This document shows positions 1 through 64,000 of a DNA stretch of 64,000 nucleotides, piece by piece. Location of the stretch: assembly GCA_963971425.1 (NCBI GenBank), contig OZ020515.1:11300291-11364290 (forward strand), written 5' to 3'. Each line of letters starts with the position of its first letter. Position 1 is the first letter of the stretch. This stretch comes from Bryoerythrophyllum caledonicum. Its lineage: Eukaryota > Streptophyta > Bryopsida > Pottiales > Pottiaceae. Position numbers and translations under genes: made by a program. The notes under the pieces are model-generated. The model was not told where the DNA came from and ran no database searches. It saw only the letters and a program-made list of their open reading frames with translations.

Positions 1-588
1 TCCCTAGTGTGGAATACCAGTGGGATTTGGTTGACGGATGAGTCTTCTATATTCAATTACACTAATCAATTGGGTCTTGATTTTCTGAGAAAGAAGCAGT
101 CTCCACCACTCTTGCAAAAACTAAGTGGCGCAATGGGTAGAAGTACACTAGGGTTACTTCCTTTTGAGCAAAACAAACATTATGCGGTGTATACCCGAGG
201 AGGGGTGGAAATCATATTTATTACATTTTAGGATTGCCCTCATTGCCCTCATTAAATATTGTAAAATTGTCCTTAGGGTTAAAAGAAAAGATAACACCAT
301 GTTGTGTTGTGATTTATCATGTCTATGTATCAAAGGTAAAACCTTCTTCTATACATGCTCAATTCTTTAAGGATGACGGTCGGCTATGGCCACCCCAAAA
401 AATGCCAGATTGGTACACGTCCACTATTCAACTCAGCTCGCAAAATCTAAATCACGGAAGACAAATGTGGACACTCAAGGATTGTGGGGTTAATTTGGAC
501 AACCCTACAGCAAAAAATTTACCTTCAATCTCCGAAAAAATCTATGACCGTCCAAAAATGGGCGCGTTGTTCTTAAAGGGTTAAATAA
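1..588. other. Intergenic, no gene supported
   Basis: Short open frames here have no recognisable protein signature. Bases 458-525 match, in inverted orientation and with moderate divergence, a segment at about 18062-18132 in SRP54 intron 1 (shared words include ggattgtggggtt and ggacaaccctaca). This stretch therefore contains a copy of a dispersed repeat. Confidence 0.5.
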
Positions 589-1335
589 GGGCCGCTTTAG
601 ACTACGGTGGAGAATTTCACGGGTCAAGAATTTTAGAGAAATGGAGCAATATGATTGAAGTAAAATATATTCTTCACCATATTGGATTAAGACTATGGCC
701 AAAACTTGTTGGATGGGAAACTTCAAGCATGGATGAAAAAAATGACATGGCCGTCTATGTGGCAGCAATTTTTTTACAAGAGTTCTTCTACAAAGGTTAA
801 GGGTAACTTTTGAAAGCTGCAACTTTGGCGTCGTGTATCTTGCTTAAGGAATGTCCATTTTTTGAGAGTTTTGTTGGATCAATTGCGCATTGTCTTCCAA
901 TTTTTGTGCTTTTGATTTGAAACCATTTCAAAAAGCTTTTAGTGATTTATCAACAATTTAGTACAAAGAAGTTCAACCTTAGATAGATTTCTTGCAACTT
1001 TTCTTGCCATTGAGGATAGAATTCTACTTCATTTTTTCTCGTCTCCATCCTTGACTATGTTTTCCATACAAGAACTAGAATTAAACCCCATGTACTAAAA
1101 CGAGTCCCAAAATTAGAGTGTATATTAAACTGATCTAAAATTTTACCATACAAAGTAGGCAAGTAAATGTATTTTTTCCAACAAGTTCTACTAGATTTGG
1201 TACTAAATGCAAATGATTCATTTTATTGGCTTTTCATCTTATCCAACACCCCACTAGTTGCCTCAAACCCCCTATGTCTTGGCCCAAATTCCTTGACAGA
1301 CCGGTGCACTTCTCCACCGTAGTCTAAAGCTGCCC
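589..1335. mobile_element. Harbinger-like MITE, TAA target duplication
   Basis: Terminal inverted repeats of about 30 bp begin gggccgctttagactac on the left and, read from the right end, gggcagctttagactac. Both flanks carry TAA (586-588 and 1336-1338). A GGG terminus with a 3-bp TAA/TTA duplication is the PIF/Harbinger pattern. The interior has no convincing transposase, so this is a non-autonomous element. The first 200 bp resemble, inverted, the right part of the element at 23549-23942, so the two belong to one family. Confidence 0.8.
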
Positions 1336-1919
1336 TAAGATGCCATCAATGGAGATAAATTTGAAAATCTTGTATAAAAAAGAACAAAATTCTAAATTGC
1401 ATATATGTCAGGGAATCTTCTAAATATGGTTTCCACTTTGTCATTGTGCTTTAGATTTTAGACATACTATAGATCGAATTTTCACACTTCGAGTACGAAG
1501 TAAAGGAGACGGAATATGGTTTGAAAACACTCAAACAAATGCATGAGTTGACACCCAGATCGGACCCAATTGACTCACTCGATCATTGGAAACAAACACA
1601 ACCGATGTCTTCCGGCCATCAACTAATCATCTCATCACCCAACTTGTACCTTGCATTGACATGATTGTGTACAACAAACTTAGAGTCTATCAAAAACTAC
1701 ATTCATGCAACTTAGCAAAGAGTCAGACACTCTCCACTACAATGTATATGTTCCAACCCCCACATACTATCCAATGCGCTTGTTTCGAGACAACAAAGCT
1801 GCCCAACTGCTTCTTTGTTTTTTCCCTTCTAACCTATCGCCTCTAGAGCCTTCCACACAAGATAAAGGGCCACATCTGCAAATGTGTGCCAAACAAGACG
1901 CCGGCGGTGGAACTCTTAT
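1336..1919. other. Intergenic, no gene supported
   Basis: Two overlapping small frames occur at 1586-1938. One contains LFRDNKAAQ, faintly reminiscent of Copia RNase H, but the context is too weak to call a gene. Confidence 0.4.
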
Positions 1920-2061
1920 TGTTGACAGATCTTGTTGACCTTACAAAACTACAGTATTAGGTTTAGTGTTAGGCTTAGCAATCAGTATAAATTCGTTGCA
2001 CTGCAACCGTTGTATATCTCTCAATTCATAAGTCAAACCACTTTGTTGATTACTTTGAACA
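1920..2061 (+). repeat. Candidate Copia 5' LTR (or its 3' part)
   Basis: The segment starts TGTTGACAG, ends in CA immediately before a perfect tRNA-iMet primer-binding site, and contains a TATA-like tataaat at about 1986. A 142-bp LTR would be short, and no second LTR copy was found in the window. The 5' boundary is therefore inferred from the TG...CA rule only. Confidence 0.4.
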
Positions 2062-2073
2062 TGGTATCAGAGC
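2062..2073 (+). other. Retrotransposon primer-binding site (tRNA-iMet)
   Basis: The sequence tggtatcagagc is the classic plant Copia primer-binding site, complementary to the 3' end of initiator methionine tRNA. It lies 74 bp upstream of the gag start codon, as expected for a Ty1/Copia element. Confidence 0.85.
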
Positions 2074-2135
2074 ATGGTTTGATCTTTGGCCGTTTCTCTT
2101 TGTCAATCTAGCTTCGTGTAGATCTCAATTTGATA

Positions 2136-3174
2136 ATGGAGTCTCTACTCATTGGAAGAGAGGTCCCTGAGAGCTCCAAGCTCCTGGGAGTCTCAAACTA
2201 TACTTTGTGGGCTTTCAAGATCACTAACAACTTGCACAGTGAGAAACTTTGGAAGTTGGTAGGTCCCACCTTAGCTCCATCTCGTGCTGCAAGTGCATCT
2301 GACATAGGTGATTTGTCTGAGATCGCTACACCAGTAGTGTCAGTTGTAGCTGCAAGAGGCAAGGCGATTCAAGTTGAAGTAGATTTGGAAGAACGCGATG
2401 ATCAACGTCATAGGGCCATCTGCATCATTACATTGTTTGTTAAGGACTCCCTCCATCCTCATATCATGCATCTCTATGATCCTAGGGAGATGTGGGTTAA
2501 AGTGCAAAATCTTTTTGAGTCTCAAACCACAAATAGGAGACTCACTTTCAAAAACCAGATCTAGAGTTCGAAGATGACAAAATAACAAATTATGGAGGAA
2601 CACCTTAGAAGCGTCAATTCTATTGTGAATCAACTTGCCAACATTGGTGTGCTCTTGCCTGATGATGATTTGGTAGATAGGGTTCTAATGAGTCTCCCTA
2701 GCAGTTGGACATTCATGCGACAGCTTGTCAACGCTAGGAAAAACCCAAATTATCACATATTACTCAGGTTTTGAGGTCCTATTGCTGCAAGAGGATGCCA
2801 TGAAGACTAGAATCAAGGCGCAGGAGAAAATTGAAGAGGCAATGGCACTCTCTCAAGAATTCCGAGGCAGACGTGCTAGAGGAAGAGGACGTGCATGCGG
2901 ACGTAGAGCACAAGGGACTCTCCCGACGTCCAGTCACTCCAATTTGAGTCCGGTGTCGGTCGGCGGCAGACGTTGGGCTTCTTCAATTGCGGCAGCAACT
3001 CAGAGGTAAATCAAACCTCAGCTCGGATTCCTACTCTTGCAGCGGAGTATGCCATGAATGCGGCTCATCTGGTCAATGGGCGGACAAGTGCGAGATCCGA
3101 CGTTTGAAGAACAAGATCTGTGATCTGGAACTCAATGAAGGTTTACAGGTTTCAACTTGGACCAGAGGTGGATA
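2136..3174 (+). pseudogene. Ty1/Copia gag remnant
   Basis: The reading starts at ATG 2136 (MESLLIGREVPESSKLLG...) with the UBN2-type gag pattern of plant Copia elements: a YTLWAFK motif near the N-terminus, then DLVDRVLMSLPSSW. The frame is broken by stops at 2562-2564 and about 2580. It continues in the same frame from 2592 to 2774, then shifts frame for an Arg/Gly-rich stretch (FRGRRARGRGRACGRR). It shifts again to the zinc knuckle CHECGSSGQWADKC at about 3050. A canonical CCHC knuckle has His where this has Gln (CX2CX4HX4C), so even the knuckle is damaged. No protease, integrase or RT follows; the element is truncated after gag. Call is by family pattern; the breaks are seen directly. Confidence 0.8.
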
Positions 3175-3205
3175 AGCTCATGTTGCAAAAACCCAAGACA
3201 CCTCA

Positions 3206-3312
3206 GAAGTGTACTCACACATAACAATTTGTTTCTAAATCTAAATTATAGAAGTGTACTCACACTTATAGAAGTGTACTCACACATAACACTTTGTTTC
3301 TAAATCTAAATT
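3206..3312. repeat. Short direct repeat, about 42-bp unit
   Basis: gaagtgtactcacac occurs at 3206, 3251 and 3271. The longer unit running on through acaatttgtttctaaatc is present at 3206-3247 and 3271-3312 with about one mismatch. It lies just outside the left end of the Tc1-like element. Confidence 0.75.
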
Positions 3313-3334
3313 CTCTTCAAACACATCCCATGTA

Positions 3335-3543
3335 CAATGTCTAGCAAAACTGAGTCAAGTTCTAGTAATTCGAAATTCAATTACCAATGTAGGAAAACTG
3401 GCAATAGATTTGCACAAACCATAAATTGTACAAGATAGCAATTTCAGTGGGCTACAAATTGATGCAAAAGAAAGTTCTTCTAACATTCATATGTACAAGA
3501 AAATCACATTCGAAGGAAACTGTGTCTCTTGACTCAGTTTTGC
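3335..3543. repeat. Left 209-bp TIR of the Tc1-like element
   Basis: The arm carries gcaaaactgagtcaag near its outer end (3344-3359) and the exact reverse complement cttgactcagttttgc at its inner end (3528-3543). Long TIRs with two transposase-binding motifs are known in IR/DR-type Tc1 elements, but there the two sites are direct repeats. Here they face each other. Confidence 0.9.
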
Positions 3544-3563
3544 ATCATCAACCAAAAAACAAC

Positions 3564-4532
3564 TTAATATTTTGTCCACTTGCCTTTGGCAGCTAAAACA
3601 GCTTGGATTCGTCGTGGCATGCTTTTGTACAACCTCCTACACTCCTCTGTTTTTATAGAAGCCCAATACTCCTCATTACCTTCTGACAACTCTAAAATTC
3701 CTTTTGGAGCACTTTCATTCTGGTTAAGACGACGTTTCAGCCTTACCCAAAGATGTTCAATTGGATTTAGGTCAGGAGATTGCGCAGGCCACTTAAGAAC
3801 ATCAAAGTTTTGTGATTTTAGCCATTGGCAAACACTTTTTGCTGTATGTTTGGGATCATTGTCATGCTGAAATATCAAATTCGAAGGATCAAGATCATAT
3901 GCCATCACCGTGTACATTAAATCTCTTTGCAAAATTTCTTTGTACTGATGCTGATCCATTCTTCCTTCAATTCTACAAAATATGCCTGAGCCTTGAAATG
4001 TCATACAACCCCACAACATGACAAAACCACCACCAAACTTTACAGTTTGTTTCACTTCTTTTGAATCAGAAGACCGTTCATTGCGAATCCAACACCAACT
4101 GCGACCATCGGAGCAAAATCAATTTACCTTTGTCTCATCAGAGAAGATGATGTGCTCCCAATCATGAATGGTCCAATGTTCATGGCGCCTAGCAAATTCA
4201 AGTCAATCCTTGATGTGTCTCTGGTTCACTTTTGATCTCACTCCTCCTACACGTAAGACCCTTCTCACCATATCAACACTTTCAGTAACTTGGCATTCTT
4301 CACGTACATGCTGGGTAGCTTATGTTGCAGTTTCAAATCCTCCTGATGTGACAGCTCTAATGCCTATACTCTTTTGAGCATCTGATAATACTTGTGGTCT
4401 ACCACCACTACTAGTAGGAATATCAGACAATCTCTTCCTTCTAAGTCTTGCAACATGACTTTGAGACACCTGCAACTCACTTGCTACATCCCTTGTCGAT
4501 CTACCAGCTTGCAACCAAAATAGAGTTATCAA
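3564..4532 (-). pseudogene. Tc1-family transposase, three in-frame stops
   Basis: The minus-strand frame is about 323 codons, close to the usual Tc1 length of about 340, and stays in one frame throughout. The N-terminal part is a helix-turn-helix domain (RSTRDVASELQVSQSHVARL). The first catalytic Asp lies in the FSDET motif at about 4140, the second in QHDNDPKHTAK, and the Glu in SPDLNPIEHLW. There are 34 residues between the second Asp and the Glu, giving DD34E. Three nonsense codons interrupt it: TAA at 4320-4322, TGA at 4203-4205 and TGA at 4119-4121. All catalytic residues remain visible, so the loss is recent compared with the other transposons in the window. The copy cannot encode a full transposase. 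Confidence 0.95.
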
Positions 4533-4721
4533 GGTCTGTACGAGCGCTTGCAGAAAGCTCCTTCAAATACACCATGTTGAGTAATAAAAGTATACTAACA
4601 ATGAGCATGGAGTATTGCAACATCGTAGTTTAACGTGCCCAAGCCAATTTGAGCTCATACATCCTCCATGCATTTGTGGCATGCAAAACACATGTCTTGG
4701 CCCGTGAGTCCTCAATGGCAT

Positions 4722-4930
4722 GCAAAACTGAGTCAAGAGATAAAGTTTCCTTCGAATGTGATTTTCTTGTACACATGAATGTAAGAAGAACTTTCTTTTG
4801 CATCAAATTGTAGCCCACCAAAATTGCTATCTTGTAAAATTTATGATTTGTACAAATCTATTGCCAGTTTTCCTACATTGATAATTGAATTTCGAATTAC
4901 CAAAACTTGACTCAGTTTTGCAAGACACTG
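4722..4930. repeat. Right 209-bp TIR of the Tc1-like element
   Basis: Reverse complement of 3335-3543 with scattered substitutions. The inner motif gcaaaactgagtcaag is at 4722-4737 and the outer motif cttgactcagttttgc at 4906-4921. The element ends at 4930, followed by TA. Confidence 0.9.
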
Positions 4931-4932
4931 TA

Positions 4933-5937
4933 TGTATTTTGATGATGAAGCATTTTGATGATGCCGAGTCTTTCATATTTTGTTGTGGGAGTCTCATGCG
5001 CATAATTATTTTCGGCTGTGGCTCGAGGCAGCTTAAATTTACTGTGCTTTCTTCTGATATCTCTATTGGTGGTAATGAACTGAATTCTAGGCTGGGAACC
5101 CTCCTTTAGTGATGGTAATGCTGCATAGTTTTTGAAGGTTGTCTATGATCAGACATGCAGAATCTGAGGGCTACTCAAGTTCATTACCATTGTTGCAATG
5201 AGATGTGGAAATTTAGGGTTTCGGGAGTCTGGATGGTAGTAAATCATGGTACTGAGAAGTGACTGACTTCGAGAGCGGGTTATACATTTGGGAAAGGTAA
5301 GCACTACATTTCCTCTTGATCAATTGTACCCGTGACCTAGGTTTTGTGAAATTCTTGCAACTTATTCATGTGATTAGGGTTTGGCGAGGTCAGTGCAGTG
5401 TTACTTGATAAAATTCAAGTGCATGATCATGTAAATGCTGCGATATGTGTTGTTTCATTGCAGAAATACCTATTAGCGGACCTGTTTGGAGGAGATTTAG
5501 GAATTAGGGTTTAGGGATTAAGGGTTGGTGCCCTTGAAACCCAGATTTAGAGGACGCGGTATACTGATGTTTCTGTTTGTGCAATGCTTAAGACTTCTCC
5601 ACGTCTGCATAAGAATCATCCAAGTTCTGCCTCAACATAGCGGCTGCAAATTTGATTGCCATGTGAAATGGTATGCAAGCAAATGGGTTCCTTCAGCATC
5701 CAGGCCACATGTGGAAGAGTTCTCTTTTCACGACCTATAGATACTCGCGTGCATTTAGTTTGGACATCATTGAAACACTTGAACGAAGCCACGCACAGAA
5801 GATTTGAACATACTTTTGAATTCATGTAAATTGCATGCAATGATTCAAAGACTTGCAGTCTAACGCTGATTCAAGCTGCAGGGATTGTTGTACAAATTCT
5901 AGCTGCAGTGTATCACAGCAAGATCGAAGAACCAATC
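4933..5937. other. Intergenic, downstream of subtilase
   Basis: No supported gene. It holds the 3' flank of the minus-strand subtilase. Small plus-strand frames (for example 4885-5109 and 5525-5740) have no recognisable features. Confidence 0.5.
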
Positions 5938-5939
5938 GC

Positions 5940-8225
5940 TCAGGACGATGAAACGCTGGCGACCACAATTGGACTCTGCACAGTGTGTTTCCCGTCCGAC
6001 CATGTTAACGTAGTACTGCCGAATATATCCGGCAACAAGAAATCCTTGAAAGATACGGTCAGAACAAAGCTTTGCTTCTCGTTCAAGTCGGTGAAGGACA
6101 GGATGGGCGGGTGCACTGCTATGGTGATGTTTTCAACTGGGGTCACACTTGCGACATAGGTTGCAGGAGCTGACCCGACGTTGGTGAGGGTTCTGGTGCA
6201 GTTCGAGGGAGTCAAGCTGCCAACCTCCCCTGTGACTATGAAGGAAGGGTAGTTGAAGTCCTGTACGCGAGGAGGCGTAGCAGGGCAAGCAGGGGCGTCC
6301 TCCTCAAATGCGCGGATGATCTGTTCCGGGTACCCCAATGAGCACAGATAGCTGAAGTAGTCGCCGGGACTGAGGTCGTACACCAAGCCGGGATCTGTGG
6401 CCCGCTCGGGTTGCACGAACCCCGAGCCGAAGTCGAAGGGGGTGCCGCTCTCGCCACTCTCCAAGACTGTGATGGTGTCATTGCTGCTGTCTTTGGTGGT
6501 GGCCGTGGTCATCAACGCGGAGCGGATGGCAGCGGGGCTCCACGACGAATGCTCAGCCTTGAGCAGCGCAGCGAGGCCACTCACATGCGGACATGCCATG
6601 CTAGTGCCACTCATCATGGCGAACTGCTTCTCCCTTATACCTGCTGCAAGGATATCCACACCAGGCGCAATCATATCCGGCTTGATCACATTCAGGGGGT
6701 ATCTGATACCGGGTCCTCGCGACGAGAACGATGTAACAGCGGGAGCAGGCTTTCGGGTGAACTGCGTCTTGCCTGGAAGCCGAAGCTGAGCTTGGGGAGC
6801 AGTTGTGGAGTTGATGTACTGTCTGAGGATGATTCCAGCTGCGCCTCCCACTCTAACCGTTGGCAACACATGATCGACTTGCACTAAATTCTCTTCTCCT
6901 CTGGAAGGGTACGTGACCAGGATGACTCCAACACCTCCTGCCTCCAGAACCCCTTCGCCGGTGTTGTCTGCACCAGTGTAACACATGACGATCTTCCCCT
7001 TCACAAGAGCTGGGTCCAGAGAGCTAGGTGCGCAGGCGCTAGCTAAGTCGATCTCTGAGGCATTCAAGGCGGCATCACCTCCAAATACGAGTGGTGTGGT
7101 GCGCGGTAGAGTTTTGGTGTTCAAGCCGGACTGGCCGTGGAGCACGGTCCCATCGCCTAGGACGACGTCAGCTGCGAAGATTCTGTCGGTGGTGGACGCG
7201 CCCACTGTGGTCATCCAGGGCGCCACATTCCCAACTGAGTTCGGTTCAGGACCTTCATTCCCCGCCGAGAACGAAAGGAAGACGCCCTTCTTCATGGCGC
7301 CGTACGTAGCAATGGCCGTCATGTCTGTCCAAAGCTCAGGCCTTGTAAGCTGCGGCGACAGGGGGTCGAAAGTAATACCGAGCGACAAGGAGAGCACATC
7401 TACGCCATCAGCCACTGCTTGATCGATAGCTGCGAGGGTGTCCGAGTCTGCGATGCGTTCTTCCCAAACCACTTTGTAAACTGCAAGGCGGGCCTTTGGC
7501 GCCATGCCGCGCGCAGTGCCGCGTCCCAAGCGAGCGACGCTCGCCCTGTATGACCATCTGCCAGCGGCTGTGGATGCGGTGTGGGTACCATGACCACCTG
7601 AGTCTCTCGGCGAGTTGTACTCTCCCAAATCTTCGCGAATTACTCCACCTTGAGCTATATAGCCTTTGGAGAACGATCGGGCGCCGATGAGCTTCCGGTT
7701 GCAATCTTCTGCGCTGAAGTTAGTACCCGGCTCACACGCCCCTTTCCAGCGTGCTGGGGTGGGCCCGAGGCGCTGGTCTCCGAAACTGAGCCGCTCAGGC
7801 CACACGCCAGAGTCCACCACGCCAATGATGACGTCGTCGCCGTAGTCGCTCTCTGGCCACAAGCGTCCATTGGCCAGCCCCAGAAACTCGGGAGTGTACG
7901 TCGTGTGGGGGACGTGCCGGAGTGTGTCGCTTTGCAGCTGGATCACGTGGGGCGACGACTGCAAGTAAGCCACCTGCTGAGGAGTGAGCAGAGCAGAGAA
8001 TCCGTGGAAGGTGTGGTGGTACACATGGTGAAGGTCAGCCTCCTCGACTTCTCTTTCCAGATTGGCGATGTGGAGCAGTTCCTTGTACCAATCTGCTTTG
8101 ATGGAGATGTCAGTGTGAGACGCGTTCCGCTCCATATGCACGATGTACGCGGACTTGGTTGCAGATCCCAGAATCATCTCCATGCAGAGAACGAGACATA
8201 GTGCAAGTAAAGTGAACTGTGCCAT
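5940..8225 (-). CDS. Plant subtilisin-like serine protease (S8)
   Basis: A secreted subtilase of 761 residues in one uninterrupted exon. The ATG is at 8225-8223 (MAQFTLLALC...); the open frame extends four codons upstream to a TTG that I did not use. Residues 1-21 are a hydrophobic signal peptide. An I9 propeptide inhibitor domain (YIVHME...FHGFSALLT) spans about 26-100. The catalytic domain shows Asp138 (VVDSGVWPE), His212 (GGHGTHTAS), the oxyanion Asn323 (SAGNEGP) and Ser542 (SGTSMACPH). A PA insertion (about 380-475) lies between Asn and Ser, and a C-terminal Fn3-like domain (about 650-755) follows. Length and domain order match plant SBTs, which act in the cell wall or apoplast. Intronless structure is common in this family. 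All catalytic residues are present, so it is probably functional; the substrate cannot be told. Confidence 0.95.
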   Translation of the reverse strand: MAQFTLLALCLVLCMEMILGSATKSAYIVHMERNASHTDISIKADWYKELLHIANLEREVEEADLHHVYHHTFHGFSALLTPQQVAYLQSSPHVIQLQSDTLRHVPHTTYTPEFLGLANGRLWPESDYGDDVIIGVVDSGVWPERLSFGDQRLGPTPARWKGACEPGTNFSAEDCNRKLIGARSFSKGYIAQGGVIREDLGEYNSPRDSGGHGTHTASTAAGRWSYRASVARLGRGTARGMAPKARLAVYKVVWEERIADSDTLAAIDQAVADGVDVLSLSLGITFDPLSPQLTRPELWTDMTAIATYGAMKKGVFLSFSAGNEGPEPNSVGNVAPWMTTVGASTTDRIFAADVVLGDGTVLHGQSGLNTKTLPRTTPLVFGGDAALNASEIDLASACAPSSLDPALVKGKIVMCYTGADNTGEGVLEAGGVGVILVTYPSRGEENLVQVDHVLPTVRVGGAAGIILRQYINSTTAPQAQLRLPGKTQFTRKPAPAVTSFSSRGPGIRYPLNVIKPDMIAPGVDILAAGIREKQFAMMSGTSMACPHVSGLAALLKAEHSSWSPAAIRSALMTTATTKDSSNDTITVLESGESGTPFDFGSGFVQPERATDPGLVYDLSPGDYFSYLCSLGYPEQIIRAFEEDAPACPATPPRVQDFNYPSFIVTGEVGSLTPSNCTRTLTNVGSAPATYVASVTPVENITIAVHPPILSFTDLNEKQSFVLTVSFKDFLLPDIFGSTTLTWSDGKHTVQSPIVVASVSSS

Positions 8226-8970
8226 CGCTGCGATCAAATATCTAGCAAGGTACTGAGTGTTGGTTTTACCTTCTGCTACACCGAGTCTTCTAATACATCG
8301 CGGTTGTAATGCTTCCGTATGACTCTAAACATATATCTGAATGAAGTAGGGGGTGTGCCACTTGATAGCCTATTTTCGGCAGGCACGAGCTCACTGCAAC
8401 ATCCTCGGCCCCTTGCATGGTGTTTTTCAGCACGTTTTCTCTTGGGATCCGCGTTGTGTCGATGATCGGCGGTGTTGCCCTTTCGCACCAAGACTTAGTC
8501 TGCAAGCGCTACCAACGCGCTAACTACAGCAACATGTGCTGAAAGAATCCACTTGGAGGTCACACGGCCATGTTGTAATTAGAATATTTTAATGCCATGG
8601 GCATATCTACATGCCCATATCCACAATAACTTGCCCATATCCACTACTACATGCTTTTTTTACTATTCTTGGCATGCTACACAAATATGGAGTGTCTCCT
8701 TATCAAGACGCCACCTCTGCAGATAACTCACTTACCATGTCGGATGCCATGTCAAATTAGTAGTTACCACCTTTTTGTGGTGTGAATCATCATGCACAAG
8801 CCACTACTACCTTCACCACAACCTCTCCTGGTGGGAAGGGGTCTGAGTCAACTATGGGGAGCCCACAATACACATTATGTGGGTCTAATGAAAAGTCTAA
8901 GCCCTAGTGTCAATATTGTTTTATTTTGGCACATGAATTTCTGGGTCTAACAGTGTCCATAAAAAAAATT
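8226..8970. other. Subtilase upstream region
   Basis: No gene seen. About 8590-8650 has a local repeat of (g)cccatatc(c/t)ac. The probable promoter of the minus-strand subtilase lies here, but no clear TATA or element could be assigned. Confidence 0.4.
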
Positions 8971-9423
8971 CGTACACCAAGCCGGGGTCTGTGGCGCGCT
9001 CGGGTTGCACGAACCCAGACCCGAAGTCTAAAGGGGTGCCACTCGCGCCACTCTCCAAGACTGTGATGGTGTCATTGTTGCTGTCTTTGGTGGTGGCCGT
9101 GGTCATCAACGCGGAGCGGATGGCAGCGGGGCTCCACGACGGATGCGCAACCTTGAGCAGCGCAGCGAGGCCACTCACATGCGGACATGCCATGCTAGTG
9201 CCACTCATCGTGGCGAACTGCTTTTCCCTTATACCTGCTGCAAGGATATCCACACCAGGCGCAATCATATCCGGCTTGATCACATTCAGGGGGTATCTGA
9301 TACCGGGTCCTCGCGCCGAGAAGGATGTAACAGCGGGAGCAGGCTTTCGGGTGAACTGCGTCTTGCCTGGAAACCGAAGCTGAGCTTGGGGAGCAGTTGT
9401 GGAGTTAATGTACTGTCTGAGTA
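8971..9423 (-). pseudogene. Partial duplicate of the subtilase
   Basis: This segment is nearly identical to 6375-6830 of the neighbouring subtilase gene, in the same orientation. It covers roughly residues 468-618, including the catalytic Ser motif SGTSMACPHVSG. The match ends abruptly at both sides: at the 3' side the frame runs into EFFLWTLLDPEIHVPK, and upstream of 9423 it enters unrelated sequence. It lacks the signal peptide, propeptide and the Asp, His and Asn motifs. It cannot make a protease. The retained open frame suggests a recent local duplication or a fragment of a decayed tandem copy. Confidence 0.9.
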
Positions 9424-10084
9424 TTCAGATGAGGTTGCAACTTCAGATGTAGCAGGGATGGCAACAGATCCGATCGCCTTGGGGGAACTGGGTTCGATCA
9501 GGTGCCACAGTAGCTCGTCTTGTAGCGCCATCCCGATCTTGAGTGAGCACATTGCACGTTGCATAGTTTGAGGTCCCTTGAAGCTTCAATCCTTCTCGAG
9601 TATCTATTCCATGCAACGATTGATTCATTTCGAAAAAATGTGATATCAACAAGAAAAAAGCAATATAAAAAAAAACAACAAACGCTGTTGTAGGAACCGG
9701 CAGAATGCTCGACGACAGAGTTGCCGGTACTCCGCTTAGGCTGTTGCACCTGGTATGTAGAACACCTTTCTTGAATCGAACTAGGGTCAGTGGTCAACAC
9801 TGTATCAGTGAATGTACAGACTGGATGAAGGTATCGAATACTAACAGGAGGTTATATCTGTACTTGAATTTATCGTCAAGATCTCGTAATATGTCAAGAA
9901 AGAGATCCGTTCTCTTGCTGATATGTTACGTGATCTTTACGGGAAGATTAACTAGTGTTTATGGATTCCACATACCGCAAATTGGAGGCGCGTCCTGTGT
10001 ACGAGAAATCCTGGTCGAACTGGGGAATGTTTAGCTGCTGTTGAAATGGGTGGTATTTTCAACTAAAGCGTTTGATTGAAATAG
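9424..10084. other. Intergenic between subtilase copy and PPR remnant
   Basis: A plus-strand frame of 109 codons (9705-10034) has a hydrophobic stretch but no recognisable domain. It might hold upstream sequence of the PPR gene; I see no splice evidence firm enough to say so. Confidence 0.4.
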
Positions 10085-10284
10085 GATCACCGAATGCCGA
10101 TCAGGTATCACCAGGAGTATTTCACTCCTCATTCAGAAATGGAACCAGGCCTGGATCTATAGTACCGCCAAAGAACCTCCAATGGACGTGCTCCAATATC
10201 TTGATCAGAGAGGTGAGATAGACTCATATGACTGCGTGAAACTTCTCCAAACCTGTGTGAAGGCGAAGGACCTGGTACTGGGAC
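10085..10284 (+). pseudogene. PPR gene, 5' fragment before the hAT insertion
   Basis: The frame reads WNQAWIYSTAKEPPMDVLQ then CVKLLQTCVKAKDLVLG, the usual start of a plant PLS-type PPR array. An in-frame stop at 10077 and a possible acceptor AG at 10083-10084 lie upstream. The frame is cut at 10284, exactly where the insertion begins. Its continuation RQVHDHILHSGL resumes at 11340, so the two parts were one exon. Confidence 0.8.
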
Positions 10285-11339
10285 CATTGTTCCAATGAAA
10301 CATGTTTCTGTACGTTTCCGAACGTACAGAAACGTTCGTTTCAAAAGGCGTTCCGAGACGGAAAGTCAACTTTAGGGGCCTAAGTCGCCTACTACAGTAC
10401 TACCTACCTCCTCGCCGCCATGAGCTCCATCAACCTCGTCGTGTTCCTCATCACCGCACGCTTCATCAATGCCGCCGATCTCTATCGGTCTCCGCAGTTT
10501 TTGAGGACATAGAAGCTCTTGGTAGCTTATCCTCTGTACAAACGGACATATTCTGATCAGTAACATTCATCTCGTGCTCTTTATTCAATCCTTGGGCTGA
10601 ACCACTCAGCAACAGAATTGGACGAACTCATGGGCTCCTCACGCCATCGAGGATTCAGCGACAGGCCTGTCAAGTTCTAACCTCTATAATTAAGTAGTGA
10701 GAGGAACATGGGATTTAGCTCCTGTCTGGCGGTCAGGGGCGTTCACAACTAGAGATAGAAGACCATTATGCATTCTTGTATGAGCGAGAAGCATCTCAGC
10801 ACACTCGAAAGACACAAGTATCTCGAAGTGCTATTCAGGTGTTAAGGATGCCAACTTCAGATAACTCTCAATCCGAGGAAATACGTTCTTCGAGTGAAAC
10901 TGAGAATTTGTCTGCAATAAGCGATCACGACCCAACACAGAAGAATATATCTGGAAGCAGCACAGACGATGATGGCAACCTTGCTACTTCTGAGTTTCAC
11001 GATTATGATAGCTATGATCCACATGATTTTGCTCGCAAGAGGCCTCGTTTTTGTTCTATCTCCTCCGATTATGATGAAGAAAGAGAAGGATCCGAATCCT
11101 AGAAGAAAGGAGCATTCTGTCCATTTTTATGTATTTGGTTTGATTTTATACAGTTCTCTTTTGTTTGGGAGTTGAATGAGACCAAGAGCTTCCTTCTACA
11201 TCTTGTGTAGTAACTATTTGTCATTGTGAAACATCTTGCATTTTTTGTGTCAGAAGTGTGTTTCGAAACGTTTCAATGCGTTTCAAAACGCGTTTCGAAA
11301 CGTGTTTCAATGCGTTTCGAAACGCACTATGGAACTATG
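10285..11339. mobile_element. hAT-like element inserted in PPR gene
   Basis: A 1055-bp insertion flanked by a perfect 8-bp direct repeat, actgggac (10277-10284 and 11340-11347), the hallmark of hAT transposition. The termini are short imperfect inverted repeats, CATTGTTCCA at the left and CATAGTTCCA read from the right. Subterminal regions carry clustered gtttcgaaacg-like motifs (about 10300-10345 and 11255-11325), as hAT transposases bind. Removing the insert and one repeat restores the PPR frame. No hAT transposase (BED finger, DDE or dimerisation domain) is recognisable inside, so it is probably non-autonomous. Confidence 0.9.
10776..11102 (+). CDS. Acidic Ser-rich ORF inside the hAT-like element
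   Basis: An open frame of 108 codons; the same frame extends upstream to about 10750 (EIEDHYAFLYEREASQH). The C-terminal half is strongly acidic and Ser/Asp-rich (SSSETENLSAISDHDP, SSTDDDGNL) and ends with a basic patch (ARKRPRF) followed by DYDEEREGSES. I do not recognise the family. It may be a captured exon or the tail of a degraded transposon protein. Being carried within the mobile element is the only functional hint. Confidence 0.35.
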   Translation: MYEREASQHTRKTQVSRSAIQVLRMPTSDNSQSEEIRSSSETENLSAISDHDPTQKNISGSSTDDDGNLATSEFHDYDSYDPHDFARKRPRFCSISSDYDEEREGSES

Positions 11340-12529
11340 ACTGGGACGGCAGGTGCATGACCACATCCTCCATTCCGGGCTGAAACCCATCGTCTACATA
11401 ACCAACACCCTCCTCAAGTTGTACACGCACAGTGGCAATGTCGCCAAAGCGCGGCAGATCTTCGACACATTTCCCTGGAAGACGATTGTGTCTTGGAACG
11501 TCATGGTTGCAGGGAACGGGCACCATGGCCACACTGAGGAAGCTTTTTCGCTCCTTCGGCGCATGCAATTGGAGGGGTTCGTGCCGGACAAGATCACGTA
11601 CATCAGCATTCTCACAGCCTGTTCCAGCCCTGCGGAGTTGGAGCGAGGGAGAGAGGTCCACGCCCGGGTTCTAGCATCCGGATTAGCGTCGGACACAGAC
11701 GTGGGGAATGCCTTGATCAGCATGTATGCCAAGTGCGGAAGCATCTGGGAGGCTCGCCAGGTCTTCGACGAAATGGGTACGCGAGATGTGGTCTCCTGGA
11801 CCTCGTTAACTGGAGCGTATACTGGTGAGAAATCCCTTTAGATTTACCACAAGATGCTACAGGAAGGTTTCCAGCCTACCAGGATCACGTACATGAACGT
11901 CTTGAACGCGTGTGGCAATCTAAAGCAGGAAAAAGAGGTCCACACGCACATCATGAACGCTGGGTACAGTCCAATGTTAGCGTTGGGACGGCTCTGGTGA
12001 AGATGTACCTCAAGTGCGGCGCCGTACGTCAAGCTCGCACATCAAGTGTTTGAGGGTCTTCCGCACCGAGATATCATTGCGTGGAAGACAATGATCGGCG
12101 GACTGGGCGAGAGCGGCCATTGGGAGGAGGCGTACCAAACGTTCTGCAGCATGGAGACACCCCCAGACTAGAGCTAGTTCACGAGCGTTCTCAACGCATG
12201 TGCGCGTTCAGGAGGGTTACCACGCTGGAGAGGTTCACGCTCGCGCCGTGGGAGCTGGGATGGTCTCCGACGTCAGAGTTGGAAACGCCCTCATCCACAT
12301 GTACTCCAAAGCCGGTAGCCTGAAGGACGTCCGCCATGTCTTCGACACGATGCTCACTCGAGATGTCATCTCATGGACGACCATGATCGGAGGATATGCT
12401 GAGTATTCACCTGTCGAGTCGTTCACCCTCTTCAAGCAAATGTTGTGGGGCGGGAGATCGTTGCTAGAGACGCGAATCGCTTCCATCACTTCAGAGATGG
12501 TGTGTGCTCTTGCGGCGACCATAGGTGAC
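11340..12529 (+). pseudogene. PPR gene, 3' part, multiply broken
   Basis: PLS-type pentatricopeptide repeats: NTLLKLYTHSGNVAKARQIF, VSWNVMVAG, EAFSLLRRMQLEGFVPDKITY, LISMYAKCGSIWEARQVFDEM, VISWTTMIGGYA and similar. Such proteins bind organellar RNA for editing or processing. The first frame (to 11841) ends at TAG 11839-11841. Recognisable repeats continue in the same frame to about 11965, shift frame near 11967 (VGTALVKMYLKCGAV) and near 12045 (HQVFEGLPHRDIIAW). They meet TAG at 12169 and 12175, then shift again near 12215 (HAGEVHARAV...). No E, E+ or DYW domain follows. With the hAT insertion upstream, the gene is dead. Which damage came first cannot be read from sequence. Confidence 0.9.
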
Positions 12530-12622
12530 TAAAAGATCCATTTTCTCAAACTCATTAGAAAAAATCGATTCTCATTGTAAGTACAAAGCTTCATTCTTTA
12601 CAATATTTACAGCTGTATCAAC

Positions 12623-13188
12623 TCAGTCGCGGTTGATAGCGAAATCAGAGATTTGTATACTCTCCTTTCTTAGGAGCGTGTAGTTACCACTGCTGCGGGT
12701 CACTATGTGATAACCGAAGATGTATTGTCCATACAAAGGACGCTCATCCTGACCTAGAATCTCTGCAACTGGATCTACGTATACCTGCATGGTGGGATTA
12801 AATTTAAACAGCAGAAAGGAGAACCGTTCCTTGTTCTCGTTCTCCACGACGCGGTGCTCAATACTCTGGTATTTGTCGTTGCTTCACACCTAATATACAC
12901 ATGGATACAAATTAGAAAATACTAAGGATACAGATTGAAACACTTACATGGGTAGAAAAAAGAGTATGAAGTGCACCTGAAATGCATCGCCGACGTTGAT
13001 GACAAATGCATCACGGCGTGGCTGCACTCCAACCCACTCTCCATCCTTGCGTTCGAGAGCCATTGGTTATGAGTTTGCGAGAGCTTCCCCTCGTCCACAT
13101 GCAGCTTGAATTCTCCGCTAATCGCAAAGTCGAATAACTCTTTCCAATGCCTCTTGTTCTTCGTCAGCTCGGTGTCGTAGTAACTCAA
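12623..13188 (-). pseudogene. 2-oxoglutarate/Fe(II) dioxygenase fragment
   Basis: Three minus-strand pieces match the plant DOXC family in order. Piece A (13188-13056) reads YYDTELTKNKRHWKELFDF. Piece B (13055-12977, another frame) reads RKDGEWVGVQPRRDAF then VINVGDAFQ and ends at a plausible donor CAG/GTGCAC. Piece C (12889-12623) follows an acceptor TTAG and reads SNDKYQSIEHRVV, NENKERFSF and, at the end, RKESIQISDFA. The third Fe ligand (His in EHRVV) and the 2OG-binding R-x-S (ERFSF) are present. The region with the first two Fe ligands (HxD) is missing between A and B. Piece C starts GTG TGA AGC, where the family has Val-Trp-Ser, so Trp became stop. No active enzyme can be made. Confidence 0.85.
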
Positions 13189-14007
13189 TTCATTATCAAG
13201 AGTTTAACTTTGGCACTTTCGGGATAACAATGAAGGTGCCCAAAAATGGTGATCTATTTCCAAGGGATCAGAAAAATTCACCTTTCGTTTCTCCTCGACA
13301 GGTGAAGGTGCCCAAAACTTCGACCCTGTCATCTATCAATGAAGGGCCCTCCACTTCAGTGTATATGTAGTAGGTCTCGTTCCAGATGACGAAAGAAAGT
13401 CTGTTGAAAGTTACCACTGTAGCGTGGATGATATTGCTTCTGATGAGGTGAATGTGGACTTGATCATGTTTCTGATTTCGTTGTCTCTTGCGCGGGGGTA
13501 CCGTGGAAGCATCAGTCAGGTGCCTTACTTATCTTTTGGAGTGGCATGCTACAAGAGGACGATCGTTAATTGACATGACTCAAAATTATTGTCTGCCTTT
13601 GTACATACAGGAAAACTCCGTAGGCCTCAATGTACTTATACACCACGAGTGAACAGTGGACTGTACTATAAGTCAACTCCATTTGAAGTGCGTGACGTTG
13701 TGTATTTTATTTGAAGTTTGTAGGTTTTATCAAGGCTCTTGTAGACTGAAAATTCTACAAGTTGAGTAATATCAAGTCAATCTCCTCTCAACTCGTTCGT
13801 ATATGAGAATTTGTATCCCGATTCTTGACATATATCAATGATAATATTGATTTAGTCAATTGCACACGATTTTCTAGTCTCGATTCCTCGCTTACACTCA
13901 TGTCACACTATTTTTGACAGGCAAGCTCGATCTGCGGACGGGAATGCGTGCGTACAATGTCACATATCATCATCCTTTGTTTATTTTTAAGGTGAACTTG
14001 TTGCATG
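13189..14007. other. Intergenic, no gene supported
   Basis: gaaggtgcccaaaa occurs twice (about 13230 and 13305). No coding or RNA gene recognised. Confidence 0.5.
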
Positions 14008-14212
14008 CACTACAAGAAAACAGGGCGGTTAGCAACGTTTTGAAAAAGTTCTTAATAACGTCTGGGGAGGTGTTTTTTTAAAATAACAACGTTCTAGCTG
14101 TTGCTTCTAAACAAAGCAACATTTAAAACATTGTTTTTTTAAAAAAACACCTCCCCAGACGTTATTAAGAACTTTTTCAAAACGTTGCTAACCACCCTGT
14201 TTTCTTGTAGTG
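14008..14212. mobile_element. CACTA-type foldback MITE
   Basis: A 205-bp near-perfect palindrome that starts CACTACAAGAAAA and ends TTTTCTTGTAGTG, flanked by the 3-bp duplication ATG (14005-14007 and 14213-14215). CACTA termini with 3-bp TSDs are the En/Spm signature. The arms match over more than 70 bp with one mismatch near the end (cagggcgg versus cagggtgg), leaving a loop of only about 35 bp. Such near-identity points to recent activity. RNA from it would form a long hairpin suitable for small-RNA processing (inference). Confidence 0.92.
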
Positions 14213-14215
14213 ATG

Positions 14216-15043
14216 TAAATATTCTGTACTATCTTCACCATGAAGCTTTCTCCTGCAAGAATCTGAGTGTAGATGGCTTTCAATCTGAAGACACGTCTTG
14301 CATTCTTACATGATCATTCCTTTGTAGAGATACAACCTTCCTGCACTCTCATACAACCGAGTATGCGAAATACTGGATCCACAGCTCCTCCATTCGTACC
14401 CTCTTTTGGTGGGTGCGATGAACTCAGAAAATGATGAAGCTAGTGCATCGACATTGAACTGTTTCTAACAAATGCTGAAAAGTTTGTCCTATTGCACATG
14501 CGTCTAGGGGACCAGTTATTACAATATTATTCGACTTCTGCCACACCTTATTCTCTGGTTTCACAACTGGTACCAAGTGAGCGAAAAGCTATGGCCCAGA
14601 ATAGTACCCATGGAGAGTAGTCTTATGCCTCAGACTGCGGACACATCCATAATATGCCTATATTCGGTACCTGCTTCAGCTCCTCCAAATCTAGCTTCAC
14701 AAACTGTCGTTTAATGCCAACCATTGGGAGTACCATCGTTTTATTTAGGCCGTGGTTGTTTGATGAAAAGTTGTGTATGTAGGTCGGATTCCAGGAGAGT
14801 TTTTCGAACAAGATTCTTTGATCAGAGAGCATTTTGAACAAGATTAAGTTTGTCATATTAGACATCGCCACTTGAAACTGTAACAAATTAGACCAGAAAC
14901 GGTAACAATTTGGAGATGCTCACGCATTCATGAAAGCTTGAAACACCAGCCTCGCCCAGAAACAAATCTGATGACGTGTGGTGAGTACAATAGTTCGGAA
15001 TACATGCATTCCACTGTAGTCCCTACATCGCCCTAAACGAAAC
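14216..15043. other. Intergenic, no gene supported
   Basis: A minus-strand frame of 87 codons (14623-14886) has no recognisable motif. Downstream flank of the membrane-protein gene. Confidence 0.45.
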
Positions 15044-15517
15044 CTAATTGCCCTTGAAATGGGCCCTGAACACATCCCGAGTCGCTAGCATGTAAAGAAA
15101 TGCTAGAAGTACGAGAAAACACAGAATTAAAACTGGCATAGAGTAATAAATGATAGCAAATGCAGTCGGCCAGCGTAGCATGAAAAGTCCCAAAAGTACA
15201 AGGATATGTCCTTCGTTGGTGTTATCCAGAAACTGTAACCTCGGATAATGGGACAATACGTGCATTCTCGCTAGCATATATGCGAAAACGATCTGTCCCT
15301 CGGGACCGAGATCCTGTAAGTCAACCTCCTCAATGTCCACGCCGGCGATTTCACGAAACCATCTCATATCCACCTTCATCATATCAAGACTAGGAAGCAA
15401 GAGCTTCCTGGTCTGGATCTGCTTGGCTCCACCTGAGTGGACATCTGCGATGATGACCAACGGGATGAAGCAGCAAAGTATCAGCGCAGCCAAAAAACAG
15501 ACACGGTAGCAGCCCAT
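15044..15517 (-). CDS. Small membrane protein, unknown function
   Basis: 157 residues from ATG 15517 (MGCYRVCFLAALIL...). The ATG is chosen because it lies five bases after a strong acceptor (pyrimidine-rich tract ending TTTGCAG at 15523-15524) in good context (CCAAGATGG). Residues 7-24 form a signal peptide or first membrane helix. Residues about 40-100 are soluble and acidic (VDIEEVDLQDLGPEG). Residues about 104-145 are strongly hydrophobic, enough for one or two further helices, followed by a basic tail (RDVFRAHFKGN). I recognise no family. Because the ATG follows an acceptor, the gene needs a 5' leader exon; the 115-bp tandem repeat upstream supplies repeated GTGAGT donors on the same strand. 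Confidence 0.65.
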   Translation of the reverse strand: MGCYRVCFLAALILCCFIPLVIIADVHSGGAKQIQTRKLLLPSLDMMKVDMRWFREIAGVDIEEVDLQDLGPEGQIVFAYMLARMHVLSHYPRLQFLDNTNEGHILVLLGLFMLRWPTAFAIIYYSMPVLILCFLVLLAFLYMLATRDVFRAHFKGN

Positions 15518-15777
15518 CTTGGCTGCAAACACAAAGGAAATATATATCAGCACAATCATACAATAATACAACTGAAACAACGCACCAACTGTTGGAAAAC
15601 ATACAAAAAATTTCGAGAGCTGAAACAGTTCATCAACTGATATCGATTATCCAAAGTCAGCTTCACCATTAACCAAAATCAGCTTCCCCATAAGTCAGCA
15701 AGATTACCCAATTCAGCTTCACGATTACCCAACCCAACCCAAGATCAGGAAAGCCTCGAGTCCTTCTAGCGTCAAAA

Positions 15778-16150
15778 CAAGACACTTAAGAAAGATCAGG
15801 AAAACCACTCACCTCCTGTCACAGCTTGCATCAAAGAAACCCTGAATGGGGCGTCACGCAAGACCACGAACTCCCTCCTTCTAGCGCCAAAACAACACAC
15901 AAAAGAAAGATTAGGAAAACCACTCACCTCCTGTCACAGCTTGCATCAACGAAACCCTGAATGGGGCGTCACGCAAGACCACGAACTCCCTCCTTCTAGC
16001 GCCAAAACAACACACAAAAGAAAGATCAGGAAAACCACTCACCTCCTGTCACAGCTTGCATCAACGAAACCCTGAATGCGCAAGACCACGAACTCCCTCC
16101 TTCTAGCGCCAAAACAACACACAATAGACAGATCAGCTTGCATCAACGAA
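15778..16150 (-). repeat. 115-bp tandem repeat carrying a repeated exon
   Basis: Three full copies and a partial fourth; acctcctgtcacag starts at 15811, 15926 and 16041, an exact 115-bp period. Near 16078 the unit has lost about 10 bp (gggcgtcacg absent). On the minus strand each unit carries a possible acceptor (ggcgctag) followed by an exon-like block and a consensus donor (caggag/gtgagt). The repeat thus reads as a tandemly duplicated 5' leader exon of the membrane-protein gene at 15044-15517. The last copy overlaps an open frame at 16039-16431, which I do not consider a separate gene. Confidence 0.75.
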
Positions 16151-16406
16151 GCCTTGAATCGAAGACAACATACAGCGCCATGCACGTCGAGGGAGTCGGG
16201 GAGCCTTCCTGACGATGGTGCCAGGATCATAACCGGGTCTGACCATAACCGGTTGGTGCCCGGATCTGAAAGGGTATCATCCGCGTTTTCTACTTCTTCT
16301 TTTCTTTTTCTTGCTTTTTTCCTCAATTCTAACCACTTTTTGTATGTACATGACCATATTTCACTCTGTAGGATACAAAAAATCGATTTAAATTTAGCAT
16401 GAATAA

Positions 16407-16542
16407 CACCCTTGGATTGAAAAATTTTCATTTAACATCTTTCATTTGGAGGTCATTTCACACTTTGAACATTATCATGTTCAAAGACGACATTATACGT
16501 GTAGAGTATTGTGGCCGTTAGTGGCACCTTCTGACGTTTAAA
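16407..16542. repeat. Dispersed repeat, copy 1
   Basis: Shares blocks cttggattga, tttcatttggaggtcatttc, acgtgtagag/aatactgtggc-like and caccttctgacgttta with 27957-28064, in the same orientation. No termini could be defined. Confidence 0.6.
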
Positions 16543-16861
16543 CTAGGAAATAGGATTTTCTTTTGAGAATGTTACTTGAATCAATTCTTTTACTTTGAAA
16601 CTATACTTTTAACTTCTATTGGATTAAAGTAAAAGTAATAGAGTATATTTTTTTTTGCCCTCTATCTATGGGGACGATAGAAGTTCAACAACCAGTTCCC
16701 TCCATAACATATGCAAAGAGAGAGACACTTTATGTTAAAGTAAAAGTCAGCTTAGAAACGATCAGTAGTTTCTATATCCGCATAAGGTAAAAAGAACTTA
16801 TGTTTCTATATCCACTCAAAGTAAAGTGAGCTTGTAGTTTACTTTACCTTCTAGAGGAAAG

Positions 16862-16869
16862 TATATAAG
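16862..16869 (+). promoter_or_regulatory. Candidate TATA box for SRP54
   Basis: tatataag lies about 290 bp upstream of the SRP54 ATG. The following 250 bp are pyrimidine-rich and lack in-frame starts, consistent with a 5' UTR. Position-based inference. Confidence 0.4.
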
Positions 16870-17152
16870 GCAAACTCTCCCACAGAGTTGAAGACACTTC
16901 TCCATAGCTAATATATTCTGAATATATTTATTTTATTTGCTCTCTCTCTTATATTTTGGTTTTCCTAGAGTCTGTAGCTATATTTCCTTACAGTATTTAG
17001 CTCCATCTTAACACTTTATTCACTACTCTCTCGTTTTTCTTGGTGTGGTCGTCGTCATAGCCAATAACTTAAGAGGCAATATACTTGGCTTCCATTTTCC
17101 AGGTATTCTTTTCTCGGATCACATTGCTTCGGAGCTTCACACAAGTAGGTAG

Positions 17153-19814
<2,662 letters not shown>

Positions 19815-21034
19815 CCCTTTAATGCCGATAGGACCATTTTAGAGTCAATATGGCATGTTTTTCAAGCTTTGTGAAGAATTTTTTGCTCTGCTTGCTTTCT
19901 AGTTTTCTTTGCGTTTGTTGCCCCACCGATGATGCTTTGACTTTCACAAATGGCATCCCGATTGGTGCAAGCATCAGCAAGTTATAGTGATTTCCCTGCA
20001 GTAGAATCTTAGATTCTCTGTGCTGAAATATACCATGTGCTTAAATGCCATTCTGCTATGTTTGGAACAATGATCTTAGATTTTATCTAGCGAGAATGCC
20101 CTCATAGGCCATAAAGTTAAGATTCAGGTCATTCCATGACTTCATTTGATTATGTGAATCAACTCTTTGAGATCCATGAATGAGGAATCTTAAGAGCCGT
20201 TTAGGAGTGCTATGCTAGGGTTGTATATTACGCCATGTAATCATAGCATAGGCTACCGTAAATGAACCCTTAGTTTGGCACCTCCATGCCGAATAATCAA
20301 TCAAAGTAAAAAAAAGAATTTTGGCATCCAAAATAGCAATAAAATAATTTTGACAAGAATTTACATATTACTATATTTAGCACCTTTTGACAACCATGGG
20401 TCTTGATCCCAAGACCTTCAAGTTCCAAATCCGAACCTTCATGCAATATGCCTATTCAAATAGGTTCCAAAAACCTAGTGTTTTTGAAGGTCTTTAGGAG
20501 ATAATTCTAAAAATATAAATTGAGTAAAAAACAAGTATTCCTATGAATATTACTTCTTAAACATTTACAATACTGAAATGCAATATCCAAAACTTTTAAC
20601 AAGCTATTTATGTTTTGCCAAATCTTACCATTATCAATGTTTGACTTTCTATCCTTGTCAATCTTACCATTGTCAATCCTCTTACTATGACAAAGATAAG
20701 GCTTCAGTCACTAAGTGCAAAGAATAGAAACAAGTGAAAACCATAGTTGCCAGGTCCCTCAACTAATAAAATATAAAAAAGAAAAATGCTCTCTGACCAA
20801 TGGGAACATGAGTCATGACAATTTAATTTTTATTTAATTTTTTTTTCCTTCTCCCATCATGCCATTAGTTGTGTTGTGGTGACTCACCAATGACTCACAT
20901 GCTTCACATACCGGGCATCTTGGCAACATGTTCCTTTCCCATCTCCTTTTGCCCTTTACTTTGCCGCAAAAAGAAATGATTCTATTTCACACACCCACTT
21001 ACACATTTTCTTTAGAGAATTTGTCTAGGTCTTA
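19815..21034. other. SRP54 3' flank and AT-rich intergenic
   Basis: Contains the SRP54 3' UTR. From about 20208 to 20620 it resembles, diverged, the TA-flanked repeat at 33671-34038 (shared wording around gctaccgta, ccgaataat, ttttgaca, cttgatcccaagacct). No gene seen. Confidence 0.5.
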
Positions 21035-21485
21035 GGGCCTCTTTACACTAGAGGCGAGAGGCCGTGAGGAGAGAAATTTCAGCCAATGGGAGGCGTAGAA
21101 ATCGAGAAGACCAAAGAATGTCACTTTACACCCGATTTTTTCACTCCAAGGGACGAAAGAGGAGAAAATGACATGGACAACACTTTTGTCCTCCGTGGCA
21201 ACGAAAGTGCATAATAATGAGGGCCCCCGGAATTATAGTTAGGCCTACCTCAAGAGGTGGGCCTAACTATAAATCCGGGGGGCCATTGGCCAAAAAACTC
21301 ACAACCAATCATTTAATATATTTAAAGATGAATTTTGAAAAAGCTCAACATTGGAGCTTTTGGCCTTCTCTCACTTTACACCACACCCAAAGTCCATGGC
21401 TTCTCAAGGATTGGCCTCTCAAGACTGTGCCATGGCCCAAGTGGAGTTTGGCAGGAGGCTTCTCGTTTCTAATGTAAAGAGGCCC
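21035..21485. mobile_element. Harbinger-like MITE, TTA target duplication
   Basis: Starts gggcctctttacac; read from the right end it starts gggcctctttacat. TTA flanks both ends (21032-21034, 21486-21488). Length 451 bp. Same terminal logic as 589-1335 and 23549-23942. A second palindrome is nested inside at 21221-21284. Confidence 0.82.
21221..21284. repeat. Nested 64-bp palindrome
   Basis: Arms begin gggcccccggaattatag and close with ctataaatccggggggcc; the centre is cctcaagagg. Almost fully self-complementary. It could be a foldback insertion or part of the host MITE; no clear target duplication. Confidence 0.75.
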
Positions 21486-21488
21486 TTA

Positions 21489-22470
21489 GAATGGATGGAG
21501 ATTGGCAACAACTTGGTGTTGAGAGTGCCTTTCTTTCTGTCCTTTGATATTGAAGTTGTGCAATTTTACGATCTCAATATTGATGTTGTGTTTGAAGTTG
21601 AAAATAAAGCTACAAACTAACCCCTATGACTCTGTGGCTGGGGCGTGGTTTGCACAAAAGCTAAGTCTAAAAGTAGTGGTTTTTGCACTAAGAGGGGAAA
21701 AGGATGGCTTGCTCCATTCCCATATGAACATGCACAAATTATGCATGTTATGGGATTTGATTGCACATGGTAGAAGAGTGCCCTTTCACCTCTTGACAAA
21801 ACTTGGATTATTTAACCCTCAAGGACAGAGACTGTGTTTCACTAAAACAACCCTAACACTGCCTCAATACTAGATGAGACATTGTAAAACTGATGGAAAC
21901 AACCTTTCCCTATTTTCATCTGTAGAATCTTCAAGTTGACTACTACGAGATGACACTCAAAAAATTTCGTAATCTTTGATGGCACGGATTTTAGATATTT
22001 GCATTTTGAAGAGTACAACAAGAGTCATTTTCTTCCTTACAGAGATAGGGTCAATGTTCTTTAACTGGATGTAATGGCGTATTATTTGACTATACATAGC
22101 ATATTAAGTTATATGGATCTAGGTTCTACCGTGTGTTAGGTCATTGCGCTCCAAAAATCACAAGTATTGGAAGTGTTGAGTGTAAAAGAAATGGAGTTGC
22201 GATGACTACTAGGGATATAGAAAGTAGTCATATATTTAGAAAAGCCATTTCACATGTTGAATTAAAAAATGGTTGTGGGATCTTGAATCCCAATGGTGGA
22301 TAGAATCATTATGCCTCCTTCTGTTAGGAAAAAATGAGTTTATGAACTTTTTTCTTACTACGTTGACAATAGTCATCCTCTTTGAGTAGTGTAGATAGTG
22401 TGCTCTCATTAAAAAATCTTCATCGGAAGTGAAAACTACAACCCTTTCAAATCATATGGTATCACTACAC
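21489..22470. other. Intergenic, no gene supported
   Basis: A plus frame at 21544-21873 encodes about 109 residues with no family resemblance. Otherwise AT-rich sequence. Confidence 0.45.
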
Positions 22471-22679
22471 TAAACATCGCATTAGTGTATCACACACTAT
22501 TTGATTTATAAATGCTATAACTTTTTGCTTTTGATAAATATTTTACTAGAAGCACAACTGTCGTAACTAGTCAAAGAGGCGGATCATTGTACACATAGTT
22601 GGTAAATTTTTTCTTCAAGTGTAAAAATTTGTAGCCTTCATAAAACAAGTAGTGTATGATACACTAAATATGATGTTTA
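22471..22679. mobile_element. Diverged foldback element
   Basis: The left end taaacatcgcattagtgtat and the right end, read inverted, ttaaacatcatatttagtg are imperfect inverted repeats. The similarity continues through cacactattt/acactacttg and gattta/gtttta. The 5' part (tttataaatgctataacttttt) recurs at about 36530, so this belongs to a dispersed family. Class uncertain. Confidence 0.55.
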
Positions 22680-23548
22680 ACCCCTAAAGGACCACGACCA
22701 ATCTTGCTCAAAAACTAGTCCAAATCTGTCACTGTCAAAAAGAGGCATAATGATCACATTCTAAAGTGAATTTTGGATTTTCAAACGTAAGATCTTAAAA
22801 TAGACTTCTATATAGAGATAACATACTTTTTTGGTTGCAATCCACCGCATAGATTGATAGATTATAGTGTTTAAAGTAAAAAACTATGGTTCAATGTCTT
22901 CTTCCTTGCGTTGAGTGGATCTGCAAACTTTGACTTCACTTCCTATCAAATTTTTACACTACACAAGTTCCAAATCTTTTACCATTGTCTTAAGCATGAT
23001 GTTAATTCCCTATGCACCAATTTTTAGAGGTACAAAAGAGGTGTAGCATATTCAAAAAATTTGAGCAAGGAGTGGAGATTCAAAAATGGCCAATTCATGT
23101 TTTATTTTTCTGTGAACTAAATATCTTTTAGAATTCTTATCCGAACGGTCAATATGAAGGTTTACAACACATCTTGTAGTAGAAAAAACAAAAAGTGAAA
23201 AATATAAAGATTTGTAAGTTTTATGAGGAAAAGAAGGAGTTTTTTTGTACCTTGGCCGAAAATGTGTGAATTTTTTGGACTTACGATAAAATGTGAATTT
23301 ACACTAAGGACAAGATTTTTTTTCAAATCTTCAAAGAAGTAAATATTCTTCATATGTACAAGAATCTCGATGTCAACAGAGACTTCCAAAAATAAAAATA
23401 AAAATACCTCCAAGTAGCTCTTACCAGGGACAATCTAGTAGAAAGGTTTCTAAATAGAAGATGTTTTTTCTAATATTAGGAAGCTGCCCAAAATTAAAAA
23501 AACTCTCTCCCAAGGAGATTTGGTCCTTTAGAGGTTAATGTACACTAA
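22680..23548. other. Intergenic, no gene supported
   Basis: AT-rich; the minus frame at 23162-23413 is low-complexity Phe/Leu-rich and not credible as a gene. Confidence 0.45.
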
Positions 23549-23942
23549 GGGGGGTTTTACACTATGGTGGAGAACTCCACCGGCCGGTCAAGAAGTCTCG
23601 GCCAAGACATGGTTATTTGAGGCGAGCGGTGGATGTTGGACAAGACAAAAAAAGAATAAAGTAATGCATGAAGAAGTTGCTCTTCTCCGGTGGTTTGGTT
23701 TCTTGTCCGGGGGTTTGAGGCCGGACAAGAAACGAGCCTAGCGGAGAAGAACTCTTCAAAAAAGTTTTGCCACATAGGCGGCCATGTCATTTTTTCATCC
23801 ATGCTTGAAGTTCTCCACCGGTCAAGTCTTGGCCGAAGTGTAAACCCAATCCGGTGAAGAACAATTTTTTCTCCAATCATATTGCTCCATTTCCCTTGAA
23901 TTCTTGACCGGTGAACTTCTCCACCATAGTGTAAAGCGGCCC
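23549..23942. mobile_element. Harbinger-like MITE, TAA target duplication
   Basis: A 394-bp element with TIRs sharing tttacactatggtggagaa, GGG ends and TAA flanks (23546-23548, 23943-23945). The right part matches 589-790 inverted (gccatgtcattttttcatcc, catgcttgaagtt). It has no transposase and is the better-preserved member of that family. Confidence 0.85.
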
Positions 23943-23945
23943 TAA

Positions 23946-26268
23946 ACATAAAAAATGAGTTTACCGTTTGTAAGAGGTGATTTTGGATTAATTGGCGTGC
24001 ACAATAGTGATGGGCCTTTGGGAAAGTGGGTGGGCCCAACTAGGGTGGCGGGTGTAAAGGAAAGGCGGCTCATCAATATGCCATGCATGCCATCCATGGA
24101 TGATGCATGTGATTTTGGGCATATGAACTTGCATTTCGGTTCATCTGCAGTGCTTCTCCCCAGAATCCCTGCTCCTCACACGCCAACTTCACATTGCTTT
24201 CACCGATACACTTGCAAACGGTGGAGCGCTGATGTGGTGGAGCGGCTATCTGGTGTGGTGGTGGTGGAGAGGTGTGGTGGAACAGACATTAGACCCTAGG
24301 TGTTCCTCAAATCACATGCACAAGCTTGGATGGTCTATTCTCCCATGCGTGAAGAGTGCAACGTTTCTACAGATATCTGAACTCAAGTTATTCCTCGGTG
24401 TACTTGTACATAACTTGTGTGCTTATGACTTGGGTTCTTGTTGGTGGAGAGTCCTCAAACCTGAAACGTATGTAGACATAATAACCCCAGTTTGTTTTGT
24501 AGGGAGTGTGTAAACGTTCTGGCATTTGTGGAGGATGGTTCCCCCTGCGTCTAGATGATGTGGTCGGCCATCTTTGGGACCATTGCGGTCAAGTATGACA
24601 GTCTCTCTCCGTTTTAATTACTGTATCAACATGATATTTCAGATCTAGGACCATGTGACTTGGTTTAACTTATATATCATGCTGCTGCTTGTTGATCTGA
24701 TCACTCATTGCATTGGCTTGCAACTGCTTCCTTTGTAGGCGAGGATAATAACTGGCTCAAGTCAATTATTATTCAAGTTTTATGGCTGCCCTGTGAAGTT
24801 CGTGTGATTCAGGTATTCATCATTGTGTCCCTTTTTCACTCCTCAGAAAGTAATGTGGCTTGTAATCAACATGCTTGTCACCGAGGAAGGAAGGCTGTGC
24901 TTTGCTAAGATTGGTGGCAAAGTGCTCCGAGTCAAACGGCTACTTTACAGCTGACCTCATCATAGTTGATCAGGGCCAACAGAGCAGCAGCCCATAACGG
25001 CCTTTTCGCTTCCCATGTTGTAAAGTTCATCTTCTCTTTGCTTTTGGAATCCTTTATGGATCAGCCGCATGGTCACTGTCTTGTTTCTTCCAACGTGAGG
25101 AGTGAGGAGTTGAGTACTTGGCAGATTCTTGAATGGTTTAAGTCGTTTCAGGGTTTGGTATCATAACTGTGTGTGTCGTGTGTCTGTTTTCATAGGTAGT
25201 GTTTGCAGTGGTTATTTTGCTTCAATCGTTTTGAAGATGACTGTGACTGATCAAATTCCACTTTCGTATTTGACAAGTGGTTATTTTGCTTGTATAGTTC
25301 CGAAGATGACCATGACTGATCAAGGTTCACTTTTGTATTTTTCCTTCTGGTTAGGAGGTCTGACTCTGATGTAACGAGGTCGACTCCAAAGGCAATGCTG
25401 TGTAGTGTTCAGAAGCTATCAAGTTCGTTACAGAGGCGATTTGTTGCAAGTACCGATGATAAGAAGCCCAAGGACTGCTGATGCCAGTCACTGGTGAAGG
25501 CAACCACATAAGAGCCTGGTTGAGGCGAGATTCCCACACCGGCTTTGCTCAAAGCAACGTCCAGGAAGAAGTACTATCGTCGTCATTGTTCAAGAAAAGA
25601 GGGAGGCTGCGTCATATAGCAAAGGTGCCAATTTCATCCCCCTCGCCTGAATTCCTCAGCTGACGTCAAGTCTGTTATTCATTGTTGGGTAGTAGAGTTG
25701 TAAAATTACCATTTGTTCAGATTAACTGTTAAATATTGAAGAGTTGGTGGTCTCTGTAGTAGGATGAGCGAGATGATCTTTAACGTCGAGTTAGAAGAAC
25801 TTTGAGCAGTCCTTTGAGAGTGTAGCTAGCTTTTCCTCTTCATGTTGATAACAGGTTAATTGAGAGCTATTTAGGGTTGATTCAAGGTATAAAAAAAGAG
25901 GTAAAATGTCATGATATCTTTGCCCTGGTTTACAAATACCTCGATTGTGACATTAGCCATGGAAGAGGAATGCGGTGTGCTCAGGATATTCTCTGTTATT
26001 TGAAAAATATTGATCATATTTGTAAGCAATGTACACAGAAAATATGACCATAGGACCTATGTTTTGCAAAGTGTATGGCATCTCTTGTTTTGCAAAGTGT
26101 ATGGTATCTCTTCTTTGATGGCAGTACTGAAAATAGCAATGTTACATTGATATTTGGGGGAATATTTTGTTGCTAGCACCTTCTGTACCAGTATGTTGCA
26201 TATCCACATTTATGCTGAAATAGGAAAAGAAAAGAAAAGAGAGATAAAAGAATTAGAAGGAAGATTAG
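23946..26268. other. Intergenic, no gene supported
   Basis: Several small frames (23955-24299, 24708-24908, 25481-25663) show no family signature. The codon pattern and spacing are not persuasive for a gene, although a low-expressed or non-coding transcript cannot be excluded. Contains the duplication at 25208-25345. Confidence 0.4.
25208..25345. repeat. 69-bp tandem duplication
   Basis: gtggttattttgctt starts at 25208 and 25277. Both copies continue through gaagatga(c) and tgactgatcaa with several substitutions. Two copies only. Confidence 0.75.
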
Positions 26269-26545
26269 GGCGCGGACAGGAAACCCCCCAAGCTCGGGCT
26301 TACCCGAGGTGGGGCCATCTTAATTGTATGGGCTCATTTTTCTGGCCCTCCCATTTTGGGGGGGTCAGAGGCTTTTTTTGGCTTTTTTTTAATGAAATTG
26401 GGGCCTATGGCCCCACTTTAGTCTACAGGTCCCCCTTTGGCTAAATTTAGGGCCCCATCCAAAAACAAAATAGGGGCCAGGTTTTGGCCCCACCACCTCT
26501 TCCCCCACCTGGTAAGTCTGAGCGTGGGGGGTTTCCTGTCAAATC
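26269..26545. mobile_element. Mutator-like MITE, 10-bp target duplication
   Basis: Flanked by the 10-bp direct repeat ggaagattag (26259-26268, 26546-26555). Inverted termini share gacaggaaacccccca and then diverge slightly (cgctc versus agctc). A 9-10 bp duplication with a G-initial TIR fits Mutator-like elements. The interior is rich in ggggcc/ggcccc words and is partly self-complementary. No coding capacity. Confidence 0.75.
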
Positions 26546-26779
26546 GGAAGATTAGAATGATAAACTACTATTCATCAAAGGCAACTTAAGTTGCCCCTGG
26601 TGAACAGTGAATATCACTATTCATCAGGGGCAACTTGAGTGTTGAGTATAAATACTTTTTTTAATATTCTACATAGTAAAATATGTGACCGTACATACGG
26701 TCCGCCAAAGAACTTTGTTGATTGTCGACTGGGTTTTTGTGGTTTTCCGGAGTGAATACTTTGCTTTTTGTAGCTGGCG

Positions 26780-28361
26780 ATGGCGATGGCGGGTGCGGCA
26801 CCAGGGAAGCCCTTGACGACATTCGGAGACATGCTGCGCGACCTCTCCGACGCGCGCCCTGCGCTCCCGCAGCCTGAGCCTGAAGAGCCTGATTCTCCCA
26901 CTACTGTCAAGCACAAGAAAATCGCACAGTTGCGCGCCATGTTCTACTCGAGCGATCCGAAGGCCACCACTACTTCATCAGGACCAGGTGAAATCCATCT
27001 CGCATTCCAGAATTCCACTTGCAACAGATAGGGTTATGAGATGGTTTCCAGTCAAGATAGGGTTATGCCATCGCATTTTTTATTCTGGCACTCTCGTTTA
27101 GGGTTTAGGTTTTATCTCACGCGTGAAACGATGTGAGTTTCAGATGCGAACTCGACACAGTTTGAAGGTCTGAATCTCGTTGATGCATTTGAGGTCAGTT
27201 CCATTATTATGTGCTCCCTACTTTTGTTCCTCTGTGGAAGTTGTTCGCACGGAGTTGTACTCTCAATTGGATTGTGTGCCTCTCTAATTGTTTGTTCGGA
27301 GTTTTGTAGTTTCAGAACTTTGACAGGGCTTGCCCTGAGATGTAGAGCATCGGATTTCTATCTGCTCTGTGTTCTTGGAGTATGTGCCTTCCTAATTTTT
27401 TTTATGATGATGTGCAGAGAGTGTATGCCGATCTGACGGAGGCGCTGTCTGGAGATGGAGACGAGTGGGTTGGCTTATCTGAACAGGTGTGTTGCCTATG
27501 TATGAGCCTTTCTATGTCGTGGTATTGAAAACAGTAATTTGTTGTGTGTAGCTTTCAGCCACGTCATGCTGTTTGTGCTCAGGTTTCACGATTTGGTGTG
27601 GGATGATCAGGAGAAAGATTATGATATAACGCTTATTCTGGTTCTAAGCGAACGTTACAGTAGATGCATTTTGTCAGTTCAGGTGTTCATGCTTATCTTC
27701 TTTTTGGTTGTTAGAGTTATTTGAAAAGTCAGGGCTATTATCTAAAGTTCTCCATCTCTCTTTTTAAGTAAATCAAATGGCACGAATAGCTGGTTCTACG
27801 TTTGTTTGGACGAGCACAAACTTACGAATGGAAACAAACATCAAGGGAACTCATGAATGAAGGGAATGAAGAACTGTGTTGCATTGGGTTACCACAAGAT
27901 GAATGCTCATTAACCCTTATATAGAATACAAAAAATATATCAAAGTTTAGCAAGCACCTTACACCTTTGGATTGAAGATTCTTCAACCAACTTCTTTCAT
28001 TTGGAGGTCATTTCATGTTCAAATACAACATACGTGTAGAATACTGTGGCACCTTCTGACGTTTAAGGGTTAACACAATCAATCCTTGTTCTAGCTTGTC
28101 TAAGCATACCCAAATCTTACAAATTTCTAATCTTTCTGTCCACTTCTGGTGAGACTTAACTGATAACTCTATTATTATTAACTTCGGGCTATGGATGATT
28201 TGTTGCAGTTGAGCACTATGCTGAAAACAGCGAACCTGCTGATTGCAACTGCTCAGAATGAAACTACACCATTGGTGGATCAGATACGCTCGCTCCAAGC
28301 GCTTGTGGAGAGAGGACGATCAGCTCTTGCTAATGCGCAGACATCCATGGATAATACCTAA
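26780..28361 (+). CDS. Conserved-looking four-exon gene, function unknown
   Basis: Exons 26780-26987, 27144-27193, 27418-27486 and 28209-28361, each with GT-AG borders and matching phases. They join to 480 nt, 159 aa. The protein starts MAMAGAAPGKPLTTFGDMLR. Residues 1-68 contain a Pro/Glu stretch (QPEPEEPDSP) and a basic patch (KHKKIAQLRAM). The middle reads FEGLNLVDAFERVYADL and GDEWVGLSEQ. The C-terminal 50 residues are a predicted amphipathic helix pair without a membrane segment (MLKTANLLIATAQNE, IRSLQALVERGRSALANAQ). Perfect frame joining over four exons is strong evidence of a real gene. I do not recognise the family; a helical scaffold or complex subunit is only a guess. The ATG at 26786 is an alternative start. 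Confidence 0.75.
27957..28064. repeat. Dispersed repeat, copy 2, in intron 3
   Basis: Related to 16407-16542, with long shared block tttcatttggaggtcatttc. Lies in the 722-bp third intron of the four-exon gene. Confidence 0.6.
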
Positions 28362-30580
28362 AGTGTTTTTGTTTAAATACTTGTCGTTCTTTGGTTTCCA
28401 GACACTGAATAAGTTCTACTCTTTCGGAGCCATTTATTACGTTCCATATATTTGTACCTTTATGAGTTCCAATAGAAATAGGTTTTTCTTGTTAGATGGA
28501 AGGAAGAACGTTATGCTAAATATGACTTGTCAATCATATCATATCATAGTGTAGAGTGAGATTCAACACATCTATTAATAAATTATCAACTTTAGTCAAG
28601 TTTCTTCATTTAGTGATGTGAGGCTTTTTTTTCCTCCTTTATTTTGGAAACGAAGGTTTTATTTTTTTTACTCTAGAAATCTTTTCAAACAAAATTATCA
28701 TTTGGCAAAATATCACAAATTTAGGAAGATTTATACCTTACAGAGTGTACCTTTTTCAAGCTCTACTAAAATATGTAAACTTTCAAAGTAGAGTGAAATG
28801 ATGGATTCAATTCTTTCATGGGCATGGCAAGTCAAAATACACTATCTTTTCAACCTTGTCATATTTATAGGTTTGTGGTTTCTTTTTGTGTTCTGACTCA
28901 ACTGGCGTGAGGATTGGAACTAAAAAGCTTTCTAATGTGTTTACATTTAGCAATTACCATTGTATCATCTATTTAAGTTGGAAAGTCAATCAATTTAGAC
29001 TGTTCATGTTCCATGTAAACTGAACTGGTTGGTGGTATCAATGTAAACCATAATTAATGTGAATTTGCATGATCCCTAATAAAGCATGATGACTTCACTA
29101 AAATTAACATATTATGTTATGTCATGTATACACAAGTGACCTATTAATGAGTCGGTGCATTGTTTTGTGGTTTTCTTTGTTAATTTTGTTGAAAAACAAC
29201 ATGTTATGGAGTTGTTATGAAATATCTTAAAATGAAACCACAGAGATAATGCCTATCTTGGATGTACCACCCACCCACCCAAGTTTCCTAAACCCTAAAA
29301 CTTGGAGCTCCAACTTTGAAGAGCCATTTCGAGCAACTATGACAAGATAGGAATTGATTTTTGGAGAAGAGGAGCATTGTGAAGTCAACTTTCTATAAAC
29401 ACCAAGCTAAGGATATTTGAAACAAGGATGAATTAGTGGCGGCCGGTCAGAGTCCCTTGGGGTTTGCTGTTCTTCCTTCTGTTAGAAATTTGTTAGGTTT
29501 TATTTATCTTCATTGTACTTTTCTATTTTTTTGTTATAGTTGAGTAATATCTTGAAGGTACTTATTTATGATTTGGATGAATTTTAAAATCCATTGCTTG
29601 GAGGAGCTTAGAGTTACTCATCTCTAACTAGCCCAATTCTATGACTTTTGACCACAACAATTGAAAATGATCTTAATTTATCGTTTGACAACATAGCAAA
29701 GCCCAATAAAAAATGAACAACAGTAATTAGCAACAAGAATTTTTTGAAAGTTAAGTCGACTAAAGGTAAAACAATGTAGACAAAGAAAAAACAAGCGGAT
29801 GTTGTATTTGTTCTCGCTAGGAAGCAGGGAAAATCTAAGTCATTGTTTGGATGTTTGGAAGTTTTCAGGAATACGAGGATATCAAAGAATGAGACAAGGC
29901 TCCCATTGGAAAGAATAAGGGGAAGAAATCTAAGTCCATCAAGGTTTGATGACATTTTAGAACACATAAATGTTGAATAGATATAATTGCAAGGTTCAAA
30001 ATTGCAATTTTAGATGAATCAATACAATAAAGATATTGTCTCATGATTATTGTTACGAGGAAGTGCAAGTAGAGTACGTTAGGGGAGTATTGTTTTTGTA
30101 CCAAGGAATTTTATTTAACCTAATTGTGATTGGCACATGATTATCTTCCATTCTAAATTGGAGCATATGTTGTAATTGACTTTCAAAGGGATCCACTCTC
30201 CTAGTATTGTTCTTGCTGTCGTAGGGCATTTGCATTTTGTGCTTGGTGAAGTCATCTGTAGCGTAGTTAAGATCTAAGGGGTGCATCACGCTCATCTGAA
30301 AGAATTGAATCTAATTGACTTCATGGCAACTGAGATGAGCCTGAAGGAGTGTAGTTGTGGCCCAACTCCAATTTCTGGTCACGGCATAACTCACCGAAGC
30401 CACTGGTGGAGGGGCATGTCTAAGTAGGAAAAGACATCGTGGTTTTCATTCTCCAAACTTTCTATCTTAGTATCTAAACAGCCAAGAGGGTTTGTACAAA
30501 TATTAGAAGCTTTCTGTTACCGTTGTGAATTTCACATCTTTTCTTTTAAGGCTGTCCAAGACAAATATCTCATGTAACCT
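28362..30580. other. AT-rich intergenic, no gene supported
   Basis: Minus frames at 29614-29967 and 30053-30295 lack any recognisable motif. No RNA gene seen. Confidence 0.5.
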
Positions 30581-32193
30581 TTATGTTAAATGGAGATAAA
30601 TTAGGCAGTGTTCCCTATCGATGTGGAGTTGTATTATTCTAAACGGAGCGTTTCCCAAATATTGGTAACCATGATGGTGTGTATCCTGCCATTCTTCGTC
30701 CAGTGTTTGGAGTAATGAGACGCCTTTGATATGAAAAGGAGTTTGTTGACGCCGAGTGGCTGACGTGCATTTGACGCCAGGGAGACCTGCATCTGCATCC
30801 ACTCCGGAGGCAGCGACAATGGTGACCGACGCACATCCATAGATCAGGTGCATGTGAGGAATGAAATTCCCCTTGTCGGTTTCATCGTCCTGCCTGATGC
30901 ACAGACAATCAACCCAGAGGTATCTCTCTCCAAGTTCATGCACCAAGTCTATGGCGTTGTCGATGGTGGAAAGTACCATCTCTCCAGTCAACGAGCTTGG
31001 TTCGTAGAATCGGTGCGCGGTAGAATTCTCAAGCTCGGGCATTGTGTTTCCACATTGGCAGAGTGTGTACTTGCCCCAAACATAGCTCAGAGCTGCATAG
31101 CTGACGCCGACCTCATCATTGGCTGCACAATAGTACCGCTTCTCTGCATCCAGGAAACAATCCACGACACACCTCTTCTGCACGTCCACGACGCGGAGCC
31201 AAGGGAGGCGGTCTTCAACGCAAGGCATGCATATGTCGCCATGGTTCTCAACACAGGCCTCCTTCCATCTGCGGAAGAGAAGGGAATTTGCAACTAACGG
31301 CCTGAGACGGCCACCAAATGGTAATTGCTTTGGACAAGTTCTATCCCAGTCAAATAACGACCCGTCGTTGCAAAAGTCTTTGACGTTCACAGGCTGCGGA
31401 TTGCATTTCTGGAACTGCAAGATGAATTTGTAACGACCACCGTCGATAGAAGCCTTGGGAAGCTCGTGCATCACCCACTGTGTAGACCACTACGTCGATG
31501 GCTTGGGAACCGAAAGTGAGACGCAGAAGCGGAGGCTGAACCCCCTCGGATTGCACGAGTGCGCTACGAAACTGAAGAAGGCTACGGAGTTTTGAATATT
31601 AAAATTGTTCTGCTTGAACATGTGGGAGCTCCATTCCCGAAAAGACTCAGCGACCTGTCTGCAAAGAACACATGCCTCTGCTCCGTCTAGGATCTCTCCA
31701 AGACGACGCTCTCTGAAGTGATTAGACGGAGAACCGTCACGACTCTCTTTGAATTTCTGGTACTCGACTTCATAGAGATCTGCATTTCCTCCATGTTTGA
31801 GTTCCTCAAGACGCTCAAATCTAGATTGATACTCAGCTTCGAATCTCCCTTTCTCCTTCATTTTCAAGAAGCGCTCATATTTCTCCCTCAAAGAACGCTC
31901 AAAATCAGATGTCAAATACTCAGCTTCGTATAAATCCTCGCAGGAAGGTTCGGTTTCGTGGAAACCAAGTGCTCCAAACTTGTAAGAGTTGCAGAACTTG
32001 CATAATAGATTAAATGTAGAATCATATAAGCTAGAATCATGACCACAACTCACTCTTAGTATTAGAGAGACATTGTAAGTGCAATGTCCAGACCAAGAAA
32101 CTTGGGTAAAGCAACGTGGACCACATTCAGAAAAGAGACAAGATGTAGCTAGACCATTCAAAGTCTCTTTGCGATTAATCTTACAGGGACATT
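30581..32193 (-). pseudogene. HET-domain protein gene, broken or split
   Basis: Heterokaryon-incompatibility (HET) domain, a family typical of filamentous fungi. The minus frame 31474-30581 has the N-terminal WKEACVENHGDICMPCVED block, then SYAALSYVWGKYTLC, YLWVDCLCIRQDD and IYGCASVTIVAASGVDAD, the core HET motifs in correct order. The upstream frame from 32161 to 31490 has two CxxC pairs (CKFC, CVLC) and a charged helical stretch (about 31750-31930), as fungal HET proteins often have before the domain. Both frames are in phase and separated only by a TAG at 31490-31492. The domain stops after AGLPGV and lacks the family's terminal W-x-R-x-W-T motif. No ATG begins the upstream frame near a consensus start, so a 5' exon may be missing. 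Premature stop, an intron over the TAG, or a sequencing error are all possible. Confidence 0.85.
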
Positions 32194-32629
32194 GATCGTA
32201 TCAGAAATAGTAGAACTGGCTGAGATTACCCACCACTCGAATATCAACTTGCCCACTAAGTTAGAATATGCAAGGACGTTACAAAGTATATGCATACGTC
32301 CTAAGTTTTATTTCTGTAACTGCTCGGAATAATGAAATGGCAGGGAACTGAACCGCACGTACCCAAGAAACAAAAAGATGAAAAGCACACCTTCGACAGT
32401 TCAACGTACCTCCACGAGAGTCTGCGAACAGTCCACCGGTGTTCAATTGACTCATTTTCTGTAGAATTCGCACACTCAGACAATGGCCTCACGCTCCTGA
32501 TTTCGATTGGGGGACAAACCCTAGCTCTTGGTCACAAATTGCCTCCACCGATAAACTCAAATCTCAGACATCTATAAGAACTTTCAACCTAAAAACAACT
32601 TAAAACTTTCAACCTGAAACCCTAAATCC
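32194..32629. other. HET gene upstream region
   Basis: No gene recognised. Any 5' exon of the HET gene should lie here; I could not define one. Confidence 0.4.
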
Positions 32630-33370
32630 TAAACATGAAGTGAACATCAAAATCTTATTTTTGAACCCCTCAAACGCGCATTTAGCACATTCCACGACAA
32701 TTTCAACAACTCCCACCTCCAAAAGAACATGCCCAATAAACTTTCAACTTAGAAATATGAAATAAACACCAAAATTTTATTTTTGCATCCCTCAACCTCA
32801 CATTCAGCACATTCCACAAGAATTTCATCATCTTCCACCTCCAAACTAACATATCCAACAAAAACTGCAACCAAAAAACACGAAATGCACATCAAAATTT
32901 CATTCTAGCACCCCTATACCTCAAATTCAGCTCCCATTTTAGTAATTTCAGCACGCCTCCATTTCAAATTAACGTACCTAATAAAAATTCCAACTGAAAA
33001 ATTTATAAGGAGAACCAAAATCTCATTTTTGAACCCCCAAAAATGAAAATAGCCCCATCTCCATGAATTTTTGCATCCTCTACCTCTAAACTAACATACC
33101 CAACAAAAACTGCAAGTTGGAAACACAAAATGCACAGTACAACCTTGTTTTTGCACATGTAAACATTAAATTTAGCCCCCTCTCAAACAATTTCAATCCC
33201 TCTTCCCCCTCTCCCCCCTCCACCTCCAAACTTACATACCCAACAAAAAGTCTAACTTAGAATGAAATTTTGATGAGCATTTCATGTTTCTAACACCCTC
33301 TAACCTCTAATCAACCATCCCTATTATAATTTCAGCGTCCCCCTACATCTTAAAAACTACAACAATTTCA
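32630..33370. repeat. Degenerate minisatellite, about 118-140 bp unit
   Basis: A block reading roughly cctccaaac(t)aacatacccaac recurs at 32716, 32838, 32956, 33083 and 33223. It is accompanied by tcaaaat(c/t)t(c/t)att(t)ttg and ttcagcacattccac-like words. At least five units, strongly diverged, irregular spacing. The strand is C/A-rich and G-poor. Confidence 0.7.
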
Positions 33371-33670
33371 GCACCCTCTACCATTGTTACCAGAAATGAA
33401 AAATGCAAAAAATTGCAAAAAAAATGCATAGAAAATTAAGAAAATGTACACTATATATTATAATTTGGAATGATTACATTTCTAATTACTCTTCTTCATC
33501 ACTCCACTTCACACATTCTTCCTTGTATTTAAGATCAAAAACCTTGTGATTTAACGTTAATGAATTAAATACAAATACTAAATCACAAGCTTTAGAGGTT
33601 AATCTATTGCAACATTTATAGTGTCAAATAAATTCAAAAGAACTCCAATGTTTCTCACAAGCAGAAGCTA

Positions 33671-34038
33671 CCGTAGGTCAAGGGCACCTTCGGCACTTGG
33701 ACACCGAATAATTAATCTAAGTCAGAAAAGTGGGTTTGGCTTTCTAAAAGAAATTTTAGAAGATTTTGGTAGAAGTTCACAGATGACTATAATTAGCCTA
33801 TTTTGACAGCCAAGGGGACTAAACCTAAGACCTCAAGGTTCCTACTTGGAGCTCTTTTGCACACACTTCCAAGAATCATGGCTTTCCAAGCCAGAACTCC
33901 CCATTGATGTCCATGGTGTCCTAAGATTTTGTATATTAATATTTTCTTCAATTTCGACATTTTCACTCAATAATTTCCCGAATAATTTGGCATGCCTTTT
34001 TTGAATTAATTATAGCCGAAGGTGCCCTTCACCTACCG
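33671..34038. mobile_element. TA-flanked MITE with about 24-bp TIRs
   Basis: Starts ccgtaggtcaagggcacc and, from the right, cggtaggtgaagggcacc; both continue ttcggc. TA lies at both ends (33669-33670, 34039-34040). A TA duplication suggests the Tc1/mariner superfamily, but the termini do not match the Tc1-like element at 3335. Partly similar to 20208-20620. Confidence 0.75.
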
Positions 34039-34040
34039 TA

Positions 34041-34468
34041 TTATCACTTGACTCAAAACTTTATAGTTATGGATTGAAGTAGAGGTGTGTTTGCCCTATA
34101 AGACAACTACCAAATATGGGCTGACATATTTTTTGCTACTAGAAAATATGCAAAATTTGAAACTAAGCCTTCTGAATTTTTGTACAATGTTAACTACCTC
34201 TCAATATTCGCTTAATCATTCACGCCAGGATAGAATTTATTCCTTATAATTTGAAAACCTTGCATAACTTCCCTGTTGCTCTCTTGTCCTTTACCGCACC
34301 ATTGTAGATCCAAGACAATTCTTGTACAATAGAGAGAGCTACAACAAATTGCTATCTACAATGCAAAATAGAAAGAACCTCTGACTTCATTTCTAAAGCC
34401 AAGCTAAGAATTTTGTCTTTTTTTAAAATTGAAGCATTTTAGCATAGAATTTGTTCAAAGGTCTGTTT
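34041..34468. other. Intergenic, no gene supported
   Basis: AT-rich; nothing recognised. Confidence 0.5.
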
Positions 34469-34770
34469 ATGAACCCAAAGAAGGTACAAGCAATCATCGA
34501 CTGGGTGAAGCCAAACTGGATTGCTGCTCCGCAATTGACATGTTGGACAGGTGCTCTAATGCAAAGAAAGCTTTTCAAAGTTTGAAAGATGCTTTCATAA
34601 TAGTTTAGATCTTGATACATCCAAACTTCAATAAGCTCTACTTTATGGAGACCGATGCCTCAGACATTGCATTGGAAGCAGTCTTGTCGCAAGATAGAGA
34701 AGATGGCAAACTTCATCCGATAGCATTCCATCCTAGAAAATTCTCAATTGCGGAAATCAACTATGAATGA
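34469..34770 (+). pseudogene. Ty3/gypsy RT-RNase H remnant
   Basis: MNPKKVQAIIDWVKP, then in a second frame [53 protein letters not shown]. This is the linker and RNase H start of a gypsy polymerase. The frame changes near 34550 and TAG (34606-34608) and TGA (34768-34770) interrupt it. No LTR or integrase nearby. Confidence 0.9.
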
Positions 34771-36509
34771 CATGGCACATAAGGAGATTCATGACTAGGG
34801 TAATGATGCAAAAGAGTCTACATTAGATGTGACTTCCATAGCAAGTAATTTCATTGCTCTAATTTTTCATCAATTGTGAGTAGGAAAATAGTCACATGTT
34901 GGTGGTGGACCACCGGGCTGAGAAAGAGATTGCATGAGGGAAAATAGAGAGCAATTCAGAATTAAAGACTCTGAAGAGACAATCTGAATTAGTGCAACGG
35001 ATGATTTTGATTCAGTTGAAATTGACGTTGTTTGCGCAGGTGAACCTCCATACGTGTAACTTCAATAAGACTAGATCCTGCAGCTTGAGAAGATGCCGTG
35101 ACCGGCGATGAGTTCCTAGCAAATTCAGTATCTCTAGTCACATCTGTTTGGACAAATGAACACAAATGCAAAAAAAACAAAGGATGAAGGTGACTATAGA
35201 TGCCTTCAATAATGATGGTATTATTTAGATTGAACAAATGAAGTTGTAGATGACTAACGAGATTACAGAGAAGATTTTACAGAGTGAAAAACATGAAAGG
35301 GACATGCTATTATAAGGACAGTTGCAGATGGTTGCATTATTTGAAAGGGTCTTCATGGGCAAAGACCTACTTTGAGTTTTTACATGAATAATTTAAAGTA
35401 ACATGTGTCGTGCTCATCGCTTTTGCTCATTGTTGAAGTAAATTGATATTTCATATGATTTGTTTTGACACCACTTGCAATGCTTGATTTGTATTTAATT
35501 TGACATTTCTTGAATTTTGAAAAATCGCTTTTCTGCTAATGATATTGAAACTCTCTTTTCTTTATGAAAGTTGTAATTTTTTTGATATAAAATAGTTGGA
35601 ATTATAATTTGGACTTTAATTACTATGAATTTTGAAGATTCATTGTTCAAATAATCTCTCTCTTAGAACTTCACCTTCTACTTTGATTTGCTTCAATTCT
35701 CAAAAATACTAGAAGCCTAACATTTTCAACTTCTTGCATTGGATTCTTATAATATATTCTTTTACCCCATAGATCCAGCAAATGCCATGATTCAGAGTGA
35801 TTGTGTAACTAACACCATGCTATAATGATCCTTGCCACTCTATCAACTTTGAAGTTGAATATCGTCAAAGCAAAATTTCATATGAAGCCTTGCAAGTATC
35901 TACCTTTGCGTATGGTAATGCATGTTCTAAACAACTTGATCTTGGTAAAGAGAATGTCACATACCATGTCTACATACTTCCAAAGGATGAATCAGGATTG
36001 GATTTTTCAAACAATCAATAATAAAGTTAGGAAAATGACCATGTGCGAGTCTATAAAGTACTGTAATAATGATTCATCCAATCTCTAATTGAAGCCTATT
36101 AGCATGATTTTTGATTTGTGATCTCAAATACAGTCACCATATTATGAACCTTGAATTGATCATGTGCATTTGGACTCATTCTATAGAATTTGATGTATTC
36201 TTTATGATGCATGTTATCCAATGATTTTTAAACAATGGGTTCAACATCATGTGTTTCTTGCCCAGGCTCCATCCAAAACATTTTAGAGCATAAAGAACAA
36301 GAAGAAAATAGAGGCTACTCACTTATGCTCCTCATCTTCCCTTCTTTTCCATTAATTCCGCTAATCCTCCTTGGCATTGGGAGTTTATTTTAAGGGCTAG
36401 TGTTTGGATAATTTGCGCCAGCTTGATGCGGTTGGATTCCATATCAACATTGGTGCTTGTCGTCCCTCTGAATATGCATGTAGCACCAGTTCAAACAGTC
36501 AGACTACAC
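34771..36509. other. AT-rich intergenic, no gene supported
   Basis: Likely the decayed remainder of the gypsy element plus AT-rich spacer. Small frames (34989-35237, 35825-36088) are unconvincing. Confidence 0.4.
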
Positions 36510-36693
36510 TAAAGATCACATTTAGTGTATGTTACACTAATTAGTTTATAAATGCTTTAACTTTTTACTCTTAGTAAATACTTTTACCGACTTTGTCTAC
36601 AATGATCCACATCTTTGAGTAGTATAGATAGTCGTGCTCTTAGTAAAAAATACTCATCGAAGTAAAAAGTTATAGCATTTATAAATCATGTGA
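36510..36693. mobile_element. Foldback repeat related to 22471-22679
   Basis: Left part tttataaatgctttaacttt and right part, read inverted, tttataaatgctataacttt pair, with ctcttagtaaa also present in both halves. The same words occur at about 22510. Ends and target duplication not resolved. Confidence 0.6.
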
Positions 36694-36886
36694 TCTGCAC
36701 CGTGTCCGACTGTGCTTCGTCCCAGCCCCAACTTCCTTTCTTCACTTTCACACGCTCAGCCTGATATGAGGAAGATTGTCAGAAATATGTGTCAGGTGTT
36801 GCTACTAATCCTCAGAATGCACTAGAATCCGATCAGCAATGTTGCAAACAAGGCATAGCATGGCATTGATACTTTACGCAATGGAC

Positions 36887-37504
36887 TGACTAAAGGGGAG
36901 AAACTCTCACCTTCTTATACTCTTCACTCAACTTGGCTCTCTGGTTGCAGAACCGGTTTGCATACTCATTGAACTTCGTCTGCACCTTGCATGATTGTGC
37001 AGGTAACCGAACTGCAGAGTCGAAACAAAGCTTTTCTGTTAAAGCATATGCTTTGGACGCGTACAGCTGAGTTTCTACCAGGACCTCCATGTATCTATTT
37101 TAGGCACGCAGTCCCCTGCGCACCGAATGGCACCCCAATCAAAATCAATACAAAACTTGGGCAGTGAATTCTCATTTTCTTAATCGAAGAACAAAATCCA
37201 TTACCTGTATGACTAGCAGGAGAACCTTGAGTAAATTCTCAAGTGCGGCCAAAAGCTCGCCACATTCTTCCTCATAAGAGATACACAGCTTGCACTTCTC
37301 TATCACCGAGTCTACCATCTTTGCAGCTGTTTCGCCCACGGCCAATGCATACCGAGCTGCCGGATGTGCTTTGCTTCGGAAGCCTGTCCAGTGATCTCCC
37401 TCCTCCTCAGGAAGCAAGACAATCTCCTGCATCAGCATCAAGTTCTGCTCATTGAGCTGAAACGGACTGCGCAGGTGTCCAAACACAGCATCAGGTGAGC
37501 TCAC
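36887..37504 (-). CDS. Two-exon partial gene model, unknown
   Basis: Exon a: 37504-37205, a 100-codon frame reading SPDAVFGHLRSPFQLNEQ, then LMLMQEIVLLPEEEGDHWTG, ending LLKVLLLVIQ at a donor CAG/GTAATG. Its first codon is GTG, so it is probably an internal exon. Exon b: about 37084-36890, VLVETQLYASKAYALTEKLC to QRAKLSEEYKK, followed by GTGAGAGT, another donor. A phase-0 acceptor ATGGAG/GTC at 37085-37086 would join them; the tract is pyrimidine-poor, so the border is unsure. The product is helical and charged with no family I know. Two consecutive frames with plausible donors make a real gene possible but unproven. Confidence 0.4.
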
Positions 37505-38010
37505 AATGCGAATTTTTCGTCATTCGAAGACCAAATCACCCTCGATCTCGCTAGTGACTAAGTTCTTCACTAAAACACCTAATCTCCATCTTCATGCAGT
37601 TTTCAAACCAATCTAGGTGTAGCAGCTGAGAAGATATATGACCCACTTTGACACGCGATTCAGTACCTGTGTGGTCTAGTAATGTCGTGATGGCAGTCGA
37701 CGATCTCGCGCCCATTGATGGAGATAATTAAGAGCTTCTCCGATTTGCCAAACCTCATCTTCAAGCTGGTAGGTGGAGCTTCTTTCCAACTAGGAGCAGG
37801 TGGATTGATCACTAAACTACTCTCGGTCAATGTTGTTGTGCTACCTTCTCAACACCTCAATCGTCTATTTATGTGGAAGAACGAAACATTTTGTTTGCAT
37901 GGTACATTTTTAGCAAGAACGTCGCTTTGGATGTTGAATATTCACTCCTTGAAAACCTGGAACAGGTCTCTTTTTGGGATCGGGCACGCCAATAAGGAGG
38001 GATCACATTA
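37505..38010. other. Sequence before gap, no gene supported
   Basis: A plus frame from 37715 runs into the gap and shows no motif. May hold upstream exons of the 36887-37504 model. Confidence 0.35.
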
Positions 38011-38210
38011 NNNNNNNNNNNNNNNNNNNNNNNNNNNNNNNNNNNNNNNNNNNNNNNNNNNNNNNNNNNNNNNNNNNNNNNNNNNNNNNNNNNNNNNNNN
38101 NNNNNNNNNNNNNNNNNNNNNNNNNNNNNNNNNNNNNNNNNNNNNNNNNNNNNNNNNNNNNNNNNNNNNNNNNNNNNNNNNNNNNNNNNNNNNNNNNNNN
38201 NNNNNNNNNN
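38011..38210. other. Assembly gap, 200 N
   Basis: Exactly 200 undetermined bases, probably a fixed-size placeholder rather than a measured length. Confidence 0.98.
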
Positions 38211-41200
38211 TCTTGGTGACCATACTGGTCGCACTACCCCCAACGAACCCTTTATTCACGTTGGCCCTCCGGGCCAGAGTTCCTCTCTCTCTAGAGACAA
38301 TGACCTTAATATTATATTAGGCAAAATGCAAGTCCTTGAAAGTCCAAAATAATTGCTACCATGTAAAGTAAATGATTAGGCAAAATGCAAGTCCTTGGCC
38401 CAAAAAAGTACACTTCACCCTTCCCTTATTAAAAATATTGAAAACAAATGCTCTTGAAAGTTTTTAGCCACATGTGTTTTTTTACTTCACTCCATTCTTC
38501 TATGTACATCAATATCAAAACTTTCATTGCTTTTGTTCTAATTAGCGCATTCAAAGGCCACAAGTTATATAAAATATATTAAGATAAAAAAATCAATATA
38601 CAATAAAAATAAATAGATGTACACTACAATTAAGTTTGCTACATCTAATATTATGTTTGTTATTGTTAGGCTATGTTCAATATCTACTTATTCTAATCTA
38701 AAGCATTGTTCTTTGAATTATGTAAATTACTTTGAAGTAATTCTTCAGCTACTGCTTGTAATTGTTGTGCTATATGTTCAAGTATATGAAACTTCATTGC
38801 TTTTGGAATAGATATGACCTTATGCATTGTAACTTTTTCAATGACAATAGTTTTACTCTTTAAATGGTGGTTCTATGATGTGATGGCAATATCTACATCC
38901 ATCCAATTAATTTTATTTCTTTTGTGAATAAAAAAATAAAAAATTCCACAGCACCACACATCCCTCTAGTACACAAACTTTTCTTTCTTCCGGAATTTCT
39001 TAAAATTAAAATAAAGAAAAAAATTCTACATAGCTTCTGGTCTACAGACACCTCTACGTGTTCACTCCTCCTCCACAATTTTTAAATTTTTTTTTTATAA
39101 TTATTAAAAATCAAAACAAAAAATAAAAAATCAACAACATCGTAGCAATGCGGTTACATCAGAGCGTTTAGCTCACGTTGGAATTTTTTGTTAGCGTTAA
39201 TACTTCTAATGGGCGTTGGGACTTCGCTTCCATCAGGACTCTGTTGACGAAACCTACCCTCGGCACTATTGACTCTACAATTGCTTGCTGACGTCTATTT
39301 GCCCATATAGAACCTTTTTTCCCCCTTATGCTATCTCTACCTCGATCTATGTTGCTTATTAAATTTTCATAATAACTTGAATCAAATAATGAAAACCATA
39401 CCATCTTGGAGTGCATCTTATTCTAATTCCATTACAATATTTAAAAGAAAATTGTGTCATTTTAAAAAAAATGATTGAAGTTCAAAAAAAAATAACCTTA
39501 CAAAATTACTTAAAAAATATGAATGATAAATACGATAAATCCAATTGTACAGATGTTATCTTCACATTGACATTTACAACTTTGTTTTGTACATCAACTC
39601 CATTTTTGTTTTGCATTAATCATTTTATAACAAATCTTTGAGAACAATTTTGAATTGGGACATTAAAGGGTTAATGCAGTGACCAAGATTCTTGTCAAAA
39701 TAAGGATTGCTCAGCACTAATCATTAATTTTTTGTAGACTACAACATTGAATCAATAAAAGAAGTTGTTTAATCTTGCAATCAACCTCCTCTCACTTTCC
39801 AAATACAATCGAATCATGAATCTCTCAAAATATATACAACTTTTACTCAAAGTGCAAAAGACTTTAGTGCTGTGAATTGTACTTTATGTATAGCTTTAAG
39901 TCTTATTTAGCAATACATCAAATCATGTTATGTAAACTTCTTGTAGTGACAAGTATTTTATCTTGATATACTTTGTCTTTTGAGCTGTATATAGCTTGAT
40001 AATTTACTTCATAAGTTCTTACAATTCAAATTCATTAAGGCACATGACAAATAGCTTAAGGTCCCTAGAAGGCTATAATCCAATATAGTTTGGAGTACTG
40101 ACATAGCTTAAATTGTTCATGCATTCCATTTGATTAGCAATACGAGGCCTATAATGGTCTAAAATGAGTCAGTTGCAAAGTACAAGAATGCAACATTAAC
40201 ATTTTAAAATTTGCATGAAGAAGAATTATTGTAATAACTTAACTTAACAAGGGCAATTGCTCAGACCTCGGTTTTTGAATTAGGCACAAGTTTGTTTTTT
40301 GTCCACCGCACTAACCAGCTCAAGGCGACGAATGATGTACATTAAGTTCAAGCTTCTTGCTTTTTGGTGAATACTAAGTCTTTATTTTGTTGCTTCAAGT
40401 TTGGTGAAGACCAAGTCCTTATTTGTTACTTCTTAAGTCTGTTACTGAATCGTGCCCTTGTTCATTTTAGTCTTGTAAGGTCATGGAAATGGATGACACG
40501 ATGCTTCGAGACCGGGGCTTTTCTTTTGAGTTTTTAGGGTAGTCTATATGACAGGCATGGGTGTTCACAAAGTTTTCACTCAGAAAAGTTGTATCTATTT
40601 CATATTCTAATGAAAAAAAATTAAAAAATTGCTTCCTCAATGGTCTTTTTTTTCTACGCTGTATATTTTTTATGAATTCATATTCTTCCTAGAAGTGTAC
40701 AAATTTCCTGAACTTCTCGGTTTAAGGTACTCGAACCTTACAATTAATTATTCAATTTGGTTTGTACTTGTACTTTAATTCACACTATCTTAGACTTCGT
40801 ATATTCTCAAATTATCTTTCTTCTACTCTTCCCATACACTTCGATAGTTAACTCCCCATTTCTTCACCATTTCACAATCATTGATCCTATACAAAATAAT
40901 TTTTTTAATATGTCAATATTTTACTCCTAATCTCACTCAATTACACTTAGAGTTTTCCATTAACTTTGAAATCACAATCAAATACTTAATAATTTAATAA
41001 ATTCAAACCACGAAAGTGACGAAGTTGCTTTGGCTACTACTAAACCACGGGTTACCCGTGAATTGGATGATTGGGCAGGCTGGTGAACTTCCAAGAAAAA
41101 ACTTGGTGGAATTGAAAGAATCTTGATTCTTCCAGTGCAAAACGAACCGTACCCCAAACCGTAATCCAAATCCACACAAGCAATTTCCGTACACTCACAT

Positions 41201-43093
41201 ATAATTGCACTACAACACATTGATTGTTCTATTGAGCCTACACTTATTAATAATAACTTCATACTTGTAAAACTGAGAATTTGGCCTAATGTTGAAGCCT
41301 TTAAAAAAATTCTACATATATACTTTTATTAGAACAAAGAAAATAACAACAACATCCCATACTTCCATTACAATGAAGAAGTCTTCGTCAAAAAGAATTA
41401 CCAAATCCGAATTAGAGTTGACTTTTTCAGGAAGGTCCAACAAATAGTTGTAATCAAACTGACTATTTGTCTACTCATATCCTACTAATATTCTATTTAA
41501 AATCTTAATATCATTAGGACTCATTTACACTATTGTTCTACTACCAATTGGCTAAATTCTAAGCTTAAACACAAAATTCTCCAAATTGGTTATCATGTAT
41601 TACAATTCAATGTCCACAATCCCTTTATATATTTATATTTTGCCTTATAAGTTCAACATCAAGACTATTAGTATCTTTGACTTGCATTCACACTTAACTT
41701 CCATTCTAAAGTAATAACCTTAACCTATTTACCTTGCAAAAATGCTTTCTATGAAAATTCAATAAAAATTCTTCTACTACAACATGACTACAAAGTCCAA
41801 AGAAAATAATGATCATAGAAAATGATTATTAGAAGTTTTGGTGAAAATATAGACCATGGTATAAGAATTGAGATCTTTAGTTGAAGAATATAGTGAAGAA
41901 GAAATGATATATAAGGCAAATGATGTGCAAAAGTTTCTAATATGTGTTCATGAAGTGGAATTAATTCTTATCATAGTTTGGAAAAAATCTTTGTCTGGAT
42001 TAATTACCTTATCAAATAGAAAGTAGATGTAGATAAGTTTGAGAAGAGAACATAGATAATAAATATAAGAGAGTATTTTTACAATAAAGAGATAAAGATT
42101 GATCATCCTTAGAAAAAAATAGAATTTACCTTTGAATAATTTATTATATTTATTGAAAGGTAAAACCTAGAAAAATAAATTTAAGTAATTTTTTATAAAA
42201 AAGAAGAGTAAATTCAAGTATAAAGATTGATAAGAATTTTGTTGTTGTAAATACTTTATAAGTGAGTGGCTTAAATTAAACTTGAGACATTATTATATGT
42301 ATTGAAAGCATCATAGAATGGTGGAAAAAGATGAAGACTAACTCGGAGATTGCTTGAGATAAGTGACTTTTCCATAACATTTCTTAAGCATCAATCATGA
42401 TTATACATGAATTTTAAATTTTTCTATATTGATAATTTGTCTTACCAAGTTAATCAATGAACTTGCATTCATATGAATATGTGTAATTGAATTGAATATG
42501 AAAGAGAATGATGGCATTACTTTGAAAGACCAAAGACATTGGTTACTCCTCTATTTGGACTCAGAATTGAATAAAGTAATTGAGTATCAAGTTTAAATAT
42601 TGAGAGCACATTTCTTTAAAGATAAATTACTTTAAAGAGTTAATTTGAATTCCAAAAAACTTCACTGTCTATATATATGACTTTTAATTACTCATAAAAT
42701 TTCAAAGAGCTAATAAAAAAGAACTATTACTAATAACCTACCACTAGCTGAAATTTCTCTTTTACAAATGCAAGTATCCGGAAAGAAGTGCAAACAACAT
42801 GTATTAAGGGCCCATGTAGGGTAAGCATAGCAAAAGGCCTTGCGTACGCATGTAGGCGTTAAGAAAAATAAAATGCTTTGCAATGCAAATTCATTTTGAT
42901 TAAAGTTTTTGAGATGTAAATAGAATACTTGGTCAAGTAAGGTTTTAATGGATGATGTATTCCTTGCTATTAGTAAAAAATCACAAGAGATAATTAAAAA
43001 TCTATGAGCCAATTATCTTATCTGGCAACCATGCTTGAGGTAAATGCATTTAGTCTACTCTTGAAAGAGGGGAGTAGATCTTTACTTCCATAC
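38211..43093. other. Long AT-rich gene-free stretch
   Basis: About 4.9 kb with no supported gene. Frames are short and low in complexity (for example 38617-38811, 40978-41262, 42710-43012). I found no TIR, LTR or RNA gene in it. Confidence 0.55.
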
Positions 43094-43236
43094 CTTTGTT
43101 CTGTGGGCTTTGGATTGGGGGAGACCGAAGTTTCTCTCTCTCTCTCTTCAAATGCATTCAGCACTTTGTTCTGTGGGCTTTGGATTGAGGGAAACCGAAG
43201 TTTCTCTCTCTCTCTCTCCCTTCAAATGCATTCAAC
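43094..43236. repeat. 70-bp tandem duplication
   Basis: ctttgttctgtgggctttgg starts at 43094 and 43164. Each copy ends in a (tc)n run followed by ttcaaatgcattca. Confidence 0.85.
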
Positions 43237-43309
43237 ACCTTTTACTGAATGCATGAGTTCTACATCTACATAATGGGCTTAATAGATGTTGTGGACATAC
43301 CAACAGAGA

Positions 43310-43515
43310 CAAAGTTAGTTTTCTTTTTCTTTTTCTTTTTTTTTGGAGGGGGGGGGACAGGGCGCTTTCTGGCTCATGGCATTGCATCAAGTGGTGAGGC
43401 GCATGCAACATCAAGTATTTGCAGCGGGTCGAACCTGAGACCTCATAGTTGACTTTTGGGAGCTTTAGGCCCCTCCTCTTGCCTACCCTCATCTGCTAAT
43501 TTGAGGTCATTCTGG
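43310..43515 (-). mobile_element. SINE-like retroposon
   Basis: 206 bp flanked by direct repeats accaacagaga (43299-43309 and 43516-43526). On the minus strand it carries GGTTCGACCC (43435-43426), a close match to the Pol III B box, and ends in an A-rich tail (poly-T with C interruptions on plus, about 43319-43345). A TAGGCAAGAGG word 50 bp upstream of the B box could be a degenerate A box. Tail plus variable-length TSD plus B box indicate a tRNA-derived SINE moved by LINE machinery. Confidence 0.7.
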
Positions 43516-43627
43516 ACCAACAGAGATAGATTTTGAAAAGGCTATGTCAAAATGGGATCTCTTTGAGATACGTCAAGAAGGAAGCTCACAACCCAAATGC
43601 AATCAGCTTTAGCAGGGTCAGATCACG

Positions 43628-44278
43628 ATGTCAACGTTTGCTCAAAAAATCATCTGCCTCTTTATGCTTCAAAATAACCCAGCCAGGCCGTACCCAATCC
43701 TAGAGTACTCTTTTGAAGGGACCAATAATATTACTGTTGAACTCTCACACTTGCAAGTGCTGCAATGTTGCATCAATCGAAGACTCGCTGAAATCTCCTT
43801 GACTGAGTCAAAGATCTCAACCAATGTCCCAGGATTTATGATACATATTACACACACAGTGCACACTACTCCGTTGAAGGTTTTCAGTGTTTGAGTAGCA
43901 AATCATTTAAAACCATTCTTTAAGTTCTGGCAATACAAAGCTGCAGAGAATTTAGTCAAAGGGCTCGACCACCTTCTGGAATCTGCAAACACTCTAGGTG
44001 TCCAGGCCACTTTTAGAGAGAAACTCGCAATGATGGCTCTCCTCGCTGTTCAAGTTCCACCAACAGTCTCAAATGATCTTTCAGTCAGATCGATGACCAA
44101 TCTCAAATACCTGCAAGAGCAACCAGAATCTGTGCAAGAGGTTTCATTGCACAGCTCAATACGCCTCGATACTAAACTCTACAGAACTGAATTGCGAGTG
44201 AATTGCATCCAAGTTTTTTCTGTATCTCAGAAATCGACAATGCTTCATGATACCATGAGCATGATTGTGTCATAATGT
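43628..44278 (+). pseudogene. Unknown ORF with one in-frame stop
   Basis: A frame of about 215 codons runs from ATG 43628 to the stop at 44273-44275, interrupted only by TGA at 43892-43894. Parts: LEYSFEGTNNITVELSHLQV before the stop, and FFKFWQYKAAENLVKGLDHL, GVQATFREKLAMMALLAVQV after it. The second half looks amphipathic and protein-like. Family not recognised. It could be a recent pseudogene, or the TGA could lie in an intron I cannot define. Confidence 0.4.
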
Positions 44279-44658
44279 GCAGTTTATACGCTAAATCTAC
44301 TAGACACTAGTCTAAGAGTACGAAACTGAACCTGTCTAGTAAGGATTTCAAACGTCGTCGGTCTCCAAAGTTTTAAGAAATCTAATCTGCACCATCATCG
44401 GTCCCGTTACTAAACCGCCAAATCCTAGGTGCCATGTATACTTGTAATACACATCAGTATACGGTATCGAGAAGCGCACCTGCTGGCGACAATGCCCTTT
44501 CGACAATATTGTACTGTAGCAATAGTGAGCAGTGTCACAAGGGAAGAAAGAAAAAACAAAAGCATCGACCCGGTAAAGTAAGAAGTGATTGACGAACGAT
44601 GTCCTGCATCAAATAGGTGCCTGACTAGAATTGTAGGTAACAAATGAGATACAGTACT
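44279..44658. other. Between unknown ORF and HPPK-DHPS 3' end
   Basis: Probably the 3' UTR and terminator region of the minus-strand folate gene. Nothing else seen. Confidence 0.45.
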
Positions 44659-47600
44659 CTATGCCAAAATAGGAGAAGCCCTAGATGAGGTCTCCTTGTA
44701 GATTGCATCTACCACTTTCATAGCATCTCGAACAGCCTGCACATTATGTGCTCTAATTATGTTAGCACCACCTAAAACGGATACGACGGCAGCAGCAACA
44801 GTTGCAGCGTCTCTTTCCCCACCCTTTTGCCGCCCTGTTATCTTCCCAAGAAATCCTTTTCTAGAAGGCCCAACAAGCATAGGACCCCGACTAATAATAA
44901 AACTACTCTCTGAAAGTACTCTCCTCACAATAGGAAGATCTCTCAATAAATCCAAATTTTGTTGTTTCGTCTTGGCAAACCCAATTCCAGGACCTGTAAT
45001 AATACGCCATGCAGGAATACCGAGTGCTTCAGCATTTTTAATTTGAGCATTAAGCTCCTTTCCGACTTCCTCACATACGTTGTTGTAAGTTGTATTCTCC
45101 TTGCTCTGCATAGTAGTAGGGTCCCCTCGCATGTGCATCATGATGTAAGGAACCCCAAGGTCCGCCAGTGTTGACAGCATCTCAGGATCTAGATAACCTC
45201 CTGACACATCATTGATAACATGTACTCCCATGTTTACAGCCTCACGACCCACCCTGCAAGAAAGTTGGCATTAAGCAACTAAGCATAACAAGTCTCGATG
45301 GTCAACAAGTCCATAGAATAACCTCAACGTACCAGCTTAGATGGCCAAACAGGGAAAAACTTGGTTCTAAAGAGTGTGAGTTGTTTTGAAGCTTCAACAT
45401 AGGTTCCATTCGAATACAAACCTTGCATCAAACGTATCAACCGACAACTTTACACCTTTCAGTGCAGGATCTGCAGTTAAGGCCTCTAAAACTGGTACAA
45501 GACGAGAAAGTTCCTCTTCGGTTGATAGTCTTGTAGCTCCCGGACGCGTTGATTGCGCACCAATGTCGATGAAGTCTGCTCCCTCATCAGCCATAGAACG
45601 AGCATGTGCCACAGCGTTCTCCACAGTCAAGAACCTATTCAAGAGTTACTCCATTGTTCAAGGCTTGTGTATTACATGCATGCCGAAAGAGTATGCACAC
45701 ATGAATGCCAGAATGTTGAAGCTGATTCAGAGAAATCCCGCGTACAAAACCCGGAAGAAGCCTTGCCATATTTACAGAGGCTCGGAAGTTGATGTATTTA
45801 AATTTAGTTCTTGATAAAACGAAATGTCATGGGAAGCTTTCATGGTCTATACACAAACATTCCTATCCTTGCCATTTAAAACTTGTTATCCCACCGATGC
45901 ATCAAAGATAAATCAGTGGATCACGAAGAAAAGGAAATTGCAGGTGCTCGGGCATACCGTCCGCCATCACTGAAGCTGTCTGGTGTGACATTCAATATGC
46001 CCATCACATGCGTCTTAGATGACCAGTCCAAAAGTTCACTGCCCATTGGTATCACTCTTCGCAAGTCCTCCTTTCCAATGCAGGCCTCCCCTCCCATCTT
46101 CTCCCAGGCTAATGCAACTCCTCCATCACAGCATTTGTGATTAGACCAATGAGATGTTGACCCTGAGTTTGAGTCATTAAGAAGATCTGCTAACGGTGCT
46201 AAAACAAAAGGCCGTTCTAGAAATCTGGCATGTGGAATTTCCAGATTCTCAGTAGCCACAGTCCGATCACCATAGAAAATAATATCCAAGTCAAGTGGTC
46301 TTGGTCCATACCTGAAAAACAGACGATCAAAAATATAATGCAGATGACGATCATAACATGGCATCCTCTCATACAACTCATTACTCATGCAACCTAAAAA
46401 AAACAGAGACACACTTGGACGGAAGTACGTTTAAAAATAATATACACCTGGAAAACTATCATTAAAATCGAAAAAATGCAGCAAATTGAAAATGTTTTCA
46501 GAATAGCCGACTGATTTTCAGATGCGATTGGAGCCCATAGCTTGACGAGCAGAAAGTACACTACGATAATAATAGAATAGAAATTGAATTAGACACAAAA
46601 TGTACACTACCTGATACCGCCAAATGTGCGACCAAGCTCGCTCTCAATGTCTTTCAAAGTCTTCAAGAGTGAATGAGGATCGAGATTAGTAAGGGCTGAC
46701 ACTGTTGAATTCAGAAAGAACGGCTGATCGGTAACATAGGCCGGGGCACTTTCATACAAGGATGCATCTCTGATGACTTGAATGCCAGAGGCTCGCATCA
46801 GCTCCAAGGCACGATTGAAGTTAGCAATTCTGTCCCCAACATTGCTGCCCATTGCAATCACTACCTCTTCTCTTGGAGTGCTCGAAGTCCACGACGAATA
46901 ATGCACATGTGCATTCCTCGGAACCAACGCCTCCAACAACGAAGTTTTTCGAAAGTCTAGCAGGGTCGAGACATAAACGCACAAAATAAGAATAAGATCG
47001 AGCGAATTGTAAAAAAATCTAAACGTCCAAAAATCCATGACATGCAATTACCGATGAGAACATCTAAGGTTCTCAAATCTTACTAATTGACAAGACCTGC
47101 CAACAAACACTCTATAATGCATATCCAAAGCTGATCATTACAAAAATCTTAGACTAATGGACAAGTATGAAGCTCAATCTCTAGAAAGAACAAGAAATTC
47201 ATAAAGAACTGTAAAAGGTGATAAGAGTGTCACCTGAGGGTTGCATTATTTTAGACACGTTCTCTCCACGCACGGATCGTGTAAGACCTTGTAACGCGGG
47301 CAAGGATGAATTATTTCCACATAGCACGTCTGTTGCAATTACCTTCTCATAAGGATCTGCCAACTACAAATGGTGCTAATTTAGGTCTCACACACTGCTC
47401 AGTCCACTTTTGCGCGCTATTTTCAAACGATTGCCTACAAAAGACCTTAAACCCTAAATGTGCCCTGGCTTTCCTTGAAGCCAAAGCTCACAGATTGTAG
47501 AATTGATTATAGCATGAGTTCTATGAAGGATAGCGTTGCTCCAAGATGCCACTTACTGTTTTTGTAAAATGTAATACAGGACATCATGCAAAGAAATCTA

Positions 47601-48970
47601 GGAATATGTTCAAATAAGAATTGTTGTGTGAGTAGTACCTCAACATCAGCTTGGTGATCGCCAGTTCCGATATCCCACGCCAAAGAGTGAAACGGACCAT
47701 AGCCTACGGGTATTCAGCGCCAAGGCATTAAAAGCTGAAGTATAGATTCACTCAAAAGAGAAATGACTACTTTGAAAACACGCATATCAGGGGAACAAGG
47801 TTACAGTCCTCGCAGAAGCAATTAAGTTATCGTTCACTCGAAAATCAAAAACCTCGCCACCAGGGACAAAAATCTGTACGGTCCAACACTCATCTCTAAA
47901 AAGTATTGCGCATTTTCTCATGAACCCAAATTCAACATTCGATACAGACTGGATGACTGCGATCATGAAAACTACTCTAATTTCCACCAGACGTATATGT
48001 AACCAGTGGTCTGAATAATCAAACATATCCTACTAAGGTGCTGCTGTTGACAGAGGTAGCAATTGCACGTTTCCGACCCACACAATTCCAATCATTATGA
48101 GGAGATAAATTCCTAAACCATCCACTCGACATTCACACCGAACGTAAATTGAAACTATAAGAAAACGCATTTCATATAAGTAAATCATTTTAGAGATTAT
48201 GCAAGTATTCAAAGCTTTCCAACAGCTTTCTCAAGATGACTAACGATGGATAACAGATTAATTCAATTCTCGTAGCAAGATCGAATACCATCAAAAATCC
48301 AACCGCGCACTACAAGACTAAGCTAGACTAGAAAACTACATTCGAGGCTTCAAAGCCTACCGAAAAGAGAAATCAAACAAGGTTAGAATGAATTTGAAGG
48401 ATAAACCGGTAGCAATTATTCGCATTCTTATCCCTTGTTCGATCTCGATATCATGTAGTCTTCGCAGACGTAAAAGGCAGTTTTCCAGTCTAACATAATC
48501 TTACACAATTATAAACCTCCGCCTAATCATTCAATACATCGACAATTCCTCGAACGAAGTAACGGAATGCAAAGAAAGACCTCCGACTTCACTTGTCCTT
48601 CTATGTTTTGCAGAAACCCTAGCAAATGTACTAAGGCATGAATCACGGAAACTACACAGACTGCATTACTGTGATCATGGAAACTACGCTAATTTCCATT
48701 ATGCGTACGTGCAACCAGTAATCTGACCAATACAATATCTCCCGCTAAGCTGCTGCTGTCGTACCAGTAGTCTAACTGACATAATTCCAATCAACATTCA
48801 AGAGCTAAATTCTAGCAACCATACACAAGACATTCATGCCAAAATTAAACTTCACAGAAACCCTAGCAGATCTGCTACGACGTGAATCCATGGCGAAGTA
48901 GCACCAATCGCAGGAGAGAATGCTTACCTAGAAGACGAGACCGCCGCTGCACGCGAAGCAACGCCGCCAT
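44659..48970 (-). CDS. HPPK/DHPS: HPPK-DHPS bifunctional folate enzyme
   Basis: Fused 6-hydroxymethyl-7,8-dihydropterin pyrophosphokinase and dihydropteroate synthase; it makes dihydropteroate from hydroxymethyldihydropterin, ATP and p-aminobenzoate in plant mitochondria. Exons on the minus strand: 48970-48928, 46956-46611, 46311-45958, 45634-45422, 45253-44659. All have GT-AG borders and join in frame to 1551 nt, 516 aa, the usual plant length. The 43-nt exon 1 gives [14 protein letters not shown], an Arg-rich, acid-free presequence fitting mitochondrial import. [16 protein letters not shown] (46-57), [33 protein letters not shown] (130-145; DLD binds Mg2+). [62 protein letters not shown] and a final AHN. 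Intron 1 is about 1.97 kb. No lesions seen. Confidence 0.95.
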
Positions 48971-49559
48971 GGCTTCCCTTCGCCGCATCATCATGACGCA
49001 ATCCACCTCTTGCTCCCGGCTCTTCCTCGTCTGATCCTTGTTCGCTCACGCCATGGCCACACCCGCCATTGTCCTCATCAGCTGACGATGGAGGCTATCG
49101 CCATCGCCTGGTGAGAAGCAGAAATGCAGCCTCGCCGCAAACTAAACCTCGTGCAATTCATGCCTCTGGCGATGGCGAAGCCTCGCATTGCATCGCCAAC
49201 AAATTGTCTCCACAAGCAGCCTTCACAGGTTTCCGCCGCAGTATCACAACCGTTAGTTTTTGGGTATCAATCTCAATATGACTGCCATAGTATCATATAG
49301 GTATTCACGGGTATATGTAGACATGATCGCCGGAGTATCCCAAAGGTGCTTTACGGGTATTGGACCTGTATCTTAAGTGTTGATTGCATGGGTATCAACC
49401 GAGAATACTACACATACTAAACTGGCAGGCTAGGTTTCCGGATGTCTAGTCACGCTAGCGTGGATCAAGGGTCTCAGTTCGAAGCATTCTAATAGGTGGA
49501 TGCTGCAAGAGATACTTGTTGAGTTGAATGAAGTGACACTTGCCCTTTGTTTGATCCAA
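48971..49559. other. Upstream of HPPK-DHPS, up to LINE 3' end
   Basis: Expected promoter region of the folate gene. A plus frame (49069-49281) is not convincing. cacgctagcgtg at 49453-49464 is a 12-bp perfect palindrome. Confidence 0.4.
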
Positions 49560-49619
49560 TCTACTCTAAAAAAGAAGAAGAACGCCAGTCTCCGAGGGAG
49601 TCGGCGTGAATAGAGTGTC

Positions 49620-49754
49620 TGTTTGTTCCACTACTAAGACCGTGCCCGCCTGGACAAGGAATTAGTAAGCTGGGACTACTTCCCCCTCTCGGGGGTAGAC
49701 ACTATGCAACAAGTAACCATAAACCGAAAACCATAGAAATGAAGAATGGTAATT
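49620..49754 (-). other. LINE 3' UTR with stem-loop
   Basis: Downstream of the RNase H ORF stop, the minus strand contains tacccccgagagggggaa, a strong short hairpin (about 49680-49697). No poly(A) tail follows. Some LINE reverse transcriptases recognise a 3' stem-loop; that role here is inference. Confidence 0.5.
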
Positions 49755-51235
49755 TCATGGGGTGTCTTGAATATCTGGAAGGGCTTGGTTGTTTTCAATT
49801 TTGCGTTTATGTAGAAGGATGGACATAGCGTGTTGTATGGCAATGATGTTAATATTCTTGAAAGTGTTTGTAATTGTATTGATGGGAATTTTGAAGATAT
49901 CTTCTAGGACTTTTATAGATGGGATAAAGGTGGTGGCGCGAGCGCCGGCTGTGATTACCATAAGGGGGTCCACTTTCCAGCCAAGGGCATTGATGTCATC
50001 TATGAGTGGTTGGTATTTATTGATTTTGTTTTCGATTGTTAAAGGGGAAAATCTATCATTACAATATGTAAATTCAATGAATTGAATGGTATAGTTTTGG
50101 TTTATGTGGTCGGGTGGGGGGTCATTGTATGGGGGGCCTCTAACACATAGTATGTCTGGTTTGAGTCGGGCATTGCAATGGCATCGTTGGGTTTCACATG
50201 TACATGGGAGTAGCCATGGTGGGACCGTGTTTTCTTGTGGATTGTTGTTAAAGGTGCCGGCATTCATGAGGATAAAACATCTAGATTTGCTATGGGAGGT
50301 GATTAATTTGCGGATTTCCCATACGGCTTTGTTATGTCTTTTGACAATTAGGGAGTGTATGTGGTGGTTTTGGCATTTGAGTAGAACATGAAGCCATGTG
50401 TCGGGGTCCGTTGAGGGGCATATGGGACATGTTATGGATGGGAATCTTTCTATTCCAAAGAAGAGTTGTTTTCGGGCGTTTCCCATGTATTGTCCGGTAC
50501 GGAATTTAATAAGGCATGTTATTTGTGAGTCGGTGATGATTGGATTTTTCCAAAAGTTTGTAGAGAGTTCATTGTCAATATTGTTGTTGTTAGTCCACTT
50601 TTCTATGTTAGGGAAGTTATCTGAGATTGTGTCAAGGTTATTATATAGGTCTTGTTTTTGTAGGTATTTATTCAAAAATCTAATCGGGCCTTTATCGGGG
50701 GTGTCTTCTTTGGAGGGCCAATCTTCTTTTTGGAAGTAGTATGGGGTGGCGTGGGCATGTTCGTGTGGGTCTTTGGCATTTTTGTATGATTTTTCCCGGC
50801 CCTCTTTTGCGAGTTTATCCGCTTGTTCGTTACCATCAATATCAGCGTGGGCTCGAACTTTGTGGATAGTTGTGATTTGTCTTCGTTTTAGTATCATTTG
50901 TACCATAGATTTTAGTATTATTTGGTCGGGGTGGCTATTGTGGAGGGTCGGATGTGTAATTTGGGTGTTTAGTAAGTATAGTGCGTTAATGCAGTCTGTA
51001 AAGATGTGTGCTGGTTCATTGTTGTATTTTGTTGTAACAATTTCTAGTGTTTTGTGGATGGCCATGAGTTCTGCTCTAAGGATGTTTTGTAGTCCATGCA
51101 GTCTTTTGGCTAGTTTGATTTCTTTCGAAGGATTATATATACCATAACCGGCTTTTTCTCTGCGCCAATTACCCGGACTGACCTGTTCTGGTGGTTTGAA
51201 AGAGCCATCGGTATAGTAGCTATATGCGGAATCAA
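49755..51235 (-). pseudogene. LINE ORF2 C-terminal part: RNase H and Cys/His tail
   Basis: Minus-strand frame with RNase H type I motifs: YYTDGS (about 51205), ILRAELMAIHKTLEI, HIFTDCINALYLLN and VRAHADIDGNEQADKLAKEG, that is the D-E-D-D active site. The tail has CPICPSTDPDTWLHVLLKC then HNKAVW, a CCHC-like pattern common at LINE ORF2 ends, followed by about 200 further residues. The frame is uninterrupted from about 51235 to the stop, so this is the best-kept part. It is not in the RT frame, so at least one frameshift lies between 51235 and 52057. Confidence 0.88.
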
Positions 51236-53232
51236 ATTTTGGTACAGTGTTAGTTTGGTAGTCCGGGAGGGGTGGAAGTGGGAAAATGTGATCTAATGTG
51301 TTGTTATTGTAGTTTAGTTTTGACCATTTTTTTGCTTTTATTGACTAATGTTTGTACAGGTGTTGGTGGGACTATCTTTGTATATATCCGATTTATGTTA
51401 AGAGTTTTTGCTATGGAGGTGAGTTCGGTAAGTTGGTCTATGGTGCCAAGGGTTTGGTTTTGGTGAACGCATATTATTTGTAATGTGGATGGTTCAATCC
51501 TGGACTTTTTTAGCTCGGGTGGTATAGTAGGTTCTTCATAATAAATTGAGTCTGCTTCAAATATTGCAAGGATGTGGGAGTCTGCAAATGGGCTTGACTG
51601 GGGATTAAAGTTTTGGTACCAATTTTTGTCTGGGGTGATAATGAGTGTAGATGTGTATTGTGGGTCGTTTTTCGCAGCGAGGCGGGCCCAATGTAGTGCT
51701 TGTTGAGTTTTTTCTTCATTGTGGGGGTGAGCTATACCATTCCCGACCCATTTATAGTCAAATGCTTTTCCGAGGGAGCCAAATATTTTGTCTCTTTCAA
51801 AGGGTGAGTAGAATTTTTTTAATTTGGTGGAACATGTGACGGGGGAAGAGAAGTATGATTGTTCAATGTTAAAGGATGATATTAATGAGTCTAGAATAGA
51901 TGTGGGTATTGTGTATTGTGCATTTTTTAGGGGGTTATTTTTTGAGATGCGGTATTTATATCTTTGGTATAGCCAAATTATTTCGGTTTCAAATGGTTGG
52001 GTAATTGGTTCAATGTTTGTAGGGGTTTTTAGTTTTATATTGTATTGGTTCCATAGCTATCGGAGTCTATTAGTGGGGATAGTGTGTAGATGTCGGCCAT
52101 TTGCTTCATATAGATGGGCTTGATTGTTCTCTAGTTTTATTGAGTTCGAGGTTGTCGTAATATCTCTTTCGGGATTACATCCCGTTGTATAGATGTTAAG
52201 GAGTGGGATGATTATAGGTGGAGTTACGGATCTTGAGTCTTGTAGTTGTTCTTGGGGGTGGTGAGCTTTAATGATTTCCGAGTAGAATTTATCTTTGATT
52301 TTTTGATAGTATTGTTTTAGCTTTTCTGTGTTGAATGTGGAGGTATTACAGTCGTGTCTTGGAAAAAGGTGTCTTTGAGCGAGCCATTTGTTGAATGTAT
52401 TGTTGTTGTGTTGCCATTGGCAAAGGTATTTTGTATAGGTATTTTGTATTCTATTGGCATCTTTTTGTTGTATGTGTTTGTGGCTTATGATGTTATGGAT
52501 AGGATATGTGGTGGGGTTTTTGGTGATGTATGTTGGGGGGTGAGGGTGGTATGGGTATGAGGGGTTGGGAGGGTGGATTGGTGGTAGGGTGGTTCTTGGG
52601 AGAATGTTATTGTTGATGGTGATGAATGGGTCTTGTAGTATGTAGGAGTGTGGGTGTATGTTACAAGGGATATTGCATGTAGTTGGGCATGTTGAATGGC
52701 AAAAAAGTTGTTTGGCAACATTTAGTGCATTCTTGATTAGTTTGGATGGGGTGAAGTGGAAGGTTTTGAAGTCCTCGTGATTCATGATGTGTGTGCCGTT
52801 TGGTAGAGTGATTTGTTTTAGTTCAAAGATGTTTTTTGAGAGGAGCTTTTGTAAAAGTTTTTGGGAGAGTTGGGCGTTGAGTGTATTATGGTTGCATGTT
52901 TCTTGCCGCCATATTATTTCTAATGATGTTTGATCTAATAGGAAATTTGGAAGAGTACTTTTAAGGTGAACTTTAGCTTCGTGTTTCAATAAGAAAAATG
53001 TACGGGTTATAGGTGATCTTATACAATCTGTTTTTTGAATTCTGGGTATATTTTTGGCACCACCATATTGAGCAAGAACGTATTGTGTTAGTCCATTATA
53101 TATTTTTCCGAGCCTACCTTTGTCATTTAGAGCATTTTGTAGTTGTTCCCCGATACATCTTAGATAGGCATTTTTTAGGGAGAAAGCTTCAAGTCCAAAT
53201 AGGTTATGTGGGAGTTGGGTTATTGCATTTTA
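51236..53232 (-). pseudogene. LINE ORF2 spacer between RT and RNase H
   Basis: Frame 52989-52057 is in phase with the RT frame (stop TAA at 53230-53232 between them). It contains 310 codons rich in Asn, Thr, His, Ile and Pro with no recognised domain. A TAG at 52057-52059 ends it; translation in the same phase continues for a further stretch of protein-like sequence before the RNase H frame. Around 650 residues separate RT and RNase H, far more than in common LINEs. Confidence 0.6.
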
Positions 53233-54611
53233 CATGCACTTTGGCATACCACAGATGGTTTTTTGTATGGCTATAATTTTTTGGTCAAGTTTTTTAATAG
53301 CTGGCATAGAGTATGGTACTGCGTAAAAGCTATATGCTACCCCTGGGCGTATTACGGTGTCAACCATTTTAATTTTTTGTTTCATGGTGGCCGGACATGT
53401 TGATAGTTCTTTGCATTGTTTAGTGAGTTTTGTTGTTGTAGTGTGGATTTGGATTTTCCATTTTAGAGAGGGGACAAGATTTGTGCCTAGGTAAACATAT
53501 GCTTCGTTTTGGTGTAGTATGGGGATTGGTTGACCGCGGTAGTTGATGTTAGAAGCTTGCATTAGGGCTTTAAATGTGGTTGGATTTAATTTGGATTTAT
53601 TTGGGCATCCTGTAGCCGCGCATTTTGGGACGCCTACGTCCATACCAGTCCATTTACAGTATCTGTCGATTTTATCAATTTGAGTTTGTAATGATTTTAT
53701 TTTGTTAGTTATAGTAGCAAGATCATCGGCGTATGCGGCGGAGTTTATGGTTATTTGTGATGTACCAAAGGTGTATCTATTATTGCCTCGCTCTAGCCAT
53801 CTAAGTAGTGGTTCTAAAAATATGATGAATAGGTATGGACTGAGGGTGTCTCCTTGTATAGTGCCTCTAAGAATGGGGATGGGTTTAGTTTTACCAAAGT
53901 GCTCACCGATGTAGTAAGTAGATGATTGAGAATAGATATTTCCAATGAGTGCAATTGCATCTTTTGGGTATCCGATATCAGTCATTATTGTTAATAATCG
54001 GGCGTGGTCTATAGAGCCAAAGGCGTTTTTGAAGTCAACATATAGATCGTATATGTCTTGATTTGTGAATCGTGCATCTTCTAGTGCGGCTATTATAGTT
54101 TGTATTTGTCTAGAGGTACTTCTCTCTGCTCTAAATCCTTCTTGGCTATCGTGCAGGATTTTAAACTTTTCACCATATGCGGATAATATTGAGGTAAGTG
54201 TACTGGTGTAGAGTTTGTATATTGTATTGGCTAATGCTATTGGTCTATGATTTGGTAATATTGAGGGATCTCCTTTTTTATATAGTAAGATTGTTGCACT
54301 TGTTTTCCATGAGGTTGGTATTTGTTTTTGTTTATAGCAATGAGAGAAAAATAGAAATATTAATTTGTGAAATCTTAGGGGCATGTTTTTGAGTATTGAG
54401 TTTGGTATGCGGTCTGGTCCTGGGGCTTTGTTATTTCCGAGGTTGCGTAGGCATGTATCGTATATGGCTCTGTTGAAATATGTGTGTAATGGAGTTTCCG
54501 GGTCGCCTCGTTTGTCTAGGGTAAAACCATCTAGATCATGCCATGGGTATTGGCGTACTGCACATGTGCATTCGATTGGATGTTGTGGTTGGTAGTTGCA
54601 TGTTGGTACTG
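53233..54611 (-). pseudogene. LINE ORF2 reverse transcriptase
   Basis: Starts in this frame near 54611 after a frameshift from the endonuclease frame. Motifs in order: NNKAPGPDRIPNSIL, ATILLYKKGDPSILPNHRPI, DSQEGFRAERST, LYVDFKNAFGSIDH, GTIQGDTLSPYLFIIFLEPL, and the catalytic AAYADDLA (about 53721-53738), then a thumb-like region. Typical order of a non-LTR RT domain. The frame ends at TAA 53230-53232. Confidence 0.92.
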
Positions 54612-56774
54612 TAGGTCTATTGTTTTTGTCTGTTGTTTGAATATTTCGTTTGCGATGTCTTCTGGACTGGTTAGTATGTTATTATATTGGTCAATGATAG
54701 AATCTAGTGGTGGGGATTCAGAGTTTCTAAAAACTTTTTTATTTATTTTCTTAGGGCTGGTTTCATATAGTTGTCTATATTTTGAGATGGCTTTTTTAAT
54801 ATTGTCTTTTGAGTATTTTGTAGTTATTTTTCATGCTTGTATATTGGCATTTTTTGCGATTAGTGCAATGTCTGTTATCCATGTGTCATGGGGTAGGTTT
54901 GGGGGAGGTGGGACGGGAATTTGGATATGTTGTAGAGTTAGTAGTTCATTACATATGGGATGGTTACGTCATTGTGGGTTATTTTTTACAATTCTAATTG
55001 TTTTACGTATTGTATGGTATGTGGTTAAGTGTTGTTTCCATATTTTTGAGAGTTTTCGGGGTAAATAGCCACCTTGTTGTGCTGTACGGTTTGTCAATTG
55101 TGGTATTGGTTGGGCCATGCAAGTCTGTTCCAATGTGTTAGAGATATTGTTTATAATTGTATCTAGAGTGTGACATGTTTCGTGCCATTGTGTTTGAGAG
55201 AGTTGATTATTATTGTCAAGGATGTTTATAAGAGAGTCAATTGATATGGAGTTTTCTTCGAAGAACTTTGTGTTGAATTTTTCTAATTTATCTTTTGGGA
55301 TGGGGTTAAGTATGCGTTTAGTAGTATTGTTTGCGGCTATGGGTGTACGACTTATTAGTATGTTATTTGGGATGTTGAGTTGTATTGGTGAGTGATCTGA
55401 GTTGAGAATAATGTCTTTGTTTGTTGTGGAAGTGTATTGTGTACTGTTATTTGTATTTATATAAAAGCCATCTATTAGGCTCCAATCATTATAGTTGTAA
55501 CCACCTTGTCTGGAGTATTGTGTATCAGTGTTTATATAGGTGAAGTTAAGGTTTTCTGTGAATTGGCGCCATTGATAGTCTATGGTTTGAGGTGGTGTGT
55601 TATGATTTCCGTTTTGTCTTCCAATTAGTGCTATGTCTCTGTTGAAATCTCCACATAACAGGTAAGTATGATTAGGGTTTTGATTTAGTTGGGATGTGAT
55701 AGTATTTTGTATATCTATAATAAATCTAGTATCTTCGGGGTGAGATGGCATATACATGTGAAAAATTATCCATGGTTGTAATGGTTGGTTAGTAATTCTA
55801 ATTATTTGAAGATAGGGGGATATGTTCATTGGGGTAGGAATTTTTTTGATGTTGCCCGGGAAGGCATATTTTTTGTGTATTAGTGTAAGTAGACCTCCTC
55901 GTCCTGGTGTGTATGGTCTCCGTTGTTGGATACATCTGGTTAGTGCATGCGTGTTATTAAGAACTAGTTTATAGTCTTGGAATATGTTTTGTATGTATTT
56001 GGTAGATTTTGTGGCGGATATTTTTGTTTCTTGAATGACTATAAGGGCCGGTGGTGTTTCTGCATATGTGGCCAAATTTTGTAAGCTGGGGAGAGCGGTG
56101 TTTAGAGATGATGCATTCCATGTGATGATGTTTGTATATTCATTGTTTGTGTTAGTGTTTTGGTTTGGTGGGGGGGGAAAAGAGGGGGGAGGGGGTGGGT
56201 GTGTGTATTCTACTATGGGGTCAAAACATTTTAGTGTTTCATTAATGAAGTTATTAGGGAGGTAGGGGAATTTCTGTTTAATCGTGTTGCTTGTGGGGGG
56301 TGCGGTTTGACTGTGTATAAAGTCGTATAATTCTTTATGTATTGAGTTTCCGTGGTTTATGATATTTAGGTTATCTTTGAGAAATTTTGTATAGGGGTGT
56401 GTGGTGCGAATATGTCTTTCGGGTGGATTTTGTAGGTTGGATAAGGTTTGTAATAATGTGTTAGTCCATGTAGTTATATTCGGGTTTTGTAGATTTAGGA
56501 GATGGTTACATTCGTCTATGTTTGGGTGGGTGGTAATTACTAATGCATATAATATATGTGTTGCTGGATGTGTATTTTTTTGTTGTATATATTGGGCAAT
56601 ATTTGGGTGCGTTATGTTGTGTAGATGATGTAATATGTGTGTGGTTTTGAGAAGGGGTGAAAATGTCTGAGCAATGTGTTTGTATTCCGGTTGTAGTTTT
56701 ATGGTATTTGGTATGAAGTATATTTTGGCGTTTTTCTTATGTGTTGTGGGATGTCTTTTTAGTACATTAGGCAT
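54612..56774 (-). pseudogene. LINE ORF2 AP-type endonuclease region
   Basis: From ATG 56774 (MPNVLKRHPTTHKK). The first about 200 residues are a domain of unknown type, then a Pro run (PPPPPSFPPPP). The endonuclease follows: ITWNASSLN, IVIQETKIS, YLLCGDFNRD (about 55650), LIDGFYIN and SDHSPIQLN, i.e. the Asn, Glu, Asp and SDH catalytic motifs of APE-type LINE endonucleases. Stops TGA at 54969-54971 and 54831-54833 interrupt an otherwise continuing frame, which joins the RT by a frameshift near 54605. All catalytic motifs are intact. Confidence 0.92.
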
Positions 56775-56801
56775 GGGTCCCGGGTTGGTTTCTATATCTC
56801 C
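56775..56801 (-). other. 2A-like ribosome-skipping motif in LINE
   Basis: Minus-strand codons read G-D-I-E-T-N-P-G-P directly before the Met of the endonuclease ORF, preceded in frame by LLLLS. This fits the 2A consensus D-x-E-x-N-P-G-P with the usual hydrophobic lead. At such a motif the ribosome releases the upstream chain after Gly and resumes with Pro. Codon by codon reading from 56801 to 56775 is in the frame of ATG 56774. Upstream the frame is open only to TAA 56976-56978 and contains no ATG in that 58-codon interval. Confidence 0.85.
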
Positions 56802-56975
56802 ACTTAGTAATAATAGGATTTTATAGTGTAGAGGTTTAGGGTGTTGTTTTTGGTTTTTTGGTTTGTGTATAAATTTTTGGTAATATTTTGTTTTTATGTT
56901 CTTGTTTTTAGTACTTGTGTGTGTTTTTGTTTTTGGGATTTGTTGCGATTCTGATGTTTTCTGTGGTTTTGAGTG

Positions 56976-58064
56976 TTATCTTTGTATATGTGTTTTTTAT
57001 AGTGTGTGTATGGGCTTGTTTATAGTTTTTAAGGTGTGTTTTTGTGTGTGTCTTTGTGGTTTTGTGTAAGTGGGGTTGTGTTTGCGATTGTGGATGTGTG
57101 AGTGTGTGTGTATGTACGTGTGTGTGTATGTACGTGTGTGTGTATGTACGTGTGTGTATGTATTATGTGTATTTTTGGTCTTATGTGTATATATTTGGTT
57201 GTGTGGATGTATTTTTGTTTTTGTGTATGTGTGTACATGTGTACTTGTGGTTTTATTTTTTGTGTATTTGTGTGTGTGTGAGTGTGTGGGTGTTTGTGTG
57301 TTTGACTTGATTTTGTGTGTGTGTATGTATGGTGGTATGTATGCAATTTTGATGATTGTTTTTGGTGATTTTGTCTTGGTGATAGTTTGTTTGGTTGTGT
57401 TTTTGGGAGGTGTGTGTAAGAGGTGACATGCAAGGTGGTAAATGTTCTTATAAGTTGGAGGTGTTTGAGGGAGTAGGATTTGCGTGTTGTGTGTGTATGT
57501 ATGGGGTGTGTTTGTGATGTAGAGATGTCGTAAGGATGTACGAGTGTTGAGTGTGTGTATCTTGTATGTTTTTTCCCAAGAGATATTCATACCGTAATGG
57601 TATATGCAATAACAATGTTTATAGATATGTGGGGTGAAACCCCAAAAACAATACATGTGTTCAACGTGAGGTCTCCAGGTCATGCATTTAGTTGTAAGTA
57701 TTTTGTGGTAGTAGTAGAGAATGTGTCTAGAGTAGGAGGTGACTAGTGATGAGGAGGTACATCTTGTGGTAAGGCTAAGATATACTACAACTATAGTAGT
57801 GAAAAGATATGTCATTATTAAGGGCAAGGTAGTGAGAGGCTGAAGCCTTTGGGAGTTTACATCTAGTTGTAGTGGTGTGGGGGGTACTAATATAGTATGT
57901 GTGAGAGTACTAACTAGCATATAGTAGTAACAAGAAGAAAACATACTAGAGGGGATAATAGGAATGTTTGAAGAGAATTGGGGAGTATGGAGGGGAGGGG
58001 TGCTAACCTTGTCCTTCCATGTGGTGCCATATTGGTAATTTCTTCGACTGGGGTCATTGGTCAA
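56976..58064 (-). pseudogene. LINE ORF2 upstream frame / linker, low complexity
   Basis: ATG 58064-58062 overlaps the ORF1 stop as ATGA. The frame is open for 355 codons to TAA 56997-56999. It is in the same phase as the 2A motif and endonuclease; only that TAA and TAA 56976-56978 intervene. The first 200 codons look weakly protein-like; the rest is His/Thr/Lys-rich and produced by (GT)n-like sequence (about 57090-57330). It may be the true ORF2 start, or a chance open frame in G-poor DNA. Confidence 0.45.
57090..57330. repeat. Degenerate (GT/GTAT)n microsatellite
   Basis: Plus strand is almost wholly g and t: repeated gtgtgtgtatgtac and tttgtgtgtg units. It sits inside the LINE linker. Confidence 0.8.
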
Positions 58065-59704
58065 TCCACGTTTGAGTGGTCTTCTAAGGCTGGAGTGTTT
58101 GGTGGCCTCGATCCTGTAATTTGTTGCATAGCCATCAATGCTGAGGTCATTAGCTGCTCCACATTTGATAACTTGGCTTGTAGCTCACTGGTGCGGTTAT
58201 CGGTATAGGCTCTTGTGTCTTTGATGATGTCCTCTCTAAGGGTAGAGAGCTCCTGACGCAGTCTTTTGTTGCCTGCATCTATAATAGAGGTCATTTCTGA
58301 CCTGGTGATGCTCGCGGGAGTGGGGGTAGTTTGGAGAGACTCCACGGTGTTTACAAGGGCTTTGTTGATGTCATTAAAACCCCACTTGTCCAATAATGCG
58401 GTGGCGGGTGGGTCCTCTCCTTCGAGGCTACGGCGGTGGGGAGAAATCTCCACTTGGTGATGCCCTATGGTGAATGTCTTGTGAAGAAATTGGCCGTAGA
58501 TGATAGGGTTAGGGAATTGCACATTGGCACTACCGTTGTGCATTCCTCTCTGCTGCCTGTGGAACCATAGGGAGATGATATTTTTGGCTTCAAAGGTTTG
58601 GTGAATGGCTGCCGTGGTTTCTGCCACGCTCATAAGGATGGGAAGATGTGAGAGGGTGACTGTTAATGCATCCTTCTTGGCTCTATCAGCTGGAGAGAGG
58701 CCTCCAGAACTACTAGCACGCGTTGGCATCACCTCATGTTGTGTGGTAATTTGGTGTAGCTCGAATTTCTTGGCTTGTTGAGGGGTTGGGGCAACAATGA
58801 AGGCGTGTGAATCTTCCTGTACCTTCTGTACATCTATAATTTCGAATTCCAAGTTTCTCGAGAAACTATTTTTCACCACATCTTGGAAGAGGGTGTGGGC
58901 AGTCACACCTTTGAGAGACTCGCTCTTGATTCTCACTGATAAATTCTTCCTCGCTACTGCATGGAAAGTCTTACATACTTTCCCTAAGGAGGCCTGTCCT
59001 ATGGGGTCCAAGTGTAGAATGAAGTATCTAGTGCCACGTAGGAGGGCAATAGCATCAACCTCTGGCCTGAGGAGGTGTAGTTTAATAATTCCTGACCATA
59101 TACCTTTCTACCCCTCTTTTTTGACCCCTTTGCATAGAACGGCCATGGGATCCATTAGGTTGGTGCCTAATAGGATGTGCATGTGTTCGAGTCTAGCTAG
59201 TGCCAGCCTCTTCACCTCATCATGGTACATGGGGTGCGGTGGCAATTCGAAGTGAATTGCCACATGGAAGTCATAGGAGAGTCCGGTGATAGGGTGCGTA
59301 GGGATATCGAAGGGTACCTGTGTAAGGTTGTAGTGTTGGCCTTTGATGTTGTTGTTGCGGATCGATGAATATAATAATTGCAGGATCCTTGGGTAAGCCA
59401 CAGTGGTGCCAAGGGCCTCCTCTGCTTCATCCTTGGGTACTCCACGAGTGATCATGTCTCTGATACTCTCTCCACTGAATAGGGGCTCCTGTCCTACATC
59501 CTTGGCGAGCTTTACCATAGTAGAGAAGCCTAACCAAAAATGAAATGAGAAGAGGTCAGGGATGGAGACTTGAATGGGGGTGGGATAGTTACCTCTAGCT
59601 TTCTTGGGTGGGGTTGGGCCTCCACTTGCCATTGAGGCTAAGTCTTCAGCCTCTGTGATCTTCATGACTCCTGGGTGTGGGTTCTCAGTGTCCATGGCAT
59701 CCAT
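58061..59704 (-). pseudogene. LINE ORF1 protein, one in-frame TAG
   Basis: From ATG 59704 (MDAMDTENPHPGVMK), about 547 codons, ending HSNVD then TGA at 58061-58063. A single TAG at 59108-59110 splits the frame; the continuation KGIWSGIIKLHLLRP is in phase. The N-terminal half contains a conserved-looking block (FDIPTHPITGLSYDFHVAIH). The second half has LGKVCKTFHAVARKN, then an RRM-like region (ALTVTLSHLPILMSV) and a C-terminal coiled coil (about 58250-58090, RLRQELSTLREDIIK to LSNVEQLMTSALM). A coiled coil with an RNA-binding domain is typical for LINE ORF1. Base composition is ordinary here, unlike ORF2. Confidence 0.8.
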
Positions 59705-59762
59705 GGGGGTCCTGATAGGTGTAGGGCGCTGGTTTGGAGTCGTTGAGCTAGGCCTGATGGGC

Positions 59763-59818
59763 TGGGGTAGGTCGCTAAGGGGTGGGGTAGGTCGCTAAGG
59801 AGTGGGGTAGGTCGCTTC
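59763..59818. repeat. 20-bp tandem repeat in LINE 5' region
   Basis: ggggtaggtcgct recurs every 20 bp at 59764, 59784 and 59804; looser copies (ggtaggtcgttgggc, gggtcgctgg) continue to 59940. Confidence 0.85.
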
Positions 59819-60350
59819 GCTTGGCTGGGAAAGGTTGGTGTGGGTGTGGGTGTCGACTAGGGAGGTTGTAAGAAGGGAGGGGTAGGTCGTTGGGCTGGTT
59901 GGGGGAGGGTCGCTGGACTCGTTGGGGAGGTCGCTCGCTGGTACTTCAGAACTCCTGCTTCGAGTGGCAGTTGTTCCCCGTTTGTGTGTCTCCCCTTCTG
60001 AGCGTACAAGATACTAGTGTTCCCGCACTCGCTGCGGGCTTCGGCACTTATTGTGGACTTGTGTGTACTGGACTTGGGCTCTCGCTGCAGCACTTGAGTG
60101 TACGGGAATTAAACTCGCTGCGGGCTTCTGACTCGATGCGGACTCCAGTAAACTTCAGTCCTGGGTCGTTTGTGTGCGCACTCATTTTTGGGTTGTATGT
60201 GTGCGGGTCTGGTTCTAGGGTCGTTTGTGTGCGCGTCTGGTGCTTGGGTCTTATGTGTTCGCTGAGGACTCCAGCGGTACTTCAGTATGTCTCAAGTCTC
60301 GGGTCGCTTGTGTTTGTTGTGTCGTGCCTGCAGCGTCTATCTACAGCTCC

Positions 60351-60545
60351 GGTCTTCAACGTCAGTCTGCGTCTCTGTTGTGTGTCTTTCTTGTGAGTGC
60401 CTGCAGGTTTTGGGTCCCGTCGATGTCCACTGATGTAGGTCTAGGTCTTCAACTACAATCTGCGTCTGTCTGTTGTGTGTCTTTCTTGTGAGTGCCTACA
60501 GGTTATGGGTCCCGTCGCTGTCCACTGGTGTTGGTCTAGGTCTTC
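60351..60545. repeat. 93-bp tandem repeat, two copies
   Basis: ggtcttcaac starts at 60351 and 60444, each followed by ctgcgtct, tgttgtgtgtctttcttgtg and gggtcccgtcg. A third start (ggtcttc) is at 60539. Confidence 0.85.
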
Positions 60546-61330
60546 TGTGTGTATGAGGCGTTGGTCTGTGTCGATGCTGCGTGGGTTTACTCCTGTTGTG
60601 TGTCTTGTAGGTCTGTGCTAGTTGCTAGTCTACTCCGGTTTAAGTCTGGGTCCTATTGAGGCTATGTGATCTGGGTTGTGAGTCTGCTTGGTTATGGGTC
60701 TGTGCCTGTTGCTGCTGTCTGGGTCTGCAAGTTGCGAAGTCGAAATGAGGTTCTATCTAAGTCTAGTTGATTGTTTTTGCAGGTTGGTGGATTTCGCTGC
60801 GCTCGGAGTAGCTGCTCTTTTCTTGGCCGTTGGTTGGAAGGTGCTGATTCGGTTCTGAGGTGTCAACTTGTGCTCTTGCAGCGTCTTCTATGGTCCTGCA
60901 AGATTCTAGGAAAAAATGTGCAGTGCTTCCGCGCTCTATTGTGGATGCAGAGATCTCTATGTGTGTGCACAGGATTATTGTGATCTAGGGTTAGGTTATA
61001 TGTATTAGGTTAGTCTATTGCTGTAACTACTGGTGATCTATGTTATGTGTGAGGTTGATTCAAGAAGATAATTGTAAGACATACGGTGTTGACTAATGGT
61101 GTGTGAGCTACATATCTAATGTCTTAATCAAAAACTTGTGATGTTTTGGAGAACTTACAGCGGTGTTGGCGTGTCTTGTTGCTGCAATATGGGCTTGTGC
61201 GTTTGCTGTTGCTGCTCTCTAGGGCTGGGGGTGCGATTGCTTGGTCTCCGTGTGCCAATGTTGGGCAATGTGCTTCTGTTGGCTTTGGTTGGTCTTGTCT
61301 TCCTTGATATACTTGTAAGATAAATCCCTG

Positions 61331-64000
61331 GGTTGGGGAGGTGTGTCGACTTAACAGAGAAGGCTTACAGATCTACTATCCAGCATTCAGATCTGAGGCA
61401 GAACTTGTGGCACGAGGTTAAGTCAGATCTATGCGCCAACACTTGCTCCCAGGCTTCTCAGTAAATGCACATCATAGATCTAATCACTCATACATTCACT
61501 CAAACTCCAGATCTGCTGCTTGTGAGCTCTTTCCAACACAGTCTGCTTCCCGAGCCTCTCTTCTCAGATCTAAGATGTGCGGCGAGCTCTCACCAAAAAC
61601 AGCCACCTCTTGGTGCCCACAGTCTTTGTTTCTAAAACTAAGTCTCACCTCCCCTCACCAGGAATTTCGGAACTCACTCTCTACCCATCTCCAGCCCCCT
61701 CATGTTTACTTCCAATCTACTCTACCAATAAGTGGGATTGCATTATAGAATGCAGAGTATGTACATAGCAAAGTTGGGATTGTTTGGGCGGGTAGATATG
61801 ATGCAAAAATCTGAAAAATTTATACTGGTTGTGGTGTTCGACTTTGAGGGTATCCAAGAACTTTCAAGATTTACGAAGGAGTTCTCCGGCTTACAGAGGT
61901 GAATGTATGGCAAGTCTGTATGGACCAATCTGGTCAATGAGTCCACTGAGGGATTAACCATGACCTATGATCATAGATTCAATATTTACATTCATGCTTA
62001 ACTCATTTCACTTCCAATAAGTCAAAAATTTATTGTTATGTTTTTATAGATGAAAGTGCGTGTCTATTGCTCATCATAAAAATACTCTAAATTTCCATGA
62101 AAATTTAAAATTTGTCATAATATTTTGAAGCATTTGATTAAAAAATCATATAAAATACAAAATATGTCTTAAAATATTCCATGTTCTCAGTTTAGATTCA
62201 AATTAAAATGAAGACATAGTGGTGGGAAAAAGTTATTGGTTCAATGAATTTAATAAAAATTCTACTCCATGGTAATAGATTCTAATTTTTAATTGCAATA
62301 AATTATTCATGTTCAAAAAGTTCTTTGAATTTTTAAAATAAGGTGAATTACTTTAAACGATCATTACCTTGTTGTTTAGCTTCAAATGCAAAAAGAAATA
62401 GTTTAAATCAGCTATCTTGTAGGTCAAAATGAGTAAGCAATGCCATTGAAGCACTACAAAGTAAAATCTTGATGATATAAGAATAATTAAGGGATTATAC
62501 ATATAAAAAGACAGTGTTAGCTCTAGCCAAATACATAAGTCGCACATTGCTCAAAATATGAAACCATTATGAATGTAGTATCATCTTTGAAATAAGAGAG
62601 TTATAAGTAAGTTGGGCTTCAATGTCATTATTAATTATAATAATTATACAATTTTGTAAATTTAAGGTCCAAAATTTCCTACCAATTTTTAAAAATGAGA
62701 AGTTCCGTGACTTTTGTGAAAAACATTCTATATAAACCTAGGAATTCACCATCTACTTTTGACATGCAAAATTCCAATTAGATTTTTGAACTCACAAAAA
62801 AAAAACATGGGCTCCAATCCAACTTCTCCTTGGTATAAATCCAAAACCTAGGAACCAAGTCAATTCGTGAATGGGAATTCTCCATTTTCTTGGCTCCCAT
62901 CCACCCGTTTTCTTTCAAAACAAGCCCTTAGGTCATGGACTCTTGTGGCCGTATTTCCAGGCACCCCTCACACACTGTATGAATGCGAACTTGACAGGGA
63001 ATAGGAGAATATTAAGTTTTCAAATTGGAATCTAATGATCAGTCAAAGACATGATGTCACCCACATGTGCAATGGTGTGTGTGTGTTTCATCTCTACATT
63101 GTAGCCATGTTCGCTGCATTTGAGCTTTATGGACATGGCACTTGGTCCTACATACAAAGAAAGATCAGCATGAATGATGGAGGAGGTATCTCTGTGGAAT
63201 TTGTGAAGGCCACAAAAATAAGTTGTTTACTTAATGTTTATCCCTGAGAATGTAGCACGATCTCCTCCTCACATCCTTTCAATCGCTCTCAACCCGTTAC
63301 CAGGTACTTTCATAACCAAGTAAGCCAAAAATGTGATGGTATGGAATCTTTTGGAAGCTCGTCACTGGATTCCAGGCTTCACAACCCCACAAGCTATTGA
63401 ACTGATATGTGTCTTGTCACTTATGCACTGGAAAAAGGAATAATTGAATCTGTAAGTTAGTAGTACTCTGGCATGATAATCTCAAATTTGGTTACAAATT
63501 ACCAATTACCAAATTTGTGTTCACATACAACAATAACTTTTGTGAAATCAAAGGGAAACTTTTGTGTAGTGATCAACATACTAACAGGCTGATGGGTTGG
63601 TTCACGGTCATCCACACAATGATGCAATTCCAAATTCCATGATAGCTATCGATTCAGTTCGATCGTAATTTTAAGACTTTACACCTACCAAACTCCCGAA
63701 TCCATTTTAGGTGGGATGAATTTCCATTCAACCGTTAATCATTTGCAAGAAAAGTCAAAATTGCATTGCAACGTACACTTTGGTACATGGTTGGGTAAAG
63801 TTGAAAATGGATAGGTTCACGCACTAACGGTAGCGCCATGAAACCATATGTTATGTAAGCTCTAGTTTTCTGTGTGGACGATACACACACAGCATACTGT
63901 ACAATACCCACCAATAAGTATACGTTCATTTTGCATATGTACGTTTCCACTCTACACTGCTCCCAACTTTGACACCCTTTTAAAGGCTGAAAAGTTGTCA
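61331..64000. other. Intergenic, no gene supported
   Basis: First 400 bp are C/T-rich (agatct repeated at several places), then strongly AT-rich DNA to the window end. Frames such as 61431-61748 and 63035-63247 have no recognisable domain. Confidence 0.5.

What the first reader, a model, noticed from the sequence alone, without database searches (positions are those of the whole stretch)
56775..56801. 2A-like ribosome-skipping motif fused ahead of a plant LINE endonuclease
The minus strand encodes LLLLSGDIETNPGP immediately before MPNVLK of the endonuclease ORF. The last eight residues match the full 2A consensus D-x-E-x-N-P-G-P. 2A-like sequences are known in some trypanosome and animal non-LTR retrotransposons at or near the ORF2 N-terminus. 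I do not know of a described case in a moss or other land-plant LINE. It would let the element release an N-terminal protein and start EN-RT-RNase H as a separate chain from one frame.
Basis: partly seen in the sequence, partly recalled or inferred. Interest (0 to 1): 0.92.

Follow-up and report, generated by a model that had tools for sequence, protein, structure and literature searches.

The report
Ribosome-skipping 2A in moss LINE retrotransposons
Jumping genes present in many copies in a moss genome carry, just ahead of their copying enzyme, a short virus-like peptide of the kind that makes ribosomes skip a bond and release two proteins from one message, a trick I found no report of in plant jumping genes.

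Summary
The motif is real: window 56801-56775 (minus) reads GDIETNPGP after LLLLS and before MPNVLK. The LINE has ORF1, then ORF2: leader, 2A, endonuclease, RT, PCIF1-like domain, RNase H. The window copy is decayed; two TAA lie just before the 2A. The host genome (437 Mb; a window gene's best named match is the moss Ceratodon) holds 1402 matches to the GDIETNPGP codons, 0 for the reversed pattern. Copies chosen by the downstream protein keep D[VI]ExNPGP in 56 of 80. pN/pS over 58 copies is 0.10 in the octet, 0.36 in the hexamer, 0.21 downstream, 1.10 in the linker. In 13 of 24 copies examined the leader is stop-free from ORF1 to 2A, yet its amino acids look unconstrained. Of 55 protein relatives reaching the site, 43 keep the core; one green-alga LINE has a version. 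The leader frame opens inside the ORF1 end, at -1; three open leaders lack an in-frame ATG. Best reading: ribosomes pass from ORF1 into a dispensable leader and the 2A frees EN-RT. Skipping was not measured. 2A in animal and trypanosome LINEs is known (recalled).

The parts
56775..56801 (-). 2A/StopGo core GDIETNPGP (G + octet DIETNPGP)
56802..56816 (-). LLLLS ahead of the core; with the G it forms the LLLLSG hexamer
56772..56774 (-). ATG directly after the 2A (GP|MPNVLK)
56817..58184 (-). Leader in the 2A frame, opening inside the ORF1 3' end; broken in this copy by TAA 56999-56997 and TAA 56978-56976; block MTWRPHVEHMY..YGMNIS resembles that of L031 and others, its last ATG at 57590
58061..59704 (-). 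ORF1, from MDAMDTENPHPG to ALEDHSNVD*; one in-frame TAG at 59110-59108 in this copy
58070..58075 (-). TCAAAC at the ORF1 3' end (frame overlap), kept at nucleotide level in most copies looked at; candidate -1 frameshift site
55596..56126 (-). APE-type endonuclease domain (PF03372)
   Evidence: E 9.9e-06
53533..54270 (-). Reverse transcriptase domain (PF00078)
   Evidence: E 3.5e-27
51574..52020 (-). PCIF1-like domain (PF12237) between RT and RNase H
   Evidence: E 7.8e-13; in an open copy
50796..51227 (-). RNase H domain (PF00075)
   Evidence: E 1.4e-13
49755..56774 (-). ORF2 body after the 2A; decayed here (TGA 54971, TGA 54833, TAA 53232, TAG 52059 and frame breaks)
   Evidence: one-frame counterpart of 2349 residues (from the G of the core) in another copy

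Best explanation
This is a moss LINE family whose ORF2 frame starts with a translated leader ended by an L-rich 2A (StopGo) peptide. Ribosomes enter the ORF2 frame at or near the ORF1 3' end (inferred), translate a leader whose amino acids matter little but whose frame must stay open, and reach a stretch such as YKILLLLSGDIETNPG|P. There the Gly-Pro bond is skipped, the upstream chain is released, and translation goes on to make EN-RT-PCIF1-like-RNase H as a separate protein with N-terminal Pro. Shown: the sequence, the one-frame anatomy of the most complete copies, selection on the 2A peptide, the spread among relatives. Inferred: skipping in moss, and how the leader frame is entered.
For: Exact core, and an upstream hexamer LLLLSG that PMC12846837 (sections 10 and 14 read) names as a frequent class; its L-rich motif 6 was active there. 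1402 genome matches against 0 for the control. Octet intact in 41 of 60 and 15 of 20 copies picked by the downstream protein. pN/pS gradient 1.10, 0.70, 0.36, 0.10, then 0.21 downstream, over 58 of the 60. Twelve copies (11 selected by open frame plus the window): octet pN 0, pS 0.42. Octet intact in 14 of 15 copies with open frame of 500 or more and no stop in the hit against 27 of 45 others, p 0.023. Leader: 13 of 24 copies examined have no 2A-frame stop from ORF1 stop to 2A, against 3-31 in each other frame. Of 119 protein relatives, 55 reach the site and 43 of these have the core exactly. Green alga Nannochloris P0188 has LLLLQQGIEPNPGP ahead of EN.
Against: No translation assay; PMC11512398 (passages) warns that not all core matches are active. 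24 of 80 censused copies have a changed or unreadable octet. The split at open frame 600 is not significant (13 of 15 against 28 of 45, p 0.11). Of 9 relatives without Met after the site only 4 keep the core exactly. Several long distant relatives with an EN domain lack NPGP (P0143, P0149, P0154, P0168). L031-L041 were chosen by open-frame length or score, and 4 of these 11 (L035, L037, L039, L041) still have a leader stop within 1256 nt. In the 41-codon ORF1 overlap the 2A frame is not conserved as protein.
Confidence: 0.85

Rival explanations
1. The 2A is not translated: ORF2 starts at the ATG directly after it (GP|MPN) by reinitiation, and the motif is a by-product of something at DNA or RNA level.
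For: An ATG follows directly in most censused copies; the window copy and L035, L039, L041 have no in-frame ATG between the nearest upstream stop and the 2A; 5 of 9 relatives without that Met have a changed core.
Against: The octet varies at silent positions (GAC/GAT, CCG/CCA/CCC, GGA/GGC/GGG) and is constrained as protein (pN/pS 0.10). The leader is stop-free in the 2A frame in 13 of 24 copies examined. Four relatives lacking the Met keep the exact core (P0031, P0079, P0083, P0118).
Confidence: 0.08
2. The peptide is conserved as an ordinary N-terminal segment or signal sequence of the ORF2 protein, without skipping, or as a dual-targeting signal as in sea-urchin NLRs.
For: The stretch before the core is hydrophobic (YKILLLLSG in the window); PMC4981915 (passages) shows 2A-like N-terminal signals in sea urchin.
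Against: It lies 113-423 codons past the ORF1 end in the 13 open-leader copies, so not at an obvious N-terminus. Constraint is tightest in the StopGo octet itself and weaker just downstream (0.10 against 0.21).
Confidence: 0.05
3. Only old copies used it: the motif is a relic that decays neutrally.
For: 24 of 80 censused copies have lost the exact octet.
Against: Groups of copies with equal scores in the endonuclease hit keep long open frames, and the fetched members of one such group, 16 of 16, have the octet; octet pN/pS is 0.10 even in the census.
Confidence: 0.02

Closest known systems
APE-type LINEs of animals and Ingi/L1Tc of trypanosomes with 2A (Odon 2013: only its reference entry was seen, in PMC12846837 and PMC4981915; hosts and position are recalled)
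   Same: Non-LTR element with APE endonuclease and a 2A at or near the ORF2 N-terminus (recalled).
   Different: Plant host; a leader of 113-423 codons running on from the ORF1 3' end; a PCIF1-like domain between RT and RNase H.
StopGo L-rich upstream class LLLLSG, motifs 2 and 6 (PMC12846837, sections 10 and 14 read)
   Same: The window has exactly LLLLSG-DIETNPGP, with G at p11 and D at p12 as in that class.
   Different: p15 is T, where that class prefers S; found in a retrotransposon of a plant, whereas that study reports no evidence of natural use by plant viruses.
Sea-urchin NLR 2A-like signal sequences (PMC4981915, passages)
   Same: A 2A in a cellular frame after a hydrophobic stretch; that peptide also works in N. 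benthamiana.
   Different: Not at the N-terminus here, and in a mobile element.
Green-alga LINEs (Nannochloris KSW81_000939 = P0188; Haematococcus, Parachlorella and Pleodorina relatives)
   Same: Related RT; P0188 has a 2A-like core GIEPNPGP ahead of EN.
   Different: p12 is G in P0188; in the six other named algal proteins the pattern scan found no 2A, and some of these may not reach that far.

Membership tests
2A / StopGo sequence | Core (D/G/C/N)(V/I)ExNPGP | tested here: met
   DIETNPGP in the window; 56 of 80 censused copies
2A / StopGo sequence | Known upstream context | tested here: met
   LLLLSG is the name of a published class; hexamer pN/pS 0.36
2A / StopGo sequence | Lies inside one open frame between two translated segments | tested here: met
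   Met in 13 of 24 copies examined; not met in the window copy, whose leader has two TAA
2A / StopGo sequence | Skips the Gly-Pro bond | not testable with these tools
   Needs a translation assay
APE-type non-LTR retrotransposon (LINE) | APE endonuclease and RT in one ORF2 | tested here: met
   PF03372 and PF00078 in one frame of L017; open ORF2 of 2349 residues in L017 with L030
APE-type non-LTR retrotransposon (LINE) | Separate ORF1 upstream in the same element | tested here: met
   L031 ORF1; 18 of 18 ORF1 rows of equal score lie 1284 bases from an ORF2 row. By tblastn no ORF1 was found near L012 and L017
APE-type non-LTR retrotransposon (LINE) | Assignment to a named clade (I, R1, Tad and so on) | not tested
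   No named reference LINE set was at hand; the RT part best matches R2 among solved structures, which does not settle it
-1 programmed frameshifting | ORF2 frame overlaps ORF1 and is reached by -1 | tested here: met
   Frame relation -1 in the 13 open-leader copies of 24 examined, overlap 19-178 nt; of 7 copies with leader stops 4 are -1 and 3 are not; in 4 no ORF1 end was recognised
-1 programmed frameshifting | Slippery heptamer and downstream structure | tested here: inconclusive
   TCAAAC in 15 of 17 (anchored on TYNAAN) and 17 of 20; not a canonical X XXY YYZ; fold z -0.11 in one copy

The most novel reading that the evidence does not exclude
The element uses two recodings in a row. Ribosomes shift -1 at a conserved TCAAAC just before the ORF1 stop, run through a leader that is kept open but free in sequence (in one young subfamily 68 to at least 219 of its residues are glutamine), and the 2A then cuts the chain. 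StopGo would thus do for a plant LINE what a protease does for retroviral Gag-Pol: make ORF1 and EN-RT from one start with no second initiation site. The habit could be old in the green lineage, as one alga carries a version.
Probability: 0.4. Interest if true: 0.87.

Novelty: new variant of a known kind. Interest (0 to 1): 0.76.

Why it matters
StopGo peptides are used as tools in plants, yet the 2026 survey seen here found no evidence of natural use by plant viruses (PMC12846837). A plant genome with over a thousand exact matches to the peptide, in families where it is under protein-level selection, supplies natural plant 2A candidates and a set of natural mutants. It also makes an open LINE question testable: how the second protein is made when no start codon is in sight. 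A leader that seems free in sequence but locked in frame, followed by a tightly kept release peptide, separates the two demands cleanly.

Tried and rejected
Chance match: rejected by the reversed-pattern control. Leader as a conserved functional protein: protein-guided pN/pS of 0.38-0.82 (ORF2 0.12-0.21) hinted at it, but nucleotide alignment shows no clear third-position excess in the leader, so I drop it for the compared subfamilies. The block around YGMNIS shared by several copies and the like N-termini of metagenome P0016, P0022 and P0029 (by eye) speak the other way. Single conserved start ATG: the YGMNIS ATG is shared in one group, but L121, L010 and L028 have no in-frame ATG between ORF1 stop and 2A; of these L010 and L028 have stops 24 and 409 codons into ORF2, while L121 is listed with an open frame of 2567. 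RNA structure after TCAAAC: none in one copy. Relatives in viral contigs: none confirmed. RT clade: not placed. Papers: the listings show no title or abstract start on 2A in a plant or moss LINE; searches list only the best 15, 10 and 15. PMC12338488 (Rao 2025, a scan of viral and cellular proteomes), PMC3708506 (Odon 2013) and PMC3894237 are not held, so prior mention there cannot be excluded.

Full report
Observation. The minus strand at 56801-56775 encodes GDIETNPGP, preceded by LLLLS and followed by ATG (MPNVLK). It sits at the start of ORF2 of a LINE on the minus strand: ORF1 59704-58061, then ORF2 with APE endonuclease, reverse transcriptase, a PCIF1-like domain and RNase H. This copy is decayed: TAA at 56999 and 56978 cut the frame just before the 2A, TAG 59110-59108 lies in ORF1, and four stops plus frame breaks lie in ORF2.

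Host. The window subtilase ORF (5943-8255) best matches, among named proteins, the moss Ceratodon purpureus at 70%; the top hit is an unnamed metagenome protein at 79%. A folate gene in the window best matches chain 7mpy_A, folate synthesis bifunctional protein (that this is the Arabidopsis enzyme is recalled). I take the host to be a moss; its species is not known to me.

Copy number and chance. The own genome has 437,360,962 bases. The pattern for GDIETNPGP with all synonymous codons matches 1402 times, the reversed control 0 times.

Conservation in copies found without the motif. I searched the genome with 200 residues that begin right after the 2A (3988 first-look candidates, 150 scored). 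Leaving out the window, copies fetched before (some of them for their long open frames) and most members of one group of equal-scoring copies, I listed 80 rows in table order and fetched the first 60. D[VI]ExNPGP is intact in 41 of 60. In 2 of 60 no 2A is readable in frame (L048, L100; L100 looks like an out-of-frame 2A), and 17 have one or two replaced or stop residues. L031-L041 and the window, left out of this count, all have the octet. In a second, glutamine-rich subfamily (3848 candidates, 150 scored) 15 of 20 fetched copies are intact. In 78 copies, 25 departures from DIETNPGP were counted outside the x position, one of them the allowed I to V; 10 of the 25 are P to L or G to R. Dropping L048 and L100, pN/pS over 58 copies is 1.10 at -43..-23, 0.70 at -22..-15, 0.36 in the hexamer, 0.10 in the octet and 0.21 in the 20 codons after it. 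Bootstrap ranges (100 resamplings of copies, which ignore relatedness) are 0.995-1.204, 0.60-0.83, 0.27-0.46, 0.064-0.150 and 0.17-0.26. In the second family alone the values are 3.13, 0.52, 0.62, 0.16 and 0.19; in both together 1.38, 0.57, 0.46, 0.08 and 0.28. Octet intactness goes with an open ORF: 14 of 15 against 27 of 45 (p 0.023) at open frame 500 or more without stops in the hit, but 13 of 15 against 28 of 45 (p 0.11) at 600. Twelve copies (L031-L041 and the window) have no replacement in the octet while silent sites differ (pS 0.42).

Anatomy of the most complete copies. L031 belongs to 16 rows of equal score, 13 of which have a 2809-residue open frame. Its ORF1 ends 1256 bases before the 2A; the 2A frame is open from about 120 bases inside ORF1 through leader and 2A into ORF2. 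All 18 ORF1 rows of equal score lie 1284 bases from an ORF2 row. L017 with L030 has 2349 open residues from the G of the core on, although no ORF1 was found by tblastn within 5.5 kb upstream of it. I scanned 24 copies for ORF1 end, frame and leader: 13 have a recognised ORF1 end and no 2A-frame stop from there to the 2A, against 3-31 stops in each other frame; 7 have leader stops (window 2, L011 3, L013 1, L020 7, L025 19, L019 12, L027 21); in 4 (L009, L015, L016, L021) no ORF1 end was recognised. The 13 are not independent: L103, L104, L105 and L114 are one young group, L031 and L034 one subfamily. In 11 of 14 copies tested, none of 300 dinucleotide shuffles of the open stretch was stop-free (L039 2, L041 3, window 15 of 300). 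Caveat: L031-L041 were picked for long open frames or high score, and 4 of them (L035, L037, L039, L041) have a stop in the last 1256 nt before the 2A. The glutamine-rich young group was picked for equal score in the endonuclease: its 16 fetched members (L102-L117) all have the octet and a leader open to the ORF1 overlap or to the fetched edge, while the number of glutamine codons in it runs from 68 to at least 219.

The leader seems free in sequence. In nucleotide alignments of L031, L034, L036, L038 and L032, leader mismatches are spread about evenly over codon positions (C-terminal part, L031-L036: 0.217, 0.268, 0.294; L031-L038: 0.248, 0.274, 0.257), while ORF2 shows 0.13, 0.08, 0.26 (L031-L036) and the octet no first- or second-position change in any of the ten pairs. 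Indels keep the phase except against L032 (194 out-of-phase columns). Protein-guided estimates of 0.38-0.82 are biased towards the frame used. So the frame is held open but the amino acids seem free, as expected of a runway that the 2A discards.

Entry into the frame. In the 13 open-leader copies the 2A frame is -1 to ORF1 and overlaps its end by 19-178 bases; of the 7 with leader stops 4 show the same relation and 3 do not. L121, L010 and L028 have no in-frame ATG between ORF1 stop and 2A; four of the glutamine-rich group have one; six others have 4-7. TCAAAC before the ORF1 stop is kept in 15 of 17 copies (these were anchored on TYNAAN, so only the third positions are a test, and 4 copies without such an end were dropped) and in 17 of 20 further ORF1 ends chosen among the less similar of 150 rows, where most codons further upstream vary. 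In that family the region reads conserved residues in both frames (SNVD and KRGLT). In the 41-codon overlap as a whole the 2A frame is not conserved as protein (dN above dS), so a shift would have to fall near its end. This fits a -1 shift or coupled reinitiation there. The heptamer is not canonical and no downstream structure stood out in one copy. This step is inference.

Beyond this genome. Of 119 protein relatives (42-65% identity), 55 reach past the site: 43 have [DGCN][VI]ExNPGP, 10 a near variant, 2 none (P0048, and P0098 with DIESNFGP). P0016 and P0022 have two such motifs in tandem, the second GDIHPNPGP; p14 H is reported as over 95% active in PMC12846837 section 14. Of 9 relatives without Met after the site, 4 keep the exact core (P0031, P0079, P0083, P0118) and 5 have a changed one (P0064, P0070, P0074, P0098, P0100). 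Among 105 RT relatives are named green algae; Nannochloris P0188 has LLLLQQGIEPNPGP ahead of EN. Of the 101 new proteins scanned, only P0188 has the extended core and P0128 a p14 Q variant; many of the others may not reach that far, but several long ones with an EN domain lack it (P0143, P0149, P0154, P0168).

Literature. PMC12846837 (abstract, sections 10 and 14, passages) names LLLLSG-like hexapeptides among the most frequent upstream sequences, finds L-rich motif 6 active, and reports no evidence of natural use by plant viruses. PMC4981915 and PMC11512398 (passages) say that 2A occurs in non-LTR retrotransposons, works in plant cells, and that a core match needs a suitable upstream context. 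My searches listed no 2A in a plant LINE; Rao 2025 and Odon 2013 could not be read.

Verdict. What is added: the moss host, the scale, the selection gradient, the frame-locked but free leader, and the likely -1 entry.

Noticed in passing
window 51574-52020 (-); L030:450-950: A PCIF1-like domain (PF12237, E 7.8e-13 here, 3.8e-12 in L030) sits between RT and RNase H; 26 of 105 RT relatives, mostly unnamed, list the same Pfam domain and 5 a PHD finger. A scan for NPP[FYW] hit none of those 26, so it may not be an active methyltransferase.
   Followed up: partly
L102-L120: A young subfamily carries long glutamine runs (or a long Asn/His run in L118 and L119) inside the leader; total glutamines in the open stretch run from 68 to at least 219 among 16 copies of equal endonuclease score.
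   Followed up: partly
L019, L012; metagenome P0106: A second, decayed 2A plus ORF2 start lies upstream of the intact one, an internal duplication.
   Followed up: no
L018: ORF1 is fused in frame through a glutamine run to the 2A and ORF2, with the ORF1 C-terminus missing.
   Followed up: no
P0016, P0022: Two 2A-like motifs in tandem, 159 and 140 residues apart, the second with GDIHPNPGP.
   Followed up: partly
window 58075-58061: TCAAACGTGGATTGACC spans the ORF1 stop, is nearly unchanged in 20 further ORF1 ends, and reads conserved residues in two frames.
   Followed up: partly
window 6376-6827 and 8970-9421: A 452-base direct repeat at 96% within two neighbouring subtilase ORFs, the second a fragment.
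   Followed up: no
window 30581-32200 (-): ORFs that look like a HET-domain (heterokaryon incompatibility type) protein, by eye; recalled as present in mosses.
   Followed up: no
window 3564-4118 (-): A fragment that looks like a Tc1/mariner transposase, by eye.
   Followed up: no
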